Part shown: piece by piece, positions 1-64,000 of the stretch
Layout of the letters: every line of letters starts with the position of its first letter
Numbering within the stretch: the stretch's first letter is position 1
Source of the DNA: Myxococcus stipitatus
GTDB lineage: Bacteria; Myxococcota; Myxococcia; Myxococcales; Myxococcaceae
Assembly (NCBI RefSeq): GCF_021412625.1
Contig: NZ_JAKCFI010000001.1
Coordinates: 1,240,001-1,304,000, forward strand
Length of the DNA stretch: 64,000 bases
Direction of reading: 5' to 3'
Notes under the pieces: generated by a model
The model's input: the letters and a program-made list of their open reading frames with translations, nothing else
Told to the model about the DNA's origin: nothing
The model's database searches: none
Made by a program: the position numbers and the translations under genes

Positions 1-754
1 GGTTGGTCGCCGAGCGCTCGGCGCCGATGGCCCAGCCGTTGCTGCCCACGCTGCTGAGCTCCGGGCGCTCCACCTTGAAGCTGCCCGGCGCGGGGCGGAA
101 GTCCGCGCCCGTCGTGGCCTTGGGGGGCACGGCCGCGGCGATGGCGAGGATGAGCTGGTAGCTGCTGCCGGCCAGGCCCACGCTGATGTCGTACGCGAAC
201 AGGTCCACCGCGTCGATGGGCTTGACCCAGCGCGCGTTGGTGCACGGCGCGGGGAGCTTGTCCGCCGGCGTCTCCGCCAGGTAGCGGTTGAAGCCCGCCG
301 CGTAGCCCTTGAACATCTCCTGCAGCTCCGCCGGCTGGTTCGGGAAGGCCTTGGCGGCGTTCTCGTGGATGCGCAGCACCCGGTAGCCGAAGTCGCTGCC
401 CGCGTAGGTGTTGCCCGGCCCCGCGCCCAGGTAGCGGGCGCGCTCGCCGCGGACCTTGATGATCTGGTCCGCGAGGATGCAGACGTGGTCCTTGGCGAAG
501 GCGTAGCCCTGGCCATAGGACAGACTGCCCATGTCCTTCGCGGTGATGTGCGGGATGCCGTGCGCGGTGCGCCGGATGGTGGCCTCGTACTTCGGAGGCC
601 CCTCTGGCGGCGGCACGACACCGTCGTCATCATCGTCACTGCAAGCGGTTGCGAGGACCAGGCTCAGGCCCGCGAGCACGGGCAGGGCCCAGCGGGAGCG
701 CCTGGACTTCCAGGTCGCCCCCAAAGGGGATGAAACAGAGTGAGTGATGTGCAT
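1..754 (-). CDS. Penicillin-acylase-family Ntn hydrolase, lipoprotein, 3' part missing
   Basis: This is the N-terminal 251 codons of a secreted penicillin/acyl-homoserine-lactone acylase-type amidase; the rest lies beyond the left edge. Translation of the minus strand from the ATG at 754 gives a signal sequence ending in the lipobox LATAC (Cys38), followed by an Asp run and then the alpha-chain region (TAHGIPHIT near residues 54-62). At the cut end is SNGWAIG, with Ser238 as the expected autocatalytic N-terminal nucleophile of the beta chain. Family members mature by self-cleavage before this Ser. A lipid-anchored form is somewhat unusual, since the classic enzymes are soluble and periplasmic. 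Substrate cannot be told from this half. A promoter at 766-795 with a very short leader supports the start. The family call is firm, the substrate open. Confidence 0.85.
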   Translation of the reverse strand, partial: MHITHSVSSPLGATWKSRRSRWALPVLAGLSLVLATACSDDDDDGVVPPPEGPPKYEATIRRTAHGIPHITAKDMGSLSYGQGYAFAKDHVCILADQIIKVRGERARYLGAGPGNTYAGSDFGYRVLRIHENAAKAFPNQPAELQEMFKGYAAGFNRYLAETPADKLPAPCTNARWVKPIDAVDLFAYDISVGLAGSSYQLILAIAAAVPPKATTGADFRPAPGSFKVERPELSSVGSNGWAIGAERSATN

Positions 755-765
755 GGCGAGGCGCG

Positions 766-795
766 AGCGTAGGAACGGGCTGATTCGCACGTCAA
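766..795 (-). promoter_or_regulatory. Housekeeping-type promoter of the acylase gene
   Basis: Read on the minus strand, TTGACG (795-790) and TACGCT (771-766) are separated by 18 nt. The predicted transcript begins a few bases before the ATG at 754, so the leader is nearly absent. Confidence 0.5.
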
Positions 796-907
796 AAGGT
801 TTCGCAGAATCGGGCCATTCCACCGGGGTAAAGTCAGACGCGATGCGGCATGAGCCACGGATTCGAGGGCAGGCGTGCGAGGGCCCATGTGCTAGGAGTG
901 CGCGGAT

Positions 908-1552
908 ATGACGACCGAGCCGTCCCGTGCGCGACGCCCGCGCCGCCACTTCTCGATGATTCGCACCTTCGTGCTCGCGGACTTCGTCACGCTGGGCAAT
1001 GGCTTCGCTGGCGCGGGGGCCATCCTCGCGGCGATGCAGTACCTGGCCACGCGCAGCGAGCGCTGGCTGTGGGTGGCCTTCGGGTTGATGCCGCTGGCGC
1101 TGGTGATGGACTTCATGGACGGGCGCATCGCGCGCTGGCGCTTCAAGAAGTCGCCGCTGGGCGCGGACCTGGATTCGCTGGCGGACGTCATCTCCTTCGG
1201 CATGGCGCCGGCGGCGCTGGCGTTCGCGGTGGGGTTGCGGGGCTCGTTGGACGTGGCGGCGCTGCTGTACTTCGTGGCGTGTGGCATCAGCCGGCTGGCG
1301 CGCTTCAACGTCACGTCGGCGGAGATGTCCGACGAGACGGGGAAGGTGAAGTACTTCGAGGGCACGCCCATCCCCACCAGCCTGGGGTTGGTGCTGGTGC
1401 TGGCGCTGGCGACGTGGAACGGCCGCATCGGCGAGCGGCTGTGGGGCGGCGCCTGGGAGGTGGGGCCGCTGGTGCTCCATCCGCTGGCGCTGCTGTACGT
1501 GCTCAGCGGCAGCGCGATGATCAGCAAGACATTGCGCATCCCGAAGATTTGA
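908..1552 (+). CDS. pssA: CDP-diacylglycerol-serine O-phosphatidyltransferase
   Basis: Integral membrane enzyme that makes phosphatidylserine from CDP-diacylglycerol and serine, the first step toward phosphatidylethanolamine. The 214-residue protein contains the full CDP-alcohol phosphatidyltransferase signature: D68, D71-G72, A75-R76, G85, D89 and D93 with the exact family spacing. Several hydrophobic segments surround it, with short basic termini. The length and the GTPIPTSLG segment match the class II (Bacillus-type) enzyme rather than the peripheral E. coli PssA. Start chosen at the ATG at 908 with AGGAG about 10 nt upstream. It is divergent from the acylase gene and appears monocistronic. 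Serine rather than another head group is inferred from overall resemblance. Confidence 0.88.
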   Translation: MTTEPSRARRPRRHFSMIRTFVLADFVTLGNGFAGAGAILAAMQYLATRSERWLWVAFGLMPLALVMDFMDGRIARWRFKKSPLGADLDSLADVISFGMAPAALAFAVGLRGSLDVAALLYFVACGISRLARFNVTSAEMSDETGKVKYFEGTPIPTSLGLVLVLALATWNGRIGERLWGGAWEVGPLVLHPLALLYVLSGSAMISKTLRIPKI

Positions 1553-1602
1553 AACCGGACAACGGCTTCCCTGTTGGGCGTTGGATTCGCCCCCCTGGGT
1601 GG

Positions 1603-1631
1603 TTGCCCGCCATGGGGTGGGTGCCTAGTTT
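1603..1631 (+). promoter_or_regulatory. Possible promoter of the anchor-D/vWA lipoprotein gene
   Basis: TTGCCC (1603-1608) and TAGTTT (1626-1631) with a 17-nt spacer, about 80 nt before the chosen start at 1711. Both hexamers are partial matches only. Confidence 0.3.
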
Positions 1632-1710
1632 CGCCACCTGATCCGCTCCCTTGCCTCACCGTGGGGTGGCGAGCGGAATGGGCGAAGGGCGTGGGGAAGG
1701 GGTGGAAGCC

Positions 1711-4659
1711 ATGACGGTGCGCCGGGGCATCTTGGCCCTCGCGGTGTTGGGGCTGCTGGCCGGGTGTGCGGATCGCGAGCGGTCGACGCTCGCGGATGGC
1801 CGGCTGACGGCGACCCCGGGCGGGATGGACTTCCAGCGGGTGGCGCTCTTCGACGCGCGCGAGGCGGAGTTCTCGCTGCGCAACGTGGGCCGCGCCCGCA
1901 TCGACGTGAACGAGGTCTGGGTGGAGGGCCCGGAGGGGGCCTACCGGGCGGAGTTCACGCACGAGGGCCCGCACAGCCTGACGCCCGGGAGCGCGTGCGC
2001 GCTGCGGGTGCGCTTCGCGCCGACGAAGGAGGGCGGGCAGCCGGCGATGCTGGTGGTGCGCTCGGACACGCGCCTCGAGCCGCTCCTGCGGATTCCGCTC
2101 AGCGGCGCGGGCGTGGACGCGTGGGCGCGCGTCTCCCCCCGCGCGCTCGACTTCGGCCGCATCGAGGCGGACACGACCAAGACGCTGATGCTGGAGCTGG
2201 ACAACCCCACGGAGCTGCCGGTGGAGGTTGCGCCGAGGCTGGTGGGGGCGGACCGCGACGAGTTCAGCGCCTCCCCGGTGGTGGTGGCGCCCTGGAGCAA
2301 GGCCCAGCTCGCGGTGACCTTCAGCCCGGTGCGGGTGGGACGCAAGCAGGTGGCGCTGGCGGTGACGCCGTGCCGGGGCTGCGCGGACGTGCCGGTGCAG
2401 GTGACGGCGGAGGCGCTCGAGCAGGCGGTGGTGGCCGAACCCCCGGTGCTCGACTTCAACGCGGTGCCCGTGGACCGCGACGCCTTCCGCGTGTCGCGCA
2501 TCCACAACATCAGCACGGAGCCGGCCACGGTGACGCGGCTGACGCTGGACGGGAATGACGCGTCGTTCAGCCACGCGAACACGGGCTTCCCGCTGGTGCT
2601 CCAGCCCGGGGAGGTGCGCGAGTTCGAGTTCCGCTACAGCCCGGGCCACATGGGCCCCGCGGAGGACACGGCGCGCTACCACGTGGAGAGCAAGCGCCAC
2701 CCCACCACGGACGTGACGCTGCGGGGCTTCGGCGGGGCGGCGGAGCTGTGCGTGTCCCCGGTGGCGTACGACTTCGGCAAGCAGCCGCTCGGTTCGAAGA
2801 CGCGCGTCGTCGTCAACGTGAAGAACTGTGGCTCCTCCAACGCCGGGGCGCTCACGCTCAACACCCTGGAGTGGCAGCCGGACCCCGCGGGCGACGCGCA
2901 GTTCAACCACGCCCCGCTGGCCATGCCGCACACGCTCCAGCCGGGGCAGGAGGTCAACCTCTCCGTCTTCTACGAGCCCACCCGCACCGGCGTCGCCACG
3001 GGCGCGTTGGTGCTGACGACGAACGCGTACTCCGCGGCCGTCGTGCAGCTGGACTTCACGGGCAACGCGGAGCAGCACGCGCCGTGCAACCTCGCGGTGA
3101 CTCCGGCGGCGGTGGACTTCGGCACGGTGCCGCCGCTGCGCGGGGCGGTGCTGGGGGTGAAGCTGGAGAACAAGGGCACGGACCTGTGCCCGGTGAAGAA
3201 CATCCGCCTGCGCGACGACGGGGGCGGCGTGTTCCACATGCCGGGCGGCGAGCTGACCGGCGTCATCATCTATCCCGGCGACTGGTTCAGCTTCCAGGTG
3301 GCGTTCGTCTCGCCCGGGGCGGGGGGCACGTTCACCGGGACGCTCCAGGTGGAGCAGATGGACCCGGCCAACCCGGTGGTACTGGTGCCGCTGTTCGCCC
3401 ACTCGCAGGCGTCGTGCCTGCTGGCGTCGCCCTGGTTCGTGGACTGGGGCGTGGCCCGGCGCGACTGCCCGCCGGAGCCTCGCGAGGTGAACTACCTCAA
3501 CGCGTGCCCCGTCCCCGTGTCGGTGGACGACGTGTGGGTTGGCGCGGGCACCACGGACGGGGAGTTCACCGTGGGCGGCATCCCCGGGCGGCCCTTCACG
3601 CTGCAGCCGGGGGACGCCTTCACGGTGGACGTGGAGTACTTCGCGCAGGTGTACGGGATGAACCTGTCGCCCCTGTTCGTCCGCTCCAGCGACCTGCCGG
3701 AGCCGCTGCTGGTGCCGCTCATCGGCGAGTCGTCCAGGCGGATGGAGAAGACCGACAACTACATCCAGCAGGACGTGAGCAAGGTGGACGTGCTCTTCGT
3801 GGTGGACAACACCGCGTCCATGGTCGAGGAGCATCCGCGCCTGGTGTCGGCCGTCCCGGCGTTCGTCGACACGGCGCTGGCCAAGAAGGTGGACCTGCGC
3901 GTGGCCGTCACCACCACGGGCATCACCGCGGTGTCCAACGCGTGCCCGGGCGGCGCGCAGGGCGGCGAGGCGGGGCGCTTCTTCCCGGCGGACAACAGCC
4001 GCGCGCGCATCCTGACCCACGCCACGCCCGACCTGGCCGCGCAGCTCCAGCAGAACGTGCAGGTGGGGCAGTGCGCCCAGGTGGAGCAGGGCTTCGAGGC
4101 GATGCGCCGCGCCCTGTCGCCGCCGCTGGTCAACAACGCGGATGATCCGCGCACGCCGCTGCCGCGCGACGGCAACCAGGGCTTCCTGCGCGACGAGGCC
4201 GCGCTCGTGGTGGTCTTCGTGGGCGACGAGGACGACCACTCGCCGGACGCGGTGGACACGTACGTGCAGTGGGCCCAGCAGCGCAAGGGCGCCAACCAGC
4301 CGCAGCGGGCCACGTTCTACGCCATCGCGCCCACCGCCGCGGCGTGTGGCACGGCGGGCGGCTCCGGCACGCGCTACGCGGAGGCCACCGCCAAGACGGG
4401 CGGCGAGGTGATGAACGTCTGCGCCGGCAACTACGGCCCGCTGCTGACGGCCGTGGCCAACAAGGCCTTCTCCGCCCAGGAGCGCTTCCCGCTCACGGAC
4501 GCGCCCGAGCCGGGCAGCGTCACCGTGCAGGTCGACGGCGCACCCACGACGACCGGCTGGCACTACGACGCGCCCACCAACAGCGTCATCTTCGACACCA
4601 TCCCCGCGCCGGGCACGCGCATCGCCATCTCCTACCGCCGCGCCTGCGACGCGAACTGA
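1711..4659 (+). CDS. Large lipoprotein with repeated HYDIN/choice-of-anchor-D Ig-like domains and a vWA-like domain
   Basis: Predicted surface or periplasmic lipoprotein of 982 residues. The N-terminus has a signal peptide with lipobox LLAGC (Cys19). Residues of roughly 40-680 form about six Ig-like repeats, each opening with a P..LDFG / VAYDFG / VDFGTV type strand and closing with a Pro-Gly-rich turn, as in HYDIN/ASPM-SPD-2 or choice-of-anchor D proteins. A vWA-like domain follows: VLFVVDNTASM carries a MIDAS-like D699-x-T701-x-S703, and GDEDDHSPDA lies further on. The last ~60 residues form another beta domain. The start at 1711 was preferred over the longer frame from 1651 because it gives the signal peptide directly and follows a purine-rich GGGAAGGGG. 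The role is probably binding or adhesion; the partner is unknown. Confidence 0.75.
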   Translation: MTVRRGILALAVLGLLAGCADRERSTLADGRLTATPGGMDFQRVALFDAREAEFSLRNVGRARIDVNEVWVEGPEGAYRAEFTHEGPHSLTPGSACALRVRFAPTKEGGQPAMLVVRSDTRLEPLLRIPLSGAGVDAWARVSPRALDFGRIEADTTKTLMLELDNPTELPVEVAPRLVGADRDEFSASPVVVAPWSKAQLAVTFSPVRVGRKQVALAVTPCRGCADVPVQVTAEALEQAVVAEPPVLDFNAVPVDRDAFRVSRIHNISTEPATVTRLTLDGNDASFSHANTGFPLVLQPGEVREFEFRYSPGHMGPAEDTARYHVESKRHPTTDVTLRGFGGAAELCVSPVAYDFGKQPLGSKTRVVVNVKNCGSSNAGALTLNTLEWQPDPAGDAQFNHAPLAMPHTLQPGQEVNLSVFYEPTRTGVATGALVLTTNAYSAAVVQLDFTGNAEQHAPCNLAVTPAAVDFGTVPPLRGAVLGVKLENKGTDLCPVKNIRLRDDGGGVFHMPGGELTGVIIYPGDWFSFQVAFVSPGAGGTFTGTLQVEQMDPANPVVLVPLFAHSQASCLLASPWFVDWGVARRDCPPEPREVNYLNACPVPVSVDDVWVGAGTTDGEFTVGGIPGRPFTLQPGDAFTVDVEYFAQVYGMNLSPLFVRSSDLPEPLLVPLIGESSRRMEKTDNYIQQDVSKVDVLFVVDNTASMVEEHPRLVSAVPAFVDTALAKKVDLRVAVTTTGITAVSNACPGGAQGGEAGRFFPADNSRARILTHATPDLAAQLQQNVQVGQCAQVEQGFEAMRRALSPPLVNNADDPRTPLPRDGNQGFLRDEAALVVVFVGDEDDHSPDAVDTYVQWAQQRKGANQPQRATFYAIAPTAAACGTAGGSGTRYAEATAKTGGEVMNVCAGNYGPLLTAVANKAFSAQERFPLTDAPEPGSVTVQVDGAPTTTGWHYDAPTNSVIFDTIPAPGTRIAISYRRACDAN

Positions 4660-4836
4660 GGCGCGCGGCCGCCAGTGTGCGCCAGTCGAAGGGCCGGACA
4701 TCCGGCGCTCGACGGACATGTCGGCCCCGGGTGCTACAGGTCTGCTTCCGCCTGTGCGGATGACCAGAAAATTGGAGGGCTCCTCACGGTGTGTACCCTG
4801 AGGTCGTACCCGCTCGCGCCGAGGAGGCACCCGGTG

Positions 4837-5178
4837 ATGTCCCGAGATTCCGATGCAACGACGATGACGAGCGCGGGGCGACCCGCGGCGAGGGCACCGG
4901 GCCTGCGCGTCATCCAGGGCGAGGGCCGGCGCCAGGAAGAGCCGCTCGTCTCCCGCGACGCCGTCGCTCGCGCGCTGATGGAGGCCGGCGCCGACCTGCT
5001 CCTGCGCCGCATCACCCCGGCCAGAGCCCAGGAAATCGAGCGTAAGGTGGACCGGGTCCTGGACCTGTTCGACCGGGTGGACGCGGCGCCGGTGCTGATG
5101 CCGGTGTTGAAGCGGCACCTGGACGAGCTGGAGGCGCTGATGCGCCAGACGCGCGAGGTCCGCGCGGCCCGCCGGTAG
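4837..5178 (+). CDS. Small hypothetical protein, charged, C-terminal helical
   Basis: 113-residue protein of unknown function. It has no signal peptide or membrane segment. The first ~35 residues are basic and low in structure; the rest (from about residue 40) is a heptad-like, Leu- and charge-rich stretch that should fold as two long helices. Start at ATG 4837 is fixed by GAGGAGG seven to eight bases upstream; the longer frame from 4675 has no ribosome site. I see no catalytic motif. It sits alone between the anchor-D lipoprotein gene and the kinase promoter. Likely a real gene because of the strong ribosome site and GC3-biased codons. Confidence 0.6.
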   Translation: MSRDSDATTMTSAGRPAARAPGLRVIQGEGRRQEEPLVSRDAVARALMEAGADLLLRRITPARAQEIERKVDRVLDLFDRVDAAPVLMPVLKRHLDELEALMRQTREVRAARR

Positions 5179-5220
5179 CCCCTGGGGGGCCGCTCACGGT
5201 TCCGTTGTGCTTACAAGGGT

Positions 5221-5249
5221 TTGACCCCCCTGGCCAGTGCGCTTACGCT
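5221..5249 (+). promoter_or_regulatory. Housekeeping-type promoter of the kinase pair
   Basis: TTGACC (5221-5226), 17-nt spacer, TACGCT (5244-5249). It lies inside the longest open frame, whose apparent TTG start is the -35 element, so the true start codon must be downstream (GTG 5326). Confidence 0.6.
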
Positions 5250-5325
5250 CGGGCCACGCTCCACCTGGATTCGCGGAAGGCCACCGTCCGCGTCGCTTTC
5301 CCGGTGGGGTGCCGGTCGGGTCGCC

Positions 5326-7824
5326 GTGTCCATTGAAACGTATGGCAGGTACCAGCTCCTGAAGCGGCTCGCCATGGGCGGGATGGCGCAGCTGTACCTC
5401 GCGCGCCAGCAGGGCCCGGAGGGCTTCGAGAAGCTGGTGGTGGTGAAGCGGATCCTCCCGCACCTCGCGGAGAACGACGACTTCGTCAAGATGTTCCTGG
5501 ACGAGGCGCGCATCGCGGCGCGGCTCAACCACGCGAACGTGGTGCAGATCTTCGACCTGGGCGCCCAGGACGACTCGTTCTTCATCGCCATGGAGTACAT
5601 CCACGGCGAGGACATGCGGCGGGTCTGGAAGCAGTCGGAGGCCATGGGGCAGCCGGTGCCCGTGCCGCTGGCGTGCCGGGTGCTCATCGAGTCGTGCGCG
5701 GGGCTGGACTACGCGCACAAGCGCACGGACCCGGTGTCCGGCCGGCCGCTGGGCATCGTCCACCGCGACGTGTCGCCCCAGAACATCCTCGTCACGTTCG
5801 AGGGTGGGGTGAAGGTGGTGGACTTCGGCATCGCCAAGGCGGCCGACCAGGCCACCGTCACGCGCTCGGGCGTGCTCAAGGGCAAGTATTCGTACATGTC
5901 CCCGGAGCAGGCGGCCGGGCAGCGGGTGGATTGCCGCTCTGACATCTTCGCGCTGGGCGTGGTGCTGTACGAGCTGCTCACCGGAACGCGGCTGTTCAAG
6001 CGCGGCAGCGACATCCAGACGCTGGCCGCGGTGGCCGAGTGCAAGGTGATGCCGCCGTCGCAGGCCAACCCGCGCGTCCCGGTGGACCTGGACCCCATCG
6101 TCATGAAGGCGCTCGCGAAGGACCCGGCCGAGCGCTACCAGGAGGCGGTCCACCTGCAACTGGCGCTGGAGGACTGGCTGAGCGCGAACCGGCTGCCGTC
6201 GTCCACGGCGCACGTGGCCGCGTACATGAAGGAGATCTACGCGGAGCGCCTGGCCTCGGAGTCACGTTCCGGGGAGCTGCTCCTGGAGGACTCGGACCCG
6301 GCCTCGGCCGCCTCGCGGCAGGAGCCGGCGTCGCGGCGCTCGGGGCTGAGGCCGTCGCTGTCGCGCGCGGCGGTGGCGCCGGAGGGCGAGACGGCGGCGC
6401 TGCGCCCGCGAGGCACCGGCAAGACGGGGCGCATCGAGGCGGTGGAGCCTTCGCCCCGGCAGTCCGGCATGCGGCGCGCGGTGGAGCCGCCCTCGCCGGA
6501 GACGCGAGCCTCGCGTTCGGGGCTGGGCGTGGTGCAGGCGCCCTCCCGGGCGGTGGAGGAGGAGGCGCCCACGGTCGATGGGCGCGCCGCGTCCCGGGCG
6601 ACGCTGACGGACATCAAGGCCTCCTCGGAGACGCGGGCCGCGTCGCGGGTGACGCACTTCCCGGCGCGCGACGCGGAAGCGGCGGGAGGCGAGCCTCGCT
6701 CGGTGACGCGCCAGGGGCTCACGGGTTCGCGCCCGCCGGTGGTGGTGGAGGAGGACGCGCCCACGCTGGCGATGCCGGAGCTCGCGGTGCCGAGGCCCTC
6801 GCGCGCGGCGCTGCCGCTGCCGATGGGCGGCGACGACGGCATGGAGGAGGAGGACGTGCCCACGCTGTCGCTGGGCATGTCCCGTTCGGGGCGCAAGGCC
6901 CGGGCCGCGGGGGGCGCGCGTCCCGCGGAGCCGGCGCCGCAGGGCTCGCGGTTGCCGGTGAGGATCGCCGGTGGCGGGCTGGCGCTGGTGGTGATCCTGC
7001 TGCTGTCGAACTGGTTGATCCGGCCCCAGCTCTCCGAGTCCGCCACGTCGCGGGTGGAGTCGGAGCCCGCCGGGGCCCGGGTGGTGCTCGATGGCCGGGA
7101 GCTGCCCGAGCGCACGCCGGTGACGCTGCCCGCGCTGGCGGAAGGGCGCTACCCGCTGGTGCTGACGCGGGAGGGCTACCAGGAGCTGCGCACGGAGGTG
7201 GAGGTGCGCGCGTCGGGCCCGGTGCCCCTGGGTGTCCTGCGGCTGGTGCCCACGCCGCACCAGCAGGCGCCCGTGCCCCAGACGCATGTCGAGCCCGCCA
7301 CCGCGCTGCAGGGGGAGGAGCGCCCCGCGGTGGTGGAGAAGGTGCGGCTGCGCGTCGAGGCGGAGCCCTCGCAGGCCATCGTCTACGTGGATGGGCGGCA
7401 GCAGGGCGCCGCGCCGCTGGTGCTGGAGGTGCCTCCGGGGGTGGCCATGGCGGTGCGGGTCGAGGCCGCCCGGCATCAGCCGAGCGAGCGGACGGTGAAG
7501 GTCGGGTCGGGGCCCTCGCAGGTGGAGCGGTTCACGCTCCAGCAGGAGGCGCGGGTCGCGCCGCCGCCGGCCCCGCCGGTCCGGACGCCGCGCCCCGAGC
7601 CCCGGGTGGAGACGCGCACGGCGCGCGTGCGGTTCGCGGTGCAGCCGTGGGCGGAGGTGACGTGTGGGGGGAAGAAGCTGGGGGAGACGCCCTTCGAGGC
7701 GGTGGAGCTGCGGGTCGGCACGTATGACTGCAAGTTCTTCAACCCCGACCTCAAGAAGACGCTCAATCGCCGTATCGAAGTGAAGCCCATCGACCTCAAC
7801 GTGGTGAGCGTGAAGTTCGAATAG
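5326..7824 (+). CDS. Membrane Ser/Thr protein kinase with C-terminal PEGA-like domains
   Basis: Hanks-type protein kinase, 832 residues from GTG 5326. The kinase domain spans about residues 9-285: glycine loop [12 protein letters not shown] (15-26), Lys41, Glu60, HRD 146-148, DFG 166-168, and MSPEQ in the activation segment. All catalytic residues are present, so it should be active. Residues ~300-540 are a Ser/Arg/Ala-rich disordered linker with EEDAPT-like acidic repeats. One transmembrane helix (~545-565) follows, then three extracytoplasmic PEGA-like repeats (around residues 580-640, 685-740 and 765-832), which in this family bind ligands or the cell wall. The next kinase gene starts 19 nt downstream, so the two are probably co-transcribed. 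Targets unknown. Confidence 0.88.
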
Positions 7825-7843
7825 GCACCCGCGGGACTCTCCC

Positions 7844-10129
7844 TTGACGCTCCAAGCCGGTACGCAGATCGGCAAGTACGTCGTCCGCCGCAAGCTCGCC
7901 GAGGGCGGGATGGCGGAGATCTACCTGTGCACGGCGCGCGGTCCGGAGGGCTTCGAGAAGGAGGTCGTCATCAAGCGCGTGCGCGCCTTCCTCGCGAGCG
8001 ACCCCGAGTTCGTCGGGATGTTCATCGCGGAGGCGCGGCTGGCCTCGCGGCTCAACCACGCCAACGTGGTGCAGATCTTCGACTTCGACAAGCACGAGGA
8101 CACCTACTACCTGGCGATGGAGTACGTGCGCGGCTGCTCGCTGTGGGATTTGCGGCGGCGGAGCAAGGAGCTGATGGACCCGGTGCCGCCGATGCTGGTG
8201 GCGCACATCGGCGCGGAGGTCGCCCGGGGGCTGCACTACGCGCACCGGCTCAAGGTGAACGGGCAGCCGCTGGACCTGGTGCACCGGGACGTCACGCCCC
8301 ACAACGTCCTGCTGTCCTACGACGGCGCGGTGAAGCTGACGGACTTCGGCATCGCGAAGGCGGGCAAGAAGCTGACGCAGCCGGGCGTGCTCAAGGGCAA
8401 GTTCGCGTACATGTCCCCGGAGCAGGCGCGGGGCGAGGCGGTGGACTCGCGCACGGACACCTTCGCGCTGGGCGTGGTGCTGTGGGAGATGCTGACCGGC
8501 GGGCGGCTCTTCGATGGAGACTCCGAGCTGGCGGTGCTGCGCGCGGTGCAGCACAGCGTGATTGCGCCTCCGGCCCGGCTCAATCCGGACGTGCCCCCGG
8601 AGCTGGATGCCGCGGTGATGCGCGCGCTGGAGCGGGAGCCCGACGCGCGCTTCCAGACCGCGGGTGAGTTGGAGCGGGCCCTGGCGCAGAGCGTGCTGAA
8701 GCATGCCCGGACGGTGGATGACACCGACCTGGCCGCGTTCATGCGGCGCCTGTTCCCCGCGAGCATCACCCAGGCGCTCCCCGCGGTGCAGGAGCGCACC
8801 CATGTCGTCGAGGGTGGACCCGTGCCCGGCGCGGACGCCGTCAAGGGGGGCGCCCGCAGGGAGCCCACCGCGGTGATGGCGGCGGGCAGGCCGGGCGTCG
8901 CGCGGGAGCTGTCACCCGACGAGGACGTCGACGCGGCCACCTTCGTGTTGCCTCGGAGGGAGGAGGTCCTCGTCGAGAGCGCGGTGCCGCTGCCGCCCAT
9001 GGCGACGCCGATGCTCCCGCTGCCGGCCGTGGCCTCGTCGCCCGTGCCGCGCCCGCCGCCGCCCGTGGCGGCGGTGTGGCCGAGCCATCCAGAAGGGAGC
9101 GCCGCGGCGTCTCCCTCCGTGCCCTCCGCCCCGACGCGGACGCCGAGTCGTTCGAGGGGGGAGGGGGTCCCCGCGACCGCGCCGGACGCGGCGCACGAGG
9201 CGCGTCGTCCGAGTCCTCCCGAGGGCGTGCCCGTCGTCGCCAGCTCGAGCGACTCGCGGGACGTCGATGAGGGGGATGCGTCGACGCCCGAGCGTGAGGA
9301 GGGCATCGGCACCCCGGGCGCGCGAGCCGAGGGGCTCCCTCGGCGACACAGTCGCCCCGAGGTGTCGCGGGTCGTGGAGGCCGGAGCGGAGGCGGTGGTG
9401 GCCGCGCCTTCCCGGGGCGGCGCGGAGGTGTCCTCGGACTCGCCGGGGACGGAGCCGCTGTACCGGCTGCCCGCGAGTGGAGAGGTGCCGACCGTCACCG
9501 AGTCGTCGCCGTCTGGCGCGGTCGTGGGCAGGTCTTCGTCTCGTCGCGCTTGGGTGGGGTGGGTGGTGGGGCTCGGGTTGGTGGTCGTGGGCGTCGTGGC
9601 GGCGAGCCACTTCCGTGCCCCCTTGGCGAGCGGCCCCGAGGTGGCCGCGACCGGAGGCGCGGTGGATGCGCCGCGGCCGGGGCCTGGAGAGGTGGCTGGG
9701 AGCCAGGTTGTGAGGCCGTCGGGAGAGAGCGTGGGGTCGTCCGCTCCGCTGGTATCCGCCCGGGCCGACGCTGCGGTCGCCACGCCGGTCGCCGGACCCG
9801 AGGAGGTCGAGGCGGAGGTCGAGGGCCAGAAGCGCGAGGCGGAGCTCGCACCCGAGCCCCGGAACGGGGTGGACGGCGCGTCGGGGCCGCGGGCCGAGGC
9901 CTCCGCCGTCGTATCGACGGGGACGCTGGTCGTCCGCGCCACGCCCTATGCGACCGTCTTCGTGGATGGTCGACGGCTCGGAGAGGTCTCCGGGCGCGCC
10001 GCGTACAAGCTGACGCCCGGCGAGCACAAGCTGCTCTTCCAGCACCCCTCGGGAGAGAAGCGCTTCGACGTCACCATCACCGCGGGCGGCACCGTCACCC
10101 GCGAGTTCCGCCTGTCCCGTCCACGCTGA
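7844..10129 (+). CDS. Second membrane Ser/Thr protein kinase with PEGA-like C-terminus
   Basis: Hanks-type kinase of 761 residues, clearly paralogous to its upstream neighbour over the catalytic domain. Visible residues: glycine loop LAEGGMAEIYL (18-28), Lys44, Glu63, HRD 147-149, DFG 167-169, MSPEQ. After a long Pro/Ser/Val-rich linker there is one transmembrane helix (about residues 569-590), another disordered stretch, and one PEGA-like repeat at the end (VFVDGRRLGEVSG). The only sensible start is TTG at 7844; the next in-frame ATG lies inside the glycine loop. No strong ribosome site is seen, so translation may depend on coupling to the upstream kinase, 19 nt away. It differs in having one PEGA-like domain instead of three. 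Confidence 0.87.
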   Translation: MTLQAGTQIGKYVVRRKLAEGGMAEIYLCTARGPEGFEKEVVIKRVRAFLASDPEFVGMFIAEARLASRLNHANVVQIFDFDKHEDTYYLAMEYVRGCSLWDLRRRSKELMDPVPPMLVAHIGAEVARGLHYAHRLKVNGQPLDLVHRDVTPHNVLLSYDGAVKLTDFGIAKAGKKLTQPGVLKGKFAYMSPEQARGEAVDSRTDTFALGVVLWEMLTGGRLFDGDSELAVLRAVQHSVIAPPARLNPDVPPELDAAVMRALEREPDARFQTAGELERALAQSVLKHARTVDDTDLAAFMRRLFPASITQALPAVQERTHVVEGGPVPGADAVKGGARREPTAVMAAGRPGVARELSPDEDVDAATFVLPRREEVLVESAVPLPPMATPMLPLPAVASSPVPRPPPPVAAVWPSHPEGSAAASPSVPSAPTRTPSRSRGEGVPATAPDAAHEARRPSPPEGVPVVASSSDSRDVDEGDASTPEREEGIGTPGARAEGLPRRHSRPEVSRVVEAGAEAVVAAPSRGGAEVSSDSPGTEPLYRLPASGEVPTVTESSPSGAVVGRSSSRRAWVGWVVGLGLVVVGVVAASHFRAPLASGPEVAATGGAVDAPRPGPGEVAGSQVVRPSGESVGSSAPLVSARADAAVATPVAGPEEVEAEVEGQKREAELAPEPRNGVDGASGPRAEASAVVSTGTLVVRATPYATVFVDGRRLGEVSGRAAYKLTPGEHKLLFQHPSGEKRFDVTITAGGTVTREFRLSRPR

Positions 10130-10414
10130 AGGAGCCAAGCGGGGGGCCCTGGGCGGCGGGTCGCGCGCTCTCTCAGGTGCTCCGCTCCGCGTGAAGTCCA
10201 CGCCCCCTCCCCCGAGGGCGGCGCTGCCGGCCATCGCCGTTCGCCATTGGCCACGAGGCACCTGACCGTCGACGGCCCGTCGCCATGCGGCTCCCGCACT
10301 GCGCGGCCGTTCATGTCGTCGTGGATGTGAGTCCGGAGCCACCCTCGACGGGACGCGCGGGGCGGTTCTCCCGGACCCACCGGCGCTCGGCGCGCCCTCG
10401 CCACCTTCCAACTT

Positions 10415-10429
10415 CTCACGAGTCGTGAG
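10415..10429. promoter_or_regulatory. Perfect inverted repeat, possible operator
   Basis: CTCACGA-G-TCGTGAG, 7-bp arms with a 1-nt centre, about 95 nt upstream of the MerR-like gene. The form fits a dimeric regulator; autoregulation by the adjacent gene is an inference. Confidence 0.35.
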
Positions 10430-10438
10430 CTGGCCAAC

Positions 10439-10460
10439 ACCGCTACGCACCTGTAGCGGT
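10439..10460. promoter_or_regulatory. Perfect inverted repeat, possible operator or hairpin
   Basis: ACCGCTAC and GTAGCGGT separated by 6 nt, ending 5 nt before TTGACA (10466). MerR-type operators are usually inverted repeats near the promoter spacer, so this is a candidate site for the downstream regulator. No T-run follows, which argues against a terminator. Confidence 0.4.
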
Positions 10461-10523
10461 CTGCCTTGACACCGAAGGGCCGATTCTGGCACTCAGTGTC
10501 CTCTTCTCAGTAGCTTATATTCA

Positions 10524-11048
10524 ATGGAACCGATGGACCTGCTGGCTCCCGACGAAATCGCTCGGATTGAGCAAGAGAACGCGGGAGGTCTGCCCGCGCG
10601 CGCAATCCTGGAGATCTTCCGTCCGAGGGGCGTCCGGCTGTCGGAGGCCACGTTCCGCAAGTACGTGCAGGCGGGGCTGCTACCGCGAAGCCGGCGGGTG
10701 GGGCGGAAGGGCAAGCACCAGGGGAGCCTGGGGCTCTACCCGGTCGAGGCGGTGCGCCGTATCAACGTCATCAAGAAGATGATGGCGGAGGGGCACACCC
10801 TGGAGGACATCAAGCGGTCCTTCGTCTTCCATCGCAACCACATCGACCAGGTGGAGCGGGACCTCGGCGGTCTATTGGATGGGCTGGAGGAGGAGTTGGG
10901 GGAGCGCGCGTTCGGGGGAGAGCACCGCCGGACGCTCGAAGCGGAGTTGGCAACGCTGCGGCAAAGAGCGCAGGATCTGGTCCGGGACGTGGCCCGGCTG
11001 GGCAGCGCAGTGACAGCTCGCGCAGACGAATCGATGAGTTCGCAATAA
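10524..11048 (+). CDS. MerR-like transcriptional regulator
   Basis: 174-residue DNA-binding protein. Residues ~25-105 look like a MerR-type winged helix-turn-helix: [18 protein letters not shown] (helix-turn-helix), a basic wing region [18 protein letters not shown], and [15 protein letters not shown]. The remaining ~70 residues are a charged, heptad-rich coiled coil suitable for dimerisation, with no effector domain visible. Start may be ATG 10524 or ATG 10533. The sigma-region-4-like gene follows after 55 nt, so they may share a transcript. Two inverted repeats upstream could be its own operator. The inducer is unknown; a short MerR without an effector domain often responds to partner proteins or acts constitutively. 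Confidence 0.7.
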
Positions 11049-11103
11049 GATGCCGGCCCTGGAACTGGTGGACCCGGGTAGACTGGCCTCACGTGGAGGG
11101 GAC

Positions 11104-11592
<489 letters not shown>

Positions 11593-11598
11593 GAAATC

Positions 11599-11617
11599 CG
11601 ACGGGTTTCACCCGTCG
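11599..11617 (+). terminator. Hairpin after the sigma-like gene
   Basis: CGACGGG and CCCGTCG with a 5-nt loop, 7 nt after the stop at 11592 and 20 nt before the purH promoter. There is no T-tract, so terminator activity is uncertain. Confidence 0.35.
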
Positions 11618-11637
11618 ACGGTGCCCGACGTGTTGCG

Positions 11638-11666
11638 TTGACACCCCTGGGGGTGGTTGCTACTAC
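11638..11666 (+). promoter_or_regulatory. Strong housekeeping-type promoter of the purH-lptG-ligase unit
   Basis: TTGACA (11638-11643, perfect), 17-nt spacer, TACTAC (11661-11666). The predicted transcript starts about 25 nt before GTG 11696. The longer frame starting at 11657 begins inside this promoter and is ruled out. Confidence 0.7.
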
Positions 11667-11695
11667 CCCCGCTCCCCGCACACCGAGGCGCACAC

Positions 11696-13240
11696 GTGCT
11701 GGCTCTCCTGAGCGTTTCCGATAAGCGAGGTCTGGTTCCCTTCGCCCAGGGGCTGGTCCGCCTGGGCTTCCGCCTGCTGTCGACCGGAGGGACGTTGGAG
11801 GCGCTCAAGGGCGCCGGCATCCCCGCCACGCAGGTGTCCGAGCACACGCAGAGCCCGGAGATACTCGGGGGCCGCGTGAAGACGCTCCACCCGCGCATCC
11901 ACGGTGGCATCCTCGGTCGCCTGGAGCTGGAGGCGGACCGCGCGGAGATGAAGGCGCACGGCATCGAGCCCATCTCCCTGGTCGTGGTGAACCTCTATCC
12001 GTTCCGCCAGACGGTGGCGTCGGGCGCGCCGGAGGCGGAGGTCATCGAGCAGATCGACATCGGCGGGCCGGCGATGGTGCGCGCCTCCGCGAAGAACTTC
12101 CGCCACGTGGCCGTGGTGGTGGACCCCGACGACTACGGCGCGGTGCTCGCGGAGCTGGAGAAGGGTGGGGCGGTGGGGGAGCAGACGCGGCGCGCGCTGA
12201 TGCGCAAGGCCTTCGCCCACACGGCGGCCTACGACGCGTCCATCTCCGCGTGGCTGGCCACGCAGGCGGGCGAGCCCTTCCCCGGAGAGCTGTCGCTGTC
12301 GTTCCGCAAGGCGCAGGACCTGCGCTACGGCGAGAACCCGCACCAGCGCGGCGCGTTCTACCGGGAGCACTCGGCCCCCTCGGAGCCGACGGTGGCCTTC
12401 GCCAAGGTGCTCCAGGGCAAGGAGCTCTCGTACAACAACATCCTGGACCTGGACGCGGCCCTGGGGCTGGTGCTCGAGTTCCCGGAGCGGCCGGCCGTCG
12501 TCATCATCAAGCACAACACCCCCTGCGGCGTGGCGGTGGATGACGTGCTGGTGAAGGCGTACCGCACGGCCCGGGCGGTGGACGAGGTGTCCGCCTTCGG
12601 CGGCATCGTGGCGCTCAACCGCGAGGTGGACGAGGCGACCGCCCAGGCGATGGCGGAGACGTTCCTGGAGGCGGTCATCGCGCCGTCCTACTCCGCGGCG
12701 GCGCTCCAGGTGCTGGCGGCGAAGAAGAACCTGCGGCTGTTGGAGGCGGGGCCGGCGCTGGCCTCCCCGGCCGCCGGGCCGAGGGCCCAGCTGGACGGGC
12801 GGAGCGTGTCCGGCGGCCTGCTCCTCATGGACCGGGACGCGGTGGAGCCGGAGCTGGCGTGGAAGGTGGTCTCCAAGCGGGCGCCCACGCCGGACGAGGA
12901 GCGGGCCCTGCGTTTCGCCTGGAAGGTTTGCAAGCACGTCAAGAGCAATGCAATCGTCTTCGCCTCGGGCACCCAGCTGCTCGCCCAGGGCGGCGGACAG
13001 ACGAACCGCGTCGATTCGGTGCGCATCGCCATGCAGCGTGGTGGAGCGGCGCTGAAGGGCAGCGCCGTGGCCTCGGACGCCTTCTTCCCCTTCCGGGATG
13101 GCCTGGACGAGGCCGCGCGCGCCGGGGCGACCTGCGTCATCCAGCCGGGTGGGTCGGTGCGGGATCCCGAGGTCATCGCGGCCGCCGATGAACATGGGAT
13201 GGCCATGGTGACGACGGGAGTGCGACACTTCCGGCACTGA
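11696..13240 (+). CDS. purH: Bifunctional AICAR formyltransferase / IMP cyclohydrolase
   Basis: Catalyses the last two steps of purine synthesis: formylation of AICAR with 10-formyl-THF, then ring closure to IMP. The 514 residues match the usual length. The N-terminal MGS-like cyclohydrolase domain begins [16 protein letters not shown] and contains LLSTGGT. The formyltransferase domain has [11 protein letters not shown] (the Lys-His catalytic pair), [15 protein letters not shown] and [11 protein letters not shown]. Start is GTG 11696, matching the conserved N-terminus and lying downstream of the promoter, with GAGG as ribosome site. It is the first gene of a run in which all intergenic gaps are 7 nt or less, through the O-antigen ligase gene at 19634. 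It pairs functionally with purD two genes on. Confidence 0.97.
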
Positions 13241-13243
13241 CAC

Positions 13244-16144
13244 ATGCGCATCGTCTGCCAGAAATGCGCGGCTGCCTATGCGATCGATGATCGACTGATC
13301 ACGGCCAAAGGCGTTCGCGCGCAATGTCCCCGCTGCCGGAACCTGCAACTCGTCCGGCGCGATTCCTCGGCCGTGCCCTCCGCGGACGTGCCGGCTCCCG
13401 CGGCGCGTCCGGCCACTCCCACCGCCGGGGCTCAGCCCGCGTCCCCTTCGACCACGGACGAACTGCTCGGCGGCGATGCCGGCAGCCAGGCCCCGACGGA
13501 GGTGGCCCGCCCTGCCTTTGGTGGTGGCGCGGCGCCGGCGCCGAATCCGGCCGCCGACCTGTTCGCGGACTTCGGCGCCATTCCCGCTCCGAAGCCCGCG
13601 TCATCCCCACCGGTGGACCCGTTCGCGGGCCTGGGCGCTCCCGCCGAGTCCTCTGCCCCGGGAGCGGATCCGCTGCTCGACTTCCTGGGGCCGGCTCCCG
13701 CCGCGCCTCCCGCGCCGGTGGCCCGCGTCTCCTCGGCGCCCGGGGCCGTGCCCGTCTCCGTGGCGCCCCCGGCCGCGGGCCGCGCTCCGGCGGCTCCCGC
13801 CGCGAAGCCTGCGACCATGGGGTGCCGCGCCTGCAACAAGCCGCTGACGGACCCGTTCGACCAGGCGCTCGGCACGTGCGACGAATGCCGTCAGCGCGAG
13901 GCGCCGTCGAGTGCTCCGCGCGCGAAGACCGAGCCGCCTCCCGCCGCCGCGTCCACGGGCGCGGTCGACTTCCTGCCGCCGCTGTCCTCTCCCGAGGAGG
14001 GCGATGGCAGCGGTACCCTGGAGGTGATGCCTCGCGGGGTGATGGCGCCGCCGCTGGGCTCCGAGCCTCGCAGCAATCCTCGCAACGCCACGGCGCCGGA
14101 GCTCGGGGCCGAGCCCCGCAGCGGGCAGCGGGCGGCCGCGGGGAGCGCGCCCCGCAACATCTCCGGCATCCGTTCGGGCTCGGCGGCGAAGGCGGACGCG
14201 GGCTCGCGCTCGGGTGGGCGCTGGGTGGCGCTGGGTGGGTTGGGCGTGCTGCTCGTGGCGGGGGGCGGGGGGTATCTCTTCCACGCGAAGCAGGAGGCGG
14301 CCCGGAGCGAGGCGAGCAAGGCCGTCGCGCCCGCCATCCCCGAGGCGATCCAGGCGGTGCTGCCGCGCTGGAAGCTGAAGTACCTCGAGCTCGAGGGCAC
14401 GAGCTCGGAGCGGCTCGCCCAGGGACAGGCGCAGCTCGCGCGGGACGAGCGCTTCGCGTACGCCGAGGCGGAGGAGTCGTTCCAGCAGGCGCTGTTGCTG
14501 GATCCGAGGAGCGACGCGGCCATCGCCGGCTACGTGCAGGCGGTGGCGCTGGGGCGGGGCGCGGGGCTGGATGAGCCGACGTTCCAGGAGGCCCGGTCGC
14601 TCGTCGAGGCGTCGGAGTCGCGCGCGGGGCGCACCGCGCCGTTGCTGCTGGCGCACGCGAACCTGTTGCTGACGCGCACCCGTCAGGCCGAGTCGATGGA
14701 GCAGGCGAAGGCGCTGGCCAAGGAGGCGCTCGCGCACGCCCAGGCCACGGACGCGCAGAAGGCGGAGGCCCACCTGGTGCTGGGGCGCGCGTTCCTCGCC
14801 TCGTCGAGAGGGCTCGCCAGCGCGAGCTTCGACTCCGCGCAGGCGCTGGCTCCGGGCCTCAAGCGCATCCAGTTCTACCGGGCGCTCGCTCACGAGTCGG
14901 CGGGTGAGTACCGGCTCGCGCTGGAGACGCTGCGCAAGCGGCTGGCCGAGGACCCGAAGGACTGGGACAGCCTGGCGGCCATCTCCCGCCTCTACCAGGA
15001 GGTCGGCGAGGCCTCCGAGGCGCGCAAGCTGTACGAGGCTCGCGTGAAGGCGGACGCGGGCGAGCTGCGGGCGCTGCTGCCGCTGGCGGTGCTGCGCTAC
15101 CAGGCGGAGAACAACGCCGCCGCCGGGGTGAGGGAGCTGCGCGCGCTCCTGAAGAACCGCGGGCGCTATGGCGAACGGGACGTCGCGGACGTGCTCGTGC
15201 ACCTGTCCGCGGCCGAGCGCGCGGTGGGCAACAGCGACGCGGGGGCCAAGGCGGCGGAGGAGGCGCTGGGGCTGGTGAAGGACCTGTCCTCGGCGCACCT
15301 GCAGCTCTTCCTCGTGGCGCTGGAGAAGAAGGACGCGGCGAAGGCGCGGGAGCACCTGCCCGGCATCCAGGGGCGGCTGGAGGACACCGCGCTGGAGATG
15401 GTGTTGGAGGGGCGGCTGTTGCTGCTGGAGCAGAAGCCCCTGGAGGCCATGGAGCGCTTCCAGTCGGCGGCGCAGCTCGACTCGCGGCGGCTGGACGCGC
15501 GGCTGCTGGAGGGCGTCGCGGCCATGGCGGCGAAGCGGCGCGAGGACGCGTTCCGCGTGCTGAACCAGGCGCTCAACGGCGACCCGCTCCGACTGGAGCC
15601 ACGCCAGCTGGTGACGCGCTTCTGGATGCGGCCGGCGGAGACCGTGAAGGGCGTGGAAGGCATCATCCATCCGCCCTCCGAGCGCTCCGAGGACCCGAGC
15701 CGCTTGTTGTACGAGGGGCTCATCCGCTTCCACCAGGGAGACCTGGACGTCGCCGATCGCCTCTTCCGGGACGTGCTCGAGTCGGACGCCAACAACGCGG
15801 GCGCGTTGTCCTACCGGGCGCTCATCGCGCTGCGACGGGACAACACCGGGGAGGCCCGCACGCTGGCCGCGCGGGCCGTCGCGTCAGGCGGGCGGCTGCT
15901 GCCGGTGGCGAACCTGGCGCAGGGTCTGGCGCTGGCGCAGGACGGCCGGCAGGTGGAGCCCGCGAAGCGCTCGCTGCGCGACGCGCTGGGCCGGGCTCCG
16001 ACAATGTTGTCCGCGAAGGCGCGGCTGGCCGAACTCGAAGTGCCGCAGCGGCGTGAGGCGGCGCGGGCGGAGCTGGTGAGCGTGGTGGGGCTGGACTCCA
16101 CCTATCTCCCCGCCAAGCGGATGCTCTACCAGTTGGAACGGTGA
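13244..16144 (+). CDS. Membrane protein with two zinc ribbons and a TPR-rich periplasmic part
   Basis: 966-residue protein of unknown role. It begins with an MJ0042-type zinc ribbon (C5-x2-C8, C28-x2-C31), then an Ala/Pro-rich linker, a second short C-x2-C pair motif (CRAC ... CDEC, about residues 194-216), another linker, and one transmembrane helix near residues 326-345. From ~370 to the end there are many degenerate TPR-like helical repeats (for example FQQALLLDPRSDAAIAGYVQ). Predicted topology is zinc ribbons in the cytoplasm and TPR outside. It starts 3 nt after purH and purD follows within 8 nt, yet nothing links it to purines; such scaffolds are common in myxobacteria. The N-terminal ribbon may report on metal or bind a partner. 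Confidence 0.75.
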   Translation: MRIVCQKCAAAYAIDDRLITAKGVRAQCPRCRNLQLVRRDSSAVPSADVPAPAARPATPTAGAQPASPSTTDELLGGDAGSQAPTEVARPAFGGGAAPAPNPAADLFADFGAIPAPKPASSPPVDPFAGLGAPAESSAPGADPLLDFLGPAPAAPPAPVARVSSAPGAVPVSVAPPAAGRAPAAPAAKPATMGCRACNKPLTDPFDQALGTCDECRQREAPSSAPRAKTEPPPAAASTGAVDFLPPLSSPEEGDGSGTLEVMPRGVMAPPLGSEPRSNPRNATAPELGAEPRSGQRAAAGSAPRNISGIRSGSAAKADAGSRSGGRWVALGGLGVLLVAGGGGYLFHAKQEAARSEASKAVAPAIPEAIQAVLPRWKLKYLELEGTSSERLAQGQAQLARDERFAYAEAEESFQQALLLDPRSDAAIAGYVQAVALGRGAGLDEPTFQEARSLVEASESRAGRTAPLLLAHANLLLTRTRQAESMEQAKALAKEALAHAQATDAQKAEAHLVLGRAFLASSRGLASASFDSAQALAPGLKRIQFYRALAHESAGEYRLALETLRKRLAEDPKDWDSLAAISRLYQEVGEASEARKLYEARVKADAGELRALLPLAVLRYQAENNAAAGVRELRALLKNRGRYGERDVADVLVHLSAAERAVGNSDAGAKAAEEALGLVKDLSSAHLQLFLVALEKKDAAKAREHLPGIQGRLEDTALEMVLEGRLLLLEQKPLEAMERFQSAAQLDSRRLDARLLEGVAAMAAKRREDAFRVLNQALNGDPLRLEPRQLVTRFWMRPAETVKGVEGIIHPPSERSEDPSRLLYEGLIRFHQGDLDVADRLFRDVLESDANNAGALSYRALIALRRDNTGEARTLAARAVASGGRLLPVANLAQGLALAQDGRQVEPAKRSLRDALGRAPTMLSAKARLAELEVPQRREAARAELVSVVGLDSTYLPAKRMLYQLER

Positions 16145-16151
16145 GGTGGAT

Positions 16152-17411
16152 GTGAAGGTCCTGCTGCTTGGTTCCGGAGGCCGAGAACACGCGCTCGCGT
16201 GGAAGCTGGCCCAGAGTCCCCGGCTGACTCGGCTGTGGTGCGCGCCGGGCAACCCCGGGACGGCGAAGCTGGCCACCAACGTGCCGGTGCGGGCGGAGGT
16301 GCCCGAGGACGTCGTGGCGCTCGCCCGCCGCGAGGCGGTGGACCTGGTCGTGGTGGGGCCGGAGGCCCCGCTCGTCGCGGGCGTGGCCGACGCGTTGGCG
16401 GCCGCGGGCATCCCCTGTTTCGGGCCGGTGGCTGGCGCCGCCCTCATCGAGGGCAGCAAGGCGTTCGCCAAGGAGATCATGGCCGAGGCGGGCGTGCCGA
16501 CGGCGGCCTTCCGCACCTTCACGGACGCGGCCGAGGCGGAGGCCTACGCGGTGGCGCAGGGCCGCATCGTGGTGAAGGCGGACGGGCTGGCGGCGGGCAA
16601 GGGCGTCATCGTGGCGCACGACGTGGCGGCCGCGCGCGAGGCGGTGCGCGCCGTCGCGGCGATGGGCGCGTCCGGTCAGCGCATGGTGCTGGAGGAACTG
16701 CTCGAGGGCGAGGAGGTCTCCGCGATGGCGCTGTGTGATGGCGAGCGCTACGCGATGCTGCCCCTGTCGCAGGACCACAAGCGGGTGGGCGATGGGGACA
16801 CCGGGCCGAACACCGGCGGCATGGGGGCCTATTGTCCGGCGCCCTTCCTCGACGAGGCGCAGCTGGCCGAGGTGGGCGAGCGTGTCATCGCCCCGACGCT
16901 GGCGGTGCTGCGGCGGCGTGGGCTGCCGTTCCGGGGCGTGCTCTACGCGGGGTTGATGCTGACGCGGGGCGGGCCCAAGGTGCTGGAGTTCAACGCGCGC
17001 TTCGGAGACCCGGAGACGCAGGTGTTGATGATGCAGCTGGGGGAGGACCTGTTGCCGCTGGTGGACGCGTGCGCGCGCGGGACGCTGGAGGCCCGGCCGC
17101 TCGCCGTGGCCCCGGGCGCCTCGGTGGGCGTGGTGGTCGCGGCGGAGGGGTACCCGGAGTCGCCTCGCAAGGGCCAGCGCATCGACGGCCTGGACGCGGT
17201 GCCCGCGGACGCCACGGTGTTCCTGGCCGGCGTGGAGCAGCGCGCCGACACGCTGGTGACGAGTGGGGGCCGGGTGCTCACCGTGTGCGCGCGGGGCGAG
17301 GACCTGGCGCGGGCGCGGGCGCGGGCCTACGCGGCGGTGGCCGCCGTGCGCTTCGAGGGCATGCATTTCCGCCAGGACATCGGCGCGAAGGGCCTGAAGG
17401 CCGCGCCGTGA
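16152..17411 (+). CDS. purD: Phosphoribosylamine-glycine ligase (GAR synthetase)
   Basis: ATP-grasp enzyme that joins glycine to phosphoribosylamine, the second step of purine synthesis. The 419-residue sequence shows the N-terminal VLLLGSGGREHALAWKL, EGSKAFAKEIMAEAGVPTA, the nucleotide-binding VVKADGLAAGKGV, the P-loop-like region GPNTGGMGAYCP, and the metal-binding EFNARFGDPETQ near the C-terminus. Start is placed at GTG 16152 because family members begin with (M)KVLLLGSGG and GAGG sits 5 nt upstream; GTG 16146 is a near alternative. Its stop overlaps the lptF start (GTGA at 17408-17411), which implies translational coupling of a purine gene to an LPS export gene. Confidence 0.96.
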   Translation: MKVLLLGSGGREHALAWKLAQSPRLTRLWCAPGNPGTAKLATNVPVRAEVPEDVVALARREAVDLVVVGPEAPLVAGVADALAAAGIPCFGPVAGAALIEGSKAFAKEIMAEAGVPTAAFRTFTDAAEAEAYAVAQGRIVVKADGLAAGKGVIVAHDVAAAREAVRAVAAMGASGQRMVLEELLEGEEVSAMALCDGERYAMLPLSQDHKRVGDGDTGPNTGGMGAYCPAPFLDEAQLAEVGERVIAPTLAVLRRRGLPFRGVLYAGLMLTRGGPKVLEFNARFGDPETQVLMMQLGEDLLPLVDACARGTLEARPLAVAPGASVGVVVAAEGYPESPRKGQRIDGLDAVPADATVFLAGVEQRADTLVTSGGRVLTVCARGEDLARARARAYAAVAAVRFEGMHFRQDIGAKGLKAAP

Positions 17412-18520
17412 CGCGCATCTCCCGCTACCTGCTCCGGGAGCTGCTGGTGCCGCTCGGGGTCTGGGTGGCGTTCATGTTCCTGCTGCTCTTCGTCATGCAG
17501 TTCCTGCGGGGCACGGACGTGCTGCTGGGCTCGTCCGTGACGGTGATGGACCTGGGGCGGCTGGTGGCGTACCTGACGCCGCATTTCCTCATGACGGCGC
17601 TCCCCGTCGCGTTCCTGCTGGCCATCCTGCTGGGGCTCGGGCGAATGGGGGAGGACCGGGAGCTGACGGCGCTCCAGGCGCTGGGAGTCGGCCCGTTGCG
17701 GCTGGTGGCGGCTCCCCTGGGGGTCGCGGTGGCCATCAGCGCGTTGATGTTGCTGCTGACCTCCACGGCGCAGCCGTGGGGCCTCACGGGCGTGAAGCTG
17801 CTGGTGAGCGAGGTCATCCGGAAGAACGTGGTGGGCGACGTGAAACCCGGGACGTTCTACGAGGACCTCAGCGACCTGACGCTCTACGCGGAGCAGGTGT
17901 CCACGGAGAACGGCAAGTGGACGAACGTGCTCCTCCACGACGACCGGGAGTCCAGCTCCCCCATGCTCGTGCTGGCGCACGCGGGGCAGGTCGGCACGTC
18001 CAGCCGTGGCGAGGTGCTGCGGTTCGCGCTCGAGAACGGCGAGGTCCACCGCTCCGTGCGGGAGTCCAAGGACTACAGCATCATCCACTTCGACGGCGCG
18101 GAGATCAGCGTCGGCGTCGGCGCCTCCATGGGCAAGCGCGGGCGCTTCACGTCCTCGAAGGAGGAGCTGACGCCTGGCGAACTGCTGCAGGCGGCGGAGG
18201 AGGCCAGGGCGCGGGGAGAGAACCCGAGGATGACCCTCATGGCGCTGCACAGTCGGCTCGGAGGTTCGCTGGCGCCCATCGCCTTCGCGCTGTTGGGGAC
18301 GCCCCTCGCCATCGGTCGGCGTCAGGCGGGCAGGGCGTGGGGCTACCTGCTGACCCTGGGCGGGTACGTCCTCTACTATCTGCTGAGCCGTGCCTTCGAG
18401 CAGTTGGGGCAACAGGGCCGGTTGCCCGTGGTCCTGGCGGGGCAACTGGCGAACGTCGTCTTCATGCTGGTGGGCGCGGTGGCCCTCTATCGGGTGAGCC
18501 GCACGGGGACGCTTCGGTGA
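17408..18520 (+). CDS. lptF: LPS export ABC transporter permease LptF
   Basis: Inner-membrane permease of the Lpt machine that lifts LPS from the inner membrane toward the LptC/LptA bridge, powered by LptB. The 370 residues give the YjgP/YjgQ layout: N-terminal ISRYLLRELLVPL and three transmembrane helices, a periplasmic beta-jellyroll (roughly residues 130-260, including KPGTFYEDLSDLTLYAEQV), then three more helices with LLGTPLAIGRRQ. GTG 17408 overlaps the purD stop; the lptF stop in turn overlaps the lptG start (GTGA at 18517-18520). Which of the pair is F and which G is assigned by order and by the loop motifs; the permease call itself is secure. Confidence 0.88.
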   Translation: MTRISRYLLRELLVPLGVWVAFMFLLLFVMQFLRGTDVLLGSSVTVMDLGRLVAYLTPHFLMTALPVAFLLAILLGLGRMGEDRELTALQALGVGPLRLVAAPLGVAVAISALMLLLTSTAQPWGLTGVKLLVSEVIRKNVVGDVKPGTFYEDLSDLTLYAEQVSTENGKWTNVLLHDDRESSSPMLVLAHAGQVGTSSRGEVLRFALENGEVHRSVRESKDYSIIHFDGAEISVGVGASMGKRGRFTSSKEELTPGELLQAAEEARARGENPRMTLMALHSRLGGSLAPIAFALLGTPLAIGRRQAGRAWGYLLTLGGYVLYYLLSRAFEQLGQQGRLPVVLAGQLANVVFMLVGAVALYRVSRTGTLR

Positions 18521-19632
18521 GGCTGACGCTCTTCGGCTACGTGTTGCGTGACTACCTGCGCTTCATGCTCGGCATTCTTGGCGGGCTGGTGCTCGTCTTC
18601 GTCGTCGTGGACTTCGTGGACCGCGCGAAGACGTACACCGGCGAGGGTTGGGTGCTCGATGCGGCGAAGCTCTATGGCTACAAGGCGTTGATGGCCGTGC
18701 AGCAGCTGGGGCCCGCGGCCCTCCTGCTGGCGGCGGGGACGATGGTGTCCGCGCTGCGCAAGAAGGGCGAGGTGACGGCCATCCGGGCGTTGACCTTCGG
18801 GCCCTCCGCGCTCTACGCGCCGGTGCTGGCCTTCGGACTGGTGGCCTGCAGCGGGCTGGTGGCCTTCGACGAATACGTCGCCACGCACGCGGGGAGGCGC
18901 GTCGACGAAATCACCACCCAGCGCTTCAACCGCTGGGGCGACTATCGCTTCTACTACACGCCCAAGCAGTGGTTCCGCCGAGGAGACAACGTCTTCTTCC
19001 TGCGCTCGGGGAGCGCCCAGGAGGGCTTCCGGGGCGTCTCCATCTTCACCCTGTCGCGTGAGTTCAAGCTGCTGCGGCGGCTGGATGCGGCCGAGATGAA
19101 CTCGCTGGGCGGGACTCGCTGGCAGCTCCGGGACGTGGTGGACCGCGCCTTCGTCGGAGAGGAGGGCACCACGGTCCGCAACCTGGAGAGCGCCGAATAC
19201 GACCTGGGAATCGAGGCCTCCGCGTTTCGAATCCGTCCCGGTCGCCCGGAGCAGATGCGCGTCCCGGTCCTGCGCGAGCAGATTGCCGCGCGGCGCGAGG
19301 TGGGCCTGGCGACGAAGCAGTTCGAGCTCGCGCTGCACAACCGTTTCGCGTACCCGCTCGCGGCCTTGCCGGCGGCGCTGCTGGGGGTCGGGCTGGCGCT
19401 GCGCTCCAACCGGCGGGGCCACCTCACAGCCGCCATCGTCGAGGGGCTGCTGGTGGCGGTGGCGATGTGGGGCCTGATGATGGTCTGCCGGACGCTGGTG
19501 CTCACCGAGCGCCTGTCTCCTCCCGTGGCCGCCTGGACTCCGCCGGTCCTGCTCGTGATGGCCGCGGTCGCCTTGTGGTTGCATCGAGAGGGCTACCTCC
19601 ACGTCCCTCGCCGATTCCTCGCGGTGAGATAG
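18517..19632 (+). CDS. lptG: LPS export ABC transporter permease LptG
   Basis: Second half of the LptFG permease dimer, 371 residues from GTG 18517. It begins LTLFGYVLRDYLRFMLG, has a long first helix, a periplasmic domain carrying FYYTPKQWFRRGDNVFFL (residue ~145 on), and closing helices with ALPAALLGVGLALRSNRRG. The longer frame from 17776 is a shadow over lptF. It ends 1 nt before the start of the O-antigen ligase gene, which makes sense: ligase output is the LPS that LptFG exports. lptB, lptC and lptA are not in the window. Confidence 0.88.
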   Translation: MRLTLFGYVLRDYLRFMLGILGGLVLVFVVVDFVDRAKTYTGEGWVLDAAKLYGYKALMAVQQLGPAALLLAAGTMVSALRKKGEVTAIRALTFGPSALYAPVLAFGLVACSGLVAFDEYVATHAGRRVDEITTQRFNRWGDYRFYYTPKQWFRRGDNVFFLRSGSAQEGFRGVSIFTLSREFKLLRRLDAAEMNSLGGTRWQLRDVVDRAFVGEEGTTVRNLESAEYDLGIEASAFRIRPGRPEQMRVPVLREQIAARREVGLATKQFELALHNRFAYPLAALPAALLGVGLALRSNRRGHLTAAIVEGLLVAVAMWGLMMVCRTLVLTERLSPPVAAWTPPVLLVMAAVALWLHREGYLHVPRRFLAVR

Positions 19633-19633
19633 C

Positions 19634-20962
19634 GTGTCGGCCCTCATGGACCCTTCATCCCGGCCCTCGCTGGAGCCGCGCTTCCGCCTCGCCGTCGCCG
19701 CCGTGCTGGTGATGTGGGCCGTGGGGCTGGTGCTCGCGGAGGTGGTGCTGCAGGTCGCGGCCTCGGCGGCGGTGCTCCTGGCGCTGGTGCTGGCGGCGCG
19801 CGGGAAGTTGAAGCTCGCGTCGGACGTGCGCGCGTACGTGTTCGCGAGCATGGCGTTGTGCGCCTGGCAGCTGGTGTCGCCCGCGCTGGCGCTGGCGCTG
19901 GGGACCTCCAGTGGCTGGCCGCGCTCCGCGCGCTATGGCCAGGTGCTGGACTCGGTGGCGGGCGCCGCGGTGGCGAGCATCGGCTCGGTGGGTGTCCCTT
20001 GGGTGGCCCTGGCTGGCACGGTGGCCGTGGGGTGGTTGTTCGCGGGGGCCCTGGGCATGTTCCAGAACCGCGTGCGCTGGCCCTGGGAGCCTCCCGCCTT
20101 CCTCAAGCTCAACCTGAGCCGGCTGCACGAGAACTTCGGAACGGAGCAATCCCCTCGCTACGCGGCCGGCGGCGTCTTCTTCCACCGGCTGCGCTTCGCG
20201 CATGGCGCCATCGCCGCCCTGGGGCCCGCGCTGGCCATCCTGGGCGGCTCCGAGGTGGCGCGGCGTCGCGTGCTGGCCGGCGCGGTGGTGCTGGGCATGC
20301 TGCTTTCCATCTACAACGCCTTCGCGCGGGCGGCGCTGGGCGCGGCGTTGCTCGTCAGCGTGGTGGCGCTGCTGCTGCTCGTCCGCGGACGCCTGCGCAA
20401 GGTGGGCCTGGCGCTCATCGCGCTGCTGGTGGCCTTCGTCGCCGCGTCGCCCGCGTGGCGCCTGCGCCTGGCGAAGGCGCTGGGCAACGTCTTCGGCGGC
20501 GAGCGCGAGCTGGCCATGTCCGTGGGCTGGGGGCTGGTGCGCGAGCACCCCTGGCTGGGCGTGGGCTTCGGCAACCACAAGAGCGCCGTGCTGGCGAGCC
20601 AGGTGCAGACGGGCATCACCGAGCTGCTCGCCACCGACTCGCACAACCTCTGGCTCACCGCGTGGGCGGAGACGGGGCTGGTGGGGCTGCTCTTGCTGTT
20701 GTCCGTGCACGTGCTGCTGGGCTGGGCGCTCGTGCGTCGCTTCCGCGCCGGCTCGCTCGCCGCGACCGGGGCGCTCCTGTCCTTCGTGGGCTTCCACATC
20801 CTCGCGCTGGTGCACTACCTGCCGTTCCACACCAGCGTCCACCTGTCGTTCGCGCTGGTGTGGGGGCTGGGGCTGTGTGACGGCAGCGAGGTATTGCGCG
20901 ACGAAGCGCTCGCCGCGGCGCCCGTGCCCGAGTCCCCTTCAGCGCGCGAGGCCGGGGCGTGA
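19634..20962 (+). CDS. waaL: O-antigen ligase (WaaL/Wzy_C family)
   Basis: Polytopic membrane protein of 442 residues with about ten to twelve hydrophobic helices. The diagnostic part is ATDSHNLWLTAWAETGLVG near residue 333, the family His/Glu-containing periplasmic loop seen in WaaL ligases and Wzy polymerases, preceded by GVGFGNHK. It should transfer O-polysaccharide from undecaprenyl diphosphate to lipid A-core. Start GTG 19634 (GGTGAGA upstream) or ATG 19646. Its position directly after lptG, and near two glycosyltransferases and a sugar-phosphate transferase, favours ligase over polymerase; the gene symbol rests on that context. Its last 24 nt overlap, tail to tail, the opposite-strand glycosyltransferase gene. 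Confidence 0.78.
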   Translation: MSALMDPSSRPSLEPRFRLAVAAVLVMWAVGLVLAEVVLQVAASAAVLLALVLAARGKLKLASDVRAYVFASMALCAWQLVSPALALALGTSSGWPRSARYGQVLDSVAGAAVASIGSVGVPWVALAGTVAVGWLFAGALGMFQNRVRWPWEPPAFLKLNLSRLHENFGTEQSPRYAAGGVFFHRLRFAHGAIAALGPALAILGGSEVARRRVLAGAVVLGMLLSIYNAFARAALGAALLVSVVALLLLVRGRLRKVGLALIALLVAFVAASPAWRLRLAKALGNVFGGERELAMSVGWGLVREHPWLGVGFGNHKSAVLASQVQTGITELLATDSHNLWLTAWAETGLVGLLLLLSVHVLLGWALVRRFRAGSLAATGALLSFVGFHILALVHYLPFHTSVHLSFALVWGLGLCDGSEVLRDEALAAAPVPESPSAREAGA

Positions 20963-22036
20963 CTCCAGCACGCGCCGGTACACGGCCACCGTCTTCCGGG
21001 CGCAGTCGTCCCAGGTGAAGCGCGCGGCGCGCTCGCGGCCCAGGTCCGCCAGCTCGGCCCGCAGGCCGTCGTCGCGCAGCACGCGCAGGGTGGCCTCGCG
21101 CCACGCCGTGGCGTCGTCGGGCGGCAGCCGCAGCGCCGCGGTGCCCACCACCTCCGGCAGCGCCGTGGCGTCCGACACCAGGACCGGGCAGCCCGTCGCC
21201 ATCGCCTCCAGGGCGGGCAGGCCGAAGCCCTCGTAGCGCGAGGGGAGGAGCAGCGCCGCCGCGGCGCCGTAGAACAGCGGCATCTGCGCCTCCGGCAGCT
21301 CCTCCAGGTCGAGCACGTTCTCGTGCAACCCCAGCTCGTGCGCCACCGCCCCCTTGCCCGCGAGCAGGACGATGGGCACCGGCAGCTCGCCAGCGAAGCG
21401 CCCCAGCAGCGCCAGGTTCTTGAAGGCCTTGGCGTTGCCCACCGCCGCCACGTAGCGCTCGGGCAGCTCGTGGCGCTCCCGGAACGCGCGCGCCCGCGCG
21501 GGCGAGACGGGCTGGAAGCGCGCGTCCACGCCATTGGGTATCACCTGCAACCGGTAGGGCGACAGGCCCAGGTGGCGGGCCAGCTCCTCGCGGGAGAACT
21601 CGGACACCGTCACCAGCGCCGACGCCCGCTTCGCGCGCGGCCCCACCACCACGCGGTAGTACAGCGCCTGGGCCGGGGTGTACTGGTCCGCGAGCGCGAG
21701 GTGGTTGGCGTCGTGCAGCGTCGCCACCAGCCGGCCGCTCCAGAACAGGGGGAGGGCGAACGACGTGGCGTGGAAGACGTCGGGGGCCAGCTTCGCCAGG
21801 TCCACGGCGAGGGCGGGCTGCTCGAAAGGAGACAGGAAGCCCGCGCGGGCCCGGTGGAGGGGGAGTCGGGGGGCGAGCTCCCCCAGGTCCCCTGGCAGCC
21901 CCTCTGGCGGCACCAGGGCGGAGACGCGCAGGTCCGGGGCGAGCGAGGGCACCCGCCGCGCCAGCTCCAGCGCGTAGCGGGCGATGCCGTGCAGCCGGCC
22001 GCGCACCATGCGCAGGTCGAGGAGGACGTGGGCCAC
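20939..22036 (-). CDS. GT4-family glycosyltransferase
   Basis: 365-residue GT-B glycosyltransferase, presumed to add a sugar to the O-antigen or core on the cytoplasmic face. N-terminal: LLDLRMVRGRLHGIARYALE (Rossmann start); middle: VIPNGVDARFQP; C-terminal donor domain: LLPSRYEGFGLPALEAMATG, containing the E-x7-E motif typical of GT4, then PVLVSDATALPEVVG. Start is GTG 22036, with GGGGAGG immediately before it (spacing tight). It is convergent with the ligase gene, overlapping it by 24 nt, and divergent from the next glycosyltransferase. Donor and acceptor cannot be told. Confidence 0.85.
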   Translation of the reverse strand: MAHVLLDLRMVRGRLHGIARYALELARRVPSLAPDLRVSALVPPEGLPGDLGELAPRLPLHRARAGFLSPFEQPALAVDLAKLAPDVFHATSFALPLFWSGRLVATLHDANHLALADQYTPAQALYYRVVVGPRAKRASALVTVSEFSREELARHLGLSPYRLQVIPNGVDARFQPVSPARARAFRERHELPERYVAAVGNAKAFKNLALLGRFAGELPVPIVLLAGKGAVAHELGLHENVLDLEELPEAQMPLFYGAAAALLLPSRYEGFGLPALEAMATGCPVLVSDATALPEVVGTAALRLPPDDATAWREATLRVLRDDGLRAELADLGRERAARFTWDDCARKTVAVYRRVLESRPGLAR

Positions 22037-22140
22037 GCCTCCCCGCCTACCACACGCGCGAGCATCATGGGCAACGGCCGGATGCCCGCGTGTTCAGGGA
22101 GTTCGGCACGCGTCGGTCCCGGGTGCTAGAAGCCGCCAGC

Positions 22141-23283
22141 GTGAAGGTCGCCCTCGTCCACGATTGGCTCGTCACCCACCGCGGGGGCGAGCGTGTCCTC
22201 GATGCGCTCTGCGAAGCGCTGCCCGACGCGGACATCTACACCCTCATCCACAAGCCCGGCAGCCAGTCCCCCGCCATCGAGTCGCGGCGCATCTTCACGT
22301 CCTTCCTCCAGCACGTGCCCGGCATCCACACCCGCTACCGGCACTTCCTCCCCGCGATGCCGCGCGCCATCGAATCGCTGCGCCTGCGGGGCGACTACGA
22401 CGTGGTGCTCTCCTCCAGCCACTGCGTGGCCAAGGGCCTGCGCGCGCCGGCGGGCACGCCGCACCTGAGCTACGTGCACGCGCCCATGCGGTACATGTGG
22501 GACCTGTTCGACGACTACTTCGGTCCGGGGCGCGCGCGGCTGCCCGTGCGCGCGGCCGCGCATGCCGTGCGCCCATGGCTCCAGCGGTGGGACCGGGCCT
22601 CCGCGGCGCGGGTGGACCGCTTCGTCGTCAACAGCCACCACGTCGCCGCCAAGGTGGCGCGGTTCTGGGGCCGCGAGGCCGCCGTCATCCACCCGCCCGT
22701 GGACCTGGCGCGCTTCGCCCAGGTGCCGCTGGAGGGCGGAGGCCAGGGCGGCTACTTCCTGTGGCTGGGAGCCTTCGCGCCCTACAAGCGGCTCGACATC
22801 GCGCTCGAGGCGTTCCGCGTCCTGGGCGCGCCCCTGTGGGTCGTGGGCACCGGCCAGGAGGCCGCGCGCCTGACGTCGGGGGCGCTCCCCCCGAACATCC
22901 GCTTGCTCGGCAACGTCCCGGATGCCGCACTGCCGTCTCTCTACCGCGACGCGCGCGCCCTCGTCTTCACGCCCGAGGAGGACTTCGGCATCACCCCTCT
23001 GGAGGCCCAGGCCACCGGCCGTCCCGTCATCGCCTACGGCCGCGGTGGCGCGCTGGAGACGGTGACCGCTGACAGCGGACTCTTCTTTTCCGAGCAAACG
23101 ACAACCTCGCTCATCGAGGCCGTGCGGCGCTTCGAGACATGGGAGGTGGGCTTCCGTCCGGAGGCCGCGCGCGCGCAGGCCGAGCGCTTCTCCCGGGCCC
23201 ACTTCCAGCGCGCGATGCTCACCGAGGTGGAAGCCCTCCTCAGGGTGGCGAGGAAATCCCCAGCTCCCGCCGCGGGAGTGTGA
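22141..23283 (+). CDS. GT4-family glycosyltransferase
   Basis: 380-residue glycosyltransferase beginning VKVALVHDWLVTHRGGERVL. The middle part contains YVHAPMRYMWDLFDDYF, a signature seen in a subgroup of O-antigen mannosyl/rhamnosyl transferases. The donor domain has LVFTPEEDFGITPLEAQ with E-x7-E, then GRPVIAYGRGGALETV. Start at GTG 22141 fits the family N-terminus; the frame open from 22090 gives a non-homologous leader. GTGCTAG sits at 22123-22129, so the leader is short or absent. Probably acts with the neighbouring transferase and the sugar-phosphate transferase in O-antigen assembly. Confidence 0.86.
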   Translation: MKVALVHDWLVTHRGGERVLDALCEALPDADIYTLIHKPGSQSPAIESRRIFTSFLQHVPGIHTRYRHFLPAMPRAIESLRLRGDYDVVLSSSHCVAKGLRAPAGTPHLSYVHAPMRYMWDLFDDYFGPGRARLPVRAAAHAVRPWLQRWDRASAARVDRFVVNSHHVAAKVARFWGREAAVIHPPVDLARFAQVPLEGGGQGGYFLWLGAFAPYKRLDIALEAFRVLGAPLWVVGTGQEAARLTSGALPPNIRLLGNVPDAALPSLYRDARALVFTPEEDFGITPLEAQATGRPVIAYGRGGALETVTADSGLFFSEQTTTSLIEAVRRFETWEVGFRPEAARAQAERFSRAHFQRAMLTEVEALLRVARKSPAPAAGV

Positions 23284-23501
23284 CGCCGCTGTCATCCCCC
23301 TCTCCGTGTTTCGTCGGGGGCGAGTGTCAACCCCTGGTCACTGGTGTTTGGAGTGTCAGGTAACTCTTTGGTTTCACAGAGTTTTCCGTGCTAGGACGCC
23401 CGCCAGTCAGTGGGAGTCGGGCAAGCGGCGTGCTCGGAGGACCAGGGTGCGAGTCTTGCAATGGGGTGGCGCCCCGTTGGCCAAGTCACAGGAGTCCAGG
23501 C

Positions 23502-24896
23502 GTGTTCAGTCGTCTCCAGCGCTTCTACACGTCCATCAAGATCGTGGCGGACATGGTGATGCTCGCGATGGCGTTCGGCCTCGCGTACGTGACGCGTTTC
23601 TCCGGCATCGTCCCGGTGACGGAGGGCATCCCTCCCTGGGAGGACACGCTCATCTCCCTGTTGATGGTGCTGGTCATCTTCCCGGTGACGTTCAAGCAGG
23701 GGCGCCTGTACGAGACGAACCGCTCCCGCACGAACACCCGCGAGGTGTTCGAGGTCTTCAAGTCCACCATCACCGCGACGCTCATCCTCGTGGCGCTGAC
23801 GTACTTCGCGCGTGAGCGCTACTCGCGCCTGACGCTGGCCATCTTCGTCGTCTACTCGTTCGTCCTGGTGTCGTGCAGCCGTCTGGCGTTCCGCTACGTG
23901 CTCAGCGAGGTGCGGCGCCGGGGCCACAACCTCAAGTCCATCCTGGTCATCGGCGCGGGGGAGCTGGGGCAGCGGGTCATCGAGACGGTGGAGGGCCACC
24001 TGGAGCTGGGCTTCCGCGTGACGGGCGTCCTGACACTGCGCCAGGAGAAGGTCGGACAATATGTCCATGGCGTGCGGGTCGTGGGCCACGTGGACGACGT
24101 GGCGCGGGTGCTCGACGCGCAGCCGGTGGACCAGGTCATCCTCGCGCTGCCGTTGGAGGACCAGGCCCACGTCAAGCCGCTGATGGAGCAGCTGGCGCTG
24201 CGCACGGTGGACGTGAGGGTGGTGCCGGACCTGTACCAGTACATCACCCTCTACGGAGGGCTGGAGGAGTTCGGCGGCCTGCCCATCATCCGCCTCCAGG
24301 GCGACCCCATGGAGGGCTGGAGCCGCGTGGCCAAGCGCGCCTTCGACATCCTCTTCTCGCTGCTGGCCATCCTCGTCACCGCGCCCCTCATGGTGGGCAC
24401 CGCGGTGGCGGTGTGGCTCACCAGCCGCGGGCCGCTGCTCTACCGGCAGGAGCGCATGGGGATGGACGGGAGCACCTTCCACATCCTCAAGTTCCGCACC
24501 ATGCGCGTGGACGCGGAGCTCGGCGGCGCGATGATGGCGCGCAAGGACGACCCCCGGCGCACCACCATCGGCACCTTCCTGCGCAAGTACTCGCTGGACG
24601 AGCTGCCCCAGTTCTTCAACGTGCTGCGCGGGGACATGAGCCTGGTGGGCCCGCGTCCCGAGCGCCCCGTCTTCATCGAGGAGTTCAAGCGGCAGATTCC
24701 GCGCTACCACCTGCGGCACAAGGTGAAGGCGGGCATCACCGGCTGGGCGCAGATCAACGGCCTGCGCGGCCAGACGTGCATCGAGAAGCGCATCGAGTAC
24801 GACCTGTACTACATCGAGAACTGGTCGCTGCTGATGGACCTGAAGATCCTCGTGCGCACGGCGCTGGGCGGCTTCCTGTCGAAGAACGCGTACTGA
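23502..24896 (+). CDS. wbaP: Undecaprenyl-phosphate sugar-phosphate transferase (WbaP/EpsE-type initiator)
   Basis: Polyprenyl-phosphate hexose-1-phosphate transferase, 464 residues; it starts a surface polysaccharide by loading the first sugar-phosphate onto undecaprenyl phosphate. Order: four N-terminal helices, a CoA-binding-like Rossmann domain (SILVIGAGELGQRVIETVEG), a fifth helix (KRAFDILFSLLAILVT), then the catalytic domain with LLYRQERMGMDG, LKFRTMR, DELPQFFNVLRGDMSLVGPR and KAGITGWAQINGLRG. Start GTG 23502 has GGAG 7 nt upstream; the frame from 23388 extends it without support. Together with the ligase and two glycosyltransferases it resembles what I remember of the M. xanthus O-antigen locus holding waaL and wbaP, so the symbol is by analogy. 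An exopolysaccharide role is the alternative. Confidence 0.85.
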   Translation: MFSRLQRFYTSIKIVADMVMLAMAFGLAYVTRFSGIVPVTEGIPPWEDTLISLLMVLVIFPVTFKQGRLYETNRSRTNTREVFEVFKSTITATLILVALTYFARERYSRLTLAIFVVYSFVLVSCSRLAFRYVLSEVRRRGHNLKSILVIGAGELGQRVIETVEGHLELGFRVTGVLTLRQEKVGQYVHGVRVVGHVDDVARVLDAQPVDQVILALPLEDQAHVKPLMEQLALRTVDVRVVPDLYQYITLYGGLEEFGGLPIIRLQGDPMEGWSRVAKRAFDILFSLLAILVTAPLMVGTAVAVWLTSRGPLLYRQERMGMDGSTFHILKFRTMRVDAELGGAMMARKDDPRRTTIGTFLRKYSLDELPQFFNVLRGDMSLVGPRPERPVFIEEFKRQIPRYHLRHKVKAGITGWAQINGLRGQTCIEKRIEYDLYYIENWSLLMDLKILVRTALGGFLSKNAY

Positions 24897-24906
24897 GCGG
24901 GCCGTC

Positions 24907-24935
24907 CCCGGCCCCACGGACGTGGCGGGGCCGGG
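24907..24935. terminator. GC hairpin between convergent genes
   Basis: CCCGGCCCC and GGGGCCGGG (perfect 9-bp arms, 11-nt loop that itself can partly pair). It lies between the stops at 24896 (+) and 24947 (-) and could serve both. No T-tract. Confidence 0.4.
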
Positions 24936-24946
24936 CGGAGCCCGCG

Positions 24947-26869
24947 CTACTGGATGTCCCAGACCGCGTTGCCCGAGCACGCGGTGTTTCCGTAGCAGCC
25001 GATGCGCACCTGCACGCTGCCGGTCCGCGGGGCCGTGTACGTGAGGAGGCTGCCCCGGCCGCTGCACGCGTCGTCGTTGAAGGCCACCTCGACGCCCGCG
25101 CTGAACAGCCGCAGATAGGTGTCGCCGGTGAAGCGGGAGTCCGGCTGGCCGCAGGTGCCCACGGTGAGGACCTGGCCCGCGGTCAGCGACAGCTCCCGGT
25201 TGGCCGTCGCCTGCTGGGCGAAGTTGGTGTTCACGACGTCGAAGGCGAAGCTGCCGTGCAGGGGCGACGGTGGCTGCTGGCCGCCGGTCAGCTCCCAGAC
25301 GACGGTGCCCGAGCAGCTCCCATTGGAGTAGCAGCCGGCCCGGACCTCGTACTCGCCGGTGGTGGTGGCGGTGAACACGAGGCTGGAGCCCCGGCCGCCG
25401 CAGGCGTCGTCGTTGCTGGCGACGGGGACGCCTGCGGGGCTGACGAGGCGCAGGAAACTATCGCCGCTCACCTTCGCGCCCGTCAGGCCGCACGTGCCCA
25501 GGGCGAGCGACTGTCCGGCGCCGAGGACGAGCTTTCTGTTGGTGGTGTTCTGCTGGGCGCTGTTGGTGTTGGTGGCGGTGAAGGGGAAGGCGTTGGGCGC
25601 GGGGTTGGGTGACGGGGGCGGCGCTCCCGTGCCCGCGGGGTCGGGGCAGCCCGCCGAGGGCAGGGCGCACGCCGGGAGGTTCGCTCCCAGGTGACCGATG
25701 ATGGCCTGGATGGGGACGCCCCGGTTGGGACAGTCCGCGCAGTGGTGCAGCGCCACCACCAGGTTGTCCGCGTAGCCGAGGACGGGCGCGCCGGAGGAGC
25801 CCCCCTGGGTGTCGGCGAAGTAGCCCACGTCGTTGGGGCCTCCCGTCTGGCAGGAGGGCTCGGTGAGGCTGTAGACCTCCGCGAAGCCGGAGGCGTCCGC
25901 GCTGGCCGTCGAGCGCATGGCGATCTTCTTTCCGTAGCCCGCGGGGTGCTGCGGCACGTAGATGCGCTCGTCCACCACCGCGCCCTGGGCCCTGAGCTGG
26001 AGGTAGCCGAAGCTGGCGGTGGGGTTCACCGGCAGCCGCACGAGCGCGTAGTCGCGAGGGGCGTCGGCCTGGACCAGCGTGGCGCCGGAGATGACGTGGC
26101 CCGGGCAGCCCATCCAGTTCGCGCACGACGTCGCGCAGGCGGAGCCCTCCGCCAGGAACTCGAAGTCCGTGTTCGCCGCGTCCTCCGCGGAGCCGATGCA
26201 GTGCTGGTTGGTCAGGACATGGCCCTGGCTCCCCACCAGCCAGCCGGTGCAGGCGGTGTTGCCGTTGATGAGCAGGCGGGCGACCGTCCGCGCGCGGGCG
26301 TAGAGGATGGGGTGCGAGGAACCGAGGCAGGGCGCCCAGTCGGTATCGTCCGCGCCACAGACGGCCTCGGTGATTCCGGGGAACAGGCCTCGCTCCGCGT
26401 TGGAGTAGCCCCGCGCGTACTGGTCGATGCGGTAGCCGAACGCGTCGCGGGGACCGGGGGCGCCATGCAGCTCGACGATGGCGGTGTCACCGGGGATGTG
26501 CATCGCCCAGAAGCCAGCGCGGGTGCCCGGCGGAGGCGCGTCGTAGCGCCGCGCGCGGCGGCCATCCGGGGAGCGCACCACGACGAAGTCTCCGTCCGCC
26601 AGCTCCAGTCGCTCGAAGTGCGCGGCGATGTAGCTGGCGCCCGGGTGATGGAGGGTGTCCGAGTGGAGCAGCCCCGTCGCGTTGGGGGCCACGTCGTCGC
26701 CCGTGTAGGGGTGGGGTGTCTCGAAGCGCTGGTGGTGGGTCTGGCCCACCTGGCTGGCCCGTTGGGAGGCGGGGGCCGGAGGCGCCTGGCACACGGGACC
26801 GGAAGCCCGCGCGGCCGGTGCGCCGAGCGACAACGCGACCACGAGACTCACGAGCAGGGAGGGGGACAT
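24947..26869 (-). CDS. Secreted trypsin-like serine protease with two C-terminal PPC domains
   Basis: 640-residue exported protease. Signal peptide ends near residue 22 (AARA-SG). The catalytic triad is visible: H223 in LTNQHCIG, D273 in PRDYALVRLP, S359 in TQGGSSGAPVLG. The Cys-rich protease core has the look of lysyl endopeptidase/V8-like enzymes. After a Pro-rich linker (residues ~408-428) come two tandem bacterial pre-peptidase C-terminal beta domains (about 430-540 and 545-640), each with an SFLRLVSP/TYLRLFSA strand and an NDDAC turn. These domains are usually linked to secretion and often removed. Start ATG 26869 follows GAGGAG. Likely part of the predatory or nutritional secretome; specificity not predictable. 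Confidence 0.85.
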   Translation of the reverse strand: MSPSLLVSLVVALSLGAPAARASGPVCQAPPAPASQRASQVGQTHHQRFETPHPYTGDDVAPNATGLLHSDTLHHPGASYIAAHFERLELADGDFVVVRSPDGRRARRYDAPPPGTRAGFWAMHIPGDTAIVELHGAPGPRDAFGYRIDQYARGYSNAERGLFPGITEAVCGADDTDWAPCLGSSHPILYARARTVARLLINGNTACTGWLVGSQGHVLTNQHCIGSAEDAANTDFEFLAEGSACATSCANWMGCPGHVISGATLVQADAPRDYALVRLPVNPTASFGYLQLRAQGAVVDERIYVPQHPAGYGKKIAMRSTASADASGFAEVYSLTEPSCQTGGPNDVGYFADTQGGSSGAPVLGYADNLVVALHHCADCPNRGVPIQAIIGHLGANLPACALPSAGCPDPAGTGAPPPSPNPAPNAFPFTATNTNSAQQNTTNRKLVLGAGQSLALGTCGLTGAKVSGDSFLRLVSPAGVPVASNDDACGGRGSSLVFTATTTGEYEVRAGCYSNGSCSGTVVWELTGGQQPPSPLHGSFAFDVVNTNFAQQATANRELSLTAGQVLTVGTCGQPDSRFTGDTYLRLFSAGVEVAFNDDACSGRGSLLTYTAPRTGSVQVRIGCYGNTACSGNAVWDIQ

Positions 26870-27193
26870 CGAATCTCCTCGGATGGGGGACTGCGCAGCA
26901 CCTGCTGCGTTCGTGGATATAGGTCTGCGTCCGCGAGCCGCCCGGGGCGCTCCGGAGGACCGGGTTCACTCCACGAGGGGATGTGTGCCCCGGACGGCGT
27001 TCGGTGGATGCAAGGGTTGGCGAGTCGCCGCGCAACGGGGCCTCGGGGGAGGGGGCGAGCGACGTCGGGTTTCACACCGAGCGCGGTCGATGCTGCCCAC
27101 CAGGGTGCGAGTCGAGAGCACCCCGGACGAAAAGAGGGGCTCGCGTGCGAGGCCGGTCCCGTCGACCGTGAAGCCGTCTACAATCGGGGCGGC
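26870..27193. other. 324-nt divergent intergenic region
   Basis: Separates the protease gene (minus) from the GspE-N gene (plus). It holds a minus-strand TATATC and an inverted repeat near the protease start (listed separately) and TACAAT at 27179-27184, ten bases before ATG 27194, without a clear -35. Nothing else recognised. Confidence 0.5.
26894..26921 (-). promoter_or_regulatory. Possible -10 element and operator of the protease gene
   Basis: On the minus strand TATATC (26921-26916) lies just upstream of a perfect 7-bp inverted repeat, CGCAGCA-CC-TGCTGCG (26894-26909), at the expected transcript start. No matching -35 hexamer is seen, so an activator or alternative sigma factor may be involved. 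Confidence 0.35.
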
Positions 27194-30100
27194 ATGGCCG
27201 AAAAGCTCGGAGCGATCCTGGTCCGCAAGGGCCTCATCACGCAGGCGCAGCTCGACGAAGCCCTCAAGGCCCAGCTCATCTACGGTGGGCGGCTGGGCTC
27301 CATCCTCGTCGAACTGGACATCCTCGACATCGACACCCTGGCCATGGTGCTGGGGGAGCAGACGCGCTTCCCCGTCGCGCAGGATGCGGACTTCGATGCC
27401 GTCACGGACGCGACCTTGACGTTGCTGCCCGCGGCCCTGGCGGAGAAGCATCTGGCGTTTCCGCTCGCGCAGGAGGGCCGGCGCCTGAAGGTGGCCATGT
27501 CGAGCCCCTTCGAAATCCAGCACACGGATGCGCTGGGCTTCATCACGGGCATGCGCATCATCCCGTTCATCACCCCCGAGCTGCGCCTGTTCCGCAACCA
27601 GGCGAAGCGCTACGGCATTCATCGCGAGTCGCGGTTGGGACAGGTGGCCGCGGCGAAGCGAGCGCAGATGAAGAGTCTGGGGCCCGCGGCCGCGGCGCCT
27701 GGCGGCCGGTTCATGGACCCGGGGTTGGCGCCTCCGCCCGCGCCCGTCAGGGCGGCCCTGGGGGCCGAGGGCATGTTCGGCGGTCTGGCTCCGGGGCAGT
27801 TCCTGAGCGACGACGCGGAGGAGGCGAGCGCCGAGGAGACGCCGTGGACGGCTCCGGCCGTCTCCGCGCCTCCGACGTTGACCGCGGAGCCTCCGGTGCT
27901 CACGGCCAGCGCGCCTCGTCCCGCGGCGCCGCCGCAGCTCGCGCCCCAGCCCGTGGGTCGTGGCCCCGCGGTGGGGCGGCCCGAGTCCCCGCCGCGCCTC
28001 GCGGCCACGGAGCCGCCTCGGCTGGCTCCGCCCGTGATGGCGCCTGCGCTGGACATCGTGGAGGAGCTCGAGCCCGAGGAGGAGATCGAACCCACCGAGG
28101 AGCTCGACGTCATGGACGCCGAGGAGGTGGTGGAGGGCGTGGAGGAAGCGTCCGTGCCCGTGCCGCCCCTTCGCGCCGCCCCGGCGATGCCTCCGCCCGA
28201 GCGAGGCGAGGGGCAGGGCGCGTCCGCGACGCAGCCACCAGGGTTGGTCTCGCGCCAGCCGCAGGGGCAGTGGTCGCCGCATCCGTCCGCGCCAGGGGCG
28301 CGCAATCTCGCGACGCCACCGCTGGGCGCCCCGCGACCCGTGGGGGCGGAGGGGGCGTTGCCTCCACCGGGCTCGATTCCTCCCGGGATGACCGGGGCTG
28401 GAGCGCGCCCTCCTCCGGGAGTGGGACAGCCCGTTGCCTCGGGGCCGCCGGGCGTGGTTGCGAGGGCCGGGGCTCCGTCCTCTCCGGGGGCTGTGCCCCC
28501 AGGCATGGTGTCACCGCGTGGACCGGGCGCTGGGATGCCACCGCTCGCGCAGCCGATGCCCGTGGTGGGCGCGCCAGGTGGAGCGGGTGTCGCGCGTTCA
28601 TCGGGGCCGGGAGGGAGTGGTTCGGCGCGGCCGCCAGGGGTTGGTGGGAGTTCGCCTGTGCCGGGTGGGCCAGCCGCGATGCGGGGGCCTCCGGGCATGC
28701 AGGGAGGCATTCCTGGGGTGCCTACAGCCCAGGGCGCTGGGACGCCAGCAGGTGCGCCCATGCCGCCGGGAACCCAAGGCGTTTCGGGAGCGGGAGGCCC
28801 GGGTGGTGTGCCGAAGGCGCCCGCGTCTCCGAGCGGACCGGTGGCGCGACGGCCGAGCGGATCGTCGCCAGTGGTGGGGGCCTCGGTGCCTGCGGGAGCG
28901 CCGGGTGGTCTCATGCCGGGCGTGGCGGGAGCGGTCGGGCCGAGCGCCGGAGTATCGGTGCCGCCGACGCCAGTGGGAGCGCCGGGTGGCCCCATGGCGG
29001 GGGCGGTCGGGCCGAGCGCCGGAGTATCTGTGCCGCCGACGCCAGTGGGAGCGCCGAGCGGGTCCACGCAGATTCCGGTGAGCATGGCTGGACCGCCCGT
29101 GTCTGCAGGCGCGGTGACGCCTGGGGCGTCGAGCAGCGCGCCAGTGCCGGTGGGGGCCGTGGCGCCGGGCAACCCTTCGGTCGCGAGTGGTGGTCCCGCG
29201 TCGCTGGTTCCGGCGGCAGGGGGGGCCATTCCTCTGGCCTCGGGGCCCAGCGCGCCTCCAGCCGGAGTGGCGGGCCCCACACCTTCGACGCTCGTGCCGC
29301 CGTCGCCCGGAGTCCGGACCGTTCCGGGGCCGGCTGTCGGTGCCCCCAATGCGCAGCAGGGCGGCCCGGGACGTCCTGGCCCTCAGGCCCGAGTTCCTCC
29401 AGGAATGATGCCCCCGGGCTCGCGGCCACCCTCCGCGACCGGCATTCCCACCGTGGGAGGCCCGTCTGTTCCCACTCCCCCTGGGATGGTGGGCGCGCGA
29501 CCTCCGTCGGCGACAGGCATTCCCGCGGTCCCGGGGCCGCACGGCCCTGTTCCTCCAGGGATGCATGCTGCGGTTCCTGGGATGCGTCCTCCTCCTCCGG
29601 GAGCGCCTGGGCCGCACGGCCCCGTGCCTCCGGGGATGACAGGCATGCGGCCTCCGATGACGGCCGCCCCCGCTGCACCAGGGCCTCTGGGGCCGCCTCC
29701 TGGCCCTGGGCGACCGCCGCCGGGAATGGGACCGCCGATGGGGCCTCCGGGAGCCGCTCCGAGACCTCCTCCGGGTGGGCCACTGCCTCCTGGGATGACT
29801 CGCGCGATGCCCCCCGGCGCGCCAGGTGCGCACCCAGGTGGCTCGGCACCCAGAGGGGGACCTTCGGGGCCGCCGTCGGGGACCATTCCCGCCATCGGGC
29901 CCGCGTCGGGTGGGGGCACGCCCGTGCCCGTTCAGGGTGGCTCCGTCGGCGGGACTCCGCCGGAGGGCGGTGATGCCATCCTGGCACGAGGTCAGGAGGG
30001 TGGTGCGCCGTCGGCAGTCGAGCCGCCTCCGAGCGGCGGGGCGCGACAGGAAACCACTGCCCTCTCCGAAGCAGGGACCACGGCTCCCTCCGAAGGGGAG

Positions 30101-32635
30101 TCGCTCGCGCCGGTATCCCTGTCGGAGAGCGTGGTGGAGTCGGAGGGCTCCCCGAGGACGGAGCCCACGGCAGTGCCAGAGGCTACGCGTCTGGACGAAC
30201 CGACCGAGCTCCTGGGCATCCATTCCCCAGTCCAGGCGGAGACGGCCTCCTCGGATATTCCGATTTCGGAGCAACCTGATTCTGTCCTGGCGACAGAGGG
30301 GACCACGGCGGCCGTCGAGAGCCCGTCATCTGGCGAAGTGTCCGCGGGCGATGCTGGCGCGACGCTGCTCGATACGGGCGCCACCGCGACGACAGAAGCC
30401 GCCGTCGAGGTGGTGTATGCCGTCGAGCCATCGACGCAGCAAGACGGCGCGAAGGTGTCGGCTGTCGCTGAGCCTGTGGCCGCAAACCCGGTTCTCGAGC
30501 TGTCCGTCGGACCTCACGCCGAGTTCGAAACCGCGACCGGGCTCGAAGAGGCCGTCGAGCCTCTCTCCAAGACCGATGCCGCGCCGAGCGACGCGCTAGC
30601 GCCCGAGCACCCGCAAGACGCGCAAGGCTCTGGAACACCACCGCGCGAGACGGTCTCGCCGAGCGACGAGGCGGTCCTCTCGCGGGGGGCCGTCGAGGTT
30701 CTTCCCGAGGATGCCAATCCCCCAGCGGGGGAGGGAGCCCGAGCGGAAGCCGGGGCGGCATCCGGTTCGGCAGTGCTGGCGGATGGCGATGAGTCCCGAA
30801 AGCGCGTGGCCTCGGTGTCCGCGCCCGCGAGCGACGTCGAGGCGCCATCGGTTTCCGTGCCACCCGGACACGTGGACGTGGCCGCACCGACTGAGGCCAT
30901 GTCGCCACCAGCTCTGGTGGCCGAGCCTTCGCCCGCGAACACTGCGGTCCACGGCGAGGAGTCCCAGCCCGAGTCCCTCCAACTCGTCGAGCCCTCTGGA
31001 ACCGGCGCCATCACCGAGGCGGGGCGTGTCTCCGAGGCAACGGGCTCGTCGGCCGAAGTCGCCGAAGCGGTGGAGCCCGCGGCGGTGGTCGCGGAAGAGA
31101 CCGCCGCGCTCCCGGCGCAGGAGACTCCCTCCGGCGGTGGTGTGACCGACGCCTTGCCCATGTCGGAGGAAGACAATCTCCCCGCATTCGGCTTCACCGC
31201 GGAGGCGGTCGCGTTGCCCGAGCCGAAGGCCGCGACCTTCGAGGAGCCCGTGGCCGTCTCCTCGAGGCCCGCGTCGGAGGAGTCGTGGTCCATTGTCCGC
31301 GCTCCGGAGGGTGCTCGCGTCGAGGGCGCGTCGGATGTGGTGGCGCTGGATGCGCGGGCGTCTGCGCAGCCCCCTGGGGAAGAATCTGGCGACGCGCTCA
31401 ACCTGGAGGCCGCGGGGACCTTCCTGGCTTCGCACGGCGAATCCGTGGCGAACCTCGCCGCGAAGGAGCCCTCCCGTGAGGTGTCGACACCTCCCTCCCG
31501 CACGGAGGGCACAGGCGCTCCCGAGTCGCCGCCGAGCCCCGGAGCCGAAGCCGTCCACACGCCAGAGGCATCGCGCGAGCGGCGACTCGACACCGCCACG
31601 GGCCCGGCCGAGGACGTGGCCTCGGAACAGTCCTTCGCGGCCGTTCCCGATGCCCGACCCGAGCCGGAGTCCAGCGGGTCGTCGCCACACCTGACGCTCG
31701 TCAGCGCGGAGCCCTCGGTGGAGTCGACCGGGGACGCCGCGGCCTCCCGCTCCACCGAGACTCCGGGGGAGGTGTCCGAGTTGTCTCCCTCGACAGCCCC
31801 AGCGCCCGTGGTCCCCACGCGGCGCGCGCCCATCGAACTGGACGAGCTTCCTCCCGCTGAAGACTCGCCGATGCAGCTCGCGTCGACCTGGGAGTTCGTG
31901 GGTTGGCAGGGCACGGACGGCAACACGTCCATCGGTCATTCACCGGAGTCGACGTGGGCGGATCGGACCGTCGACATCGATGGCCCTCTCGTGCGTGAGC
32001 CTGCCGTGGAGACGCCGTCGGGCGAGCTGCCGCTGGCCTCGGCATGGGACTTCATCCCGCGGCAGTCCTGGCAGGCGCCGTCCGAGCACTCCGAGGTCCT
32101 CACCTCGCTGCTGTCGGCGGCCACGTCCGCCGCCAACGCGGAGCAGGGGCAGCCCGCCGTGACGGTGGAGCACGTGCTGTCCGCGATGGAGACCGTCGCG
32201 ACCCAGAACACGCTCGGCAAGGTGTTGATCGCCTACTGCACGGGCCGCTTCCAGCGGGCCTTCCTCCTGGGCGAGAGCTTCGGTCTCGTGCGCGTGGGGC
32301 ACGCGTGGGGGCCCGGGAGCGACAGCCCGGCGGTGTCCTCCCTCAAGGTCGACCTCGACGTTCCGTCGCTGCTCGTGGCTTCGTTGGGCCGCCTGGGGCC
32401 GAGCAGCTTCGAGACGCCCTCGTGCGCGCAGGACGAGGCCATCTTCTCCTCGCTCGGTGGGCCGTCGTCGCGGCTGGTGGTCGTCCCCATCCGCGCGCGC
32501 GGCCGGCCCGTGGCCTTCGTCGTCGCCGACCCCGGGACCGAACCCCTGGGCGAGGGGGCGTACGAGGAACTCACCCGCGTGGCCGTGAAGGCCGCGGAGA
32601 CCTACGACCGCCTGCCCGCGTCCCGCGCGGACTGA
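27194..32635 (+). CDS. Giant protein: GspE N-terminal domain, very long Pro/Gly-rich and acidic middle, folded C-terminal domain
   Basis: 1813 residues of unknown function. Residues ~1-160 are a GspE-II/MshE N-terminal domain (KLGAILVRKGLITQAQLDEA, then a second helical half with LPAALAEKHLAFPLAQEG); such domains bind c-di-GMP or dock on secretion ATPases, but no ATPase follows. Residues ~160-940 are Pro/Gly/Ala-rich with many PPGM-type repeats. About 940-1640 is a Glu/Ala/Ser/Val-rich disordered stretch. The last ~180 residues look folded (VEHVLSAMETVATQ, then RFQRAFLLGESFGLVRVG and RLVVVPIRARGRPVAFVV), resembling a GAF-like sensor. Two near-identical blocks, LASTWEFVG and LASAWDFIP, precede it. 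Start ATG 27194; the frame open from 25691 is a shadow over the protease. No transmembrane helix or signal peptide. Confidence 0.72.
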   Translation: MAEKLGAILVRKGLITQAQLDEALKAQLIYGGRLGSILVELDILDIDTLAMVLGEQTRFPVAQDADFDAVTDATLTLLPAALAEKHLAFPLAQEGRRLKVAMSSPFEIQHTDALGFITGMRIIPFITPELRLFRNQAKRYGIHRESRLGQVAAAKRAQMKSLGPAAAAPGGRFMDPGLAPPPAPVRAALGAEGMFGGLAPGQFLSDDAEEASAEETPWTAPAVSAPPTLTAEPPVLTASAPRPAAPPQLAPQPVGRGPAVGRPESPPRLAATEPPRLAPPVMAPALDIVEELEPEEEIEPTEELDVMDAEEVVEGVEEASVPVPPLRAAPAMPPPERGEGQGASATQPPGLVSRQPQGQWSPHPSAPGARNLATPPLGAPRPVGAEGALPPPGSIPPGMTGAGARPPPGVGQPVASGPPGVVARAGAPSSPGAVPPGMVSPRGPGAGMPPLAQPMPVVGAPGGAGVARSSGPGGSGSARPPGVGGSSPVPGGPAAMRGPPGMQGGIPGVPTAQGAGTPAGAPMPPGTQGVSGAGGPGGVPKAPASPSGPVARRPSGSSPVVGASVPAGAPGGLMPGVAGAVGPSAGVSVPPTPVGAPGGPMAGAVGPSAGVSVPPTPVGAPSGSTQIPVSMAGPPVSAGAVTPGASSSAPVPVGAVAPGNPSVASGGPASLVPAAGGAIPLASGPSAPPAGVAGPTPSTLVPPSPGVRTVPGPAVGAPNAQQGGPGRPGPQARVPPGMMPPGSRPPSATGIPTVGGPSVPTPPGMVGARPPSATGIPAVPGPHGPVPPGMHAAVPGMRPPPPGAPGPHGPVPPGMTGMRPPMTAAPAAPGPLGPPPGPGRPPPGMGPPMGPPGAAPRPPPGGPLPPGMTRAMPPGAPGAHPGGSAPRGGPSGPPSGTIPAIGPASGGGTPVPVQGGSVGGTPPEGGDAILARGQEGGAPSAVEPPPSGGARQETTALSEAGTTAPSEGESLAPVSLSESVVESEGSPRTEPTAVPEATRLDEPTELLGIHSPVQAETASSDIPISEQPDSVLATEGTTAAVESPSSGEVSAGDAGATLLDTGATATTEAAVEVVYAVEPSTQQDGAKVSAVAEPVAANPVLELSVGPHAEFETATGLEEAVEPLSKTDAAPSDALAPEHPQDAQGSGTPPRETVSPSDEAVLSRGAVEVLPEDANPPAGEGARAEAGAASGSAVLADGDESRKRVASVSAPASDVEAPSVSVPPGHVDVAAPTEAMSPPALVAEPSPANTAVHGEESQPESLQLVEPSGTGAITEAGRVSEATGSSAEVAEAVEPAAVVAEETAALPAQETPSGGGVTDALPMSEEDNLPAFGFTAEAVALPEPKAATFEEPVAVSSRPASEESWSIVRAPEGARVEGASDVVALDARASAQPPGEESGDALNLEAAGTFLASHGESVANLAAKEPSREVSTPPSRTEGTGAPESPPSPGAEAVHTPEASRERRLDTATGPAEDVASEQSFAAVPDARPEPESSGSSPHLTLVSAEPSVESTGDAAASRSTETPGEVSELSPSTAPAPVVPTRRAPIELDELPPAEDSPMQLASTWEFVGWQGTDGNTSIGHSPESTWADRTVDIDGPLVREPAVETPSGELPLASAWDFIPRQSWQAPSEHSEVLTSLLSAATSAANAEQGQPAVTVEHVLSAMETVATQNTLGKVLIAYCTGRFQRAFLLGESFGLVRVGHAWGPGSDSPAVSSLKVDLDVPSLLVASLGRLGPSSFETPSCAQDEAIFSSLGGPSSRLVVVPIRARGRPVAFVVADPGTEPLGEGAYEELTRVAVKAAETYDRLPASRAD
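28931..29056 (+). repeat. 72-nt-period tandem duplication in the Pro-rich region
   Basis: Two 54-nt copies (28931-28984 and 29003-29056) differ at one base; both encode AVGPSAGVSVPPTPVGAP. The near identity points to a recent in-frame slippage or recombination event. Confidence 0.8.
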
Positions 32636-32658
32636 GCCGGCTCCGGCCTCCCGGCTCC

Positions 32659-32705
32659 AACGAGAAAGGGCCCCGGAACCGCATGGCTCCGGGGCCCTTC
32701 TCGTT
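32659..32705. terminator. Bidirectional intrinsic terminator
   Basis: An 18-bp stem (one bulged A) with a 10-nt loop: CGAGAAAGGGCCCCGGA pairs with TCCGGGGCCCTTCTCG. It is flanked by AA on one side and TTT on the other. It sits between the converging stops at 32635 and 32726 and can end both transcripts. Confidence 0.85.
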
Positions 32706-32725
32706 TCAACGTGTCATGCGAAGGC

Positions 32726-35518
<2,793 letters not shown>

Positions 35519-36123
35519 GTCGCCACCCTCCGGGATTCACTCTGGGTTGGAATGCAAAATTTTGCGGAACGCTAAGCGCGCGAGATCCGGAGTGATTCTT
35601 TTCGCCCACGTCGACACACGTGTGACGTTCCGAAGCTCGTTCACCAAGCGTTCCGTCGAGGGCCTGACGGCCCGTTCAGCCTGTCGTGGAAGACGCCCGG
35701 CGTGCGACCGGGCGGGGCTCTTAAAACACTTCCGCCACGGCTTCGCAAAGAAACCGACGCCCCAACTAATAGTGCTGGGAGATGTCGTACACACCATGAA
35801 ATGGGGGTGCCGTGGGCGAGCGTCAAGACGAGCGAGCGGCGTAGCGGCCTGTAGCACCGTCAGCCAGGAGGTGACGATCTAGGGCCACTCCGCCGCCATG
35901 TAAATAGGGGCTCTACCTTTACCCAGAACAGATGGCGAGACATGTATCGTCACTCCGGCGCAAACGAGCGTGATCACTGGGAGACGTTTGCTGAAAGTCT
36001 CTGCACGGGGAGGGCAGGTGTCTAGTGGCCGAGGTGCTACAGGCCTGTCCGACGGCTCACCGGGCACCCGCCGGGCACACGGCCCCGTCGATTTCGAGGC
36101 CTTGGCGCGTTAGGAGGCGGACC
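35519..36123. other. 605-nt intergenic region with lower GC, no gene found
   Basis: Divergent region between nrdJ (minus) and the ferredoxin gene (plus). Open frames here have no family-like sequence. GC drops visibly around 35880-36000. It contains the nrdJ palindrome (35554-35565), CACACGTGTG at 35615-35624, and AGGAGGTGA at 35866-35874, which is followed after three codons by TAG and so opens nothing. A small RNA or long leader is possible but I cannot show one. Confidence 0.5.
35554..35565. promoter_or_regulatory. Perfect AT-rich palindrome upstream of nrdJ, possible operator
   Basis: GCAAAATTTTGC, 12 bp, perfect, in a region of otherwise high GC, 36-47 nt before the nrdJ start codon and so likely overlapping the promoter. 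It does not match the NrdR box as I know it; the binder is unknown. Confidence 0.45.
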
Positions 36124-36465
36124 ATGCCTCCTCCGTTCCAGCGACATGTCTTCGTGTGTACCAACCGACGCCCCGACGGGCACCCCAAGGGGTGCTGTGC
36201 GTCGAAGGGGGCCGAGGAGGTCCGGGCCGCGTTCAAGGCGGAGTTGGACAAGCGCGGCGTGAAGGGGCGCATGCGGGCCAACGCCGCGGGGTGCCTCGAC
36301 ACCTGCTCCTTCGGCGTCTCCGTGGTCGTCTACCCGGAGGGCACCTGGTACGGCGGAGTGAAGGTGGAGGACGTCCCCGAAATCGTCGAGGAGCACCTGA
36401 TGCAGGGCCGCCCGGTGGAGCGGCTGTTGATGCCCTTCTCCCGCAAGGAGAAGGCGGGGAGCTGA
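36124..36465 (+). CDS. Thioredoxin-like [2Fe-2S] ferredoxin
   Basis: 113-residue cytoplasmic electron carrier of the thioredoxin-like ferredoxin family (as in Aquifex Fd4 or NuoE-like domains). Ligand Cys are visible: C14 in VFVCTN, C26/C27 in HPKGCCASKG, and C58/C62 in GCLDTCSFG, close to the family C-x(10-12)-C ... C-x3-C spacing. Later VVVYPEGTWYGGV is also typical. Start ATG 36124 is fixed by AGGAGG; the longer frame from 36025 is untranslated leader. It stands alone between nrdJ and a convergent LPMO gene. Its redox partner is unknown; the neighbouring class II RNR uses a thiol reductant, so a direct link is only a guess. Confidence 0.86.
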   Translation: MPPPFQRHVFVCTNRRPDGHPKGCCASKGAEEVRAAFKAELDKRGVKGRMRANAAGCLDTCSFGVSVVVYPEGTWYGGVKVEDVPEIVEEHLMQGRPVERLLMPFSRKEKAGS

Positions 36466-36475
36466 GCTCCCCGCC
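36453..36475. terminator. Hairpin with the stop codon in its loop
   Basis: GGCGGGGAGC and GCTCCCCGCC form a perfect 10-bp stem whose 3-nt loop is the TGA of the ferredoxin gene. It lies between convergent genes; no T-run follows. Confidence 0.45.
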
Positions 36476-36526
36476 GGTGACGCGTCCCGGAACGGGCGAG
36501 GCGGGCCCGGTCCGGAGCAGGCTCGG

Positions 36527-37687
36527 CTAGCGCACGAACTCCCAGGCGTCCGTCCAGTGGCTGCCGGTGCCGGGGGCGTAGTAGGGCGCGGCGCCCTTGC
36601 ACCAGCCGGAGTAGGGGAAGGGCTTGCAGCGGTAGACGTGCCCGTCGGTGCCCTGCACGAGCGTGCCGGCGATGTAGCTGGCGAGCCCGTCGGGGTACGC
36701 GTACTGCGGCGTCTCGCCGCCGCCGGTGGGCTTCTCGATGTCGAGCTGGAAGGTGTCGCTGGCCTCGCGCGAGTAGACGCGGTTGGCGGTCGCGCTCTGC
36801 TCGGGGACGACGCCGCCGGAGGCTTGCAGCACGCCCACCTGGACGCGGCTGGACGTGCTGTTGACCCGCTGCGCGAGGTTGTACATCCACGTGGCCGCGG
36901 GCGTCGCGGCGCCGAGCGTCAGCGGGTGCGTCTCCGCGTCACCGCCGCCGCTGTTGAACACGCGCAGCGTCACCTTGCTCTGCGCGGGCAGGTCCTCGCG
37001 GGCCAGCACCGCGCCCAGCTCCTTCCAGGAGGTGGGCGGCGGCGGCGTGTCGCTGAACTTCACGTCGTTGCAGGCGTAGAAGGCCTCCGGGGAGTCCGAG
37101 CGCTGCCAGATGGTGTAGATGACGTGCGGCCCGGTGCGCCCCTGGGGGAACGGACAGGTGAAGCGGTAGCGGTTGTTCGTCGGGGCCGAGGGCGCCGTCA
37201 GCGTGCAGAAGGGCGCGTCCTCCAGGTCCGACCACTTCAACGGCCGCATGGGGTCGTAGCCCTCCTTCGTGACGTAGAGGTGGAAGTAGGCCGTGGCGTG
37301 CACGGCCGTGGCGTGGAAGACGAACTCGAACCGCCCGCTGGCGTCCGGGGCGATGAGCGTGGAGGGCCAGTCCGCGCGCGCCAGGTCCAGCCCCTTGTGG
37401 CTCTCGTTCGCCGCGCTGCACAGCTTGCCGTCCGGGATGAGCTCGCGGTGGCGGCCATTGGCCGCGCCCTGCCGCACGCCGTTCCAGTCATAGAGCGCCT
37501 GGGTGCCGCCCACCTGGATGGCGGCCTTGCACGCCGCGGACTTGGGCGTCTCCGGCCCCTCCTTGAAGCAGCTGTAGACGCGGCTGAGCGGGACCTCCAT
37601 GGAGCCGTGCGCCTGGGCCAGGCTCGCGGACAGCAGCGACAAGACGACGAGCGACGACGAGAGGGGCCTCTGGATTGCTGGGTGCAT
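36527..37687 (-). CDS. Lytic polysaccharide monooxygenase (AA10) with carbohydrate-binding C-terminus
   Basis: Secreted copper enzyme that oxidatively cleaves chitin or cellulose. The signal peptide ends SLAQA-H so that His27 becomes the mature N-terminus, as required. The second copper His is H130 in ATAVHATAYF, in the family TA-x-H motif; AFYACNDVKF supplies the axial Phe region. Domain order: AA10 (27-~215), a GbpA-like second beta domain (~225-335), and a C-terminal chitin-binding module of the CBM5/12 or CBM73 sort (~345-386: YRCKPFPYSGWCKG, WTDAWEFV). Length 386. Start ATG 37687 follows AGGAGGAAGGG. Predatory myxobacteria degrade polymers this way; chitin is the likelier substrate because of the GbpA-like layout. 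Confidence 0.88.
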   Translation of the reverse strand: MHPAIQRPLSSSLVVLSLLSASLAQAHGSMEVPLSRVYSCFKEGPETPKSAACKAAIQVGGTQALYDWNGVRQGAANGRHRELIPDGKLCSAANESHKGLDLARADWPSTLIAPDASGRFEFVFHATAVHATAYFHLYVTKEGYDPMRPLKWSDLEDAPFCTLTAPSAPTNNRYRFTCPFPQGRTGPHVIYTIWQRSDSPEAFYACNDVKFSDTPPPPTSWKELGAVLAREDLPAQSKVTLRVFNSGGGDAETHPLTLGAATPAATWMYNLAQRVNSTSSRVQVGVLQASGGVVPEQSATANRVYSREASDTFQLDIEKPTGGGETPQYAYPDGLASYIAGTLVQGTDGHVYRCKPFPYSGWCKGAAPYYAPGTGSHWTDAWEFVR

Positions 37688-37819
37688 CCCTTCCTCCTGT
37701 GCGGGGAGATGGAGGAGGGGCGGCGGGAAATCGGGTCACCGCCGGAACGAAAAAGCGGCGACGCGTCCCGTGGGAGGAGCGCGCCGCCGCCGTTCGCGAC
37801 GGGACTGTCGACTGGCCGA

Positions 37820-38530
37820 CTACCGGCGACGGCCGAACAGTCGCAGGAGGGCGAGGAACAGGTTGATGAAGTCCAGGTAGAGCGTCAGCGCGCCCACGAT
37901 GCTCACCGTGGCGGCGCTGCTGTAGCCCGTGCCGGCGTGCATCTCCCGCAGCTTCTGCGTGTCGTACGCCGTCAGGCCGGCGAAGACGAGGACGGCCGCG
38001 CACGACTTGACGAAGGACAGCGCGTCACTCTGCACGAAGAGGTTGACGATGCCGGCGATGACGATGCCGAACAGCCCCATGAAGAGGAACGTGGCCCAGC
38101 CGCTCAGGTCCTTCTTGGTGAAGGTGCCGTACAGGGCCATCGCGCCGTACACGCCCGCGGTCAGGAAGAACGCCTGCCCCATGCTGGCGAACGTGTAGAC
38201 GAGCGCGAGGATGGAGAACGTCATCCCCGTCAGCGCCGAGTAGCCGATGAAGAGCGCGCCGGCCGCCGGCCCGGACAGTCGCGGCGCCAGGAACGACAGC
38301 GCGAACACCGCGCCGAGCTGCACCAGGATGAAGGCCAGCGGCCAGCTGGCCACCAGTCGCAGGAGGGACTCGTTGGCCAGCGTCACCATCATCATGGTGC
38401 CGGTGACGAGCAGTCCTCCGAACATCCACCCGTGCACGCGCGACATGAACGCGCGCTGTGACTCCCGCACGAGCACGGAATCGACCGAGCCGCGCTCGTC
38501 CGTCTGCCACCCCGAAGTTTCCCAGGCCAT
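37820..38530 (-). CDS. Bax inhibitor-1 / YccA-family membrane protein
   Basis: 236-residue polytopic protein with seven hydrophobic helices. The ending GALTLYLDFINLFLALLRLFGRRR is diagnostic of the family, as is AGLTAYDTQKLREM with the conserved Asp. In other organisms members act as pH-sensitive calcium leak channels (BsYetJ) or modulate FtsH (YccA); no role can be read here. Start is placed at ATG 38530, which has AAGGA upstream and removes an Arg-rich extension present in the longer frame. It lies between the LPMO and the ATP-grasp-like gene, all on the minus strand, with gaps of about 100-130 nt, so probably separate units. Confidence 0.9.
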   Translation of the reverse strand: MAWETSGWQTDERGSVDSVLVRESQRAFMSRVHGWMFGGLLVTGTMMMVTLANESLLRLVASWPLAFILVQLGAVFALSFLAPRLSGPAAGALFIGYSALTGMTFSILALVYTFASMGQAFFLTAGVYGAMALYGTFTKKDLSGWATFLFMGLFGIVIAGIVNLFVQSDALSFVKSCAAVLVFAGLTAYDTQKLREMHAGTGYSSAATVSIVGALTLYLDFINLFLALLRLFGRRR

Positions 38531-38635
38531 GAATCGTTTCGTCCTTTCACGCCAGGCCCAGGCCCGGCGGCGCACAGCTCGAATGACGCGTCGACCGGGA
38601 CGTGCGCGAGGCCCCGGCCTGACCAAAGACCCTAC

Positions 38636-40108
38636 CTAAATCGCCTTCCACGCCAGCAAAAGCTTCGACGCCACTTCCGTGGTGATGAGCGGCAACACCC
38701 CGCCGCCGCCCACGATATTCACGATTTCCGCCACCGAACCCCGGCACACTCCGCCCCACGTGGGCTGCTTCGCCAGTCCAACGGATGCGTAGGCGGAGTA
38801 ATCCACGAAGAAGGAGGTCGGGACGACCGAGCCCGTTTGCTCGCACAGCAGGTGCTCTTCCGGCGGGGAGTCGACGATCTGCTGCACCACGAAGCCGCCC
38901 CCGGTCGCGTCCGTGGCGGCGCGGGCGCACAGCTCCGGCCAGCCCAGCTGCTCACCGTAGGCCGCCTTCACGCGCTCGTCGTACGGCACCGTGCCCTGCG
39001 AGCGTCCGAGGAAGACGGCCTTGCCGCCATAATCCCACGCCCGCTTGAGCACGAAGCGGGCCGGCGTCGCCGCGACGAGCGCGACCAGGTCGTCCACCCG
39101 CTCACCGTCCGGCCCCGTGGTGGGACCGGGGCGGAAGACGCGGGTCCACGGCACGGAGGCGCCAATCGCCTCCAGCTCCTCGGGCGTCAACCCGGCGGCG
39201 TCGGCGAGGTGGGGCTCCGCGAGCGCCTGCGACAGGCGCGCGAAGGTGGACTTCACCTCCACCTGCGAGGCGGGAGGGTTGAGGAACACGGCCTTCCTTC
39301 CCGGCACCGTGGCCAGGAAGTCCTCCACCCAGGGCGAGGGAGACTGCTCGAGCCGCCGCACGAAGAGGTGTCGGTAGACCAGGTCGTACTTCTTGCCGCG
39401 CACCTCGAAGGCGTCGTCGCCGGACACCTCGTCGGGGTGGACGATGTCCGCGTCCGCGCCCAGCTCCCGGAAGCGCTCGCACAACCACCGCAGCTCCGAA
39501 ATCTGCGCGTCGTTGCGGCGGCACAGGAGCGCGACGGTGTCCGGCATCTTCCCGGGGCGCTCCGCCGCGTAGCCGTCCAGCAGCGCGCGATAGAGCGCCA
39601 GCGCGTTGCTGCCGTTGAGCGCCAGCAGGGAGGGCAGGGCCTTCTCCGGGTAGCGCAGGTGGCGCGCCACCACCTCGATGAAGGTGCGGGCCGCGATGTC
39701 GGAGTAGCCCTGCATCGCGGGGATGGTCGCGTTGACCTCCAGCGCGTAGGGCTTGCCGCCGGAGACGAAGTAGTCGACGCGCGTCGTCGCCAGCCGCTGG
39801 GACTGCTTCCAGGTGCGCTCGGCGAGCGCGCGCTCGAGCGGGGACAGGGCGCCCAGGAGCTGCTCCGCGTCGGGGCCGCCGAGGATGGCGCGCGCCATCT
39901 TCACGGTGGCGGAGGACAGGCGCGCGGACAGCTCCGCCCGGCGACGGATCTCCGCGGCGTCGAGAATCACCGGCGTCGCGGTGATGGGGATGGGGCGGGT
40001 GGTGCCATCCTGCTGCGTCACCGCCAGGCCCCGCTTGTACGCGAGCTGAGACAGCTCTTGCGCGAAGTGGCGCGCCTGGTGCCTCAGCACGTCGATGAAC
40101 TCTTGCAC
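38636..40108 (-). CDS. ATP-grasp-like protein with permuted motif order
   Basis: 490-residue cytoplasmic protein that I read as an ATP-grasp ligase relative. The metal-binding strand YALEVNATIPAMQGY (E124, N126) comes first, while the nucleotide-binding strand FVLKRAWDYGGKAV (K355, G361-K363) comes more than 200 residues later. In ordinary ATP-grasp enzymes the order is the reverse, so this looks circularly permuted, as in the CP_ATPgrasp families. RVDYFVSGGKPYALEVN and TWGGVCRGS also look catalytic. Start GTG 40108 begins VQEFIDVLRHQ; the frame open to 40333 is an Arg-rich extension that overlaps the divergent promoter at 40248-40276. No partner is evident, and substrates are unknown. Confidence 0.65.
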   Translation of the reverse strand: MQEFIDVLRHQARHFAQELSQLAYKRGLAVTQQDGTTRPIPITATPVILDAAEIRRRAELSARLSSATVKMARAILGGPDAEQLLGALSPLERALAERTWKQSQRLATTRVDYFVSGGKPYALEVNATIPAMQGYSDIAARTFIEVVARHLRYPEKALPSLLALNGSNALALYRALLDGYAAERPGKMPDTVALLCRRNDAQISELRWLCERFRELGADADIVHPDEVSGDDAFEVRGKKYDLVYRHLFVRRLEQSPSPWVEDFLATVPGRKAVFLNPPASQVEVKSTFARLSQALAEPHLADAAGLTPEELEAIGASVPWTRVFRPGPTTGPDGERVDDLVALVAATPARFVLKRAWDYGGKAVFLGRSQGTVPYDERVKAAYGEQLGWPELCARAATDATGGGFVVQQIVDSPPEEHLLCEQTGSVVPTSFFVDYSAYASVGLAKQPTWGGVCRGSVAEIVNIVGGGGVLPLITTEVASKLLLAWKAI

Positions 40109-40247
40109 GGAAGTGTCTGTCCTTCGGCTGACCCGGGCCTCGCCGGGGCGGGGGAACCTATGTCCGGAGAGGGCCACCGGTCCATCGCCCACGCACCCGT
40201 CCGTCTCCCGCAAGCCGCGTCCTGGTGTGTGTGTCTTTCCGTGTGGC

Positions 40248-40276
40248 TTGCACGCGCCTTGCGTCTGGCTTACAAA
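40248..40276 (+). promoter_or_regulatory. Promoter of the small H-x2-C-x-E-H membrane protein gene
   Basis: TTGCAC (40248-40253), 17-nt spacer, TACAAA (40271-40276); five and four matches to the consensus hexamers. The predicted transcript starts about 20 nt before GTG 40303, ruling out the frame start at 40225. Confidence 0.6.
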
Positions 40277-40302
40277 CCCGCGTCTCCTCCTCTCCCGAAA
40301 AC

Positions 40303-40740
40303 GTGCGCCCCTCTTCGCCCTCGTTGCCCTCACGTCTCGTCCGGTCGCGCCTGCTGGCGCTGCCGCTCGTGCTCGTGTGCGCGATGGCCTACATGGGGAG
40401 CGTGCTGCACTTCGTGCTCGTCCAGCACGTCACGTGCCTGGAACACGGCGAAGTGGTCCACCTGGAGGAAGGCTCCACGCATGCGCTCGTCGCGGGCGTG
40501 GAGGAACACTTCGATGACGTCCGGTTCGCCTCGCGACAGGACGCTCCCGTGGGCCATGGGGCGGATGCCCACTGTGCCCACCCGTTGATCCGCCGGGAGG
40601 CCCCGCCTCCGGCGACGGGGACCCCTGGAATCTCCGGGGTCTCGACCCGCTCCGAGCCCGCGCTGGCCGTGTTCCGCTTCCACGCGGAGCCGGTCGCCCG
40701 GCTGCACCTGGCCCCCAAGGCCTCGCCTCCTCGCGCCTGA
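40303..40740 (+). CDS. Small single-pass exported protein with H-x2-C-x-E-H motif, possible metal binder
   Basis: 145 residues. A hydrophobic helix (LLALPLVLVCAMAYMGSVL, about residues 17-35) is followed by QHVTCLEHGEVVHLEE, then a His-rich stretch ending DAHCAHPL, a variable part, and the C-terminus LHLAPKASPPRA. The gene product at 51676-52101 shares the same plan: LVRS before the helix, LH after it, H-x2-C-x-E-H, a later H-x2-C-x2-L, and APKASPP-x-RA or similar at the end. That one heads a zinc-type ABC uptake unit, so a periplasmic metal-handling role is inferred. Start GTG 40303 is set by the promoter. No known family comes to mind; it is distantly like DUF2946-type small exported proteins. 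Confidence 0.65.
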   Translation: MRPSSPSLPSRLVRSRLLALPLVLVCAMAYMGSVLHFVLVQHVTCLEHGEVVHLEEGSTHALVAGVEEHFDDVRFASRQDAPVGHGADAHCAHPLIRREAPPPATGTPGISGVSTRSEPALAVFRFHAEPVARLHLAPKASPPRA

Positions 40741-41039
40741 GCCGTCGCACCAGGACGGCCGTCCCGGCTCCGGGCACTCGCATGCCCTGAGCGGACGCTG
40801 GTTCGTGGCCCACGTGTGATCTCACGCCCTACATCTTCGGGGTCGTGAGGCGCTCGCGCGCGACGCGCCGGGGGATGGCTCGTTTCTCCTGCGTGCACGC
40901 TCTCGCCCCCCGTGTCGCGCGGCTCCCGCGCGATTTCCGCCATGCCTCCGGCGTCCGTTCCGTCCTCGCCTCCACCGGTGGGGGCCGGTGCGGCGTGGGT
41001 GGCTGGCATTCCGCAGTCCATCCACGTGGAGCAACACAC

Positions 41040-41534
41040 ATGCACAAGAAGCTTCTGTCCGCCCTCCTGCTGTCCACCGCGCTGCTCACCGCCGCCTGCG
41101 GCGATGACGACGAGACGCCCGAGGAGGGCGTCGACGTCGAGGGGTGCGAGCACCTGCGCGAGGGGCCGTCCGTCGCCGTCGCCGCGACCACCACGGGCAC
41201 GCCTCCGGCGGTCGACGACAACCACCGGCGCTACGACATCGCCCTCGTGGAGGGGGCGGCGGGCCACTCGGGCGCCGTGACGTTCGCGGCGTCCGAGGCC
41301 ACCGACTACGTCCTCTACCTGAGCGCGGACGTCCCGGTGCGCATCACCGACGCCTCCGGCGCCGAGGTGGAGCTCGAGGAGAGCGCCAAGGGCTCCGAGT
41401 CGTGCTCGGAGATCAAGGGCCGGCACGTGGTGCCCCTCTCCGTGGGCACCTTCACCTTCACGTTCGGCCCCACCCCCACGGCGGATGTCTCCCTGGTCAT
41501 CGAAGAGGCGTCTCACGAAGGCCACGAGCACTAG
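41040..41534 (+). CDS. Lipoprotein with His-rich C-terminus
   Basis: 164-residue lipoprotein: MHKKLLSALLLSTALLTAAC (Cys20 as lipid site), an acidic patch GDDDETPEEG, then a beta-rich domain (VTFAASEATDYVLYLSAD ... TFTFTFGPTPTADVSLVI) and the terminal EASHEGHEH. Two more Cys (in VEGCEHL and SESCSEI) may pair. The His-rich tail and the position after the small H-x2-C-x-E-H gene suggest periplasmic metal binding or sensing, but that is inference. Start ATG 41040 has GGAG 8 nt upstream; the longer frame from 40845 has no ribosome site. The 299-nt gap upstream contains nothing I recognise. A hairpin follows the stop. Confidence 0.68.
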   Translation: MHKKLLSALLLSTALLTAACGDDDETPEEGVDVEGCEHLREGPSVAVAATTTGTPPAVDDNHRRYDIALVEGAAGHSGAVTFAASEATDYVLYLSADVPVRITDASGAEVELEESAKGSESCSEIKGRHVVPLSVGTFTFTFGPTPTADVSLVIEEASHEGHEH

Positions 41535-41543
41535 CAGGTGGCT

Positions 41544-41569
41544 CACCCCGGGCCCTGGCGCCCGGGGTG
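41544..41569 (+). terminator. Perfect 10-bp hairpin after the His-rich lipoprotein gene
   Basis: CACCCCGGGC and GCCCGGGGTG with a 6-nt loop, 9 nt after the stop, followed by TT but no long T-run. Confidence 0.5.
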
Positions 41570-41622
41570 TTCCGCCCACCTTATCGACCTGGCCCCCGCG
41601 CCAGGTCCCCAGGAGACACGAC

Positions 41623-42003
41623 ATGGGAGCCTTCCAGCAGTTCCTGAACGAGAAGCACATCACCCCGGCCACGGTGCTGCGGCTGTCGCGACAGCTCGAG
41701 GCCCGGGGCGGGGAGCACCACCTCCTGTCGCGCAAGCGCGCCACGAAGCGGCGTGACAAGGAGACCCAGGGCAAGAGCTACACGGAGCTGGGCCTGTCGA
41801 AGCCGCCCAGCGGCCGGGGTGTCAGCGCCCAGCAGCTCGAGGCCGCGCTCGCGGACCAGCCGCTGACGCGCAAGGTGCGCGGCAAGCTCGTGCGCGCCAT
41901 CAACGCGGTGCTGTCCAAGCAGGGCGGCGGCGCGGTGGATTCCAAGGCCTTGTTCGGCGACGCGGCCGTGCGCGCGGGACCGGCGAAGAAGGCCGCGAGC
42001 TAG
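41623..42003 (+). CDS. Hypothetical basic protein
   Basis: 126 residues, rich in Lys/Arg, with no signal peptide or membrane segment. It opens GAFQQFLNEKHITPATVLRLS, has a basic middle (LLSRKRATKRRDKETQGK), and a helical second half (RGVSAQQLEAALADQPLTRK). The composition suggests a nucleic-acid-binding or ribosome-associated protein, but no family is recognised. Start ATG 41623 with AGGAG 8 nt upstream. The next gene starts 16 nt after its stop, so the two are probably co-transcribed. Confidence 0.6.
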   Translation: MGAFQQFLNEKHITPATVLRLSRQLEARGGEHHLLSRKRATKRRDKETQGKSYTELGLSKPPSGRGVSAQQLEAALADQPLTRKVRGKLVRAINAVLSKQGGGAVDSKALFGDAAVRAGPAKKAAS

Positions 42004-42019
42004 GGGACGGGGCGCTCTC

Positions 42020-42661
42020 GTGTCCGGTGACGCCATCCCGCCCTTGCTGCCCGCCGACGCCCTCCGCGACGGCGCGCGGCTGTTCGACACCACGCTGTGG
42101 TGCCTCGGACAGGACGTGCTCTGCCCGGAGGGCAACCTGCTGCTGCGCCGAGGGCTCGCCCGGCACGCGCGGCCAGCGGGCGTGGAAGGGCAGAGCGCGT
42201 ATTCGGTGGCGTTGCCGGAGGGAGGGCGCTTGTTCCTCTGGGGGTTTGGCGCGTTGTGCGAGTGCGGTGAGGCCGTCTTCGTCCCACGGGACGGCTTCAC
42301 CCCTCGGTGGTTGGAGCGCGCGCCAGCGGGGCCCGCCTACCGTGCCTGTGATTTGGGCTCGGGGCGGGCTCCCGTGACGGACGTGGAGCGACGCGAGGTC
42401 CGCCGTGGGTTGGCGGGCCTGTCCGCGTGGCTCGCCGGGCACGAGGAATGGGTGGCCCGGGAAGTGGGACCCGACTGGAGGCGCGCGTGTCTGCGTGAGC
42501 GGCGACGCGCGCCCCCGGTTCCGGCGGAGGCGCTCGGTGAAGCCTGGGCCCGACTCGGCTCGCGCATCCGCTCCCTCGATTCTGCTTTCAACGCCTGTGT
42601 CGCCCCGGGCTCCGGGGCCGTGGGAGGTCATCATGCTGGCACGACTGCTTCGCAACGATGA
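42020..42661 (+). CDS. Hypothetical protein
   Basis: 213-residue protein I do not recognise. No signal peptide or helix across the membrane. It has a beta-rich N-terminal half with several Cys (LWCLGQDVLCPEGNLLLRRG, GALCECGEAVFVPRDG) that could chelate metal, and an Arg-rich helical second half ending with a His-containing tail. Start GTG 42020; ribosome site weak, so coupling to the upstream gene is likely. The last 29 nt overlap the start of the following TPR gene in another frame, indicating a shared transcript. The tail beyond about residue 195 is low complexity. Confidence 0.5.
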   Translation: MSGDAIPPLLPADALRDGARLFDTTLWCLGQDVLCPEGNLLLRRGLARHARPAGVEGQSAYSVALPEGGRLFLWGFGALCECGEAVFVPRDGFTPRWLERAPAGPAYRACDLGSGRAPVTDVERREVRRGLAGLSAWLAGHEEWVAREVGPDWRRACLRERRRAPPVPAEALGEAWARLGSRIRSLDSAFNACVAPGSGAVGGHHAGTTASQR

Positions 42662-44357
42662 GTCATCCGTCTACGTCCAGGCTCCCTGGGAGGACCTGCC
42701 GGACCGGGCCCTGCCGCGACCGCCGCTGCGCGAGGGGCTGGGGACTTCGCACCTGCCCGTGAGCACGCGGGTCCCCCTGGCCCAGGCGTTCTTCGACCAG
42801 GGGTTGTGCCTGCTGCACCTGGGCTGGGGTCCGGAGGCCCGCCGCGCCTTCGCGGAGGCGACGCGCCACGACCCGGACCTGGCGATGGCCTGGTGGGGCC
42901 TGGCGCTGACGCGGGGCCCCGGCGCGCGCTTCGCCTCCGCGCGCGCCGAGGCCATGGGGCGCGCGCTCGCGCTGAGCGAGGGCCTGCCGGACCTCGAGCA
43001 GCGCTACATCGTCGCGGCCAGCCTGCTCGCGGAGAAGGGGCCCTCCAACGGGCGCCATGCCTTCGTGCGGGAGATGGAGTGCCTCATCGACCGCTACCCC
43101 GAGGACGCGGAGGCGCGGCTGCTGCTCGCCGGGTTCCTGCTGGAAGGCTACGAGCCCGACGGCCGCCCCTCCCAGGGGCAGCCGTATGCGCAGTCCCTGC
43201 TGCGCGAGCTGCTGCGGACGAATCCCGACCACGCGGGCGTCCACATGGCGTGGGTGAACGCGATGCTGCCGAGCCCTCGGCCGGAGGTCGCGCGGGAGAG
43301 CGCGCTGCGGCTGCTGACGCTCGCGCCCGGGGCGAGCCCCGCGCTGCTCGCCGCTGGGCGGCTGCTGGGCAGGGTGGGGGACGTGGCGGCGGCGAACCGC
43401 GCGTTGGAGGCCGCGGTGGACCTGGATGACGCGTACCTCGCCCGCGAGTCGCTGTCGGCGGAAGCGGCCCCGTGCGCCGAGCACGCGATGCGCCTGCTCT
43501 GCCAGGGGTGCTCGGAGGCCGGGCGGTACATCGACGCCCAGACGTGGGCGCGCCGGCTGCGCCACCGCGTGGATGCCGCGGGCGCGGAGCCCCAGGCCGT
43601 GCTGTTCGCCGCATCCACCCTGGTGGCGGCGCACCTGCGCTTCGGATTCTGCCGCGCGGCGGCGGACGTGCCGCTGGAGCTGGTGGGGGAGCCGACGCCC
43701 GCGGAGCTGGGCCTGCGGGACGGCCTGCGGCTGTACACGCGTGGCATCAGCGCGCTGGACGCGGGGCGGCTGGTGGAGGTCGAGCGCGCCTGTGATGCGC
43801 TCGATGCGTTGCACCCGCGCCTGTCCGAGCTGCGCCGGGGCGAAGGACGCGCCCTGTGCCCCCGCGACGTGGCGCGCGTGGTGGAGGTGGCGGCGCAGGA
43901 GCTGCGCGGCGCGATGGAGGCCCGTCGAGGCGAGGCGGGGCGCGCGGAGGCCACGCTGATTCGCGCCAGCCGCATGGAGCGGCGCCTGCGTCCGGCCGGC
44001 CCCGCGCCCTTCTCGCGGTCCTCCCGTGAGACGCTCTCGCGGGTCCGCCTGCGTGACGCGCGCGAGGCCAGGGCGCTGGAGCTGGCGCGGGTGCTCGTCG
44101 ACGAGCGACCCGGTTGTGGCCACTACCGGCTCCTCATGGCGGAGGCCCACGCCGCGGCGAAGGACCACACGTCGGCGGTGCGCGACTTCAGCGCGTTCCT
44201 GGAGTGCTGGCGCGACGCGGACGCGCACCTGCCCGAGCTGCACCGGGCCCGCGTGTTCGTGGCCGGGCGCGGTCGCATCCTCCGTCTGGTCCACAACGCG
44301 GACCTGCCGCCTCCCGTGACGCCGGACTTCCGGCCGCTGGAGAAGGTGTCCTGCTAG
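42633..44357 (+). CDS. TPR-repeat protein
   Basis: 574-residue soluble protein built from helical tetratricopeptide-like repeats, for example FDQGLCLLHLGWGPEARRAF / EATRHDPDLAMAWWGLA near residues 50-90 and further copies to the end. An N-terminal family resemblance is to proteins that open with a TPR pair followed by DLEQRYI and a Pro-Glu-D-A-E repeat. No enzyme motif or signal peptide. Start ATG 42633 has GGGAGGT 4 nt upstream and overlaps the preceding gene by 29 nt; the frame from 42405 is a shadow. It probably works as a scaffold with the two small neighbours; a hairpin follows its stop. Confidence 0.75.
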   Translation: MLARLLRNDESSVYVQAPWEDLPDRALPRPPLREGLGTSHLPVSTRVPLAQAFFDQGLCLLHLGWGPEARRAFAEATRHDPDLAMAWWGLALTRGPGARFASARAEAMGRALALSEGLPDLEQRYIVAASLLAEKGPSNGRHAFVREMECLIDRYPEDAEARLLLAGFLLEGYEPDGRPSQGQPYAQSLLRELLRTNPDHAGVHMAWVNAMLPSPRPEVARESALRLLTLAPGASPALLAAGRLLGRVGDVAAANRALEAAVDLDDAYLARESLSAEAAPCAEHAMRLLCQGCSEAGRYIDAQTWARRLRHRVDAAGAEPQAVLFAASTLVAAHLRFGFCRAAADVPLELVGEPTPAELGLRDGLRLYTRGISALDAGRLVEVERACDALDALHPRLSELRRGEGRALCPRDVARVVEVAAQELRGAMEARRGEAGRAEATLIRASRMERRLRPAGPAPFSRSSRETLSRVRLRDAREARALELARVLVDERPGCGHYRLLMAEAHAAAKDHTSAVRDFSAFLECWRDADAHLPELHRARVFVAGRGRILRLVHNADLPPPVTPDFRPLEKVSC

Positions 44358-44361
44358 TGTT

Positions 44362-44382
44362 GCCCGCCCGAAGTCCGGGCGG
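44362..44382 (+). terminator. Hairpin after the TPR gene
   Basis: CCCGCCCG and CGGGCGGG, perfect 8-bp arms, 5-nt loop, 4 nt after the stop at 44357. No T-tract. Confidence 0.45.
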
Positions 44383-44456
44383 GTCCAGCGTCGCCGCCCG
44401 GGACGCGGGGCGGGCCCGCGCTTGACGCGTCGCCGCCGGTTGCGCGAGGAGGAGGC

Positions 44457-45005
44457 ATGCCGACCTTCCGCCTCTCGCAGGACCAAGCCGCGCTGCTCAT
44501 CATCGACGTCCAGGAGCGGCTGTGCGCCGCGATGGAGCGCGATGCCCTGGACCGGATGCTCGCCCGCACCAACGCGGCCATCGAGGGGGCGCGGGCGCTC
44601 GGGCTCCCCATCATCGTCACCGAGCAGTATCCGCAGGGGCTGGGGCCCACGCATTCGCTGGTGCGCATGCGCGTCAAGGACGTGACGCCGGTGGAGAAGC
44701 TGGAGTTCAGCGCCGCCGTGCCGCAGGTACTGTCCCTACTGGGGGCGCGCAAGCAGGTGCTGGTGGCCGGCATGGAGACGCACGTCTGTGTCTTCCAGAC
44801 GGTGCGCGACCTGGCGGAGCGGGGGCTGTCTCCCGTGCTGCTGGCGGACGCGCTCCTGTCCCGCTCGGCGGAGGACCGCCGCGTGGGGCTGGACCTGTGT
44901 CGCGACGCGGGCGGCACGGTGTCGACGGTGGAGACCGTGCTGTTCGACCTGCTCGGGCGCGCGGGCACGCCCGAGTTCAAGAAGGTCTCCGCGGCGGTCC
45001 GCTGA
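44457..45005 (+). CDS. Isochorismatase-family cysteine hydrolase
   Basis: 182-residue alpha/beta hydrolase with the full catalytic triad of the family: D17 in LLIIDVQE, K81 in VEKLEFSA, C111 in METHVCVFQT, including the Gly-Met-Glu-Thr cis-peptide region. Members hydrolyse C-N bonds in nicotinamide, ureidoacrylate, N-carbamoyl amides and similar; the short YcaC-like form here does not reveal the substrate. No isochorismate or siderophore genes are nearby. Start ATG 44457 with GAGGAGG. Its stop is 3 nt from the stop of the convergent lipoprotein gene, leaving no room for a terminator. Confidence 0.9.
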   Translation: MPTFRLSQDQAALLIIDVQERLCAAMERDALDRMLARTNAAIEGARALGLPIIVTEQYPQGLGPTHSLVRMRVKDVTPVEKLEFSAAVPQVLSLLGARKQVLVAGMETHVCVFQTVRDLAERGLSPVLLADALLSRSAEDRRVGLDLCRDAGGTVSTVETVLFDLLGRAGTPEFKKVSAAVR

Positions 45006-45008
45006 CGG

Positions 45009-46580
45009 CTAGAACACCGGCGGGAGCTCGGTCGGAGGCGGCGGCCGGATGCTCGACGGTGGCGGCGCCAGCTTGTCCGGGTCGCTCGCGGGCCGGGACG
45101 GAGTCAGGGCGCCCACATACAGCAGGCCCTGCGAGCCCTCCTCGGAGGGCGCCTCGAACCAGGTGATGTACGGCGTCTGTCCGGGGAGCGCCGCCGCCGG
45201 GCCGAAGGGCGTCGCGCCGATGACGCCGCAGGCCAGCTTCCCGTCGCGATTCAGGTCGCAACCCCAGCGGGTTCCCTGGGCGTAGCTCAGGTCCAGCACC
45301 ACGAGGTCGCCCTGCTTCAGGTGCTGGGCCATGGGCGTGAAGCCCTTGTCCCACTGGGCGCCCTTGACCGTGCGGGTGTGGGCGTTACCCGCGAGGACGA
45401 GGTGCACTTCGTCGGGGTGGTCCTTGCGGCGCTGCTGCCAGACCTGCGCGAGCTGCAGGTCCCGCTCGCTCCCCTGGGCTGTGTCCGTGTCGTAGGCGAC
45501 GAGCGTCACGCGAAGCCCGGCGAGGCGCATGGCTCGCACGCGGTCGATGAGGTCGAGGACGGCGCGACTGCTGCGTCCGTCCTGATAGGGGCGGTGCCAG
45601 AAGCGCCCCTCGAGCAGCGCGTCCTGGTCCGAGGGTGCTCCCGGGCTCGCCAGATAGCGGTCCAGCCGCTCCTGTTCGGTGCGGGGGAGTGACAGTCCCA
45701 GGGCCACGGGAAGAGACGCCTCGGCGAGCTGGCACACCACGTTCCCCACCACCTGGGGGGCCTCATTGGTGCCCAGCTGCTCGCCGATGACCAGCGTCAC
45801 GCCCGTGCGAACCAGCGGCTCCAGCCCGCGAACCCTGTCGCCACAGAGACCCGTGTCGGCTTCCGTGTCCTTCCAGCGCTTCAGGTAGAAGTCCGCGGTC
45901 CGCACCGGCACCGGAGGCGGGTCCTGCCTCACGTTGCCACTGACGACCTCGAGCGACGGGCCGGACTCCAGCCGCAAGGTCAACGCTCGTTCCAGCTCGA
46001 GGTCCCGGACGCCACGCATGGCCGCGCGCATCTCGGGATCTTGTTCGCGCTCCGTCGACGGCGGGGCGGGGCCGAAGTTCACCCGGCCCCTCTGCTCGGC
46101 GTACTCTCGGAGCATCTTGCTCCAGACGCCGCGCCGGCTGGAGTCATTGCCCACGGAGGAGAAGGACATGCGGAAGATGCGCACGACCGACTGCCGCGGG
46201 CTCACCTGGATTCCCGTCACCAGGTAGCGCGAGAACTGGCTGTTCCCCGTGCCGATGGTGGCTGGGTACTGCCAGGTGGTGAGGAGCTGGGCGGGGTCCA
46301 CCGTCGCCTCGAACTGGTAGCCGCGCGCCTCGAGCAGCTCCCGCGTCACCTGGAGGGCCTCGGCGAGCGGCTTCTGGAACACGTGCTCGAATCGCGGCGT
46401 CTCCGACTCCGAGGTCCGCGCGGCCCCGTGAGCGCAGGCCACCAGCATCGTCGCGGTCAGCGCCGTCCACCATGCGCGTCCCCCTCGTCCACGCGTCCGT
46501 ATCGTGCATCTGGGAGGCGAGGGATTCGGCGTCGGAAAGGGCTCGACCTCATCGGAGGAACGACGTGCGCGGTGGGGCAT
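45009..46580 (-). CDS. Lipoprotein with an EreA/ChaN-like C-terminal domain
   Basis: 523 residues. A basic N-region is followed by ALTATMLVACAHG, a lipobox with lipid Cys near residue 49. Residues ~60-200 form an unassigned domain (FQKPLAEALQVTRELLEARG). The C-terminal half has VTLVIGEQLGTNEAPQVVG, a strand-loop typical of the ChaN/erythromycin-esterase (TIKI-like) fold, and later VHLVLAGNAHTRT with a conserved His. These proteins bind haem or hydrolyse esters; neither can be decided. Start ATG 46580 follows AAGGAG at 8 nt. The frame open to 46688 would add residues derived from a repeat that resembles the znuB 3' end. Confidence 0.6.
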   Translation of the reverse strand: MPHRARRSSDEVEPFPTPNPSPPRCTIRTRGRGGRAWWTALTATMLVACAHGAARTSESETPRFEHVFQKPLAEALQVTRELLEARGYQFEATVDPAQLLTTWQYPATIGTGNSQFSRYLVTGIQVSPRQSVVRIFRMSFSSVGNDSSRRGVWSKMLREYAEQRGRVNFGPAPPSTEREQDPEMRAAMRGVRDLELERALTLRLESGPSLEVVSGNVRQDPPPVPVRTADFYLKRWKDTEADTGLCGDRVRGLEPLVRTGVTLVIGEQLGTNEAPQVVGNVVCQLAEASLPVALGLSLPRTEQERLDRYLASPGAPSDQDALLEGRFWHRPYQDGRSSRAVLDLIDRVRAMRLAGLRVTLVAYDTDTAQGSERDLQLAQVWQQRRKDHPDEVHLVLAGNAHTRTVKGAQWDKGFTPMAQHLKQGDLVVLDLSYAQGTRWGCDLNRDGKLACGVIGATPFGPAAALPGQTPYITWFEAPSEEGSQGLLYVGALTPSRPASDPDKLAPPPSSIRPPPPTELPPVF

Positions 46581-46607
46581 CGAGGGGCTCCTTGTAAAGG
46601 GAACACG

Positions 46608-46785
46608 CTCGAAACGCCGCGTCCCGGCGACGCATATCGGCTCGAGAGAGAGACCGTTCAGCCCGCGTGTTGGACACGCGCTAGTCAACCGCTCCAGGCT
46701 CCCCGGAGATGTGAGCGACCTCGGAACGCCGCGCCCCGCGCCGCATATCGACGCGGGGCGGGATTCGTCAGCGCGCGCGTTGGAC
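46608..46785. repeat. Two imperfect ~68-nt direct repeats at the znuB 3' end
   Basis: Copies at 46608-46676 and 46720-46785, offset 112 nt. Shared blocks include AACGCCGCG, CGCATATCG, and CGCG-x-GTTGGAC at the far end. The second copy covers the last codons of znuB and the sequence after it; the first is a diverged copy downstream on the minus strand. On the minus strand both read GTCCAAC...TGA, so the znuB tail seems to have been duplicated. The second copy can also form an 8-bp hairpin (GCCCCGCG / CGCGGGGC) that could end znuB transcription. Confidence 0.65.
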
Positions 46786-47640
46786 GAGCTGGATCAGGAA
46801 GCGCAGCGCCATGGCCACGCCCACCAGCGCCGCCGCAAGCACCGTCTGCGAGCCGCCGACCGGGAAGTCGAAGAAGTAGGCGAACAGATAGCCCCCCACG
46901 CCGGAGATGATGCCCGCCAGCGTGGCGACCAGGAACGTCCACGGCAGGCGCAGGTCCAGCATCAGCGCGGCGATGGCCGACAGCGTGGAGAAGGCGAACA
47001 CCGGCAACGCGCCGAGCGCCCGCGCGCACACGCCCACCATCACTCCGATGGACACCATCAACACACCGTCCAGCAGCCGCACGGGCAGCCCCTGCACCAG
47101 CGCGCCGATGCGGTCGAAGCTGGCGAAGGTGATGCCCCGGTACCACCACAGGTGGATGGCCATCACCACGGCGCTGGCGATGATGACGGTGCGCAGTTGC
47201 TCCGGCGTCACCAGCACGGCGGTGCCGAAGAGGATGCCCTGGATGTCGTGGGACTCCTGCGCGATGCGGTCCCCGATGAGCACCGCCGCGCCTCCGGACA
47301 GCGCGTAGGCCAGCCCCAGCAGGCTCTCCCGGGTGAGCCGCAGCCGGGAGGGGTCCATCATCAGCAGCATCGTCGCGACCAGCGCCAACGCGGTGGCGCC
47401 CAGCACGGGCTCCACCTCGAAGCCCAGGTGGATGCCCGCGTAGAAGGCCAGCGCCACGCCCAGGCCCGCGGACTGGGCCACCGCGGCGCTGACGAACACC
47501 ATGCGCCGCAGCACCACGTAGACGCTCAGGAACCCGAGCACGCCGCCCGCGAGCAGCGCGCACAGGAGCGGGTCCCTGAACAGCTCGAAGCCCGCGACGA
47601 ACTGTTGCCACTGGGTCGGTTCAGCGAGCGTCGTTTCCAC
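46768..47640 (-). CDS. znuB: Zinc/manganese ABC transporter, membrane permease
   Basis: ABC-3 family permease of about 290 residues with roughly eight to nine transmembrane helices. Typical segments are VVLRRMVFVSAAVAQSAGLG near the N-terminus, LLGLAYALSGGAAVLIGDRI and GTAVLVTPEQL in the middle, and ISGVGGYLFAYFFDFPVGGS near the end. It pumps a divalent metal with ZnuC and ZnuA. Start placed at GTG 47640 (GAGGG 8 nt upstream), overlapping the znuC stop by 20 nt; ATG 47682 would lengthen it by 14 residues without a ribosome site. Last gene of the metal unit. Zinc rather than manganese or iron is by analogy. Confidence 0.85.
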   Translation of the reverse strand: METTLAEPTQWQQFVAGFELFRDPLLCALLAGGVLGFLSVYVVLRRMVFVSAAVAQSAGLGVALAFYAGIHLGFEVEPVLGATALALVATMLLMMDPSRLRLTRESLLGLAYALSGGAAVLIGDRIAQESHDIQGILFGTAVLVTPEQLRTVIIASAVVMAIHLWWYRGITFASFDRIGALVQGLPVRLLDGVLMVSIGVMVGVCARALGALPVFAFSTLSAIAALMLDLRLPWTFLVATLAGIISGVGGYLFAYFFDFPVGGSQTVLAAALVGVAMALRFLIQLVQRAR

Positions 47641-48439
47641 GATGAGGACCCTCGGGGGCGCGGTGGCAGTACTCGTCGCCATACTGGCGGCGGAAGGCGG
47701 GGTGGCAGAACACGGTGCGCGCGTCGCCCACGACGAAGGCGGAGGTCTCCCGGTCCACGAAGAGCAGCACGTCCGCGTGCTCGGCGGCGACCTCCAGGTC
47801 GTGGCACACCACCACCACGCCCAGTCCCCGCTGGCGCGCGAGCAGGCACAGCCGCTGCATCGTCTCGCGCTCGGCCACCGCGTCCATGGCGGCCGTGGGC
47901 TCGTCGAGCAGCACCAGGTCCGCCTCGGTGGCGATGAGTCGGGCCAGCAGCGTGCGTTGCTTCTGGCCCTCGGACAGCTCGCGGTAGGGGCGCGCGGCGA
48001 TGGCCTTCGCCCCCGCCGTGTCGAGGGCGGACTCCACCGCGTCGCGGTCCGCCTTCTTGGCGAAGGGCCACAGGAAGCTCCACCCGCGCAGCCGTCCCCA
48101 GGCCGTCAGCTCCCGCGCGCGCAGGGGCAGCAGCGAGTCGATACCGGACGTCTGCGGCACGTACGCGCTGCGCATCTCCGGGTGGCTCCGGGTGATGCTG
48201 CCCGACACCGGGTCGATCATCCCCAGCAACGTCTTGAACCAGGTGCTCTTGCCCGAACCGTTGCGGCCCACCACCGCGACGAACTGGCCGCGGCGGATGA
48301 CCATGTCGATGGGCGGCAGCATGGGCTTGTCGTTGTAGCCGATGACCAGATTCGCGCAGGTCAGCAGCGGCTCCCCGAGCGTGAAGGTGGAGGGGACGTG
48401 CGACGTCGCCCCGGTCGAACCCGTCTCATCGGTCTTCAC
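47621..48439 (-). CDS. znuC: Zinc/manganese ABC transporter, ATP-binding subunit
   Basis: 272-residue ATPase. Walker A GRNGSGKST (about residues 58-66), ABC signature LSEGQKQR, Walker B LVLLDEP, and H-loop VVCHD are all intact. The C-terminal GDEYCHRAPEGPHRGND is His/Cys-containing, which may bind metal. Start GTG 48439 with GGAGG 6 nt upstream; it overlaps the stop of the preceding lipoprotein gene by 14 nt and the start of znuB by 20 nt, so the three are translationally coupled. Confidence 0.9.
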   Translation of the reverse strand: MKTDETGSTGATSHVPSTFTLGEPLLTCANLVIGYNDKPMLPPIDMVIRRGQFVAVVGRNGSGKSTWFKTLLGMIDPVSGSITRSHPEMRSAYVPQTSGIDSLLPLRARELTAWGRLRGWSFLWPFAKKADRDAVESALDTAGAKAIAARPYRELSEGQKQRTLLARLIATEADLVLLDEPTAAMDAVAERETMQRLCLLARQRGLGVVVVCHDLEVAAEHADVLLFVDRETSAFVVGDARTVFCHPAFRRQYGDEYCHRAPEGPHRGNDAR

Positions 48440-49283
48440 GTCGAACCTCCGCCTGGGGTGTCAGGTCCGCGAGCGCGTCGAGGACCGCCTCGCGCGCGGC
48501 CGTGTTGCGGCTGTCCCCCAGGTCCGCCACGCCGTCCGCGTCCACGGCGACGGCGGACCAGTCCACCGCGTCGAAGACGGACGGCGGCACGGTGAGCGAC
48601 AGCGCCAGCTTCACGCGCGGCTCGTGCTCCCGGTCCGAGGGCACGTCCACGTCGCCCGTCACGGTGAACAGCGGCGTGGCCTCCTCGTGGTCACCGCCTT
48701 CCGCCGCTTCGAGCATCAGCCGGAACGCGCGCGCGGGAATGCGCGCTGGGACGCGCGCGTCGCGGAGCTGCCCCTCCAGCTTCACGGCGGTGACCTCCCA
48801 GACGCCGCGGGTGAGGGTGGTGCGCGGCAGCTCGCAGTCCGGCTCGCACTCCACCGCCACCGGCCCGGAGGTCACCAGGTCCAGCTCACCGTCGACGTGG
48901 AGCGCGGCGACGAGCGACGCGCCGGAGCCGCCGCCGTTCAACTCCGCCTCGATGTCCTCGTAGTCCACGAGCGCGCCGTCGGAGCGGTGGCAGTGGCCGT
49001 TGTGGCACAGGCTGTAGCCCGGGGGCGGATTGGCCGGGTCGAACGTGGTGGGGCCGCTGGTGCCCGCGCCGCCCAGCAGCTCCACGTGGGAGACGCCCAG
49101 CGCGGCGTTGTCCAGCCGCACCTGGAAGTCGGACGAGAGGCGTTGGAAGCCGTCGCCCGTGTCGCGGTCGCGGGTGGGCGCGTAGCGGGCCTGGACGGTG
49201 GGCTCGAGCACGGCGAAGCCCTCGCCCGCGTCCAGCGCGCAGCCGGAGGTCAGCAGCAGGGGAATCAACAGGTGGACGCGCAT
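48426..49283 (-). CDS. Lipoprotein inside the zinc-type uptake unit
   Basis: 285 residues; signal peptide with lipobox LTSGC (Cys15). It is acidic, beta-rich and Asp-heavy. Two features suggest metal binding: CHNGHCHRSDG near residue 94 and CEPDCELPR near residue 148. No family recognised. Position between znuA (3 nt upstream) and znuC (overlap 14 nt) implies a role as an extra metal-binding or delivery protein of the transporter. Start ATG 49283 with GGGAGGG 6 nt upstream. The pairing of a small H-x2-C-x-E-H protein and a lipoprotein recurs at 40.3-41.5 kb. Confidence 0.68.
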   Translation of the reverse strand: MRVHLLIPLLLTSGCALDAGEGFAVLEPTVQARYAPTRDRDTGDGFQRLSSDFQVRLDNAALGVSHVELLGGAGTSGPTTFDPANPPPGYSLCHNGHCHRSDGALVDYEDIEAELNGGGSGASLVAALHVDGELDLVTSGPVAVECEPDCELPRTTLTRGVWEVTAVKLEGQLRDARVPARIPARAFRLMLEAAEGGDHEEATPLFTVTGDVDVPSDREHEPRVKLALSLTVPPSVFDAVDWSAVAVDADGVADLGDSRNTAAREAVLDALADLTPQAEVRREDR

Positions 49284-49286
49284 GGC

Positions 49287-50213
49287 TCACCCTCCCTTCG
49301 CGCCAGCGAGCCCCTTTTCGAGGCCGCCGACCATCTCGTTGATGTGCTGGATGTACGTCTCGCCCGCGCGGAAGTCCGTGCCGCCGTGCAGGGTGACGAG
49401 CGGCGCCGGAATCATGTTGGCGAGCATCTTCGCCTCGCGGTCGTTGTAGTAGCTCTCGATGAGCACCATGCGCGCCTTGCGCTGGCGCGAGAGGACGAGC
49501 ACGCCCGCGACGTGGGACGGGTTGGGCGGAATGCCCGGCTTGGGCTCGAGGAAGGCGATGGGCTCGAAGCCCAGCCAGTCCGCCAGGTAGGCCGTCGTCT
49601 TGTGGAACGCGATGACGGGCGCGCCGCGCAGCCCCGCCAGCCGCTTCTCCCAGTCCGCGCGGGCCTTGTCGATCTCCGCCGTCAGCTTCGCCGCGTTGGC
49701 GCGGTAGTCCGCCGCGTGCTTCGCGTCGAGCTGGGCGAGCCGCTCGGCGATGCCCCGCGCGACGGCCGCGCCCTGGCGCGGGTCATAGAGGTAGTGGGGG
49801 TTGCCGCCCGGGTGCACGTCGCCCTCGCTGCGGTCCACCTTCCCGGGGGGAATCTCCAGCACGCGGACGAACTGCGAGGCGTTGAGGTAGCCGGGGCTGC
49901 CCACCTGGATGCGCGGGTTGCGGGAGCCCGTGAGCAGGTTGGGCAGCCAGCCGATCTCCAGGTCCAGGCCCACACAGACGAGCAGGTCCGCCCGGTTGAG
50001 CGCGAGCGCGAGGCTGGGCTTGGCGTCCACGCGGTGCGGGTCCTGGCTGCCGAGCGCCATGGACTGCACGTCGACGTGCTGGCCGCCCACCGCCTTGGTG
50101 AGCGCGGCGAGGTCCGGGACGGTGGTGACGACGTTGAGGGCCGCGCGCGCGGGGGCGGCGGCGAGGAGGCAGAGGGCGGCGCACATCGCCGCGACGAAGT
50201 GGAGGTGACGCAT
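49287..50213 (-). CDS. znuA: Zinc/manganese ABC transporter, substrate-binding protein
   Basis: 308-residue periplasmic cluster A-I metal-binding protein. Signal peptide to about residue 24 (LLAAAPARA). Metal ligands of the family: H60 in SQDPHRVD, H140 in GGNPHYLYD, H204 in IAFHKTTAYL, and an acidic fourth ligand late in the chain. The His-rich flexible loop of E. coli ZnuA is absent, so metal (Zn or Mn) is not settled; three His favours zinc. Start ATG 50213 (GGGAG upstream) rather than 50249, which would give a longer, poorer signal. It lies 25 nt after the barrel gene and 3 nt before the lipoprotein. Confidence 0.87.
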   Translation of the reverse strand: MRHLHFVAAMCAALCLLAAAPARAALNVVTTVPDLAALTKAVGGQHVDVQSMALGSQDPHRVDAKPSLALALNRADLLVCVGLDLEIGWLPNLLTGSRNPRIQVGSPGYLNASQFVRVLEIPPGKVDRSEGDVHPGGNPHYLYDPRQGAAVARGIAERLAQLDAKHAADYRANAAKLTAEIDKARADWEKRLAGLRGAPVIAFHKTTAYLADWLGFEPIAFLEPKPGIPPNPSHVAGVLVLSRQRKARMVLIESYYNDREAKMLANMIPAPLVTLHGGTDFRAGETYIQHINEMVGGLEKGLAGAKGG

Positions 50214-50238
50214 GGGGAGGTTCTCCCGGAAAAGAGGT

Positions 50239-51594
<1,356 letters not shown>

Positions 51595-51675
51595 CGGATC
51601 GACTCCTCGAAACCGGACGCACGCGTGCGCGCACGTCCACTCCCAATGACGAGACAGCACCTGCCAGACGCGACT

Positions 51676-52101
51676 TCAGGCGCGCGCGGGCGGTGAGGCC
51701 TTGGGGGCGGTGTCGAGGACGGAGAGGGGAGGGCGGACGAGGGGAGGCGCGGTGGCGGCGTGGCTCTCCACCCGCCACTCCAGCGCCCAGGACACGGGGG
51801 CGCCGAACGCGAGCGGCTCGCGCGCGCTGGACGTCAGCAGCGGGCACTTCTCGTGGGTCGACTTCACCGGGTCCATGCCCGAGGCGGGCACGGCGGACAC
51901 CTGAACGGTGCGTCGCGGGGAGAGGCGCTCCTGGATGGAGCCGGTGCCTTGCGCCGTCTCCTCGAAGGTCTGGTGCTCCGGACAGAACCGGTGGGCGTGC
52001 GCGTCCCGGAGGTGGAGCAGGTCTCCCACCGGCTGCAACGACCACAGCACGACCAGCAACGTCGCGGTGCTACGGACGAGGCTGTGGGCGCGCGGGTTCA
52101 T
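51676..52101 (-). CDS. Small single-pass exported protein with H-x2-C-x-E-H motif, first gene of the metal unit
   Basis: 141 residues: MNPRAHSLVRS, a hydrophobic helix (TATLLVVLWSLQPVGDLL), then HLRDAHAHRFCPEHQTFEE, THEKCPLL further on, and the ending DTAPKASPPARA. It is a diverged paralogue of the protein at 40303-40740 (same order of motifs and same C-terminal block). Likely periplasmic and metal-binding, placed 81 nt before the barrel gene at the head of the zinc-type uptake unit. Start ATG 52101 follows the promoter at 52124-52152; the TTG at 52152 that opens the longer frame is the -35 element. Exact function unknown. Confidence 0.65.
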   Translation of the reverse strand: MNPRAHSLVRSTATLLVVLWSLQPVGDLLHLRDAHAHRFCPEHQTFEETAQGTGSIQERLSPRRTVQVSAVPASGMDPVKSTHEKCPLLTSSAREPLAFGAPVSWALEWRVESHAATAPPLVRPPLSVLDTAPKASPPARA

Positions 52102-52123
52102 CGTGGGAATGGGAGACCCGGGT

Positions 52124-52152
52124 GCTCTACTGACGGCCCCCGGCGGAGTCAA
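52124..52152 (-). promoter_or_regulatory. Promoter of the metal-uptake unit
   Basis: On the minus strand TTGACT (52152-52147), 17-nt spacer, TAGAGC (52129-52124). The -10 is a weak match. I see no AT-rich Zur-like palindrome around it. Confidence 0.45.
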
Positions 52153-52252
52153 GGCAGGCTATCACGGTGTGCCGATGCCGGGGGGACGTGCGCCATCCTC
52201 CGGGCATTCATCGGGATGCCCCCGGGCCTCGGGGGAGTTGGAGACACCGCGA

Positions 52253-52597
52253 ATGGAAGAGGGACAACCCGACGAGCGATTCATTCCGGTGGCTCGGCTC
52301 GATGCGTTGGACGCACGAGGCCGTGCCGTCGTGGAGGTGGGTGGCACCCGCGTGGCGCTCGTCCGGGTGGAGGGGCGCCTGTATGCGCTGGAGGACGCCT
52401 GCCCTCACCGGGGAGGCCCGCTGTCGGAGGGGGACCTGGAGGGGCACTTGCTGCACTGCCCGCTGCATGCCTGGCCCTTCGACGTGCGCACCGGCCGCTG
52501 CCCCCGGCAGGAGGGGGTGGAGGTTCGTGTCTATGACGTCCGCGTGCGAGGTGGGGAGATCCTCGTCGCGGCATCGGATAGGGTGGCCGCCCGCTGA
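52253..52597 (+). CDS. Rieske [2Fe-2S] ferredoxin-type protein
   Basis: 114-residue soluble Rieske protein like NirD or dioxygenase ferredoxins. Ligands: C-x-H in CPHRGGPLSEG and C-x2-H in CPLHAWPFD, 16-18 residues apart. No signal peptide, so cytoplasmic. Start ATG 52253 with GGAG 9 nt upstream; the long frame from 51908 is antisense to the metal unit. It begins a three-gene unit with folE and the GlcD-type oxidase (gap 31 nt, then overlap) and may pass electrons to a partner not in the window. Confidence 0.88.
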   Translation: MEEGQPDERFIPVARLDALDARGRAVVEVGGTRVALVRVEGRLYALEDACPHRGGPLSEGDLEGHLLHCPLHAWPFDVRTGRCPRQEGVEVRVYDVRVRGGEILVAASDRVAAR

Positions 52598-52628
52598 GAA
52601 CGCCGTCACCGTAGGAGCACGTGTCCCC

Positions 52629-53261
52629 GTGAGTCCCTCCAAGCCCCGCACTCGACGCGCTTCCTCCCCGCCGCTGCCCGTCAGCGTGCCGGACCCCGCC
52701 GGCATGGCCCGCGCGGTGGAGGCCTTCCTCCGCGCCGCAGGCCTTTCGTTGGATGACGAGAACCTGCAGGGCACCCCCAAGCGCGTCGCGGAGGCGTGGG
52801 GGCGGGAGTTCCTGGACGGCTACGCCATCAGCCCCGAGGAGGCACTGGGCGCGACGTTCACCTCGCCTCGCGGCACCTCGCGCGAGCTGGTGGTGGTGAC
52901 GGACCTCCGCTTCCACTCGATGTGCCCGCACCACCTGTTGCCCGTGACGGGCCGGGCGCACGTGGCCTATGTGCCGGGCGACCGCATGGCGGGCTTCGGC
53001 CGCCTGTCCGCGCTGGTGGACTGCTTCGCCCACCGGCTCATCCTCCAGGAGGAGCTGGCCCGCCAGGTGGCGAGCTCCCTGGCCCGCGTGCTGCGCAGCT
53101 CCGGCACCGCGTGCATCATCGAGGCGGAGCAGTCGTGCTTGCGCCTGCGCGGCGGCCGGCAGCACGACGCCATCACCCACGCGGAGGCCTACGAGGGCTC
53201 GCTGCGCGAGGACGGAGCGCTGCGCCGGGAGCTGTGGACCCGGCTGGGGGCGCGGCGATGA
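52629..53261 (+). CDS. folE: GTP cyclohydrolase I, zinc type
   Basis: 210-residue enzyme that converts GTP to dihydroneopterin triphosphate, the first step to folate and other pterins. Zinc ligands Cys and His appear in SMCPHHLLPVTGRAH and the third Cys in EQSCLRLRGG. ENLQGTPKRVAEAWG near residue 45 and the AYVPGDRMAGFGRLS strand are typical. The C-terminal stretch after LRLRGG (RQHDAITHAEAYEG) differs from the usual form, so it is a divergent member. Start GTG 52629 gives a Pro/Arg-rich leader of ~20 residues; AGGAG lies 11 nt upstream, rather far. Its TGA overlaps the ATG of the next gene (53258-53261). Confidence 0.88.
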   Translation: MSPSKPRTRRASSPPLPVSVPDPAGMARAVEAFLRAAGLSLDDENLQGTPKRVAEAWGREFLDGYAISPEEALGATFTSPRGTSRELVVVTDLRFHSMCPHHLLPVTGRAHVAYVPGDRMAGFGRLSALVDCFAHRLILQEELARQVASSLARVLRSSGTACIIEAEQSCLRLRGGRQHDAITHAEAYEGSLREDGALRRELWTRLGARR

Positions 53262-54685
53262 GTGACGCGCCCGGGCCCACCCGCGTGGAGCCCGAGCGCG
53301 TGGAGCGCCTGGCCGCGCACCTGGCGACGCTGCTCGCCCCGGACCAACTGCGGCGCGACGCCGACACGCTCGGGACCTACGCCCGGGACGAATCCGACAG
53401 CGGCGTCTTCCCCCCCGACCTCGTGGTCTTCCCACGAGACACCGCGCAGGTGTCCGCCGTCTTCAAGGCGTGCGTGGCGCACGGCGTGCCCTTCACGCCC
53501 TGCGGGGCTCGCACGGGGAAGAGCGGCGGCTCGCTGCCCCTGCGCGGCGGGGTGGCGGTGAGCCTGGAGCGCATGAACCGCATCCGGTCCGTCTCCGTGG
53601 AGGACCTGACGGCCGTGGTGGAGCCCGGCGTCATCACCGGCGACCTGATGCGGGCGGTGGAGGCCGTGGGCCTCTTCTATCCCCCGGACCCCAACTCGTG
53701 GGAGTCGTGCACCCTGGGCGGCAACGTGGCGGAGAACGCGGGCGGTCCCCGCGCCCTCAAGTACGGCGTCACCCGGGACTACGTCATCGGCCTCGAATGG
53801 GTGCTCCCCGACGGCGAGGTCGTGCGCGTCGGCCGGCGGACCATCAAGGGCGTGGCGGGCTACGACCTCGTCGGCCTCTTCGTCGGCTCGGAGGGCACAC
53901 TCGGGGTCGCGACCGAAATCACGCTCCAGCTCATCCCCTTGCCGCGGGAGGTGATGACGGCCCTGGTCGTCTTTCCGTCCGTGCTGGACGCGGCCCGGGG
54001 CGTCTCCGCGGTGCTGGCGGGCGGCATCCTGCCTCGCTGTCTGGAACTCATCGACGACGTCGCGTTGCGCGCGGTGGACGGGCGGGGGTTCACCTTCCCG
54101 GCGGGCGCGGGCGCCGTGGTCATCGCCGAGGTGGACGGCTCCAGCCAGGACGGGCTGCTGGAGGAACTGTCGCGGCTCGGTGACATCTGCACACAGCAGG
54201 GCGCCACCCAGACGCTCGTCGCGCAGGACGCGTCACAGCGGGAGAAGCTGTGGGCCGTGCGCCGGGCCATCTCCCCGGCGCTGCGCGCGCTCAAGCCACG
54301 CAAGGTCTCCGAGGACATCGTCGTCCCACGTTCGCGCATTCCCGAAATCATCGAACGGCTCAAGGCCATGGGCGCCGAACTGGGCCTGACGGTGGCCACG
54401 TATGGCCATGCGGGGGATGGCAACCTGCACGCCAACGTCCTCTACGAGGGCCCGCATCAGCGTCACCTGGTGGATGAAGCCCTGCGCCGCATGTTGGTGA
54501 TGACAGTGGAGGCGGGCGGGACGATCACAGGCGAGCACGGTGTAGGCCTCGCGAAGCGGGAATATTTGTCGCTGGAACAGCAGCAGCCGCTCATCGCCCT
54601 GCAACGTCGGCTCAAGGACTTCTTCGACCCATCAGGGCTGCTCAATCCGGAGAAAATCTTTCCGTCGCTCGTGCGTTCCAACTGA
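53258..54685 (+). CDS. FAD-linked oxidase, GlcD/lactate-glycolate dehydrogenase type
   Basis: 475-residue flavoenzyme that oxidises a 2-hydroxy acid. N-terminal FAD-binding (PCMH) domain: GARTGKSGGSLPLRGGVAVS, then PDPNSWESCTLGGNVAENAG. C-terminal oxidase domain: VATYGHAGDGNLHANVLYEG and ITGEHGVGLAKREYL, both signatures of GlcD/Dld2 proteins. No GlcE or GlcF partner is adjacent, so it may act alone or with the Rieske protein two genes upstream (speculative). Start ATG 53258 overlaps the folE stop as ATGA, so they are coupled. Substrate among glycolate, D-lactate and D-2-hydroxyglutarate is not decided. Confidence 0.9.
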   Translation: MSDAPGPTRVEPERVERLAAHLATLLAPDQLRRDADTLGTYARDESDSGVFPPDLVVFPRDTAQVSAVFKACVAHGVPFTPCGARTGKSGGSLPLRGGVAVSLERMNRIRSVSVEDLTAVVEPGVITGDLMRAVEAVGLFYPPDPNSWESCTLGGNVAENAGGPRALKYGVTRDYVIGLEWVLPDGEVVRVGRRTIKGVAGYDLVGLFVGSEGTLGVATEITLQLIPLPREVMTALVVFPSVLDAARGVSAVLAGGILPRCLELIDDVALRAVDGRGFTFPAGAGAVVIAEVDGSSQDGLLEELSRLGDICTQQGATQTLVAQDASQREKLWAVRRAISPALRALKPRKVSEDIVVPRSRIPEIIERLKAMGAELGLTVATYGHAGDGNLHANVLYEGPHQRHLVDEALRRMLVMTVEAGGTITGEHGVGLAKREYLSLEQQQPLIALQRRLKDFFDPSGLLNPEKIFPSLVRSN

Positions 54686-54809
54686 GTGCCGTTGCGCGCT
54701 GGTCGACAGGTCCGTCGGGCTCGTCAACCTTGCAAGTCACTGGAAGGGCTGGTGTCGAGCCCGCCAGGTGACGGAGGTCGACAGACGAAACGGGGTTTGT
54801 CGATGGAAT

Positions 54810-54824
54810 GCGAAACCCTTTCGC
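54810..54824. promoter_or_regulatory. Small inverted repeat upstream of the sigma gene
   Basis: GCGAAA-CCC-TTTCGC, 6-bp arms, 78 nt before the sigma-factor start. It could be an operator or a leader hairpin in a heat-shock-type gene; no promoter hexamers are clear around it. Confidence 0.3.
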
Positions 54825-54902
54825 TCGTTGCGCGTCCTAGTAGCAGGTGGACGCGCGTCGGCGGGGACAGCGCGTCCGGCATCGAACGGAGGACGGGAAA
54901 TC

Positions 54903-55640
54903 ATGGCCAACTCGACGAAGTTTGCGGCGGAGGGCCTGTCGCAATACCTGCGTCACCTGGGGGGGCATCAGCAACTGACTCGCGAGCAGGAATACGAACT
55001 GGCTCGGCGCGCTCGCAAGGGTGACGAGTCCGCGCGGCAGACGCTCGCCACCTCCAATCTGGCCTTCGTTGTCGCCGTGGCGAAGAAGTTCGCCAATCGC
55101 GGCGCGCGACTGGATGACCTCATCCAGGAGGGCAACGTCGGCTTGATGAAGGCGATCGAGCACTTCGATCCGAAGAAGAACGTGCGCTTCGCGACCTACG
55201 CGGTGTGGTGGATCCGCGCCTACATCACCCGGTACCTGAAGGACAACCGCAGCCAGGTGCGCGGCGGCGAGGCGGAGCGGGGCAGCATGGTCGACTTCTC
55301 GCTCGATGCCTCCATCGACGAGGAGGGGGAGACCACCTTCCTCGACCGGCTGGAGGACTCGGGGCCGTCGCCCCAGGACGTCTACCTGTCCAACGAGCAG
55401 GACACGGAGATCCAGGAGGCGCTCACCAAGGTCCGCAAGCGCATTGGCGACCTGGGCTGGGACATCCTCACGGAGCGGCTCACGCAGGACAAGCCGCTGA
55501 CCCTGGAGGAGCTCGGGCAGCGCTGGGGTGTATCGCGCGAGCGCGTGCGCCAGGTGGAGCTCAAGACGAAGACGTTCCTCGAGCGCTACCTGTCGGCCTT
55601 CAACGAGAACGAGGAGCAGGCCGCCCAGGACGCGGCCTGA
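54903..55640 (+). CDS. RpoH-type (sigma-32-like) RNA polymerase sigma factor
   Basis: 245-residue alternative sigma factor. Region 1.2/2: LSQYLRHLGGHQQLTREQEY, NLAFVVAVAKKFANRGARLD, DLIQEGNVGLMKAIEHFDP and FATYAVWWIRAYITRYL; region 4: PLTLEELGQRWGVSRERVRQ. The length, and the absence of the region 1.1 and long non-conserved insert of RpoD, put it with RpoH-like factors. Myxobacteria carry several of these (SigB, SigC, SigE in M. xanthus) for development and stress; I cannot say which one this is. Start ATG 54903 with GGAGG about 10 nt upstream; the frame from 54768 adds an unconserved leader. Confidence 0.88.
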   Translation: MANSTKFAAEGLSQYLRHLGGHQQLTREQEYELARRARKGDESARQTLATSNLAFVVAVAKKFANRGARLDDLIQEGNVGLMKAIEHFDPKKNVRFATYAVWWIRAYITRYLKDNRSQVRGGEAERGSMVDFSLDASIDEEGETTFLDRLEDSGPSPQDVYLSNEQDTEIQEALTKVRKRIGDLGWDILTERLTQDKPLTLEELGQRWGVSRERVRQVELKTKTFLERYLSAFNENEEQAAQDAA

Positions 55641-55653
55641 CGACGCCACGGGC

Positions 55654-55675
55654 CGTCTCCCCACCCGGGGAGGCG
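55654..55675 (+). terminator. GC hairpin after the sigma gene
   Basis: CGTCTCCCC and GGGGAGGCG (with one T-G wobble pair) around a 4-nt loop, 13 nt after the stop. No T-tract. Confidence 0.3.
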
Positions 55676-55796
55676 CCTTCCAGGGGCGGGACTGGCGGGG
55701 TCTTCCACCCTTGCTGGACCCGCCCTCGTTTTTTGGCCGCCCGGACGGGCCGGCTGGTTTGCGTGCGGCCGAGCGTGCGTGCTAAGCCCACCGGCC

Positions 55797-56540
55797 ATGC
55801 GCTTGATTTTGCTCGCCTTGTGCGCGCTCGTGGCCTTCCCGGCGCGGGCAGCGGACCCCGAGGTGTTGGCCCGGTTGGATGCTTTGCATGCCAGGCGCGC
55901 GGACGTGGCGGCGGTGAAGGAGCTGGAGGCGGCGCTCAAGCAGGCCCTGGCGGCGACCCCGGACGACTTCGAGCTGGTGTGGCGCCAGGCGCGGCTGCTG
56001 CAGTGGCAGGCGGACGGGGCCGTGAGCAACGACAAGCTGAAGAAGGTCCTGGGGCGGCAGACCTGGGACGCGGCGGAGAAGGCCGTGAAGCTGGCCCCCG
56101 AACGGGTGGAGGGTCACTACTTCGCGGCGACGGGCATTGGCGCATATTCCCAGGCGGTGGGCGTGATGAAGGCGCTGGGCGAGGGCCTGGAGGGCAAGTT
56201 CAACGAGCGCATCGACGCGGCGCTGCGGATCGACCCGGACTTCTCGATGGGAGCACCGCTCCTGGTGAAGGGCCGGTACTTCTACGAGCTGCCCTGGCCG
56301 AAGCGCGACCTGAAGAAGTCCGCGGAGTATTACGAGAAGGTCATCAAGAAGCACCCGCAGATGCTGCGCGCGCGATACTTCCTCGCCGAGACGCTCCTCA
56401 AGGACGACAAGGCCAAGCAGGCGCACGAGGCCATCCAGCAGGTGAAGCAGGGCAGCGTCGCGTACGACCCGGCGGAGGGTCAGCGCGTTCAAGAGTGGGC
56501 GAAGAAGGTCCAAGCGGACATCGAGGAGGAGCTCAAGTGA
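55797..56540 (+). CDS. Exported TPR-like protein upstream of the acyl-CoA synthetase
   Basis: 247 residues with a signal peptide (LILLALCALVAFPARA, cleavage near residue 18) and helical repeats: ELVWRQARLLQWQADG, ERVEGHYFAATGIGAYSQAV, KSAEYYEKVIKKHPQMLRAR. It resembles TatT-like TPR components and other periplasmic TPR proteins. Start ATG 55797 (the GTG at 55779 is an alternative). There is no ribosome site, and GTGCTAA at 55779-55785 looks like a -10 element, so the message may be leaderless. Its stop overlaps the GTG of the acyl-CoA synthetase gene (GTGA at 56537-56540), so the two are coupled. Confidence 0.7.
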   Translation: MRLILLALCALVAFPARAADPEVLARLDALHARRADVAAVKELEAALKQALAATPDDFELVWRQARLLQWQADGAVSNDKLKKVLGRQTWDAAEKAVKLAPERVEGHYFAATGIGAYSQAVGVMKALGEGLEGKFNERIDAALRIDPDFSMGAPLLVKGRYFYELPWPKRDLKKSAEYYEKVIKKHPQMLRARYFLAETLLKDDKAKQAHEAIQQVKQGSVAYDPAEGQRVQEWAKKVQADIEEELK

Positions 56541-58405
56541 GAGCAGAGAATCAGGTAGCACCTTCGGCTCCGGCGGCCGGAGCGCAGGAGGGAAACCTGG
56601 TCCAGTTGCTGATCCAGCGCGCGCAGAACGCCTCCAAGGCGGGTGTGACGCACAAGAAGGATGGCCGCTGGCAGGACGTGTCGTTCGGGCAGGTGCTGGA
56701 TGACGTGAAGGCGCTGTCGGCCGGGCTCGTCGCCCAGGGCGTCAAGCCTGGAGATCGGGTGGCGCTGTTCGCCAACACCAGCCTCTTGTGGATCGTGGCG
56801 GACCTGGCGATCACCGCCGCGCAGGCCATCACCGTCCCCATCTACTCGTCGAACACGCCGGACGAGTTCGCGTACATCGTCAACCACTCGGAGGCGAACT
56901 TCGTCTTCGTGGACAACGACGAGAAGGACGCCAAGCAGGCTGGCCGCCTCACCCGCGTGCGCCAGAAGCTGGCGGACTGCGGCTCCATCCAGAAGGTCAT
57001 CCTCTTCGAGGGCGCGGTAGCCGGCGGGCAGGAGCTGTCCCTGGCGGACGTGCTGGCCCAGGGCCAGAAGGCCCACCAGGCCAACCCGGGCTCCTTCGAG
57101 GAGCGCGTGGCCTCCGTGAAGTCCGAGGACACCAACTGCATCATCTACACCTCGGGCACCACGGGCCTGCCCAAGGGCGCCATCCTCACCCACGGCAACT
57201 GGACGTACCAGGCGCACGCGGTGCAGGCCATCGGGATGATGGAGCCGGCGGACTCCGTCATGCTGTTCCTGCCGCTGGCGCACGTGTTCGCGCAGGTGGT
57301 GAAGGCCGCGTGGCTCTCCATGGGCTTCCGGCTCATCATCGCGGAGTCGGTGGACAAGCTGCTGGCGAACCTGGTGGAGACGCGCCCCACGGTGCTGCCG
57401 TCCGTGCCCCGCGTGTTCGAGAAGGTCTACAACAACGTCGTGGCCAACGGCTCCGCGGCGCCGGGCCTCAAGGGCCGGATGTTCCGCTGGGCCTTCAAGC
57501 TGTTCGACGAGTACGTCGACGCGCAGATGCAGGGCCGCGAGTACAACCCGCTGGCCTTCGCGCTGGCGCGCAAGCTGGTGTTCAGCAAGGTGCGCGGCAC
57601 GCTGGACGAGAAGCTGGGCGGCAACATGCGCCTGTTCGTCTCCGGCGGCGCGCCGCTGTCGCGGAAGATCGGCTACTTCTTCGACCTGCTCGGCTTCAAG
57701 GTGGTGGAGGGCTACGGCCTGACGGAGACGGCGGCGCCCACCAACGCCAACCGGCCGAACAAGATCAAGATCGGCACCGTGGGCCCGGCGATGCCGGGCA
57801 CCGAGGCGAAGATCGCCGCGGACGGCGAGGTGCTCGTGCGTGGCCCCTGCGTCATGAAGGGCTACTACAAGAACGACGAGGCCACCGCCGAGGCCCTGGA
57901 GAAGGACGGCTGGTACCACACCGGTGACATCGGGGAGATCGACGCGGACGGCTACCTGCGCATCACCGACCGCAAGAAGGACATCATCGTCACCGCGGGC
58001 GGCAAGAACGTGGCGCCGCAGAACATCGAGAACACGCTCAAGACGTTCCCCATCATGAGCCAGGCCATGGTGTACGGCGACAAGCGCCCGTACCTCGTCG
58101 CCCTCATCACGGTGGCGGACGAGGCGGTCCGCAAGCTCCTCGCGGAGAAGGGCGCGCCCGTGGGCTCCTACGCGGACAACGCCAAGCGCCCCGAAGTCCA
58201 CGCGGCGGTGAAGGCCGTGCTGGACAAGGTGAACTCGGAGCAGCCGCCGTACGCCACCATCAAGCGCTTCACCGTCATGCCCGCCGACTTCACCCAGGAG
58301 ACCGGCGAGCTGACGCCCACCCTCAAGGTGAAGCGCAAGGTGTGTAGCCAGAAGTACAAGGCGCAGATCGACGCCATGTACGACAACGCGGCCGTGCTGG
58401 ACTAG
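56537..58405 (+). CDS. Long-chain acyl-CoA synthetase (AMP-forming)
   Basis: 622-residue adenylate-forming ligase that activates a long-chain fatty acid to acyl-CoA. P-loop-like motif YTSGTTGLPKGAILTHGN; GYGLTETAAPTNANR (adenine/Mg site); WYHTGDIGEID and the hinge YLRITDRKKDIIVTAGGKN; catalytic Lys near the C-terminus in the QETGELTPTLKVKRK stretch. The internal VLPSVPRVFEKVYNNV is typical of the eukaryote-like FAA1/Rv2187 branch. Start GTG 56537 has GAGGAGG 7 nt upstream; the frame open from 55205 runs across two other genes. Myxobacteria depend on fatty acid metabolism for development. A hairpin follows the stop. Confidence 0.93.
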   Translation: MRAENQVAPSAPAAGAQEGNLVQLLIQRAQNASKAGVTHKKDGRWQDVSFGQVLDDVKALSAGLVAQGVKPGDRVALFANTSLLWIVADLAITAAQAITVPIYSSNTPDEFAYIVNHSEANFVFVDNDEKDAKQAGRLTRVRQKLADCGSIQKVILFEGAVAGGQELSLADVLAQGQKAHQANPGSFEERVASVKSEDTNCIIYTSGTTGLPKGAILTHGNWTYQAHAVQAIGMMEPADSVMLFLPLAHVFAQVVKAAWLSMGFRLIIAESVDKLLANLVETRPTVLPSVPRVFEKVYNNVVANGSAAPGLKGRMFRWAFKLFDEYVDAQMQGREYNPLAFALARKLVFSKVRGTLDEKLGGNMRLFVSGGAPLSRKIGYFFDLLGFKVVEGYGLTETAAPTNANRPNKIKIGTVGPAMPGTEAKIAADGEVLVRGPCVMKGYYKNDEATAEALEKDGWYHTGDIGEIDADGYLRITDRKKDIIVTAGGKNVAPQNIENTLKTFPIMSQAMVYGDKRPYLVALITVADEAVRKLLAEKGAPVGSYADNAKRPEVHAAVKAVLDKVNSEQPPYATIKRFTVMPADFTQETGELTPTLKVKRKVCSQKYKAQIDAMYDNAAVLD

Positions 58406-58424
58406 CCGCCGCCCGGTCCTCGCT

Positions 58425-58455
58425 CCCCCTGGTGCCTCCCCGCGGCGCCAGGGGG
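58425..58455 (+). terminator. Hairpin after the acyl-CoA synthetase gene
   Basis: CCCCCTGGTGCC and GGCGCCAGGGGG (one wobble), 12-bp stem, 7-nt loop, 20 nt after the stop. No T-run. Confidence 0.5.
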
Positions 58456-58517
58456 GATGTCGCCTTCTCCGCTCTCAGATGAGGCGGGGGACGGTGGCCC
58501 CAGGTCCTGGAACGCCA

Positions 58518-58558
58518 ACGCCCGATCGACCCCGGAGGTACCAGGGTGGATCGGGCGT
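58518..58558. terminator. Second hairpin between the convergent genes
   Basis: ACGCCCGATC and GATCGGGCGT, perfect 10-bp arms, with a 21-nt loop that holds a smaller ACCC/GGGT stem. It lies between the acyl-CoA synthetase and tatA stops and could end tatA transcription. Confidence 0.4.
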
Positions 58559-58589
58559 CGTGCTACGTGGGAGGGCCCCGGGGGCCGGC

Positions 58590-58832
58590 TCAGGCGTGGC
58601 TGCTGGGCGTCTGCGACTTGACGTCCTTGTCGATGGTGCCGCCGCTGGCGAGCGTGCCGCCGGCCTTCTTGTCGCCAGGCGCGCCCGTCTCCTCGTCACC
58701 GGAGAAGCCGCGCTTGAAGTTGCGGATCGCGCTGCCCAGGGACGAGCCGAGCTGCGGCAGCCGCGTCGCCCCGAAGAGGAGCAGCAGCACGAACAGGATC
58801 AGGAGAAGTTCCATTGGCTTCAGCCCCAGCAT
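58590..58832 (-). CDS. tatA: Sec-independent translocase subunit TatA/TatE
   Basis: 80-residue single-pass protein: a short N-terminus, hydrophobic helix ELLLILFVLLLLFGATRLPQ, the conserved Gly-hinge, an amphipathic helix SSLGSAIRNFKRGFSGD, and a charged tail. It forms the pore for export of folded proteins by the twin-arginine route. Start ATG 58832 with GGAG 7 nt upstream; the longer frame continues through the histidine kinase gene and is a shadow. tatB and tatC are not in the window. It lies 73 nt downstream of the histidine kinase. Confidence 0.92.
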   Translation of the reverse strand: MLGLKPMELLLILFVLLLLFGATRLPQLGSSLGSAIRNFKRGFSGDEETGAPGDKKAGGTLASGGTIDKDVKSQTPSSHA

Positions 58833-58905
58833 CGCTCGACTCCTTCGCGAAAAACGGGCGGAGCATAGCGGGGGGGAGGCCTGACCGCCAGCAAGAGCGG
58901 ATCCC

Positions 58906-59925
58906 TCACGCCTGAAGGGTCGCTGGCGGGGCGAGTTCGACGGGGCGCGCCGTCGCCAGGGTGAGGAACAAGGCGCTCCCCCCCGGGTCCGTCTCCACGC
59001 CCACGGTGCCGCCGTGGACCTCGACCTCCTGTCGGGCCAGGTAGACGCGCAGTGGATCCTCCAGCTTCTTCTCCCGGAAGGCGCGCTCCTCGCGGCGGAA
59101 GACGACGGAGGCGTCCTCGTCGGACAGGGGGACGCCGTCGCGGCGCACCTCCACCCGCACCCGGCCCCCTCCGCCGTGCAGACCCAGCCGGATGACCTCG
59201 CCGGGTTGGGCGCGTGACAGCTGGTAGAGGATGAAGGCCTCCAGCGCGTGCTGGATGCGGGCCCCGTCCACCACCACCTCCGGGGGCGTGGCCAGCGGAT
59301 CCACGTCCAGCAGGAGCGACACGTTGGCGGCGCTGGCGGCGGCGCGCTGGCGCTCCACCGCGGCGTCCAGCAGGGGCAGCAGCGGCTGGCGCTCCCGTTC
59401 GCAGGCCAGCGAGCCCAGGTCGGCCCGGCTGGAGTCGAAGAAGTCCTGGGAGAAGGCGATCGAGCGGTCCGCGTTGCGCAGGATGGTCTCCAGCCCGCGC
59501 TGCACCTTGGGCTCCAGGGGCACCCGTCCGTTGAGCAGCAGGGCGGCGTAGGAGCGGACGTTGGCCAGCGAGCCTCGCAGGTCGTGGGAGGCCATGCCCA
59601 GATAGCGCACCCGGCGCCGCGTCTCCTCGTCGCTCCAGGCCAGCGGGAAGGTCCACCACAGGCGGTCTCCTCCGTCGAGCGACTCCTCCCCCGCGAGCAG
59701 GGCGCGGTCCTCCTGCTCCCAGATGCGCGCGTCACCGTCATGGCGATGGAAGCCCGCCCGCGTCATCAGTTCCTCGATGGAGCCGACGTCCGAGGGCAGC
59801 TCGGGCAGGCCCAGGTGCTCGAGGAGCAGCCGTCCCACCGGGCGTGGGGGCCCCTGCTGGGGGACCAGGACGATGCCGGGCGCTTCCACCGTACCGCCAG
59901 CTCCCATCTCCCCCGGGCTCCTCAC
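58906..59925 (-). CDS. Histidine-kinase-like protein with degenerate ATP-binding boxes
   Basis: 339-residue soluble protein. The dimerisation/phosphoacceptor domain is clear: YLGMASHDLRGSLANVRSY with H114. The catalytic domain that should follow is degenerate: the N-box position reads ALEAFILYQLSRAQ without the usual Asn, the G1 box reads VRRDGVPLSDED instead of D-x-G-x-G, while the G2-like GGTVGVETDPGGSALFLTL is kept. It may bind ATP poorly and serve as a scaffold or phosphatase. Start GTG 59925 has GGAGG 8 nt upstream; the GTG at 59934 sits inside the ribosome site. It is divergent from a single-domain response regulator gene 157 nt away, its likely partner. Confidence 0.75.
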   Translation of the reverse strand: MRSPGEMGAGGTVEAPGIVLVPQQGPPRPVGRLLLEHLGLPELPSDVGSIEELMTRAGFHRHDGDARIWEQEDRALLAGEESLDGGDRLWWTFPLAWSDEETRRRVRYLGMASHDLRGSLANVRSYAALLLNGRVPLEPKVQRGLETILRNADRSIAFSQDFFDSSRADLGSLACERERQPLLPLLDAAVERQRAAASAANVSLLLDVDPLATPPEVVVDGARIQHALEAFILYQLSRAQPGEVIRLGLHGGGGRVRVEVRRDGVPLSDEDASVVFRREERAFREKKLEDPLRVYLARQEVEVHGGTVGVETDPGGSALFLTLATARPVELAPPATLQA

Positions 59926-60082
59926 GTTTTCCACCTCCTGTCCAGCAGGTCACGGAAAGGGTGGGGAGGCACTGTCGGTTTTGCAACGTGGGACCCGACG
60001 GCTCCTGGAGTCCGTGTTTTCTTGCGCCGCGTGGGAGGAGGATGGTGGAAGAATCCTGATCGCCGCACCGAGGGAGACTGCC

Positions 60083-60508
60083 CTGACCCCGCCCAACACA
60101 CAGCCTGCTGGTGCACCGGTCGTTCTCGTCGTGGACGACGACCCGGACATCCTGGAAGCCCTCTCCGAGATCCTGGAGGCGGAGGGGTTCGAAATCCGCC
60201 GCGCGCGCAACGGCAAGGAGGCGTTGGATCGCCTCGAGCCCGAACCGCCAGACCTCATCCTGCTCGACCTGATGATGCCGGTGATGGATGGGTGGGAGTT
60301 CGCCCAGAAGATGCGCCAGAAGCCACCGGAGGTGGCGGGCATCCCCCTCATCGTCCTCAGCGCGGACCGCAACGTCGGCAGCAAGGCGGCGGACATCGGC
60401 GCGGTGGGGCACCTGGCCAAGCCCTTCGAGCTCAACGACCTGCTGGAGATGGTGCGTCGCTCACTGAACCCACCCTCCGGCGTCGGGACGTCCACCACCG
60501 CGCCTTGA
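60083..60508 (+). CDS. Single-domain response regulator (receiver only)
   Basis: About 141 residues: a complete CheY-like receiver with acidic pocket D18-D20, phosphoacceptor D62 in LILLDLMMPVMDGWEF, the switch Ser in LIVLSADRN, and the conserved Lys in GHLAKPFEL. No output domain, so it acts by protein contact or phosphorelay. No ATG, GTG or TTG lies near the receiver start. CTG 60083 has GGGAG 6 nt upstream and is the best candidate; GTG 60014 is possible but its GGAG is only 3 nt away. Divergent from the degenerate histidine kinase, with which it probably pairs. Confidence 0.82.
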   Translation: MTPPNTQPAGAPVVLVVDDDPDILEALSEILEAEGFEIRRARNGKEALDRLEPEPPDLILLDLMMPVMDGWEFAQKMRQKPPEVAGIPLIVLSADRNVGSKAADIGAVGHLAKPFELNDLLEMVRRSLNPPSGVGTSTTAP

Positions 60509-60530
60509 GCCGCCGGGCCCATCGCGCTGC

Positions 60531-60559
60531 TTGACCTGCCAGGGGGGCGACATTACGGT
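60531..60559 (+). promoter_or_regulatory. Promoter of the SCP-2 gene
   Basis: TTGACC (60531-60536), 17-nt spacer, TACGGT (60554-60559), about 44 nt before the predicted leader end at ATG 60610. Confidence 0.6.
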
Positions 60560-60609
60560 CCCCCCACTGTCTTGATTCACCAATCAATGACCAGGGCAAG
60601 GAGCGAGTC

Positions 60610-60933
60610 ATGAGCGCGAAGGACATCATCGAGAACCAGATTCCCGAGGTTCTCAAGGCGAAGCCGGAGCTGGCGAAGGACATCAACGCCGTCATCCACT
60701 TCGACATCTCCGGCGAGGGCGGCGGCAAGTGGACTCTCGACCTGACCAAGGCGGAGAACTGGGTGTCGGCGGGTCTCGAGGGTGCGTCGAAGATGACCAT
60801 CCTGGTGAGCAACGATGACTTCGTGAAGATCCGCGAGAAGAAGCTGAACGCGCAGATGGCCGCCATGCAGGGCAAGCTGAAGTTCAAGCCCATGGACATG
60901 GCCCTGGCGATGAAGCTGGCCAAGCTGCTCTAG
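60610..60933 (+). CDS. SCP-2 sterol-carrier-family protein
   Basis: 107-residue lipid-binding protein of the sterol carrier protein-2 fold: INAVIHFDISGEGGGKWTLD, then LVSNDDFVKIREKKLNAQ, and KFKPMDMALAMKLAKLL with the family hydrophobic pocket. It is a lone SCP-2 domain, as found beside fatty-acid and CoA enzymes; it may bind acyl-CoA or sterol-like lipids. Start ATG 60610 follows AAGGAG 8 nt upstream. Located among acyl-CoA synthetase and the AMACR-type racemase, it could shuttle lipid intermediates (inferred). A hairpin follows. Confidence 0.9.
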   Translation: MSAKDIIENQIPEVLKAKPELAKDINAVIHFDISGEGGGKWTLDLTKAENWVSAGLEGASKMTILVSNDDFVKIREKKLNAQMAAMQGKLKFKPMDMALAMKLAKLL

Positions 60934-60965
60934 TCCTCCGGCAGTCCCTGGGGCGGACAAAGCGG

Positions 60966-60982
60966 CTCGTCGTCCCGACGAG
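60966..60982 (+). terminator. Small hairpin after the SCP-2 gene
   Basis: CTCGTCG and CGACGAG, perfect 7-bp arms, 3-nt loop, 33 nt after the stop. No T-tract; weak candidate. Confidence 0.3.
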
Positions 60983-61093
60983 GCGTGCTTCCTCCGGCCC
61001 CGGCTCTCGCGCGGCGCGTTCTCCCTGGGTGGAGGGCGCGCCGCACGTCGTTTCAGGCGCGTGTCTCCCTCGACCTTCCTCCCAGGAGTTCCC

Positions 61094-62266
61094 ATGTCGT
61101 CGCTTCCTCTCACGGGTCTGCGCGTGCTGGACCTGTCGCGGCTGCTCCCCGGGCCCTACGCCACGCTGGTGCTGGCGGACCTGGGGGCCACGGTGGTGAA
61201 GGTGGAGGAGCCGGACGGAGGCGACTACGTCCGGCAGATGCCGCCCGAGCGGGACGGGGTGGGCGCGCTGTTCTACGGCCTCAACCGCAACAAGCGCTCG
61301 CTGACGCTCAACCTCAAGACGCCCGAGGGGCGCGACGCGCTCAAGCGGCTCGTGCGCACCCATGACGTCCTCGTGGAGAGCTTCCGGCCGGGCGTCATGG
61401 ACAAGCTGGGCGTGGGCGAGGCGGTGCTGCGCGCGGAGAACCCGCGGCTCATCTACTGCGCCATCTCCGGCTATGGGCGGACGGGGCCGGACCGGCTGAA
61501 GGCGGGGCACGACCTGAACTACGTCGCCCGCGCGGGCCTGCTGGGCTATGGCGGCGAGGCGGATGGGGCGCCCGCGTTCCCCGGCGTGCAGATGGGCGAC
61601 ATCGGGGGGGGGAGCCTCTTCGCGCTGGTGGGCATCCTGGCGGCGCTGCACGAGCGCGAGCGCACCGGGCTGGGGCGGTTGGTGGACGTGTCGATGACGG
61701 ACGGGGCCACCGCGTTCCTGCACATGCACCTGGCGGCGCGGCTCTTCATGGGCGAGCAGGGCGGTCCGCTCCAGCGGGGGCGCGAGGCGCTCAATGGCGG
61801 TTATGCGTGCTACGGCCTGTACCGGACGGCGGACGGACGCTGGCTGGCGGTGGGCGCGCTGGAGCCCAAGTTCTTCATGGGCGTGCTGGAGCGGCTGGGG
61901 CGCATGGACCTGATGGAGGATGCCTATGCGCCCGGCGAGGCGGGGCTGCGCGTGAAGGCGGAGCTGACGCGCCTGTTCGCCGAGCACCCCATGGCGTACT
62001 GGCAGGAGCGCTTCGCGGGCACGGACCTGTGCGTGGAGCCGGTGGCCGAGGGCGACCAGGTGCTGGCGGACGCGCAGCTGCGCGCGCGGGGCCTCTTCGT
62101 GGACGTGGAGGATGCTCGGCTCGGGCGCAAGGTGACGCACCTGTTGACGCCGCTGCGCATGGGGCCCACGCCCGTGCAGCCGCCTCCCGCGCTGGGCGAG
62201 CACTCGCGCGAGGTCCTCACCGAGGCGGGCTTCTCCGAGGAGGAGCTCGAGCGGCTGGGCTTCTGA
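61094..62266 (+). CDS. Alpha-methylacyl-CoA racemase-type CoA transferase family III enzyme
   Basis: 390-residue CaiB/BaiF-fold protein. The three catalytic residues of the AMACR branch are in place: H139 in AGHDLNYVARAG, D169 in QMGDIGGGS, E257 in VGALEPKFF. N-terminal LRVLDLSRLLPGPYATLVLADLGA and KVEEPDGGDY bind CoA. It should epimerise 2-methylacyl-CoA (or similar branched acyl-CoA). The family also holds formyl-CoA transferases, but the His/Asp/Glu set favours racemase. Start ATG 61094 with AGGAG 6 nt upstream. Branched-chain fatty acids are abundant in myxobacteria, which fits. Convergent with the exported unknown after an 87-nt gap. Confidence 0.9.
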   Translation: MSSLPLTGLRVLDLSRLLPGPYATLVLADLGATVVKVEEPDGGDYVRQMPPERDGVGALFYGLNRNKRSLTLNLKTPEGRDALKRLVRTHDVLVESFRPGVMDKLGVGEAVLRAENPRLIYCAISGYGRTGPDRLKAGHDLNYVARAGLLGYGGEADGAPAFPGVQMGDIGGGSLFALVGILAALHERERTGLGRLVDVSMTDGATAFLHMHLAARLFMGEQGGPLQRGREALNGGYACYGLYRTADGRWLAVGALEPKFFMGVLERLGRMDLMEDAYAPGEAGLRVKAELTRLFAEHPMAYWQERFAGTDLCVEPVAEGDQVLADAQLRARGLFVDVEDARLGRKVTHLLTPLRMGPTPVQPPPALGEHSREVLTEAGFSEEELERLGF

Positions 62267-62353
62267 GCGGGCCGCTGGGCACGTGGATGGCCGGCCCCGG
62301 TCGAGCATGACGCCATGGGCGGCTTTCCGGCGCGCGCGCCGCCGAGCCATTCG

Positions 62354-63511
62354 CTACCGGCGAGGCGTGCTCCAGGACGCCTCGCCCCGGGCCGCGTGGC
62401 AGGTGTCGCCCACCAGGTCCAGGGCGCGCTGGGGCGCCTCGGCGGCGAGGGTCGAGGGCGCGCCGAACATGCCCGTCGCGTCCATCCTGCGCACGGTGTT
62501 CGCCAGATACCCGCGGGCGCGCTCGATGACCTTTCGTTGGGGCTCGGTGGGCCGCCAGCCGGTGTCGTCGCGATATCGCCCGAGCGTCTCCAGCAGGTGG
62601 CCGTAGAACTTCAGCATCTGTGACAGCACCCGCGCGCGCTGTTCACGGTCGGCCGCCGCGAGCGCGGTCTCGTACTGCCGGGCCTCCGAGTCGAGCCGGT
62701 ACAGGAGCACGTCTCGCACCGCGTCCAGCCGCTTGCGCCAGGCGCTCCGGATGGAAGGGTGGCGTGCCCAGCCCGTGACGGCCTGGACGTAATGGAGCCC
62801 GCCACACGGGTGCGCGTAGATGCCCTGCCCACGCTTGGGGACCTCGGGGCGCCCGGCCTTCATGCCCGCGGCGAGCTCCGCGTCCGCCGCCTCCAGCGTC
62901 GCGAGCGCGGCTTCCATCACCGCGTCGACGCGGACCTCGACGCCGTGCCTCGTGCGGAACGTGTCCCCGGGGCGAGACACCAGCGAGAGCGCATCCAGCG
63001 TCCACGCGGCGTCGGGCGTCGCGACCTGGTCCGGGCGGAAGTCCCGGCGCAGGTCGTCCACGAGCGCCTGGAGCGTCACGGGCGCGCCCCATCCGGCCTG
63101 GAAGCGCTGGGACAGCGGGTGGCCCGCGCGCAGCAACGTCTTGAGGAGGAGGGTGGGGTGGGGCTCGACGGGCGCCCCCTCGGGGGTGGCCGTGTCGAAG
63201 GACAGGTCCGCCTGTGACGCGTCCTTCCCGTCGACCTGCGCGCGCCGCAGGAAGTCCGACACGATGACGTCTCCGGCGGCGCGTCCGTCCCTGGCGCGGA
63301 AGTCCCTGCCGTCCAGGGCCATGCCGTGCGCGAGCGACCAAGGCTCGTGTGCATCCGACGCCCAGGCGCGACACCGGTTGGCCAGCTCGCTCGCCAGGGG
63401 CGAGGGCGCCGCGGCGAGCGCGGATGGGCCGAGTCCGAGGTTCAGGGAGACGACGACCGCGCGGAGCGCGCGCCGGGCCAGGGGCCAGGACGGCGCGCGC
63501 TCTCGCGACAT
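62354..63511 (-). CDS. Exported hypothetical protein coupled to a MarR regulator
   Basis: 385 residues, probably with a signal peptide (RALRAVVVSLNLGLGPSALAAAP). The mature part is helical, with no recognised family; noticeable segments are SLAHGMALDGRDFRARDGRA, GIYAHPCGGLHYVQAVTGW and SQMLKFYGHLLETLGRYRDD. Pairs of His (HP, LHYV) and CHAARGEAS near the C-terminus may bind metal or haem. Start ATG 63511 overlaps the MarR stop (TGATG), so the two genes are one transcript with coupled translation. The frame open to 63832 runs antisense-free but in another frame through MarR and is a shadow. Function unknown; likely part of the MarR regulon. Confidence 0.6.
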   Translation of the reverse strand: MSRERAPSWPLARRALRAVVVSLNLGLGPSALAAAPSPLASELANRCRAWASDAHEPWSLAHGMALDGRDFRARDGRAAGDVIVSDFLRRAQVDGKDASQADLSFDTATPEGAPVEPHPTLLLKTLLRAGHPLSQRFQAGWGAPVTLQALVDDLRRDFRPDQVATPDAAWTLDALSLVSRPGDTFRTRHGVEVRVDAVMEAALATLEAADAELAAGMKAGRPEVPKRGQGIYAHPCGGLHYVQAVTGWARHPSIRSAWRKRLDAVRDVLLYRLDSEARQYETALAAADREQRARVLSQMLKFYGHLLETLGRYRDDTGWRPTEPQRKVIERARGYLANTVRRMDATGMFGAPSTLAAEAPQRALDLVGDTCHAARGEASWSTPRR

Positions 63512-64000
63512 CAGCAGGTGGGCTCGCTCTTGGCGGAGAGCCGTTGGAGTACCCGCTCCAGCAGGCCGAAGAGGGCCTCCTGGTCTTCGTCGGTCAGCAG
63601 GGCCAGCATCCGTCGCAGCCCCTGGTCCGTGCTGCGACGCAGGCGCTGATAGAGCGATAGCCCTTCGTGGGTGAGCTGCGCGACGACGGCGCGCCGGTCG
63701 TCGGCGTCCCTCGCGCGCTCCACCAGCTTCATGGCTTCCAGCCGGTCCACGACACCGGTGATGGTCTTCTTGGTGATGCCGATGCGCTGGGCCAGGTTCC
63801 CCACGTGCGTGGGGCCGTCGTTCCCCAGCCACATCAACGCGTGCAGCTGGGTGGGCGTGAGCTGGGTGCGCTCGCAGATCGCACCCAGGGGATCCCTCAG
63901 CGAGCGATACCGTCCGAGCTGGACGATGAGCTCGTGCAGCCGCCGGGACGCGGGCGTGGAGTCCTCCGCGTCGACCGAGTGGCCTTCCTCGGGGAAGGTC
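63511..64000 (-). CDS. MarR-family transcriptional regulator, 5' end beyond the window
   Basis: C-terminal ~163 codons of a MarR-type repressor; no start codon occurs before the right edge. The winged helix-turn-helix is complete: RTQLTPTQLHALMWLGN, THVGNLAQRIGITKKTITGV (recognition helix), then VDRLEAMKLVERARDADDRR and AVVAQLTHEGLSLYQRL (wing). A helical C-terminal part ends SAKSEPTC. It should dimerise and bind a palindrome near its own promoter, outside the window. Small-molecule ligand unknown. Coupled by TGATG to the exported protein downstream. Confidence 0.85.
   Translation of the reverse strand, partial: TFPEEGHSVDAEDSTPASRRLHELIVQLGRYRSLRDPLGAICERTQLTPTQLHALMWLGNDGPTHVGNLAQRIGITKKTITGVVDRLEAMKLVERARDADDRRAVVAQLTHEGLSLYQRLRRSTDQGLRRMLALLTDEDQEALFGLLERVLQRLSAKSEPTC

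Follow-up and report, generated by a model that had tools for sequence, protein, structure and literature searches.

A gene in the window, the 64,000-nucleotide stretch of Myxococcus stipitatus DNA analyzed here, encodes a 1,813-residue protein that joins an N-terminal MshEN domain to a C-terminal GAF-type domain through a disordered linker of about 1,400 residues. We read this protein as a multivalent tether that is, or formerly was, tuned by c-di-GMP, and not as part of a pilus or secretion motor. More fully, and held tentatively, the protein may be a flexible multivalent adaptor of the cytoplasm, with a c-di-GMP head, docking motifs, and a role in polysaccharide synthesis. In the literature searched, we found no published study of a protein that combines MshEN, a giant linker, and GAF.

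One open reading frame joins the two folded ends

As the original prediction had it, the protein comes from a single frame. This frame is open from ATG to stop, without a frameshift. The domain order is MshEN (residues 1 to 146), the linker, a Trp block, and the GAF domain.

27194..32635, + strand: whole gene, 1,813 aa, MshEN-disordered linker-Trp block-GAF (translation, in-frame orthologs, reading-frame test)

A longer frame of 2,314 aa was considered as the gene. The starts of the orthologs coincide at MAEKLG, and in several of them a stop lies a few codons upstream. Thus, the 2,314-aa frame is not the gene.

Because long open frames mean little in a GC-rich genome, we tested the frame of the linker directly. 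Every linker indel in two pairs of close orthologs was a multiple of 3 (12/12 and 21/21, 33 in total), and third codon positions changed most. This indicates that the linker is translated in the plus frame and joins both ends. Antisense linker frames, such as one of 576 aa at 27619-29349 on the minus strand, we read as GC-rich artifacts, since the plus frame fits both the indels and the codon-position changes.

We found the two ends in one frame in 18 of the 19 same-genus loci that were fully read, with lengths of 1,611 to 2,492 residues. The remaining locus (L062) is frameshifted inside MshEN in its assembly. A frameshift between the domains, or a chimera, is ruled out by the frame that both ends share in the orthologs and by the 33 in-frame indels out of 33. 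The L062 ortholog (G017:C1) comes from a single-contig genome, and its frameshift is either an error or a real loss.

No ATPase family profile matched the protein at E values up to 10, in agreement with the prediction, and the protein is not classed as a GspE/PilB secretion ATPase. Near the gene, we found no sigma-70-like promoter or intrinsic-terminator pattern, and a plasmid search for signs of spread gave no match.

The MshEN head and its c-di-GMP motifs

27194..27631, + strand: MshEN domain, residues 1 to 146 (PF05157, AF2 model, Foldseek top match 5htl)
27203..27274, + strand: c-di-GMP motif 1, residues 4 to 27, KLGAILVRKGLITQAQLDEALKAQ, Lys for Arg (NF053729; motif of PMC5013675)
27290..27361, + strand: c-di-GMP motif 2, residues 33 to 56, RLGSILVELDILDIDTLAMVLGEQ, turn Gly replaced by Asp42 (NF053729, ortholog comparison)

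PF05157 matched residues 64 to 141 (E = 6.6e-15; 55.3 bits against a curated cut-off of 23.1), and the c-di-GMP motif model NF053729 matched residues 4 to 56 (52 bits; cut-off, 38). The AF2 model of residues 1 to 146 had a pLDDT mostly above 90, and its best Foldseek match was 5htl, MshE with c-di-GMP bound (E = 1.4e-10). The GspE-II/MshE N-domain had been expected from the sequence, and the model gives it an MshE-like fold. Foldseek also set the model beside PilB-PilZ complexes (7lko and 7lkm).

MshEN domains that bind c-di-GMP contain two 24-residue motifs, RLGxxhhxxGhhxxxxLxxxLxxQ, separated by a 5-residue spacer (PMC5013675). In the window protein, the spacer has the canonical 5 residues, the same as in VcMshE, and the direct contact residues are present, with Lys in place of the first Arg. 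Binders of high affinity are known that have Lys here (PMC11731258). Residue 42, at position 10 of motif 2, is Asp and lies outside the relaxed published motif, which admits Gly, Ala, or Ser. The turn Gly is described as needed for the helix turn and not as a ligand contact, and XpsE retains the MshEN fold without binding c-di-GMP (PMC5013675).

Among the orthologs, the M. xanthus clade has Met instead of Gln56, and genus g31 has Leu (genus labels are arbitrary). In genera g8 and g32, Arg33 is replaced by Ser and Gln56 is also lost. The ortholog from genus g30 has both motifs complete except for the Lys for Arg. The motif 2 half-site has thus decayed repeatedly and independently in sister clades, and the domain itself is kept. 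This suggests that c-di-GMP binding is not a constant property of the protein. Binding by the window protein is plausible, judged by its nearly complete half-sites. With its departure from the published motif at Asp42 and the loss of its contact residues in several sister clades, motif 2 weakens the case for c-di-GMP responsiveness as the core function. Of the predicted c-di-GMP response, the MshE-like fold, the contacts, and the spacing stand, but Asp42 and the decay in sister clades count against it.

The C-terminal domain is predicted to have a GAF fold

32165..32611, + strand: GAF-type domain, about residues 1658 to 1806 (family profile matches, model, Foldseek, VIA-align)

We found no Pfam match for the C-terminal domain of the window protein itself. 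The GAF_2 profile matched 14 of 33 members of its family (best E, 2.5e-5). Among solved structures there was no close sequence relative, the best being the GAF domain 3oov (E = 0.13). The model of the domain had a pLDDT of 87 and a pTM of 0.84, and its top structure matches by Foldseek and VIA-align were GAF domains or GAF-containing chains. The best VIA-align match was a GAF domain of PtsP (Z = 16.3; rmsd, 3.1 Å; 151 aligned). From this model we confidently predict a GAF fold, consistent with the GAF-like folded end proposed earlier. The domain is 85% identical to that of M. dinghuensis, the nearest named relative, and 61% identical to that of M. xanthus AM003.

The linker carries conserved motifs and a conserved charge layout

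27776..27808, + strand: conserved linear motif FGGLAPGQFLS, residues 195 to 205 (ortholog conservation)
28235..29797, + strand: PPG-hydrophobic array, residues 348 to 868, with 9 PPGM, 3 PPGV, and 1 PPGL (motif count versus shuffles)
29954..31813, + strand: acidic low-conservation linker, residues 921 to 1540, net charge -81 (composition, ortholog conservation)
31814..32083, + strand: conserved Trp-rich block, residues 1541 to 1630, with RAPIELDELP, LASTWEFVGWQG, TWADRTVDIDG, and LASAWDFIPRQSWQ (ortholog conservation)

The original prediction put about 1,480 disordered residues between the two ends. The long unfolded stretch is there, but its length is nearer 1,400 residues, and the Trp block and the motif at residues 195 to 205 give it features of its own. 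Most of the linker is only 10 to 30% identical across orthologs, evolves fast, and has many indels. Its first part is rich in PPG (P, 26%; G, 18%), and PPGM-type repeats had been noticed in this region. We counted 9 copies of PPGM, against a shuffle mean of 0.16 and a shuffle maximum of 2. Each Myxococcus ortholog has 8 to 21 copies, against 0.1 to 0.3 in shuffles. Elsewhere there are 4 to 9 copies in g30 and g31, 1 to 3 in g8, and 0 to 2 in other genera. The array is thus confined to Myxococcus (g1) and the two related genera g30 and g31 and is otherwise rare or absent. The PPGM copies are encoded by mixed synonymous codons, which argues against recent DNA copying and, with their enrichment, points to selection on the motif. 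Local DNA duplication as their origin was rejected on the same ground and because the gene holds a single tandem repeat array, of 72 bp. Among the 100 of 193 PPGM-coding genome words that were listed, the window gene held the sole cluster with more than two copies. One other pair, at C1:558571, was set aside, since the frame there does not look coding.

All Myxococcus orthologs read have FGGLxPGQFLS after MshEN, as do those of g30, g31, and g34 and one g33 copy. A looser form occurs in two other g33 copies, in g9, and in family f3. The Trp block, RAPIELDELP...LASTWEFVGWQG...TWADRxVDL...LASAWDFIxQPWQ, hardly varies within the genus, and each Myxococcus ortholog read has paired motifs of the LASTWEF...WQ and LASAWDF...WQ type. 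Searched at the protein level and with two narrow DNA patterns, the genome showed no credible copy of the block in a second protein.

The net charge is +22 over residues 341 to 920 and -81 over residues 921 to 1540, so the acidic stretch of the prediction is real. This layout is kept in the genus: the second half is strongly acidic, and the first is close to neutral in most copies. The conserved block charge is compatible with condensate formation but does not prove it.

The 13 PPG-hydrophobic sites fit the consensus for GYF ligands; PPG followed by a hydrophobic residue is the ligand of SMY2-type GYF domains (PMC12249416). The genome encodes five GYF_2-type proteins, four of them above the cut-off. 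Three (L066, L067, and L068) are strong GYF_2 proteins. All three appear to have a membrane segment and resemble one another at the C-terminal end, and two of them have an N-terminal Zn-ribbon-like stretch. Such GYF-domain membrane proteins are candidate partners of the PPGM array, which we regard as a lead. One GYF protein of the genome probably resembles GltJ of the gliding machinery. The cytosolic part of GltJ binds regulators.

MshEN-GAF proteins are widespread in Myxococcota

A search of 26 other genomes of the genus found the C-terminal domain in each. Of 195 Myxococcota genomes, 169 contained family members by its profile, as did 136 of the 149 of good quality. Within the order, MshEN lay in the same frame in 20 of 20 distant members that were read, and the same held at 35 of 40 further loci. 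Of the five loci without it, four begin at the end of a contig; the fifth is L126. Throughout much of the phylum, therefore, the GAF-type domain is present and almost always lies downstream of MshEN. Among the distant members, linkers measure between 14 and about 1,470 residues, and in the wider family between 14 and more than 2,000.

GAF is absent from the g33, g34, and g9 orthologs, which finish in low-complexity sequence. The Trp motifs remain in these proteins (about three copies in g9). This suggests that the Trp motifs serve something other than, or beyond, GAF. The L162 ortholog is uninformative on GAF loss, as it is frame-broken in its assembly.

Three observations concern individual orthologs. 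The GAF-less L161 and L163 end in repeats of the TTAKYGT/TGKYGI type. L162 (G141) changes frame midway through the linker in its assembly and has two FGGLxPGQFLS motifs. L105 (BNCN01000003.1), a 2,439-aa ortholog, is titled "Comamonas sp. KCTC 72670," a label that looks wrong or contaminated.

The genome of the window contains 15 MshEN genes. Three encode MshEN-ATPases elsewhere in the genome (L001, L002, and L012), and two encode further MshEN-GAF paralogs (L006/L073, 492 aa, and L013/L072, 1,100 aa). L072 (G000:C4:10500-18500) has MshEN, a linker of about 460 residues, GAF, and about 360 extra residues that by eye resemble HEAT-type repeats. Similar proteins of about 1,100 aa occur in several genomes of the genus.

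The gene lies between a phosphoglycosyl transferase and nrdJ

23388..24896, + strand: WbaP/WcaJ-type phosphoglycosyl transferase, with Bac_transf and CoA_binding_3 (domain matches, locus comparison)
24947..26869, - strand: trypsin-like protease with a PPC-like domain (domain matches, locus comparison)
32726..35518, - strand: class II (B12) ribonucleotide reductase nrdJ, convergent (domain matches, locus comparison)

In nearly all loci, nrdJ lies downstream in convergent orientation, and the WbaP-like transferase lies upstream. The trypsin-like gene stands between the transferase and the scaffold gene in many but not all Myxococcus loci, including the window. The transferase directly adjoins the gene on the same strand in L058, L059, and L065 and in the g8, g32, g33, and g34 loci, with about 60 to 220 bp between alignment ends. 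A protein with LPMO_10 and GbpA_2, a lytic polysaccharide monooxygenase, is encoded near the locus at 36527-37687 on the minus strand.

By gene order, an O-antigen-ligase-type gene followed by the transferase, the transferase probably corresponds to M. xanthus MXAN_2922 (sgmK). MXAN_2922 is sgmK, an S motility gene (PMC4320627). In the literature searched, no paper found names MXAN_2919 or MXAN_2923-2925. Judged by gene neighborhood, a link to envelope polysaccharide synthesis is the most likely. The divergent protease gene that stands between the two in the window counts against such a link.

Possible mechanism and alternatives

According to our model, the MshEN head of the window protein would bind c-di-GMP, both half-sites being nearly complete, and binding would alter the exposure of the head or its partner. 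The Trp motifs and FGGLxPGQFLS may dock a conserved partner. The PPGM array may recruit a module that binds PPG-hydrophobic sites, for which the GYF-domain membrane proteins are the obvious candidates. GAF may provide a second input or dimerization and would be dispensable in some genera. The process served would be envelope polysaccharide synthesis at the neighboring WbaP-like enzyme. If so, c-di-GMP could act here on a pathway about whose post-translational control little is understood. A stronger version, which we regard as a long shot, is a second-messenger-gated scaffold in which c-di-GMP on MshEN would regulate a disordered arm of GYF sites and Trp motifs and so gather or activate the polysaccharide-initiating enzyme. 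Such a scaffold in a bacterium would have a modular design known mainly from eukaryotic signaling.

It is unlikely, though a serious contender, that c-di-GMP has become unnecessary to the head, which would dock proteins much as the PilB N-domain docks PilZ, and that the protein is a constitutive tether. The independent decay of the second half-site in clades that keep the domain, the placing of the model beside the PilB-PilZ complexes, and the precedent of XpsE speak for this. However, the window protein has the contacts with exact spacing, its Lys is found in high-affinity binders (PMC11731258), and the g30 copy is complete save for that Lys. The linker could also be a weakly constrained spacer, with repeats that are by-products of GC-rich slippage, as its low identity, numerous indels, enormous length range, and 72-bp tandem repeat would allow. 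We consider this improbable given the different synonymous codons among the PPGM copies, their enrichment in every genus ortholog, and the conservation of two motif classes and the charge layout.

The original prediction also offered docking to pilus or secretion machinery. In a specific form of this idea, the N-domain, which is of the motor type, would dock the protein to a type IV pilus or a type II secretion system. PilB and GspE do share this domain family, but the protein has no ATPase domain, and the three MshEN-ATPases are encoded elsewhere. The stable neighbors in the compared loci are polysaccharide and nucleotide genes (the transferase and nrdJ), and nothing ties the locus to such a machine. 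We found this the least probable account. An adaptor with docking motifs remains our preferred, tentative reading, in line with the scaffold of the original prediction, since conserved motifs in repeated copies are expected of a scaffold. The sister clades form a natural series, with and without the PPGM array, with and without GAF, and with intact or decayed half-sites, in which each part could be tested.

Comparison with known systems

In M. xanthus, 22 MshEN proteins have been reported, many more than in most bacteria, and MshEN with varied partners is already known in myxobacteria (PMC5013675). Most of these proteins are unexplained, and the family described here suggests that a good share are adaptors and not motors. 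In the literature searched, MshEN was not found joined to a GAF-type partner by a giant linker that bears motifs.

The window protein resembles the c-di-GMP receptor domain PF05157 in fold, in its 53-residue double motif with exact spacing, and in its contact residues. It differs in that no ATPase comes after the domain, the turn Gly of motif 2 is replaced by Asp, and motif 1 has Lys for Arg. The paralogs L006/L073 and L013/L072 share both folded domains and their order with the window protein, but the window linker is roughly three to nine times longer and carries the PPGM array and Trp block. L072 also differs in its residues beyond GAF. FrgA of M. xanthus consists of MshEN and an uncharacterized domain (PMC5013675). 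Compared by description only, it is alike in joining MshEN to uncharacterized myxobacterial sequence; its own feature is that it is required for swarming and fruiting.

The window MshEN matches NfrB models over their MshEN part. NfrB, a c-di-GMP-activated glycosyltransferase, likewise links MshEN to glycan synthesis, but there the sensor and enzyme are one protein, whereas at the window locus the enzyme is a gene neighbor. The eukaryotic GYF-ligand proteins TNRC6A and ZNF598 share with the window protein PPG followed by a hydrophobic residue, a likeness known here from sequence.
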